DNA of 20,161 bases from Bacteroidaceae bacterium (GTDB lineage: Bacteria > Bacteroidota > Bacteroidia > Bacteroidales > Bacteroidaceae). Positions 1-20,161 of this stretch are shown here, piece by piece. Where the stretch lies: assembly GCA_017557475.1 (NCBI GenBank), contig JAFYYO010000366.1:1-20161 (forward strand), read 5' to 3'. The position numbers and the translations under genes are program-made. Position 1 is the stretch's first letter. The number at the start of each line of letters is the position of its first letter. A model generated the notes under the pieces. The model saw nothing but the letters and a program-made list of their open reading frames with translations. It ran no database searches and was not told the DNA's origin.

Positions 1-147
1 GGAGTTGACGACCCAACCAAGTTCGACTATACTGCTCCGCTTGTAATGTTGGCTTGTCTGGGAGTCGCAGCCCTCTTGCTTGGCTTCGTCCTGAAGGTCG
101 TTGACAAGAAGAAAGGACTTGGCCTCGAGGAACCGAATATCAAGTAG
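1..147 (+). CDS. C-terminal fragment of a probable MFS transporter
   Basis: The window opens inside a gene; only the last 48 codons and a TAG stop are present. The peptide has a short polar stretch (DDPTKFDYTAP), one hydrophobic segment of about 20 residues (roughly residues 12-32), then a basic and polar cytoplasmic tail ending GLEEPNIK. This matches the last transmembrane helix and tail of Bacteroidetes major facilitator superfamily sugar transporters, which often end in a similar KKGxGLE tail. The substrate cannot be told. The family call rests on this short tail, so any polytopic membrane protein with a similar end is possible. It is followed by a tandem palindrome array rather than a classic terminator. 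Confidence 0.6.
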   Translation, partial: GVDDPTKFDYTAPLVMLACLGVAALLLGFVLKVVDKKKGLGLEEPNIK

Positions 148-177
148 AAAAGGGAGTCTCTACAAGTCGTTGATTTT

Positions 178-309
178 CAGGTGGCGTGTTAAACCTGAAA
201 ACATAACGTGTTACGATGCCAAACATAACGTGTTATGATTGCAAACATAACGTGTTATGATGACCAACATAACGTGCTTAGTTTTCCGACTAAGCACGCT
301 TTGTTTATA
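178..309. repeat. 22-bp-period tandem palindrome array A
   Basis: Units begin at 200, 222, 244, 266 and 288, exactly 22 bp apart, with a degenerate unit in the same phase at 178. The best units hold the near-palindrome CATAACGTGTTATG, with CGTG at unit positions 8-11. The unit at 288 has CACG at the same positions, so the core is flipped there. The degenerate first unit lies in its own hairpin: a 9-bp stem TTTTCAGGT (174-182) with ACCTGAAAA (193-201). The array follows the MFS stop codon. The same family recurs at 5142, 12626 and 18537. Confidence 0.85.
273..298 (+). terminator. Possible terminator hairpin at the end of array A
   Basis: CGTGCTTAGT (273-282) pairs perfectly with ACTAAGCACG (289-298) over 10 bp, with a 6-nt loop, and is followed by CTTTGTTT. 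The stem is made of the right half of one 22-bp unit and the left half of the next. The T-tract is weak, so intrinsic termination is an inference. Confidence 0.4.
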
Positions 310-370
310 AACCTCTCTTGTGTCGTTGAAAGAAAAAACACGGACTTCCTTCAAATTTTCCGTAGGAAAA

Positions 371-401
371 GTTGGTAGTTATGATTTTCTTTGTATCTTT
401 G
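371..401 (+). promoter_or_regulatory. Bacteroidetes-type promoter for the repeat protein and GH92 operon
   Basis: TATCTTTG at 394-401 fits the -7 consensus TAnnTTTG. GTTG at 371-374 lies 19 nt upstream, where the -33 TTTG-like element is expected. Transcription would start near 407, giving a leader of about 35 nt that is AT-rich and has no Shine-Dalgarno sequence. Confidence 0.7.
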
Positions 402-441
402 TCGCAGAAATATATATGATATTAACTTAAACTAGTTGCAT

Positions 442-2850
442 ATGAAAACCAGAATCCTTACTCTTCTAATGGCGCTCTTCGCATTCGCATGGAGTGCAAA
501 AGCCGATGAAATACAGGGCTTCACTATAACGATGAGCCGTAATGGTGGGGACTTTGAAAATGTGTCATTCTCTGCTGAAGGCGAGCCAGACATTGATTTC
601 TCCGAGGACCCAACCACGTCTTTGGTAATCAAACAAATCGTAGTTCAAGCCGCTGGAACGGTAAATAACGTGGTCTTTAGTGCCACGATGTACAAGACGG
701 CGAATGGTTTGAGACCCGATGATGGCTGGCGCACCTTCGACTTGGACAATCGAGGCGGTGGCAAGTGGGTGCTCAGACTTGGCGACGGTATCGACCTCAT
801 CGACGAAGAGATGGGTAATTCGCCCAGAACTTTCCAGTTCTATGTCAAGGGACAAGACGGCTCGGGCAATGATATCTATTGCAACAACGGCGGCTTGGAC
901 TACAAGATTCTCTTTTCGAAAGGAGGGGCTTCCCTGCCAATAAAGAACCTGATACTGACCATCAGACTCAATGGAGGCGAGGCCTTCAACCAGGAAATCC
1001 CTGCTGAAGACTTCCCTGTCGTTGACTTGACCGACGAACAAACCACGTCCCTGATTATCGAAAAGATAGAAGTGCAGGCTGTCGAATCTGTTTCCGACGT
1101 CGTTTTCTGCGGGACGATGTACTCCACAAACGGCGGTCCGAGTGGTGATGAGTGGCGCGAATTCAATATGGAATACAAGAGTAATGGCCGATGGATGCTC
1201 TATTTCGGAGAAGGCGTGGAACTCGTTAACGAGGATTGGATTGGGAAGAACAAGACGAAGACCTTCGAGTTCTATGTGAAGGCAAAGGACTACTTCGGCA
1301 ATGATACCTTCTATAACAATGGCGGAGCAAACTACAAAGTGACTTTCTCTACAGGCGAAAGCACAGATTGGAAGATTAAGTTCCTCGACGGAATTACTGC
1401 AGGCTTGACTTTTAGCCTTGATGGCGAGGATCGAGTCTATAATTTCAATGGTGCTGGAGATCGCGTACCTGAGGATCAACTGGGACAACTCAGTTCGCTC
1501 TGCATCGATCAGTTCGCTTTGTTGTTCTATAAGGCTGAAGGCGTGAAGACGAACGACGTGAGTCTTCAATACAGAGTCTATGAAGAGGGACAAGAACCGG
1601 AAGGCGGCTGGAGCCGAATAAATGCTACTCATCTCGACCAAGAGGGAGGCAACCAGATGTTTTGCTATACCGACATAGTGGGAATTAACGTGACAAACGG
1701 CTTGAAACCCAATAGAGTCTATATCCTCGAAGCACATTATCAGGTCGTAGTTGACGGGGAGTACATCTTCTTGGGAAAGAATAAAGAAAGCAGCAAGTTC
1801 CGCTTCACCCTCATGGAAAACGTGTTGCAGGATGAGATTTACAGTGTGATATTGACGCTCAAACACAACGGCGGCGAGCCTTATGAAGTGTATTTCGAAC
1901 ACGAGAATCAGCCGACACTGAACCTCGAAGGACAGACAACCTCCCTGAAGATAATGAAGGCTGAGGTCTGGACCTCAGAAGGTGTGCAAAGCGTGAACGT
2001 AGTCGGCACGATGTACAACACGGAGAACGGCGGTCCCTCCGGCAGCAACGAGTGGCGCGCAATGTCGTTAAATCAATCAGGCAGCGGTTATTGGATGCTC
2101 GACTTCGGCAAGGAGGGATTCGAAATCGTAGAGGAGGAGTGGCTTAGCAACAATAAGTCGAAGACTTTCGAATTCTATGTCAAGGGACAAGACGGCTCAG
2201 GAAATGACATTCTATACAACAATGGCGGAGCGGATTACAAGGTAAGCTTCACGACAAGCAGCGGCGGTGGTGGCGAAGGCATCCACAGCATGACGCTCAC
2301 CATCAACTGCGACGGCGAGGTCTTCACTCAGTCGTTCCCGTCATCGGGCTGGGATATTCATGCTATCGAGGGATTGACTTCTTCCATTAAAGTCATGCGT
2401 GTCGAGGTCGAATCAAGTGAGTCGCTGACCTACATGGGCTTCTGCTCGACCATCTACGACACGGCTGATGGCTGGCAGCACGACGATACAGCATGGGACT
2501 GGGTTCCCCTGGAGAACCGAGGCGGTGGGCATTGGGTGCTCGACTGGGGTGAAGGAAGAGAGTTCATCAAGAGCGAATGGTTCAATCAGAACGTGACAAA
2601 GACCCTCGAATTCTTTGCTGACGGAGGAGATGAGTATGGCAACAAGTACCAGTACGCCAACGGCGTCGGCGAGTATGGTTATAACAACAACTACAAGGTG
2701 ACGTTCACTCCTGGCGTAGATCCTGATGGCATCAGCCTCGTTTCTGCTTCCAAAGCGAATGGTGCGACCTATAACCTTGCCGGCCAACGCGTGGGTAAAG
2801 ACTACAAGGGAATCGTCGTCACTAACGGAAGAAAAGTGTTGATAAAGTAA
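442..2850 (+). CDS. Secreted four-repeat protein of unknown function with a type IX-like C-terminal tail
   Basis: I do not recognise a named family. The ATG at 442 is chosen over an in-frame TTG at 436 because a clean signal peptide follows directly (MKTRILTLLMALFAFAWSAKA, cleavage near ADE). The mature part has four related blocks of about 140 residues (roughly 24-165, 167-307, 464-611 and 612-760). Each starts with a strand like LTIRLNGG, has TTSLxIxKxEV in the middle, then GTMY and W-rich strands, and ends YNNGGxxYKVTF. A different domain of about 155 residues sits between blocks 2 and 3. The last 40 residues (YNLAGQRVGKDYKGIVV and a basic end) resemble the short C-terminal sorting tails common in Prevotella secreted proteins. 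Its stop lies 14 nt before the GH92 start, so the two are probably co-transcribed. The blocks look like beta-sandwich adhesion or carbohydrate-binding modules, but that is inference. Confidence 0.85.
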   Translation: MKTRILTLLMALFAFAWSAKADEIQGFTITMSRNGGDFENVSFSAEGEPDIDFSEDPTTSLVIKQIVVQAAGTVNNVVFSATMYKTANGLRPDDGWRTFDLDNRGGGKWVLRLGDGIDLIDEEMGNSPRTFQFYVKGQDGSGNDIYCNNGGLDYKILFSKGGASLPIKNLILTIRLNGGEAFNQEIPAEDFPVVDLTDEQTTSLIIEKIEVQAVESVSDVVFCGTMYSTNGGPSGDEWREFNMEYKSNGRWMLYFGEGVELVNEDWIGKNKTKTFEFYVKAKDYFGNDTFYNNGGANYKVTFSTGESTDWKIKFLDGITAGLTFSLDGEDRVYNFNGAGDRVPEDQLGQLSSLCIDQFALLFYKAEGVKTNDVSLQYRVYEEGQEPEGGWSRINATHLDQEGGNQMFCYTDIVGINVTNGLKPNRVYILEAHYQVVVDGEYIFLGKNKESSKFRFTLMENVLQDEIYSVILTLKHNGGEPYEVYFEHENQPTLNLEGQTTSLKIMKAEVWTSEGVQSVNVVGTMYNTENGGPSGSNEWRAMSLNQSGSGYWMLDFGKEGFEIVEEEWLSNNKSKTFEFYVKGQDGSGNDILYNNGGADYKVSFTTSSGGGGEGIHSMTLTINCDGEVFTQSFPSSGWDIHAIEGLTSSIKVMRVEVESSESLTYMGFCSTIYDTADGWQHDDTAWDWVPLENRGGGHWVLDWGEGREFIKSEWFNQNVTKTLEFFADGGDEYGNKYQYANGVGEYGYNNNYKVTFTPGVDPDGISLVSASKANGATYNLAGQRVGKDYKGIVVTNGRKVLIK

Positions 2851-2864
2851 AAACCAGATAGAAA

Positions 2865-5147
2865 ATGAGATTGTTCTCCACCCTCTGTGGACTTTTGTTC
2901 TGTGCTTCGTCGATGGGCGCGGCAAGCCAACCTGACTTGGTTCGCTATGTAAATACGTTGCAGGGCACGCACTCGAACTTTGGCCTCTCTCACGGCAATA
3001 CCTTCCCTGCGACTGCAATGCCATATGCTCAGCACATGTGGACGCCGCAGACAGGACCTAATGGAGAAGGATTTAAATACCTTTATGACTCTGACCAGGT
3101 AAGAGGTTTCGGGCAGAGCCATCAGCCTTCGCCTTGGGTGAGCGACTATGCCGTCTATACGTTCTTCCCGGAGACAGGGACGTTGGAGGTTGATCCTGAC
3201 AAACGCGGGGCGCCCTTCTGTCATTGCAAGGAAGAGGGGCATCCGCACTATTATCGTGTCACATTCGACAACGGCATCTGCACCGAGATGGCTCCCACCG
3301 AGCGAGGCGTACATTTCCGGTTCACCTATCCGAAGAAAGAGGACGCTTTCCTCATCATCGACGGCTACACTGAGCAGTCGGAGATCCATGTCAATCCAGA
3401 AAAGAGACAGGTGACGGGATGGGTGAACAACCAGCGTTTCGTCAATCACAGCGAGAACTTCCGTTGCTATTTTGTCGTTCAGTTCGACCAGCCGATACTT
3501 GATTACGGCATTTGGGAAGGGGAGCAAAAGCAGACTTTCCCTAAAGAGAAGGACGGCAAGGGCAAGAAGTATGGTTGTTATCTCAAGTTCAAGGCAGGAA
3601 GTAAGGTGCAGGCGAGGGCCGCTAGCAGCTATATCTCCGAGGAACAAGCCTGGCAGAATTGGCAGTCGGAACTTGGTGCAGACAAGAACCTCGAGCAAAC
3701 AAAGAAACGAGGCTTCGAGACTTGGAACGCTTTGCTGAACAGGATTCTTGTGGAAGGAGGCAGCGACGAGCAGTTGCGCACCTTCTATAGTTGTCTGTTC
3801 AGGGCAAATCTTTTCTCTCGTCACTTCTATGAGATTCGCTCGGATGGCACACCTTATTATTATAGTCCTTACGATGGGAAGATTCACGAGGGCTATATGC
3901 TGACCGATAACGGCTTTTGGGACACCTTCCGCAGCCAGTTCCCCTTGACCAACATCCTGCATCCTACGCAGCAAGGTCGCTACATGCAAGCCTTACTCGA
4001 TGCGCAAAAGCAGTTTGGATGGCTGCCTGCGTGGTCTTGCCCGGGCGAAACCGGAGGCATGTGCGGCAACCATAGCATCTCGCTTCTTGCAGATGCTTGG
4101 GCTAAAGGGATACGTTCTTTCGACCCGGATTCCGCTTTGGCTGCATACGCTCATGAGGCGATGAACAAAGGTCCGATGGGCGGCGCTAACGGACGAGCCG
4201 GCTGGAAAGAGTATTGGCAACTGGGTTATGTGACTTTCCCAGAGTCTCACGGAAGCGTCACGCAAACGCTTGAGTATGCTTACGACGACTGGTGTGCATG
4301 GACTTTGGCTCGCAGTTGTGGCAATAAGTTCTACGAACAAGTCTTTGGTCGCGTGCTCCGTAACTACTTGAATCTGTGGGATCCAGAGACAAAGTTCTTC
4401 CGCGGAAGAGGAAAAGACGGCAAATGGTACGAGCCTTTCGACCCTCTTGTTTGGGGCGGACCGTATACTGAGGGCAACGCTTGGCACTATATCTGGAGCG
4501 TTTTCCACGATGTGCAAGGTCTCATCAACTTGTTCGGCTCCGATGAAGCCTTATGTCAGAAGATGGATAGCGTCTTTTCGCAACCCAGCACGATTAAGCC
4601 CGGCTGGTATGGCGGCAAGATTCATGAGATGACGGAGATGGAGATAGCAAACATGGGACAATATGCTCATGGCAATCAACCCATTCAGCACATGCCTTAT
4701 CTCTACAGTTATGCAGGTCAGCCGTGGAAGACTCAGTATTGGGTTAGGCAGATTATGGAGCGCCTCTACAACAGCACTCCCGACGGCTTCCCAGGCGATG
4801 AGGACCAAGGCGGCATGAGTTCGTGGTACGTCCTTTCTGCTCTTGGACTTTATGCGGTTACGCCTGGAACCGACCAGTATGTGCTTGGCAGTCCCGTCTT
4901 CCAGCGTGCAACCATCACGATGGAGAATGGAAAGCAGTTCGTCATCGAGGCAAAGGACAACTCGAAGGACAACGTGTATGTCGAAAGTCGCAGCCTGAAT
5001 GGTCATCCTCTCTCTCGTAATTATATTACTTACAGCGAGTTGACGGCTGGTGGGACACTCCAATTGCAGATGTCCGACAAGCCGAACAAGCAACTGGGAA
5101 CTGCCAAGAAGGACGCTCCCTACAGCCTGACTTCTGAAGGTAACTAG
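2865..5147 (+). CDS. GH92 family glycosidase (alpha-mannosidase or mannose-phosphodiester glycosidase)
   Basis: A 760-residue exported enzyme with signal peptide MRLFSTLCGLLFCASSMGAA, followed by the usual GH92 order: an N-terminal beta-sandwich (about 25-260) and a helical barrel (about 290-730). Family signatures include DGKIHEGYMLTDNGFWDTFR, GLPLxxW-like segments and the C-terminal block PDGFPGDEDQGGMSSWYVLSALG, which carries the conserved acidic residues D645 and D647, expected to act as base. GH92 enzymes are calcium-dependent inverting exo-mannosidases. In most members the general acid is Glu in a GNEP motif; here the motif reads GNQP with Gln605. From memory, a mannose-phosphodiester uncapping GH92 has the same change, so that activity is a reasonable guess. 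The gene follows the repeat protein by 14 nt, and its TAG stop lies within the first unit of array B. Confidence 0.93.
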   Translation: MRLFSTLCGLLFCASSMGAASQPDLVRYVNTLQGTHSNFGLSHGNTFPATAMPYAQHMWTPQTGPNGEGFKYLYDSDQVRGFGQSHQPSPWVSDYAVYTFFPETGTLEVDPDKRGAPFCHCKEEGHPHYYRVTFDNGICTEMAPTERGVHFRFTYPKKEDAFLIIDGYTEQSEIHVNPEKRQVTGWVNNQRFVNHSENFRCYFVVQFDQPILDYGIWEGEQKQTFPKEKDGKGKKYGCYLKFKAGSKVQARAASSYISEEQAWQNWQSELGADKNLEQTKKRGFETWNALLNRILVEGGSDEQLRTFYSCLFRANLFSRHFYEIRSDGTPYYYSPYDGKIHEGYMLTDNGFWDTFRSQFPLTNILHPTQQGRYMQALLDAQKQFGWLPAWSCPGETGGMCGNHSISLLADAWAKGIRSFDPDSALAAYAHEAMNKGPMGGANGRAGWKEYWQLGYVTFPESHGSVTQTLEYAYDDWCAWTLARSCGNKFYEQVFGRVLRNYLNLWDPETKFFRGRGKDGKWYEPFDPLVWGGPYTEGNAWHYIWSVFHDVQGLINLFGSDEALCQKMDSVFSQPSTIKPGWYGGKIHEMTEMEIANMGQYAHGNQPIQHMPYLYSYAGQPWKTQYWVRQIMERLYNSTPDGFPGDEDQGGMSSWYVLSALGLYAVTPGTDQYVLGSPVFQRATITMENGKQFVIEAKDNSKDNVYVESRSLNGHPLSRNYITYSELTAGGTLQLQMSDKPNKQLGTAKKDAPYSLTSEGN

Positions 5148-5246
5148 GCTAGTTGCTCAACTAGCCACGCCTAGTTTGCCAATTAGCCACGCCTAGTTTG
5201 CCAATTAGCCACGTCTAGTTTGCTAATTAGCCACGCTTAGTTTGGA
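5142..5246. repeat. 22-bp-period tandem palindrome array B between convergent genes
   Basis: Full units start at 5159, 5181, 5203 and 5225. The best contains AACTAGCCACGCCTAGTT, an 18-bp imperfect palindrome with CACG at positions 8-11, then TGCC. A shorter first unit (5142-5158) reads AACTAGGCTAGTT and lacks 5 nt of core; its AACTAG contains the stop codon of the GH92 gene. The array ends 4 nt before the stop codon of the convergent acyltransferase, so it fills the whole gap between the two genes and could serve as a bidirectional terminator. Confidence 0.9.
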
Positions 5247-5250
5247 AACT

Positions 5251-6252
5251 CTACTGCTTGTTTACTTTAATCAAGTCTTTCTGGGCTGTGAACCAAGGCA
5301 GGTATCTGCTCAGGAGCCAGCAGAATGCCATTGAGCCAACGATGGTTATGGCAAGGAAGATGAGGCTGTGCAGGGTGTCTCTTTGCTGTTCCTGCGGGAA
5401 GAAATGGAGTGCGGCGACAAGGAGCGTCACAATTGTCTGGTGTGTGCAGAGCACGATGAGAGAGTAGCGGCCAATGTACGAGATGACGGGCAACCACTTG
5501 ATGATGCTGCTAAGCAGCAGGACGGCTAGTGTTCCAGAGAAGCCCGCAATGTATAGCATAGGCAAAGGACTGTTGTAAGTGTTGCTGTAGAAGAAGTTCT
5601 CGCCTACATACAGATAGTAAACCATCACAAACATAACCAGTGCCATCGGGAGTGCCAACCACCATGGGAACCTCCTCTGCAAGAGGTGCAGCTTTCGGTT
5701 TAGGATGAATCCTGACCATAGAAAAGGCATACACGTCACTGCTGTACCAAAGTTAAGATGCAGGTTGCCGAGGTGATAACCTATAATGCCAAGCACAAAC
5801 ATGACTGTTCCCAGTAACACTTCCGAAGCAATTGGGCCTACCTTGAACCAGCGAATGCCATAGTACGTCACAGCAAAAATGACATTCATAAAGAAGAGAC
5901 AACGCAGGAACCACAATGGTCCCCAGATGGCTGCAATGTTGGTGCCCGTAGAAGCAAAGTCAGTGTAATGCTGAACCAGCCAGGATACCGTCCTTAAGAG
6001 AATGATGAAAAAGAGGTAGGGCACGAGGATGCGGTTCGTCTTGCGAAGCAGGAACTCGCGTATGCCGCCTTGATAGTCCTTGAAGAAGAGACCGGAGAGA
6101 ATGAAATATAGCGGCATCCGCATCTGTTCGAAAACTTCGTTCAGGGGATAATCGCCTGCAGAGAAGTAACCCTCATTGGCGATGTGGTCGAGGACAACAA
6201 GCAGGATGCAGATACCCTTCGCCAAGTCGATGTACTCAATGCGGTCCTTCAT
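5251..6252 (-). CDS. Acyltransferase family 3 integral membrane protein
   Basis: A 333-residue polytopic protein with about ten hydrophobic helices, matching the acyltransferase-3 (OafA/YrhL-like) family that O-acetylates or otherwise acylates surface glycans. The family N-terminus is clear: YIDLAKGICILLVVLDHI, with His23 in the position of the conserved catalytic histidine, then RMPLYFILSGLFFKDY with Arg45. The family name does not give the substrate. Its ATG overlaps the ispF stop by 4 bp (ATGA), so translation is probably coupled and the gene is the last of the porU-porV-ispF operon. A link to modification of surface polysaccharide or lipid is inference from the family and from neighbouring surface genes. 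Confidence 0.88.
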   Translation of the reverse strand: MKDRIEYIDLAKGICILLVVLDHIANEGYFSAGDYPLNEVFEQMRMPLYFILSGLFFKDYQGGIREFLLRKTNRILVPYLFFIILLRTVSWLVQHYTDFASTGTNIAAIWGPLWFLRCLFFMNVIFAVTYYGIRWFKVGPIASEVLLGTVMFVLGIIGYHLGNLHLNFGTAVTCMPFLWSGFILNRKLHLLQRRFPWWLALPMALVMFVMVYYLYVGENFFYSNTYNSPLPMLYIAGFSGTLAVLLLSSIIKWLPVISYIGRYSLIVLCTHQTIVTLLVAALHFFPQEQQRDTLHSLIFLAITIVGSMAFCWLLSRYLPWFTAQKDLIKVNKQ

Positions 6253-6728
6253 GACTCGATGAGCACGGTGGCGTAGGCAGAAATGCCTTCTTCTCTACCA
6301 GTAAAGCCAAGCTTTTCTGTGGTGGTAGCCTTGATGGAGACATCGTCGATGTCAATGCCCATTACTTCTGCCAAGCATTGTTGCATCTCGGGAATGCGTG
6401 CTTTCAACTTCGGACGTTCTGCACAAATGGTGGCATCAATGTTGCCGACCTTGTAGCCTTTAGTTGCGATGAGCTCCACCGTCTTACGCAGAAGAATCTT
6501 GCTGTCAATGTTATGGAAGTCCTCGCTATTATCAGGGAAATGGTAACCGATGTCGCGCATGTTGGCAGCGCCAAGCAGGGCATCACAGATAGCATGGATA
6601 AGAACGTCGGCATCGCTGTGCCCAAGCAGCCCCTTCGAATGCTCGAAGCGTATGCCGCCAAGCCACAACTCGCGTCCCTCTACAAGTTGATGGACGTCAT
6701 AACCCAAGCCGACTCTTATCTTGCTCAT
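6249..6728 (-). CDS. ispF: 2-C-methyl-D-erythritol 2,4-cyclodiphosphate synthase
   Basis: A 159-residue enzyme of the cytoplasmic MEP isoprenoid pathway, converting CDP-ME 2-phosphate to ME-2,4-cyclodiphosphate with release of CMP. Family length is standard. The zinc-binding residues are visible: Asp11 and His13 in GLGYDVHQL, and His45 in GHSDADVLIHAICDALLGA. The signature FPD (near 64-66), the NIDATICAERPKL strand and the C-terminal ATTTEKLGFTGREEGI loop are all present. It overlaps both the upstream porV stop and the downstream acyltransferase start by 4 bp. It is therefore embedded in the type IX secretion operon, probably by conserved gene order rather than shared function. Confidence 0.97.
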   Translation of the reverse strand: MSKIRVGLGYDVHQLVEGRELWLGGIRFEHSKGLLGHSDADVLIHAICDALLGAANMRDIGYHFPDNSEDFHNIDSKILLRKTVELIATKGYKVGNIDATICAERPKLKARIPEMQQCLAEVMGIDIDDVSIKATTTEKLGFTGREEGISAYATVLIES

Positions 6729-7903
6729 CTTCTCCTCATCTTTCCAAAGAGGTCGCGCATACCATCAAGGTCGAAGCCAAGCGAGAAGCGCATCGTTTGG
6801 TCCAGCGGGTTTGTCTGTGCTGTAGAGAAGACGTAGGAAGCATCAATGGTGAAGACGCTCATGTGGAAGCCTGCACCGACAGTGAAGTATTTACGATTAC
6901 CCTTGTTCTCTGCCTCGTGATGATAACCTGCACGAAGCATGAAGCGGTCGTTGTAGGTATATTCTGCACCAAGGCTCCACTGAATCTCCTGCATCTCTTC
7001 CTTGAAACCATTGGGCGCATCGCCAAAACTCTTGAAAATGCCTGCAATGGAGGAAACATCGTAGTAGTCCTTCTGCACTCGTTCCTCGTAGTCCTCGTCT
7101 GCCTCGCCTTCGTCCTGCTTTGGGTATGTGGGCACAAGAAGTTTGTTCAGGTCTGCACCGATGCTGAACTTGTTGTACTCATTGAAAGGAATGGTGAAGT
7201 TGAGACCAATACGAAGATTGGTGGGGATGAACTCGGAGTTGTCACTACCACCATAGGAAATCTTCGAACCGATGTTGCTGATGTTGATACCCCAGCCGAG
7301 GCTGCACTCACGGTTGCCTGCCATAAAGTAACCTAATCGGTACATGGCAATATCGGCAGCAAAGGCTTTGCCTGCACTGCTCTCCGCAGTATAGTCGTAC
7401 TTGATGTCTGAAAGGATGAAGCGCAAGTTAACACCCATAGAGAAAGTCTCGCTGAGCATGCGGCTATAGCCTGCATCAATAGCCATCTCATAAGGCTTGA
7501 TGGTCATGTCGTCCATGTCTGCCAGATAAACTTCGCCAAGGCTGAAGTAACGCAGAGAAGCATGTACGGCACTGTAGTCGCCAATGCGATAGAAACCAGC
7601 CATGTTGGCAAGATTGATATCGTTGACCAACTTGCGCAGCCATGGTGTGTAGCTGACACCTACACCAGCACGAGCAATGTTGAAAGGATACTTGGCAGGG
7701 TTCCAGTATTGCGAATTGACATCGGCTTCGGTGGCTGCACCGATGTCACCCATGGCACCTGCACGGGCATCTGGAGCGATAGCAAGAGATGTTACGCTGG
7801 TGTTCACAGGGTTGAACATATTCTGCTTGTCCTGCGCAAGGACAACTTCTGTGCTGCAAACAATGAGTAGCAGCAGGATGCGGATGATTCTTTGTGCTTT
7901 CAT
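6725..7903 (-). CDS. porV: Type IX secretion outer-membrane protein PorV
   Basis: A 392-residue outer-membrane beta-barrel of the FadL-like fold with signal peptide MKAQRIIRILLLLIVCSTEV, cleaved near VLAQD. PorV (also LptO) is the shuttle that takes cargo from the Sov translocon and delivers it to the PorU sortase at the surface. Family-typical segments are NPVNTSVTSLAIAPDARAGA and GDIGAATEADVNSQYWNPAKY near the N-terminus, repeated amphipathic strands throughout, and a C-terminus ending MRFSLGFDLDGMRDLFGKMR. It lies 25 nt after porU on the same strand, the arrangement known in other Bacteroidetes, which supports the call. The downstream ispF start overlaps its stop as ATGA. Confidence 0.95.
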   Translation of the reverse strand: MKAQRIIRILLLLIVCSTEVVLAQDKQNMFNPVNTSVTSLAIAPDARAGAMGDIGAATEADVNSQYWNPAKYPFNIARAGVGVSYTPWLRKLVNDINLANMAGFYRIGDYSAVHASLRYFSLGEVYLADMDDMTIKPYEMAIDAGYSRMLSETFSMGVNLRFILSDIKYDYTAESSAGKAFAADIAMYRLGYFMAGNRECSLGWGINISNIGSKISYGGSDNSEFIPTNLRIGLNFTIPFNEYNKFSIGADLNKLLVPTYPKQDEGEADEDYEERVQKDYYDVSSIAGIFKSFGDAPNGFKEEMQEIQWSLGAEYTYNDRFMLRAGYHHEAENKGNRKYFTVGAGFHMSVFTIDASYVFSTAQTNPLDQTMRFSLGFDLDGMRDLFGKMRRR

Positions 7904-7928
7904 ACTCTATAATAACTGCGCAGGGAGC

Positions 7929-10900
7929 TTATTTATTGTTCCGCACCATGATTTTTTGTGTCTTTGATGTCCATTTGCTCTGTCCGCACCTAACTCGGCA
8001 GCGATAAAGATAGATGCCAGTATCAACTTTAGCACCTGCTCCATTGGTGAGGTTCCATGTGACAGTATAGACGCCTCTTTCGCCAGAACTGCTCTCCTCG
8101 TGCATCCAGATGCATCGACCTGAGAAGTCGAAGACCTCGACAACAAAGTCGCAATCACTGCCAGGCAAGTCATAGCTTACCATGAAGTTTGTGCTTGTAA
8201 TGGCAGGGTTCTGGCTTGCCATGAGACGAACGATGTTTGTTGTTATTCCGTCATCAACGACAAAGTCAAGGCTAGTATGATTGGTGTTGTTCAGTACGTC
8301 CCAAGCACGGAAGGTGAGACTGTGCGAGCCATTCTCGAGTTGCGGGATGTTGTAGGCAACAGTGCCATGTGTGAAGTCACCAAACTCGTGTGCATAGTAT
8401 TCGTTGATGTTATAGGTCAGGTCGCTTCTGTTATCAATGCAAAGCGTGAGGTCGTGGCCGATGCCGTTGCCGCTGGAACTGATGCCGCTGGCATCTGTAA
8501 GTTGTGCTACGAAGAGCGGTGTCGCGTTGACTGTCCCACCGTTCTGGAAGTCTTCATCATTGAGATAAGCAAAGATTTGAGGGCCGTCCTTGTCGAAGTC
8601 GGTATTATCCACAATGCCTCCCAATGGAATGTCTTCATTGTAACCGTTGGCTTCAATGTTCCCTTCGTTGTTGATGGCATAGAATACGAGTCTGCCAGGC
8701 TCACCCGAGAAGTTGATGTCAATGGGAATGATGAACTCTTCGCTGAACTGTCCAGCTTGCACGCTGTCCTGTGACTCGTAGAGCATTGCATTGCGGTCGG
8801 TGAAGGTGAATGCTTCGGTGGCTCCGGCATTGTTGCGGCAAACGATAGTCTCCAGATTGTCAAAGAGTCTTGTGTGGATGATGCCATTGAAGTCCGTCAT
8901 GATTGTGCCGTCTGCTTGCTCGATATGTCCCTGTAACTTTACCCGCTCACCAGCCTTGAGAGGAATAGGGGAGCCGTTTACCTCTTGGTCGTTTATCTTA
9001 TCCACGATGATATTCTGTATGGGGTTTCCCATGATGAGGGCGGGGTCGCCAAGAAGAGCATATTGCAACTTGTTCTCCAGATAACCTGCTTCGCGACCGT
9101 CGCTGATGATGCTGTTCTTGGCCAGTCTGATGGCATCGCCAAGGCGATTGCGTTCCTTGTTTCCTGTGGTGCTGCGAGCAAAGAGGTATTGCATGAAGTA
9201 GCGATTCATGTTGTAATTCTGGCTGGCAAAGACGGTACGTGTGGTTCCGTAGAAGGCAAGGGCACCACCTGTGGGATTGAGTACAGCTGTTTCGCCGTGG
9301 TTGCTAATGTTCGAATCGAAAGGCATGACGTCGCAAGCACAGGTGACCCACAGAGGCAACTTTGTGCTCTTGATCGTCTCGAAGTCTTCGCGCAGCAGCA
9401 CGTATTCATGGCTGAAACCGTGTGCACCAGCATGGCCTGTGTAGTTCATCACCAAAGAGCCGTCAGCCATCTGCTTCTTAATTTGAGCTGTGGCTTCGGG
9501 GTAAGTGTTGCTGTTGGTGGAGCTGACACGAGTATATGCATCCCACATGATTTTATGTACTTCCATCTTCGGGTACTTGGAGATGACGCTCTCTGCCACG
9601 TTGTTGGCGTACTTCATGTGTTCGTTCTGGTCTCCATCATCACCCAGCACGTAAACGAGGTTCTTCCAAGGGCCGGCATTTTGATTGCTCATGAAGGCAA
9701 TACTCTTGTCCACCATAGTCTTGGCGTCGGTAATTTGTGAGACGGGGAAGCGTCCGATGCCGATGTCACTTTTCTCGCGAAGTGGATTGTTGCCTTCGCC
9801 ATCGTCAAGCAGTCCGAAGTAGTCTTCCATGACATAGCTCTTGGTGTCGCTAAAGCTGTTCTCGCTTTCGTAGCAGAGCAGGTAATCGTCGGGATTGTCA
9901 TTACGCCATGCTGTTGAGAGCATGCGATTGTCCCAAGCACAGTCGCCAAAGAGCAGGAGATATCTGGGAGCCACATCACTGCTGGCAGCCTTGTCGTAGA
10001 GCATCTTCATGAAGAGACGATAGGCTGTCGGGTCGGGAGTGCCGCTGGAGAATTCGTTATAGATTTGGTCTGCACGAACAATGCCAACCTTCAACCCGTC
10101 GTATTGCAGATGTGCGTTTGCCAGACGTTGTGCCTCGGAGAGTAGCTTGCCGCTAGTCGGTATGATAATCACCATATCAAGGTTGTCGAGGGCGTGCAAG
10201 TTCTGATTGGCAACATCTCCAACGATGGCAGGTTCGGGGAAAGAGGCTGCCGTGTTGAATGCCACGAAGTGTTCGCCGCCATTATCAACGTTGACTATAT
10301 AGGTGCTTCCGTCTTGTGTGCCTTCTACCAGAGCATCCTTCACTCCTACACTGCCTGTGCGGATGACTTTCACGTTGGTGCCTGTGATTTTGAATGTAGT
10401 TGGAGCGGCGTTGACACTGGTAAAGTCGATGAAGCCTTTCGCTGCAGTGCTGAGTTTGCGGTCGTAACTGTATGCGAGATAGTCCAGGCGTGCTTTCTTA
10501 CCTGATTCTGCACGAAGATTGATGTTGAGTGTGGCTGGTGTGCCTTGCTCGGCCAAGTCAAAGACTCGTGTTGTCGAAGTGGCATATACATAGTCTCCTG
10601 GCGGTGTTACGGTGAGGGAACCTGCCGCATTTCCGTTGATGGTGACGTTGACTGTGTTTGACGTAGATTCCGAGCCGGTGAAGACTACGGTCAGTTTCCC
10701 ATTGCCAGCGGGGTCGATGGCAGAGAGGGAATAGTTATGGGAGTTATTGTTGGCATAGTTCTCGCCATCAAAGAGGTGACGTCCGAAGTAGTGCCATGCG
10801 TACTCGTCTTTCTCGTAGAGGGTGTGTGCCCTTGTCGCGCCGTATGTATGGGATGGCGTGGCGCTGGGGGAGGGAAGTGTCTCCATTGTTGAAGGAGCGT

Positions 10901-11678
10901 CTTCCTGTGTAAGGAAGTAGCAGGCTTTGCGAGCATAGGCGTTGATTGTACGTGAGTCCCCGTCCCAAGATATCAAGCCGTTGCCCCAGAAGAGCCAGCT
11001 GTCTGTCTGACTGTTGTAGTAAAGCGGCACTTCTACCATATCATCGTGATGCGTGCCTTGGCGAATCAGTTCGGGCAAAAGGTGGCCGCCGTAGCCGTAG
11101 AGGTGTACGTTGTCGGGATTGGTGAAGCCCATCTTCTTGAGTGAGGCACGAGAGAACTGATAGAGTCCGTCCTCCGTGATGCTTACCTTTACCCATTTGC
11201 CACTTGCCAACTTGGAGTTGGCGGCATAGCGCCCTTCGCTTGCTGTTTCTTGCTTTGGGGCGTTGAGCCTTCCGCTCGAGTTGGCATTGATGACGATTTG
11301 TGCGCTGATGAGCTTCTCGTACTTTGTGCCCTGACGACGGATGGGGATGAAGGAGATGTCGAGCAAACCCTTGCCACGTTCCACTCCGACAAACGTCTCA
11401 ACGTCAATCGTTTCGCTCAGGAGGCTGTCGAATTGTTCTGCCACCTGTGCTTCCTTGCCGCTTAGCGGAGCGTACTCTGGGTAGAGCAGGGAGACGGTGT
11501 AGGTGTGTGTCCTGTAGTCGGTCTCAAGAGGTACAACCTCCGTATAGACGGGCAGAACGGAGTCAATCTGCATCTCGTTCCAGTCGAGGCTGGTAAACGC
11601 CAACTCCTTTTCTTGTTGTGCGATGATGCCCTGCGTCAAAGCAGCAAGCATCAGGCATATGGTATAAATTCGTTTCAT
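7929..11678 (-). CDS. porU: Type IX secretion sortase PorU (peptidase family C25)
   Basis: A 1249-residue surface protein with signal peptide near MKRIYTICLMLAALTQGIIA. PorU removes the C-terminal signal of type IX cargo and joins the cargo to anionic LPS. The gingipain-like C25 catalytic domain is clear: His749 in NYTGHAGAHGF and Cys782 in WVTCACDVMPFDSN. Their spacing of 33 residues equals that of His211 and Cys244 in gingipain RgpB. Cys780 is also nearby but at the wrong spacing. An N-terminal domain of roughly 500 residues precedes it, and the C-terminus has a type IX sorting-domain-like fold (VEVFDFSGRCIW and GIYLYRCRV). It starts 35 nt after the FAH-family gene and leads the porV-ispF-acyltransferase run. 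Confidence 0.95.
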   Translation of the reverse strand: MKRIYTICLMLAALTQGIIAQQEKELAFTSLDWNEMQIDSVLPVYTEVVPLETDYRTHTYTVSLLYPEYAPLSGKEAQVAEQFDSLLSETIDVETFVGVERGKGLLDISFIPIRRQGTKYEKLISAQIVINANSSGRLNAPKQETASEGRYAANSKLASGKWVKVSITEDGLYQFSRASLKKMGFTNPDNVHLYGYGGHLLPELIRQGTHHDDMVEVPLYYNSQTDSWLFWGNGLISWDGDSRTINAYARKACYFLTQEDAPSTMETLPSPSATPSHTYGATRAHTLYEKDEYAWHYFGRHLFDGENYANNNSHNYSLSAIDPAGNGKLTVVFTGSESTSNTVNVTINGNAAGSLTVTPPGDYVYATSTTRVFDLAEQGTPATLNINLRAESGKKARLDYLAYSYDRKLSTAAKGFIDFTSVNAAPTTFKITGTNVKVIRTGSVGVKDALVEGTQDGSTYIVNVDNGGEHFVAFNTAASFPEPAIVGDVANQNLHALDNLDMVIIIPTSGKLLSEAQRLANAHLQYDGLKVGIVRADQIYNEFSSGTPDPTAYRLFMKMLYDKAASSDVAPRYLLLFGDCAWDNRMLSTAWRNDNPDDYLLCYESENSFSDTKSYVMEDYFGLLDDGEGNNPLREKSDIGIGRFPVSQITDAKTMVDKSIAFMSNQNAGPWKNLVYVLGDDGDQNEHMKYANNVAESVISKYPKMEVHKIMWDAYTRVSSTNSNTYPEATAQIKKQMADGSLVMNYTGHAGAHGFSHEYVLLREDFETIKSTKLPLWVTCACDVMPFDSNISNHGETAVLNPTGGALAFYGTTRTVFASQNYNMNRYFMQYLFARSTTGNKERNRLGDAIRLAKNSIISDGREAGYLENKLQYALLGDPALIMGNPIQNIIVDKINDQEVNGSPIPLKAGERVKLQGHIEQADGTIMTDFNGIIHTRLFDNLETIVCRNNAGATEAFTFTDRNAMLYESQDSVQAGQFSEEFIIPIDINFSGEPGRLVFYAINNEGNIEANGYNEDIPLGGIVDNTDFDKDGPQIFAYLNDEDFQNGGTVNATPLFVAQLTDASGISSSGNGIGHDLTLCIDNRSDLTYNINEYYAHEFGDFTHGTVAYNIPQLENGSHSLTFRAWDVLNNTNHTSLDFVVDDGITTNIVRLMASQNPAITSTNFMVSYDLPGSDCDFVVEVFDFSGRCIWMHEESSSGERGVYTVTWNLTNGAGAKVDTGIYLYRCRVRCGQSKWTSKTQKIMVRNNK

Positions 11679-11696
11679 ACGAGTTAAGTATTTGTT

Positions 11697-11708
11697 CCCC
11701 TAAAGGGG
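11697..11708. other. CCCC/GGGG palindrome between the FAH gene and porU
   Basis: CCCCTAAAGGGG forms a 4-bp GC stem with a 4-nt loop in the 35-nt gap before porU. The same 12-mer occurs in the other orientation in the rplM leader (15826-15837). It could be a weak transcript hairpin that tunes expression across the junction. No T-tract follows it, so termination is unlikely. Confidence 0.35.
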
Positions 11709-11713
11709 GGCTT

Positions 11714-12334
11714 TTATTTTACATTGAACTCCAGTACCTTTTCTCCTTCAAGGTAGCCTTCTAGATGGTCTTCTACGTTGACTGGTCCCACACCTACAGG
11801 CGTGCCTGTGAAGATGATGTCGCCCGTCTTGAGTGTAAAGAATTGGCTGATGAAGCTCACCAGTTTGTCCACTCCGAAGAGCATGTCTGCCGTACAGCCT
11901 TCCTGCACCTTTTCTCCGTTACGGAGCAAGTGAAACTGCAACTCCTGAATGCCTTTCCTGTAGTGAGAGAGCGGCATCCATTTGCCGATGGCAGCGCTTC
12001 CGTCGAAGCCTTTGCAGAGGTCCCATGGCAGCCCCTTCTCTCGCAATCTCGTCTGCAGGTCGCGAGCTGTGAAGTCGATGCCCACAGTCACCTTGTCGTA
12101 GTAGCGATGGGCAAAGCGCTCGGGTATGCTCCTGCCCAAATGGTTAATGCGTACACAGAGCTCTGTCTCATAGTCGCAGCGCTTCGTGTAAGCAGGGATG
12201 AAGAACGGCATGCCTCGCGTCAGCAACGCGGACTCCGCCTTCGTGAAGACCACAGGTCTCTCTATATTTAATAACGAATTTTGCAGCTCTTTATTGTGTG
12301 CCGCGTAATTCATTCCTATGCCGAATATCTTCAT
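11714..12334 (-). CDS. Fumarylacetoacetate hydrolase family protein (FAHD1/acylpyruvase-like)
   Basis: A 206-residue cytoplasmic metal-dependent enzyme, the compact single-domain FAH form. Metal ligands can be placed: Glu56 and Glu58 in YETELCVRI, and Asp87 in GIDFTARDLQ, 29 residues later as in FAHD1. KGFDGSAAIG and the C-terminal TGDIIFTGTPVGVGPV are family signatures. Relatives hydrolyse acylpyruvates or act on oxaloacetate; the sequence does not decide between them. The start ATG at 12334 gives the standard N-terminus KIFGIGMNYAAHNKEL. It may be the first gene of the porU operon, as only 35 nt separate them, although a hairpin lies in that gap. Confidence 0.92.
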   Translation of the reverse strand: MKIFGIGMNYAAHNKELQNSLLNIERPVVFTKAESALLTRGMPFFIPAYTKRCDYETELCVRINHLGRSIPERFAHRYYDKVTVGIDFTARDLQTRLREKGLPWDLCKGFDGSAAIGKWMPLSHYRKGIQELQFHLLRNGEKVQEGCTADMLFGVDKLVSFISQFFTLKTGDIIFTGTPVGVGPVNVEDHLEGYLEGEKVLEFNVK

Positions 12335-12362
12335 TTTACGTTTTCAACGTACATTTCGGGTG

Positions 12363-12370
12363 TAAAGGTA
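12363..12370 (-). promoter_or_regulatory. Possible -7 box upstream of the FAH-family gene
   Basis: On the minus strand the sequence reads TACCTTTA, one base from the TAnnTTTG consensus, 28 nt before the start codon. No convincing -33 element is present at the expected distance. If used, this promoter would drive the FAH gene and possibly porU and the genes after it. Confidence 0.4.
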
Positions 12371-12407
12371 CGAAAAACTTTCCATACTCCGCATATTTTT
12401 ACCATAA

Positions 12408-12615
12408 AAGTGAGAAAGTGGGAAAGTGTCTTATGGACAGGAATAGCTTTTTATGGTAAAAAGGAAGGAGAAGATAATATCTAAACAGATATTATATAAT
12501 AATTAATATTATAATTATAATAAATAATTATAACTCTAATAATAATCTTATAGAGTTGTCGTGTTACCGTCCATTTCGCTTCCTGTCCATAAGACACTTT
12601 CCCACTTTCTCACTT
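12408..12615. repeat. Perfect 36-bp inverted repeat around an AT-rich core
   Basis: The arm at 12408-12443 begins AAGTGAGAAAGTGGGAAAGT, and its exact reverse complement lies at 12580-12615. The 136-nt interior is about 91% A+T over 12471-12550 and contains smaller palindromes: ATAATATCT with AGATATTAT around a 4-nt loop, and AACTCTA (12532-12538) with TAGAGTT (12551-12557). A second, nested 14-bp perfect inverted repeat, TTTTTACCATAAAA (12396-12409) with its complement at 12449-12462, encloses the left arm. No open reading frame or target duplication is seen. It may be an invertible segment, a MITE-like element, or a structured regulatory DNA. Confidence 0.9.
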
Positions 12616-12625
12616 CGCCCATCGC

Positions 12626-12691
12626 AACTACGCTCGTGAAGTTTGCAAACTACACACGTTATGTTTGCCAACTATCCACGCTTAGTTGCAA
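12626..12691. repeat. 22-bp-period tandem palindrome array C downstream of tsf
   Basis: Three units start at 12626, 12648 and 12670. The second contains AACTACACACGTTATGTT and the third AACTATCCACGCTTAGTT, both with CACG at unit positions 8-11. The first is degenerate (AACTACGCTCGTGAAGTT). The arms within the units are mixed types and pair less well than in arrays A and B. The array lies between the tsf terminator and the 36-bp inverted repeat. Confidence 0.75.
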
Positions 12692-12696
12692 ACAAA

Positions 12697-12729
12697 AATG
12701 CCTCACAAGCTTTTGGCTCATGAGGCATT
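12697..12729 (-). terminator. Intrinsic terminator of the rplM-rpsI-rpsB-tsf operon
   Basis: AATGCCTCA (12697-12705) pairs perfectly with TGAGGCATT (12721-12729) over 9 bp. On the minus strand the stem is followed by a run of five T (TTTTTG), 22 nt after the tsf stop codon. This is the clearest intrinsic terminator in the window. Confidence 0.85.
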
Positions 12730-12751
12730 ACCGAATCAGTATCGTTTGCGA

Positions 12752-13744
12752 TTACTCTGCGCGGAGAGTGAAGCGCTTGAAGTCGGTGACTGTCAGTTCC
12801 TTATCGATGCTCTGAAGATAAGAGGCAACGGTAAGGTTCTTGTCCCAGATGTACTCCTGACTCATCAGGCAGTTCTCTTTGAGGAACTTGTTCACACGAC
12901 CCTTTGCAATGTTCTCAATCATTGCGGGATTGAGGTTTGCAGCCTTCTCAGCAGATACAGTTGCGATGATTTCCTTCACCTTGGCAACGTCCTCAGCTGT
13001 AATCCAACCCTTGGCCTGATTGCTTTCCATGTGGTCTTCGCTGTCGAAGTGTGCGGGGTTGAAGCCAGCCTTCTTGATGGCAGCCTCTACAGCCTTCTGC
13101 ACTTGCTCAGCCTTTGACTTCTCAATGGCAACAGCAAACTCATTGTCCTTAACGCTCTGAGGAACACCTGTCTCGTCGATAGCCACGGGAGAAGCACTTG
13201 CAATCTGCATAGCGATGTTCTTGCCGACTGTCTCGTCCTCTACCTTCTTGCTCAGGTTGAGCATGGTGCAGAGTCCGTTGCGGTTCATGTGGTTGTAGGT
13301 AGCGATGTTTTCGCCCTCGATGGTGCAATAGCCGTCGAGTTCCATCTTCTCGCCAGTGATACCGCTGCGAGCAGTAACTGCGTCCTGAACGGTTCCTTCG
13401 CCCATAGGCAGAGCCTTCACCTCGTCGAGAGTCTTGCACTTTGCAGCAACGGCAGCATCGAGAATCTGCTTGGTGAGAGCCACAAAGTCGGCATTGTTAG
13501 CTACGAAGTCGGTCTCGCACTTGAGTGCGATGATAGCACCGAAGCCGTTCTCAGCCTTTACGAGCACGCAACCTTCTGCAGCCTCGCGATCGCTACGCTT
13601 TGCAGCAACTGCCTGACCCTTCTTGCGCAGGTATGCCACAGCTCCGTCCATATCGTCGCTTTCTGCCAGAGCCTTCTTGCAGTCTGCCAGACCAGCACCC
13701 GTCATCTCACGGAGCTTTTTGATATCATTCATTGTAACTTCCAT
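12752..13744 (-). CDS. tsf: Translation elongation factor Ts
   Basis: A 330-residue cytoplasmic nucleotide exchange factor that releases GDP from EF-Tu. The N-terminal UBA-like domain (KLREMTGAGLADCKKAL, about 10-26) is followed by KKGQAVAAKRSDREAAEG and the EF-Tu-contacting motif TDFVANN (about 78-84). The length and the internal insertions fit Bacteroidetes EF-Ts. Translation could also begin at Met5 (MNDIKKLR); the first Met is kept because homologues carry a few residues before that point. It follows rpsB in the same direction with a 121-nt gap filled by a 7-mer repeat hairpin, and is closed by a strong terminator. Confidence 0.97.
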   Translation of the reverse strand: MEVTMNDIKKLREMTGAGLADCKKALAESDDMDGAVAYLRKKGQAVAAKRSDREAAEGCVLVKAENGFGAIIALKCETDFVANNADFVALTKQILDAAVAAKCKTLDEVKALPMGEGTVQDAVTARSGITGEKMELDGYCTIEGENIATYNHMNRNGLCTMLNLSKKVEDETVGKNIAMQIASASPVAIDETGVPQSVKDNEFAVAIEKSKAEQVQKAVEAAIKKAGFNPAHFDSEDHMESNQAKGWITAEDVAKVKEIIATVSAEKAANLNPAMIENIAKGRVNKFLKENCLMSQEYIWDKNLTVASYLQSIDKELTVTDFKRFTLRAE

Positions 13745-13773
13745 AGTACAAATAATAATTAAAAGTTATTATT

Positions 13774-13858
13774 GGAATAGGGATTATGGATTAGGGAATA
13801 GGGTTTGACAGTTCCCTTTTGCAGATGCCACTAATCTCTAATCCCTAATCTCTAATCT
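13774..13858. repeat. Opposed arrays of a 7-bp repeat between rpsB and tsf
   Basis: Four tandem 7-mers of GGATTAG type start at 13774, 13781, 13788 and 13795. Four of the complementary CTAATCT/CTAATCC type start at 13831, 13838, 13845 and 13852. The two arrays face each other across about 28 nt and would form a long imperfect stem in the rpsB-tsf transcript. The position in the gap suggests an attenuator or mRNA processing element, but repeat slippage could also have made it. Confidence 0.85.
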
Positions 13859-13865
13859 GTTTTTT

Positions 13866-14675
13866 TTACTCCGCCTCAGGAGCTTCCTCTACTTCAGCTT
13901 CAGCTTCGCGAGCCTTACCGCTGCGACGACCCTTCTTCACGGGCTGGTCTTCCTGCTCTGCAGCAGCGTCGCTGTCAGCCTTCTCAGCCTTGCGCTCTTC
14001 GAGACCCTCGTTGATGGCAGCACAGCAAGCCTGGAGGATAACCTCGATGCTCTTGCTTGCATCATCGTTAGCAGGGATTACGAAGTCGATGTTGTCGGGG
14101 TTGCTGTTGGTATCGACGATACCGAACACGGGAATACCCAGACGGTTAGCCTCGCGAACTGCAATCTGCTCCTTCAGTACGTCAACGACGAAGAGTGCAG
14201 AGGGCAGGCGATTGAGGTCGGCGATAGAGCCGAGGTTCTTCTCGAGCTTAGCACGCTGGCGGCTAACCTGCAGAATCTCACGCTTGGAGAGGTTGCTGAA
14301 AGTACCGTCGGCAATGAGCTTGTCGATGTTTGACATCTTCTTCACAGCCTTGCGGATTGTGGGGAAGTTGGTGAGCATACCGCCGGGCCAGCGCTCGATA
14401 ACGTAGGGCATACCTACAGAGGTGGCGAGGTCGGCAACGCATTGCTTGGCCTGTTTCTTGGTAGCGACAAAGAGGATTTTCTTACCGCTCTTGGCAATCT
14501 GCTTCATAGCTTCGGCAGCTTCGTCAACCTTAGCCACAGTCTTGTGCAGGTCGAGGATATGAATGCCGTTGCGCTCCATGAAGATATAAGGAGCCATAGC
14601 GGGGTTCCACTTTCTCTTGAGGTGACCGAAGTGACATCCGGCCTCCAATAAAGTCTCAAAATTAGTTCTTGACAT
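13866..14675 (-). CDS. rpsB: 30S ribosomal protein S2
   Basis: A 269-residue small-subunit protein. The start is set at 14675 (MSRTNFETLLEAGCHFGHLK), the canonical S2 N-terminus, although an in-frame ATG at 14735 would add 20 residues of low-complexity K/Q/T that are part of the A-rich leader. Family signatures are present: HFGHLKRKWNPAMAPYIF, WPGGMLTNFPTIRKAV, RLPSALFVVDVLKE and IPANDDASKS. The C-terminal 40 residues form a charged tail (KKGRRSGKAREAEAEVEE), longer than in E. coli but common in this phylum. It is the third gene of the operon, 170 nt after rpsI. Confidence 0.97.
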   Translation of the reverse strand: MSRTNFETLLEAGCHFGHLKRKWNPAMAPYIFMERNGIHILDLHKTVAKVDEAAEAMKQIAKSGKKILFVATKKQAKQCVADLATSVGMPYVIERWPGGMLTNFPTIRKAVKKMSNIDKLIADGTFSNLSKREILQVSRQRAKLEKNLGSIADLNRLPSALFVVDVLKEQIAVREANRLGIPVFGIVDTNSNPDNIDFVIPANDDASKSIEVILQACCAAINEGLEERKAEKADSDAAAEQEDQPVKKGRRSGKAREAEAEVEEAPEAE

Positions 14676-14845
14676 TGTTCTTGTTTGTTTTGTTTGTTGT
14701 TTACTTTCTTTGTTAATTCTTTGTGTTAGAACCAACCTGCGAGTAGTCCCCTGTCGCTATACATTATATATAATATACGCGCATGAGGAGTCAGGCAGAT
14801 TTAGATACTAAACAGCTTGACGCATTCCAGCAGATAAGACAGCAA
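14676..14845 (-). promoter_or_regulatory. Long rpsI-rpsB intergenic leader
   Basis: This 170-nt gap has no gene. Just before rpsB the minus strand is A-rich and poor in G, typical of Bacteroidetes leaders that initiate without a Shine-Dalgarno sequence. Further upstream lies a perfect 12-bp palindrome, ATTATATATAAT (14763-14774). I find no TAnnTTTG box. It may hold a control element for S2, but no known leader was recognised. Confidence 0.4.
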
Positions 14846-15241
14846 TTAACGCTTGCTGAACTGGAAGCGACGACGTGCCTTTGGACGTCCGGGTTTCTTT
14901 CTCTCGACCTCGCGGCTGTCGCGTGTCATGAAACCTTCGGCGCGAAGAGCCTTCTTGTCTTCAGCGTTAATCTTCACGAGTGCGCGAGCGATAGCCAGGC
15001 GAAGAGCCTGAGACTGACCGGTGTAACCGCCACCGTAGAGGTTAACATTGATGTCATACTTCTCAGCAGCGTCGAGCAGAGTCAGAGGCTGTTTAACCAC
15101 GAACTGCAGGATTGTGCTGGGGAAGTACTCAGTAAGGTCACGCTTGTTAATGGTAATCTTGCCAGTACCTTGGCTGACATACACACGGGCAACGGCACAT
15201 TTGCGGCGACCCAATGCATTAGCGATGTATTTCGTATCCAT
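14846..15241 (-). CDS. rpsI: 30S ribosomal protein S9
   Basis: A 131-residue small-subunit protein near the P site. The N-terminal NALGRRKCAVARVYV, the central YGGGYTGQSQALRLAIARAL and the C-terminal KKPGRPKARRRFQFSKR are canonical; the SKR end reaches the P-site tRNA. It starts 9 nt after the rplM stop, so translation is probably coupled, matching the widely conserved L13-S9 pair. Confidence 0.98.
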   Translation of the reverse strand: MDTKYIANALGRRKCAVARVYVSQGTGKITINKRDLTEYFPSTILQFVVKQPLTLLDAAEKYDINVNLYGGGYTGQSQALRLAIARALVKINAEDKKALRAEGFMTRDSREVERKKPGRPKARRRFQFSKR

Positions 15242-15250
15242 GTTTGGTGA

Positions 15251-15712
15251 TTATTTATACTGGTTAATATCGATAGCCTTGGGGCTCTGTGCCTGCTGCT
15301 TGTGCTCTGCACCACCATAAACATAAAGGTTAGTGATGAGCTGGTCAGCCAACTTGTTCTTGGGCAGCATGCCCTTTACTGTGCGGCGAATCAACTTCTC
15401 TGAGCCGTTGGGCTTAGCCAAAATCTCGGCAGGAGTTGTAGCGCGCTGGCCACCGGGGTAGCCTGTGTAGGACAGATAAGTGCGGTCTGTCATCTTCTTA
15501 CCAGTGATGATAATCTTGTCGGCATTCACGATGATTACGTTGTCACCGCAGTCCACATTGGGAGTGAACTCTGCCTTGTACTTGCCTCTCAGCAATTTTG
15601 CCACCTTAGTGCAGAGGCGACCCAGAACCTGGTCAGTAGCGTCTACTACTACCCATTCCTTCTTGACGGTAGCCTTGTTCATTGAGATGGTCTTGTAACT
15701 CAAAGTATCCAT
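15251..15712 (-). CDS. rplM: 50S ribosomal protein L13
   Basis: A 153-residue large-subunit assembly protein. The start MDTLSYKTISMNKATVKKEW is the usual Bacteroidetes form. Downstream KKEWVVVDATDQVLGRLCT, GDNVIIVNADKIIITGKK and the RRTVKGMLPKNKL block match the family. It is the first gene of the translation operon and has a leader of about 140 nt. Confidence 0.98.
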   Translation of the reverse strand: MDTLSYKTISMNKATVKKEWVVVDATDQVLGRLCTKVAKLLRGKYKAEFTPNVDCGDNVIIVNADKIIITGKKMTDRTYLSYTGYPGGQRATTPAEILAKPNGSEKLIRRTVKGMLPKNKLADQLITNLYVYGGAEHKQQAQSPKAIDINQYK

Positions 15713-15854
15713 TCTTTGTCTTACTTTTGTTTTTGTTTCTACCTAGTTTATTTCTCTTGTGTCGTAGCGATTCACGAACCGTCCGTTCAGGCCAATGATG
15801 CGGACTATTCACACGCTCCGAAAGGCCCCTTTAGGGGTCCTTTGATAATAATCG
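15713..15854 (-). promoter_or_regulatory. Structured 5' leader of the rplM operon
   Basis: The predicted transcript begins near 15854. Right after it a hairpin of about 10 bp with a 1-nt bulge forms at 15843-15821 (AAAGGACCCCT pairing with AGGGGCCTTT). A second stem, GTCCG with CGGAC (15781-15805), follows, then an A-rich stretch before the start codon. Ribosomal operons are often autoregulated through such leaders. I do not recognise this one as a known class, so its function is inferred from position. Confidence 0.5.
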
Positions 15855-15859
15855 GCGTG

Positions 15860-15890
15860 CAAAGGTACAACTTTTTCCCTATTCTGCAAG
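15860..15890 (-). promoter_or_regulatory. Promoter of the rplM-rpsI-rpsB-tsf operon
   Basis: On the minus strand TACCTTTG (15867-15860) is a perfect TAnnTTTG -7 box. CTTG (15890-15887) lies 19 nt upstream in the -33 position. This is the only strong promoter before the operon. Confidence 0.75.
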
Positions 15891-15921
15891 CATTCGCAAG
15901 ACTTTTTTCTTGTCTAAGTGC

Positions 15922-16908
15922 TTATTTTTGTGTTTTTGTGGATTTCAAGACGTTTCTAAAGAAACGCATAACAGGCCAAACAATAGGGAGCAACAGAACT
16001 TTGGAGAAATAGATTTGACGATTGTCGGCGACATTCATCTCGTGTTGCATCTTCAAGGCTTCCGTCTTTAAATACGACTTGCCGCTTCTGAAAGCATGCA
16101 TCAGGAGTTTGTGGATGCGAGCCTGGAAGAATTCGTCGAGTCGGGTGTCATTGATGTTGAAGGTGCGAGCCAAATCAGAAGAAAGGCGAGTGGTGTTTGC
16201 CCAGAACAGGAATTGCTTCTCTTCACTGTCGGGATTTGAGACGGTGCTTTCTCCGCAGGAGTAGGCGAGGGTGGGCTTGTCGAGATAGGCAACTTTGCCC
16301 ATTCTGGCAAGGAAGAAGGCTATTTGAACGTCTTCGCATTGGTAGGTCTCAGGGTCGAAGAACTGCGGATAATCCTGCATTGCCTGACGAATCCAATCGT
16401 TGCGATAAAGGGCTGTGCAGAGATGAATGGCAGGTCTTTTTTGGGGCATAAGGATAGTCGCCAAAGTCACTTCTTTGCTTTGTTCTCCTGGCGAAGTCTG
16501 CTTCCCTGTTTTTTCATCATACCTAAGCCAGTCTGTATGCACAATGCCGACGCTTTCTTCTTGCTCTAAGATGAAGGACTGCTGCTCGAGTTTCTGGTCG
16601 TCTATCCAAAAGTCATCGCCAGCACAATCTGCAATAAACTTTCCTCGGCATGCACGAAGGCAGTCGAAGTAATTCTTCACGAAGCCTTCATTGATGGGCT
16701 CGGAGAGGATGCGAATCGCGTCGGGATGCAGATTTTGATATTGTTGGCAAATGGAAAGTGTGCCATCTGTTGAGCCGTCTTCGCCGATAACGATTTCGAT
16801 GGGCAAGTGGCACTTCTGCATCAAGATACTGTCGAGTGCTCGCCCAATTGTGTCCTCTTGGTTATAGGTGCATACAATGACGGATATGAGGTCTTGGGGA
16901 TTTGCCAT
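15922..16908 (-). CDS. Family 2 (GT-A) glycosyltransferase
   Basis: A 328-residue cytoplasmic enzyme that transfers a sugar from a nucleotide donor. The N-terminal GT-A fold is clear: ISVIVCTYNQEDTIGRALDS, then IGEDGSTDGTLSI with Asp45 and the DGS turn, and a DXD-like metal site in ADCAGDDFWIDD (Asp98, Asp99). The C-terminal 100 residues are variable, as usual, and end in a hydrophobic then basic tail (near PIVWPVMRFFRN), which suggests membrane association. The donor and acceptor cannot be told. It diverges from the flippase gene next door, so a role in surface or lipid-linked glycan synthesis is likely. Confidence 0.93.
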   Translation of the reverse strand: MANPQDLISVIVCTYNQEDTIGRALDSILMQKCHLPIEIVIGEDGSTDGTLSICQQYQNLHPDAIRILSEPINEGFVKNYFDCLRACRGKFIADCAGDDFWIDDQKLEQQSFILEQEESVGIVHTDWLRYDEKTGKQTSPGEQSKEVTLATILMPQKRPAIHLCTALYRNDWIRQAMQDYPQFFDPETYQCEDVQIAFFLARMGKVAYLDKPTLAYSCGESTVSNPDSEEKQFLFWANTTRLSSDLARTFNINDTRLDEFFQARIHKLLMHAFRSGKSYLKTEALKMQHEMNVADNRQIYFSKVLLLPIVWPVMRFFRNVLKSTKTQK

Positions 16909-16937
16909 TTCTCATTTACCATTTACCATTTCTCGCA

Positions 16938-16945
16938 CAAAGGTA
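16938..16945 (-). promoter_or_regulatory. -7 box of the glycosyltransferase gene
   Basis: The minus strand reads TACCTTTG, 29 nt before the start codon. The short leader that follows is made of repeats of AAATGGT and carries several out-of-frame ATGs. No clear -33 element is seen. Confidence 0.6.
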
Positions 16946-16987
16946 CAAAATAATTATGAATTATGAGCGAAGTAAGGAATAATTTCG

Positions 16988-16995
16988 TACCTTTG
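16988..16995 (+). promoter_or_regulatory. -7 box of the flippase gene
   Basis: TACCTTTG on the plus strand lies 22 nt before the ATG at 17018, giving a leader of only about 15 nt. It is back to back with the glycosyltransferase promoter, 42 nt apart. No clear -33 element is seen at the expected distance. Confidence 0.6.
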
Positions 16996-17017
16996 CAGCC
17001 CGAATGTCATAAAAGCG

Positions 17018-18532
17018 ATGGACAAACTCAAGAATCTTCATAACCCTGAGACGAGCGACACCTCATACGACCATGTGTTGAAGTACACTGGCATATTTGG
17101 TGGTGTGCAAGGGCTGAAGATGCTTGTCAGTGTGGTGCGAGTGAAGCTCACCGCCTACATTCTCGGCGGTTGGGGCATGGGACTTATTTCTGCTTACAAT
17201 GCTGTCTTTGAGTTTCTCAGCAAAGCAAGCAACATGGGTATTCCCTTGAATGCAACACGACAGACAAGTGAGTTGTTCGAGCATGGTACTGAGGAACAGA
17301 TTGCGCATAAAGTGATGGTGATTCGTACTTGGGTGCTGTGGTCGGCTATCCTTTCCGTACTGATCTGCCTTTTCTTTTCGCCCATCATCAGTTATTTCTT
17401 CTTCGACCACGATTGGCATCGATGGCCTGCAGTAATGCTTACCTCGCTTGTGGCTGTGAGCAACATTATAGCTGAGGGCGAATGTGCTATCCTGAAAGGC
17501 TTGCGACAAGTAAGAAAAGTGGCATTCATTGAGACAATATTGGCTCTTGGAACATTGCTTTGCACCATTCCAATGTATTATATGCTGGGCATTCGAGGCG
17601 TTATTATCGGTTTGATTGCCTGCGGTTTCCTGTCGGCAATAGTGCATTTCTTCTTTACATTACGTATGGTTTCGTACAGGGTGAAACCGCTCTCCTACAG
17701 AACTTTTCTTGAGGGTTTGCCGCTTATCAAGGTAGGTATTCCTTATGTGCTTGCAGGCGTTGCTAATTCCTGCCTGCAGATGGTTATACCTGCTATTATC
17801 CTTGCTAGCCATACAATGAAGGAACTGGGCTATTACAATGCAGGTTGGGCACTGATGTTCGGCTATGCAGGACTTGTCTTCCTTGCATTGGAGTCCGATT
17901 TCTTCCCGCGACTGTCGTCTGTCAGCACTGATAAGCAGAAGATGAACGAGTGCATCAATCAGCAGATTGATGTCTGTACGCTTCTTATTACGCCTTTACT
18001 CATCCTGCTTGTTGTGTTCATGCCTTTCGTCTTGCAGTTGCTTTATGAAACGGAATTCCTTGTTGTCGAGGGAATGGCGACGATTGCAGTCTTCTACACT
18101 TTCCTGCGTTGTCTGGCATTGCCGATGGGTTATAGTGTGCTGGCAAAGGGACACAGTATAGCTTTTCTAGTGCTCGAAGTATGTTATGATGTCTTCTTCG
18201 GCTTGCTTATTTGGTGGTGTTACAATTCGTGGGGACTTGTTGGAGCGGGTATTGCAATGTCTGTCGGAGCCCTTTACGATGTAATCGTATATTTCCTTTA
18301 CTGCCATTTCCGCTATGGTTTTGTGTTCCGCAGAGGTACATTACTCTTCTGTATTGGGCAGTTTATCTGTCTGCTCGTAGCCGTCGAGTACTGCTATCTG
18401 GTTTCTCCTTCGACACAAGAAAAGTACACTGCAGGAGCTGTTGTCTTTGTTATGTCACTTGCTTTGAGCGTTTATCAGCTGCTTCATCGCTCGGATTGCG
18501 CAAAGTGTATTCTCCGCAGACTGAAGAGGTAA
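17018..18532 (+). CDS. Wzx-like polysaccharide flippase (MATE/MOP superfamily)
   Basis: A 504-residue inner-membrane protein with about 12-14 hydrophobic helices, fitting the oligosaccharide or O-antigen translocase family. The N-terminal segment KYTGIFGGVQGLKMLVSVVR with VKLTAYILGGWGMGLISAYN is typical of the Bacteroidetes O-antigen translocase group. Such proteins flip undecaprenyl-linked glycan units to the periplasm. The C-terminus is a basic cytoplasmic tail (CILRRLKR). It stands alone in its direction, and polymerase or ligase genes are not visible here. Its neighbour on the other strand is a GT2 enzyme, consistent with glycan assembly. Array D starts 4 nt after its stop. Confidence 0.9.
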   Translation: MDKLKNLHNPETSDTSYDHVLKYTGIFGGVQGLKMLVSVVRVKLTAYILGGWGMGLISAYNAVFEFLSKASNMGIPLNATRQTSELFEHGTEEQIAHKVMVIRTWVLWSAILSVLICLFFSPIISYFFFDHDWHRWPAVMLTSLVAVSNIIAEGECAILKGLRQVRKVAFIETILALGTLLCTIPMYYMLGIRGVIIGLIACGFLSAIVHFFFTLRMVSYRVKPLSYRTFLEGLPLIKVGIPYVLAGVANSCLQMVIPAIILASHTMKELGYYNAGWALMFGYAGLVFLALESDFFPRLSSVSTDKQKMNECINQQIDVCTLLITPLLILLVVFMPFVLQLLYETEFLVVEGMATIAVFYTFLRCLALPMGYSVLAKGHSIAFLVLEVCYDVFFGLLIWWCYNSWGLVGAGIAMSVGALYDVIVYFLYCHFRYGFVFRRGTLLFCIGQFICLLVAVEYCYLVSPSTQEKYTAGAVVFVMSLALSVYQLLHRSDCAKCILRRLKR

Positions 18533-18536
18533 GTTC

Positions 18537-18646
18537 AACGTCGCACGTTACGATTGCAATCATAACACGTTATGTTGGTCATCATAACACGTTACGATTG
18601 CCGTCATAACACGTTATGTTTTCCATCATTCCACGGCGTCTTTGTG
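18537..18646. repeat. 22-bp-period tandem palindrome array D
   Basis: Five units start at 18537, 18559, 18581, 18603 and 18625. The clearest contain CATAACACGTTATG, the exact reverse complement of the array A motif, with CACG at unit positions 8-11 in every unit. The last unit keeps only the core and merges into a hairpin. The array lies between the flippase stop and the promoter of the second GH92 gene. Confidence 0.88.
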
Positions 18647-18650
18647 GAAT
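18628..18650 (+). terminator. Possible terminator hairpin after the flippase gene
   Basis: ATTCCAC (18628-18634) pairs with GTGGAAT (18644-18650), a 7-bp stem with a 9-nt loop. No T-tract follows directly, so it is a weak candidate. Confidence 0.35.
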
Positions 18651-18665
18651 AAGTGTGTCGATTGG

Positions 18666-18696
18666 TTTGTTTTTCCCTAAATTATTCGTATCTTTG
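18666..18696 (+). promoter_or_regulatory. Promoter of the second GH92 gene
   Basis: TTTG (18666-18669) and TATCTTTG (18689-18696) are separated by 19 nt, an excellent match to the Bacteroidetes -33/-7 consensus. The start codon lies 22 nt after the -7 box. Confidence 0.8.
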
Positions 18697-18718
18697 CATC
18701 GATTCAACGAATAACAAT

Positions 18719-20161
18719 ATGAAAAGAACCATCCTCTTCCTCCTTGCTTCCTGCTCTTTGTTTCTGGTGGAAGCACAGTCCTCAAAGTCCCTTACTCAGT
18801 ATGTAGAGCCTCGAATAGGTACGGCTCATTGTCGAGCTTTCCATTTTGCTCCTGGCTCCATGCCCTTTGGAATGGCGAAACCTGGACCTTCTACCAACGG
18901 CTCTCTTGGTAATGCAGATGGCTGGCAGGCAACGGGTTACGACTATCGTGACACTTCCATCGAGGGCTTTGTCTGCACCCATGAGTTTCAGGTTGGCGGC
19001 ATCAGCGTAATGCCCACCACAGGCCTCTTGCTCACTACTCCTGGTCTTCCTGATGGCACAGGCCCTCGAGGCTATCGTTCCGCCTATTCTCATGATGATG
19101 AGTATGCTACTGCAGGCTACTATCAGGTTATGCTCAACGACTATGATATCAATGCCGAAGTAACTGCGACTCAGCGCGTTGCCTTCCTGCGCTTTACTTA
19201 TCCTGAGACGCAGATGGCGCATCTCATCTTCGACATCGGTCATCAGCAAGGCGAGAGTGGTAAAGTAAAAGATGCGGAAGTCTGGGTGAACGAGGACGGA
19301 ACCGCTGAAGGCTGGGTGATTACGCGACCTGAATACATCAAGAAGTACCAGCCAAATGCCGACCAGCGCATCTATTTCTCTGCCGAAGTCGACACGAAAC
19401 CCGTTTGCGTTGGCGTGTTCAATGGTGATGAAGTTCGCGACGACCAGACCTACACTCACGGCATCGGAGCAGGTGCCTACATGAACTTCCATACCAAAGA
19501 CAGTCAGCAGATTACGGTCAAGGTCGGCATCAGCTATACATCCGTCCAGAATGCCCGCATCAACCTCAAGGCCGAGGCAACTGGCGTCAGCTTCGACGAA
19601 GCAAGAAACGCCTCGCAAAAGGCTTGGGAAGAGGCTTTGAGACGCATTCAAGTTGAAGGCAAGAACGAAGAAGACTTCGTGAAGTTCTACACTGGCCTTT
19701 ATCATGCTCTGCTCGGCAGAGGCGTGATGAGCGACGTGAATGGCGCTTATCCCAAGCACGACGGCACAATCGGGCAGGTTCCTATGAAAGGTGGTCAGCC
19801 TCTGTTCCAGATGTTCAACACGGATGCAATGTGGGGCGGACAGTGGAATTTGACGCAACTCTGGGCTTTGGCTTACCCTGAACATCTCTCTGAATTCATT
19901 TCCTCAACGCTTCAGGAGTACAAGGATTGTGGCTGGCTGGCCGATGGACTCGCTAACTCGAAATATGTTTCGGGAGTGGGTACGAACCAACTTCCTTTGA
20001 TGATTGATGCGGCCTATCAGTGCGGCATTCGCGACTTCGACCTCGACCTTGCATACGAGGCTTGCCTGAAGAATGAGATGGACGGCAAAAACCGACCTGA
20101 AGGAGCCGGCAAGGACGATACTGCCGACTTCGTGGAGCTTGGCTATGCACCGCACAAGAAC
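18719..20161 (+). CDS. GH92 family alpha-mannosidase, 3' end outside the window
   Basis: The first 481 codons are present with no stop; the gene continues past the edge. The ATG at 18719 is followed by a signal peptide (MKRTILFLLASCSLFLVEAQ) that is probably cleaved by signal peptidase I near VEA/Q; LASC at residues 9-12 resembles a lipobox, so a lipoprotein is possible. The N-terminal GH92 beta-sandwich is clear (YVEPRIGTAHCRAFHFAPGS, then MPFGMAKPGP and the GYDYRDTSIEGF loop), and the helical barrel begins with FVKFYTGLYHALL and FNTDAMWGGQWNLTQLWALA. The catalytic region lies beyond the window, so its linkage preference is unknown. It differs strongly from the first GH92, so it is not a recent copy. 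Confidence 0.93.
   Translation, partial: MKRTILFLLASCSLFLVEAQSSKSLTQYVEPRIGTAHCRAFHFAPGSMPFGMAKPGPSTNGSLGNADGWQATGYDYRDTSIEGFVCTHEFQVGGISVMPTTGLLLTTPGLPDGTGPRGYRSAYSHDDEYATAGYYQVMLNDYDINAEVTATQRVAFLRFTYPETQMAHLIFDIGHQQGESGKVKDAEVWVNEDGTAEGWVITRPEYIKKYQPNADQRIYFSAEVDTKPVCVGVFNGDEVRDDQTYTHGIGAGAYMNFHTKDSQQITVKVGISYTSVQNARINLKAEATGVSFDEARNASQKAWEEALRRIQVEGKNEEDFVKFYTGLYHALLGRGVMSDVNGAYPKHDGTIGQVPMKGGQPLFQMFNTDAMWGGQWNLTQLWALAYPEHLSEFISSTLQEYKDCGWLADGLANSKYVSGVGTNQLPLMIDAAYQCGIRDFDLDLAYEACLKNEMDGKNRPEGAGKDDTADFVELGYAPHKN

Follow-up and report, generated by a model that had tools for sequence, protein, structure and literature searches.

Four intergenic arrays of palindromic units lie in the window, by which we mean the whole 20,161-nucleotide stretch of Bacteroidaceae DNA under analysis. 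Each consists of 18-bp imperfect palindromes separated by 4-bp linkers at a period of exactly 22 bp, and in all four CACG or CGTG occupies unit positions 8–11, in register, which bears out the single family proposed in the initial annotation (Table 1). Among the neighbouring genes named there, those for GH92, EF-Ts (tsf) and the flippase-type protein (Polysacc_synt_3) were confirmed by Pfam, whereas the 48-aa fragment called MFS has no Pfam match. The statement that every array lies just past a stop codon holds for array 4, which starts 4 bp beyond that of the flippase-type gene, but not for array 2, which begins over the stop codon and nearly fills the convergent GH92/acyltransferase spacer, nor for array 3, situated past the tsf terminator in the spacer that runs from the tsf 3′ end to the FAH-hydrolase gene. 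The outermost units that had been included keep the phase, but two of them are weak: the unit at 178–195, placed at the start of array 1, is in register yet barely palindromic (2/9 pairs), and the last unit of array 4 forms 4/9 pairs.

Table 1 Positions and make-up of the arrays and associated hairpins in the window.
Feature	Positions	Strand	Make-up
Array 1	200–305	−	Five 22-bp units starting at 200, 222, 244, 266 and 288; centres CGTG on the + strand, the last unit alone CACG; arms AACATAA/TTATGAT
Terminator-like hairpin	273–309	+	Last two units of array 1, linker-centred: CGTGCTTAGT-TTTCCG-ACTAAGCACG, then CTTTGTTTATA
Array 2	5159–5242	+	Four units AATTAGCCACGCCTAGTT-TGCC
Array 3	12626–12687	+	Three units; centre of the first is CTCG
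tsf intrinsic terminator hairpin	12699–12728	−	ATGCCTCA/TGAGGCAT; T-tract from 12698 down (minus strand); read by eye
Array 4	18537–18642	+	Five units; arms ATCATAA/TTATGTT; CACG on the + strand

Three-unit runs of CRYG palindromes, of which 0.06 were expected per window in 200 Markov-1 simulations, were seen nine times with overlap, all within arrays 1, 2 and 4. Array 3 is within chance by the Markov-1 test, having two CRYG units with a summed pairing of 11 against 12 for the best simulated two-unit run; it was accepted because the tsf–FAH spacer also carries 22-bp arrays in L017, L008, L016, L024 and L041, and an array adjoins the FAH gene of L020. At the site of array 1, upstream of the rep/GH92 genes, the window is one of 12 sequences in which the array begins 49–53 bp past a stop codon, L002 and L006 being assigned to the site by that distance with their flanking genes unchecked. 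L001 and L019 also have an intrinsic-terminator-like hairpin at this site, though its stem letters are others. A leader containing TGATTTTCA and GGCG separates the stop codon from the array (148–199 in the window) and recurs at the same site in L001, L017 and L019; the upstream gene of L017 has a different end, yet both leader and array are retained there.

Unit format and phase

The relatives comprised 77 loci that a search with the PorU protein had picked out, mostly in MAGs named Bacteroidaceae, Prevotellaceae or Bacteroidales (mostly from rumen or gut), together with stretches of some of the genomes concerned. In the noncoding DNA of 78 sequences (these loci and the window), CRYG palindromes are paired 77 times at 22 bp and 43 times at 44 bp, and at most 4 times at each other spacing from 10 to 60 bp; the called coding DNA of the same sequences has a smaller peak, with 19 pairs at 22 bp versus at most 11 elsewhere. 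In 1.59 Mb of four related genomes (G001, G002, G005 and G029), 131 pairs are spaced by 22 bp, 77 by 44 bp, 6 by 21 bp, 6 by 43 bp and 1 by 42 bp, every other spacing between 15 and 49 bp being devoid of CRYG-palindrome pairs. A scanner that leaves the centre nearly free found 46 noncoding arrays of at least two units in 21/78 sequences, versus 0.33 chains per shuffle of that noncoding DNA, and 9 chains in called coding sequence. The symmetrised unit reads A-A/T-C-N4-CRYG-N4-G-T/A-T with a TGCA-like linker, its two middle letters being complementary in 5% of units in a set picked by CRYG. The CACG/CGTG centre originally described survives in that CRYG is the commonest type, but it is not exclusive, GCAG, CTGC, CTAG, CTGG and CACT occurring as well. 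The Bacteroidetes −7 box is TAnnTTTG, paired with a −33 element; its presence inside the units was set aside by reasoning, since TA is not conserved and 22 bp is not the −33/−7 spacing.

For alignment, the best three-unit piece scoring at least 30 was taken from each array of at least three units, with L033, L042 and L068 excluded and the pieces oriented by centre. The resulting 38 pieces align gap-free; their unit-centred arms pair in 73.8% of cells, versus 31–44% in slid controls, with a covariation of 0.478 versus 0.178 after shuffling, and their linker-centred arms pair in 75.6% of cells. Because arms pair around both kinds of centre, the array can be read as a series of alternating inverted 11-bp half-sites. 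The unit number peaks at 4–5 in G001, G005 and G029, whereas in G002 it peaks at 3–4 with a tail to 11; GC is phased at 11 bp in the former three genomes and at 22 bp in the GC-rich G002. Palindromic 22-bp arrays with AATT linkers and arms beginning with G, at L006:8785–8846, L044:16833–16894 and L070:4224–4263, are perhaps a sister family. TTAA-centred units with a GGTTAACC core also occur in 22-bp arrays of G005 and G029 (L153:11432–11537 and L154:14721–14870).

Copy number and placement

Stretches of 400 kb each contain 46 arrays in G001, 62 in G002 and 37 in G005, and a 390-kb total from G029 contains 33, called coding hits included, which, scaled from these stretches to genome size, suggests a few hundred arrays per genome; 6/145 arrays in the first three lie inside called genes. 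Among spacers of at least 100 bp, delimited by hexamer-trained gene calls and tRNAs, 40 of the 64 convergent, 61 of the 175 codirectional and 19 of the 77 divergent ones are arrayed in G001, G002 and G005 taken together, and 11/17, 14/62 and 4/25, respectively, in G029; G001 has arrays in 14 of its 16 convergent spacers. In the first three genomes, convergent and divergent spacers differ in occupancy (Fisher p = 7e-6), and codirectional and divergent ones show no clear difference (p = 0.14). Of 83 codirectional arrays, 59 are closer to the upstream stop than to the next start (medians 63 versus 140 bp; p = 1.5e-4), G029 being even (7/14), and cruder gene calls gave a placement bias in the same direction. 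Gene ends with a spacer of at least 80 bp bear arrays in 39/79 cases in the G001 stretches and in 25/117 in G005, and a codon-bias proxy for expression is equal at arrayed and non-arrayed gene ends (p = 0.15–0.86 in the four genomes). The 3′-end bias is real but not absolute, and the placement at gene 3′ ends first described is too narrow in that divergent spacers are arrayed as well. In the related genomes, to which the test was confined, copies proved many and biased to gene ends, so that neither of the outcomes that would have refuted the initial annotation, few copies or no bias, arose.

Strand symmetry and terminators

Serial hairpins had been put forward as the form of the units in RNA; as 3′-UTR elements that end transcription or shield the mRNA from 3′ exonucleases, we consider such hairpins distinctly unlikely. 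Selected pairing in the sense-strand RNA is expected to leave more G·T than A·C among the non-Watson–Crick arm pairs. After removal of six duplicate arrays (of all kinds), and with each pairing frame counted separately, 87 codirectional arrays show no such asymmetry on the sense strand, having 179 G·T versus 187 A·C in the unit frame and 160 versus 149 in the linker frame; per array, 32 have more G·T, 37 have more A·C and 18 are tied, and the bootstrap 95% interval of the G·T share is 0.437–0.543. Intrinsic terminators, serving as the control, deviate in the expected direction, though weakly (41 versus 27). Sense-strand centres occur in both orientations (CGTG 128, CACG 109), and the window arrays are predicted to fold into nested, not serial, structures, although their RNA folding z of −3.5 to −1.4 would suit hairpins.

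The distribution of terminator-like hairpins bears on the RNA model in both directions. Such hairpins are commoner at arrayed gene ends (36/131 versus 59/672), and at 129 arrayed gene 3′ ends they overlap the array in 27 cases, precede it in 20, follow it in 7 and are lacking at 79 (classes can overlap); the overlaps, the 3′-end bias and the hairpin formed by the last two units at the array 1 site, present in L001 and L019 too, where its stem has other letters, all favour hairpins in the transcript. However, of the 65 ends that leave 40 nt or more ahead of the array, 19 already have a hairpin there on the sense strand, versus 6 antisense and 1.2 shuffled, an arrangement to which array 3 of the window belongs. 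The equal G·T and A·C counts and the terminators ahead of arrays speak against mRNA hairpins, and the RNA model is disfavoured. The sole match of the window to Rfam at the gathering score is the L13-Bacteroidia ribosomal protein leader (RF03127; 15769–15840, 54.5 bits), and the arrays are unmatched. Palindromic candidate RNAs are listed in Bacteroidetes in the cited part of PMC8040213.

Distribution

The breadth searches used a three-unit covariance model and are insensitive, since the model covers the AAC/CRYG/GTT format only and 26 candidates per genome were scored in a family sample and 13 in a phylum sample. With the number of scored candidates capped, the genome counts are lower bounds: at least 39/101 genomes of a genus sample match at E ≤ 0.001, at least 24 of them with ten or more matches; at E ≤ 0.0001, at least 11/201 genomes of the family sample match and at least 1/395 of the phylum sample, G001 itself. 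Matches (E ≤ 0.1 or 0.001) count both strands and overlapping places and are not array counts. On a PorU tree of 50 rows, made by a quick method and annotated with match counts at these two thresholds, 24 of the 28 counted genomes in a 29-row clade have ten or more matches; the array-poor genomes inside it are L007 (2 matches), L011 (5), L018 (6) and L022 (0), so that the arrays are dispensable. The seven-genome sister clade has 0–1 matches. A second array clade (L026, L032 and L075, with 75–105 matches; sister L023, 5) has the same format in another dialect, AACACAACGTGTTGTGTT, and in regions chosen around model matches 16/22 of its arrays have exactly four units and 21/22 lie beside a called 3′ end. 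The fewest changes on the tree are five. Viral contigs gave 0 matches to one 26-mer of the G001 dialect.

Stable positions and changing letters

Between G005 and G029, whose PorU DNA is 90.6% identical, both flanks could be matched to the compared G029 stretches for 17 of the 37 G005 arrays, and 16 of these 17 places are arrayed over threshold, the last being seen by eye; in the reverse comparison of 16 G029 arrays, 15 of the G005 places score over threshold and the remaining one again shows an array by eye, so no place is empty among the 17 and 16 arrays compared. Lengths are kept within 2 bp in 14 of the 17, the other 3 being about one unit (21–22 bp) shorter. Array identity ranges from 0.66 to 1.00, with a mean of about 19% of letters differing, out-of-register lost-unit arrays included, and many arrays diverge more than their flanks. 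A compensatory-change test gave 46 double changes versus 21.4 expected, only 12 of them from pair to pair, with lost-unit arrays out of register, and for these reasons is given no weight as proof.

In distant species, the same spacers are often arrayed with different arms. The short spacers of L018 are without arrays, as is the tsf–FAH spacer of L022, and in both the tsf–FAH spacer is compact and has a plain terminator-like hairpin in place of the array of relatives; at the place of array 4, L017 has a 35-bp spacer from which the array is absent. The arm words are AACTTAA/AACGTAA in G001, AACGCCG/ATCCCCG/ATACATA in G002 and AACTTCA/AACTTCT/AACTTAA in both G005 and G029; the window and G002 each have at least two arm classes. 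Among 29 arrays at the four window sites, similarity is 0.655 in the same genome, 0.597 at the same site and 0.574 with neither in common; the excess of same-genome over same-site similarity was reached by 2/2000 permutations, and the same-site signal itself by 98/2000. Geometry and positions are mostly kept between species, and the arms change as covarying palindromes with genome-wide dialects.

Such turnover can also be read as that of neutral or selfish minisatellites, free of function and tolerated away from promoters, in which template switching keeps the arms complementary and gene conversion produces the dialect; we regard this as a real possibility, if not a probable one. Hairpin template switching amounts to quasi-palindrome correction and, together with gene conversion, could yield covarying arms of free letters, and the neutral origin is retained because covarying arms are something that a protein does not need. 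It would account for the many arrays more diverged than their flanks, for the equal strength of unit- and linker-centred pairing, which would follow from correction of any inverted pair, and for genome-wide dialects and array-poor relatives. Less readily explained by it are the exact 22-bp phase, the narrow unit number (four in 16/22 arrays of the second clade, though G002 is broad), the stable positions between G005 and G029, the same format with another dialect in the second clade, and the arrays in 14/16 convergent spacers of G001.

Comparison with known repeat systems

The arrays resemble BIMEs in placement. As far as the cited parts of the reports describe them, REP and BIME-2 elements of enterobacteria and pseudomonads are likewise high-copy extragenic imperfect palindromes, often clustered and mostly in convergent and codirectional spacers, for which DNA-level and RNA-level roles have been suggested, BIME-2 having gyrase sites (PMC3733652, PMC2817692, PMC6379681). 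In E. coli, both BIME-2 and the DNA downstream of highly transcribed operons are enriched in gyrase sites, and the motif of gyrase spans about 130 bp with GC phased at 10.75 bp, according to the portion of PMC6379681 used here. The working model closest to the arrays is the BIME-2 of E. coli, whose gyrase feature is visible in the arrays as GC phasing only (11 bp in G001, G005 and G029, but 22 bp in G002). In size and copy number the likeness to REP/BIME, with over 100 extragenic copies per genome, extends to more than 100 units in each stretch, as follows from the 46, 62, 37 and 33 arrays counted, with a palindrome of 18 bp, just under the 20–40 bp of that class.

Unlike REP/BIME, however, the arrays have an exact tandem phase of 22 bp, positions stable between G005 and G029, and varying, covarying arms. 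As to a palindrome shared by all copies of a genome, dialects run genome-wide, yet arms differ between arrays and units. Membership of the BIME class fails on the end tag, the GTAG/CTAC/CGTC/GACG linkers being only 14/697, and on the RAYT. Spread by a RAYT (Y1 transposase) would agree with short extragenic palindromes in high copy and with a 3′ placement as for REPs, in the part of PMC3733652 concerned, but is very improbable: a Y1_Tnp (PF01797) match (E ≤ 1e-5) is present in 8/24 array-rich versus 15/77 other genus-sample genomes (Fisher p = 0.17), was not found in G001, G002, G004, G005 or G006, and no array place is empty in the G005–G029 comparison. RAYT mobilisation was rejected with 16/24 array-rich genomes having no Y1_Tnp match, in MAGs that may be incomplete.

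BrickBuilt, a minisatellite-MITE of Porphyromonas gingivalis, shares intergenic tandem repeats, a similar unit (23 nt) and a Bacteroidales genome with the present arrays and, in the excerpted description, lies within a MITE that has a leader, a tail and terminal inverted repeats, in 19 copies in ATCC 33277; its consensus, AGAYCATARTATCCTCTCRTRTG, compared by eye, differs from that of the 22-bp unit (PMC4596501). CRISPR arrays also have a regular period and partly palindromic repeats, but the arrays here have 4-nt linkers, no unique spacers and many loci. A species-specific uptake or recognition signal with dialects, after the manner of the DUS of Neisseriaceae, would fit the genome-wide arm dialects, high copy number and 3′ placement and is nevertheless extremely doubtful, as DUS are single short words, whereas the arrays are phased tandem palindromes with two or more arm classes in one genome (window, G002). 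High copy number and genome-wide dialects are the features common to both, DUS dialects of Neisseriaceae being the subject of PMC3630211. Within the open-access literature searched, no description of 22-bp phased palindrome arrays was found, including the portions covered of PMC4596501, PMC3733652, PMC6379681, PMC8040213, PMC3116915 and PMC2817692.

A putative binding platform at the ends of transcription units

The stacking of dimers on one face of the helix, suggested at the outset, is the reading that fits best. We tentatively propose, with a confidence somewhat short of even, that the arrays are putative helically phased double-stranded binding platforms at transcription-unit ends, on which a dimeric or higher-order protein docks and separates neighbouring units. 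Binding to one face of double-stranded DNA is indicated by the exact phase together with strand symmetry, a stable position and a preferred number of units, and a job at transcription-unit ends by the convergent enrichment. In the predicted mechanism, tandem sites of two-fold symmetry would recur at two helical turns, with 11-bp half-steps and alternating CRYG and TGCA-like centres; on the usual array of 4–5 units (84–106 bp) at the end of a transcription unit, a dimeric or higher-order DNA-binding or DNA-wrapping protein may dock, whether a dedicated regulator, a nucleoid protein or, as at BIME-2, DNA gyrase; and the docked protein would separate neighbouring transcription units through the handling of torsion or read-through, chiefly between convergent genes. 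The data themselves establish the format, phase and placement, the copy density in relatives, conserved positions with arm turnover, the arm dialects and the lack of sense-strand RNA asymmetry; the bound protein, its stoichiometry and its role in torsion or insulation are what we infer.

Against such a platform stand the 19/77 divergent spacers with arrays, the array-poor genomes in the clade, the unit numbers of G002 and the variable, mutually complementary arms, which a protein site does not require. The equal codon bias at arrayed and non-arrayed ends speaks against a plain gyrase or high-transcription model, as does, for plain gyrase, the 22-bp GC phase of G002 instead of 11 bp. A gene-end insulator, in which a DNA-wrapping protein (e.g., four dimers on four 22-bp units) would sit at hundreds of ends while half-site letters co-evolve genome-wide into dialects with position and phase fixed, is a rather unlikely proposal. 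An element keeping its geometry, not its sequence, would escape sequence-based repeat and RNA searches. If protein-bound, the arrays would give this rumen and gut lineage an architectural system that spans the genome and in which the separation of convergent genes would be directly testable; if neutral, they would show clearly that palindromes and phase can be preserved by mutational mechanisms.

Other repeats in the window

At 442–2850, in tandem with the GH92 gene, the window encodes an 802-aa protein that contains repeated segments and is without a Pfam match. A long, MITE-like inverted repeat (12407–12443, AAAGTGAGAAAGTGGGAAAGTGTCTTATGGACAGGAA, and its near complement at 12580–12615), with about 135 bp of mostly AT-rich DNA in between, lies upstream of the FAH-hydrolase gene, and L017 has a diverged version of it. 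Between rpsB and tsf, at 13768–13858, an inverted repeat has a heptad period (GGATTAG... / ...CTAATCC); the same layout is found in L004, L008, L014, L018, L024 and L043, in some with other heptads, the form being kept and the letters not.
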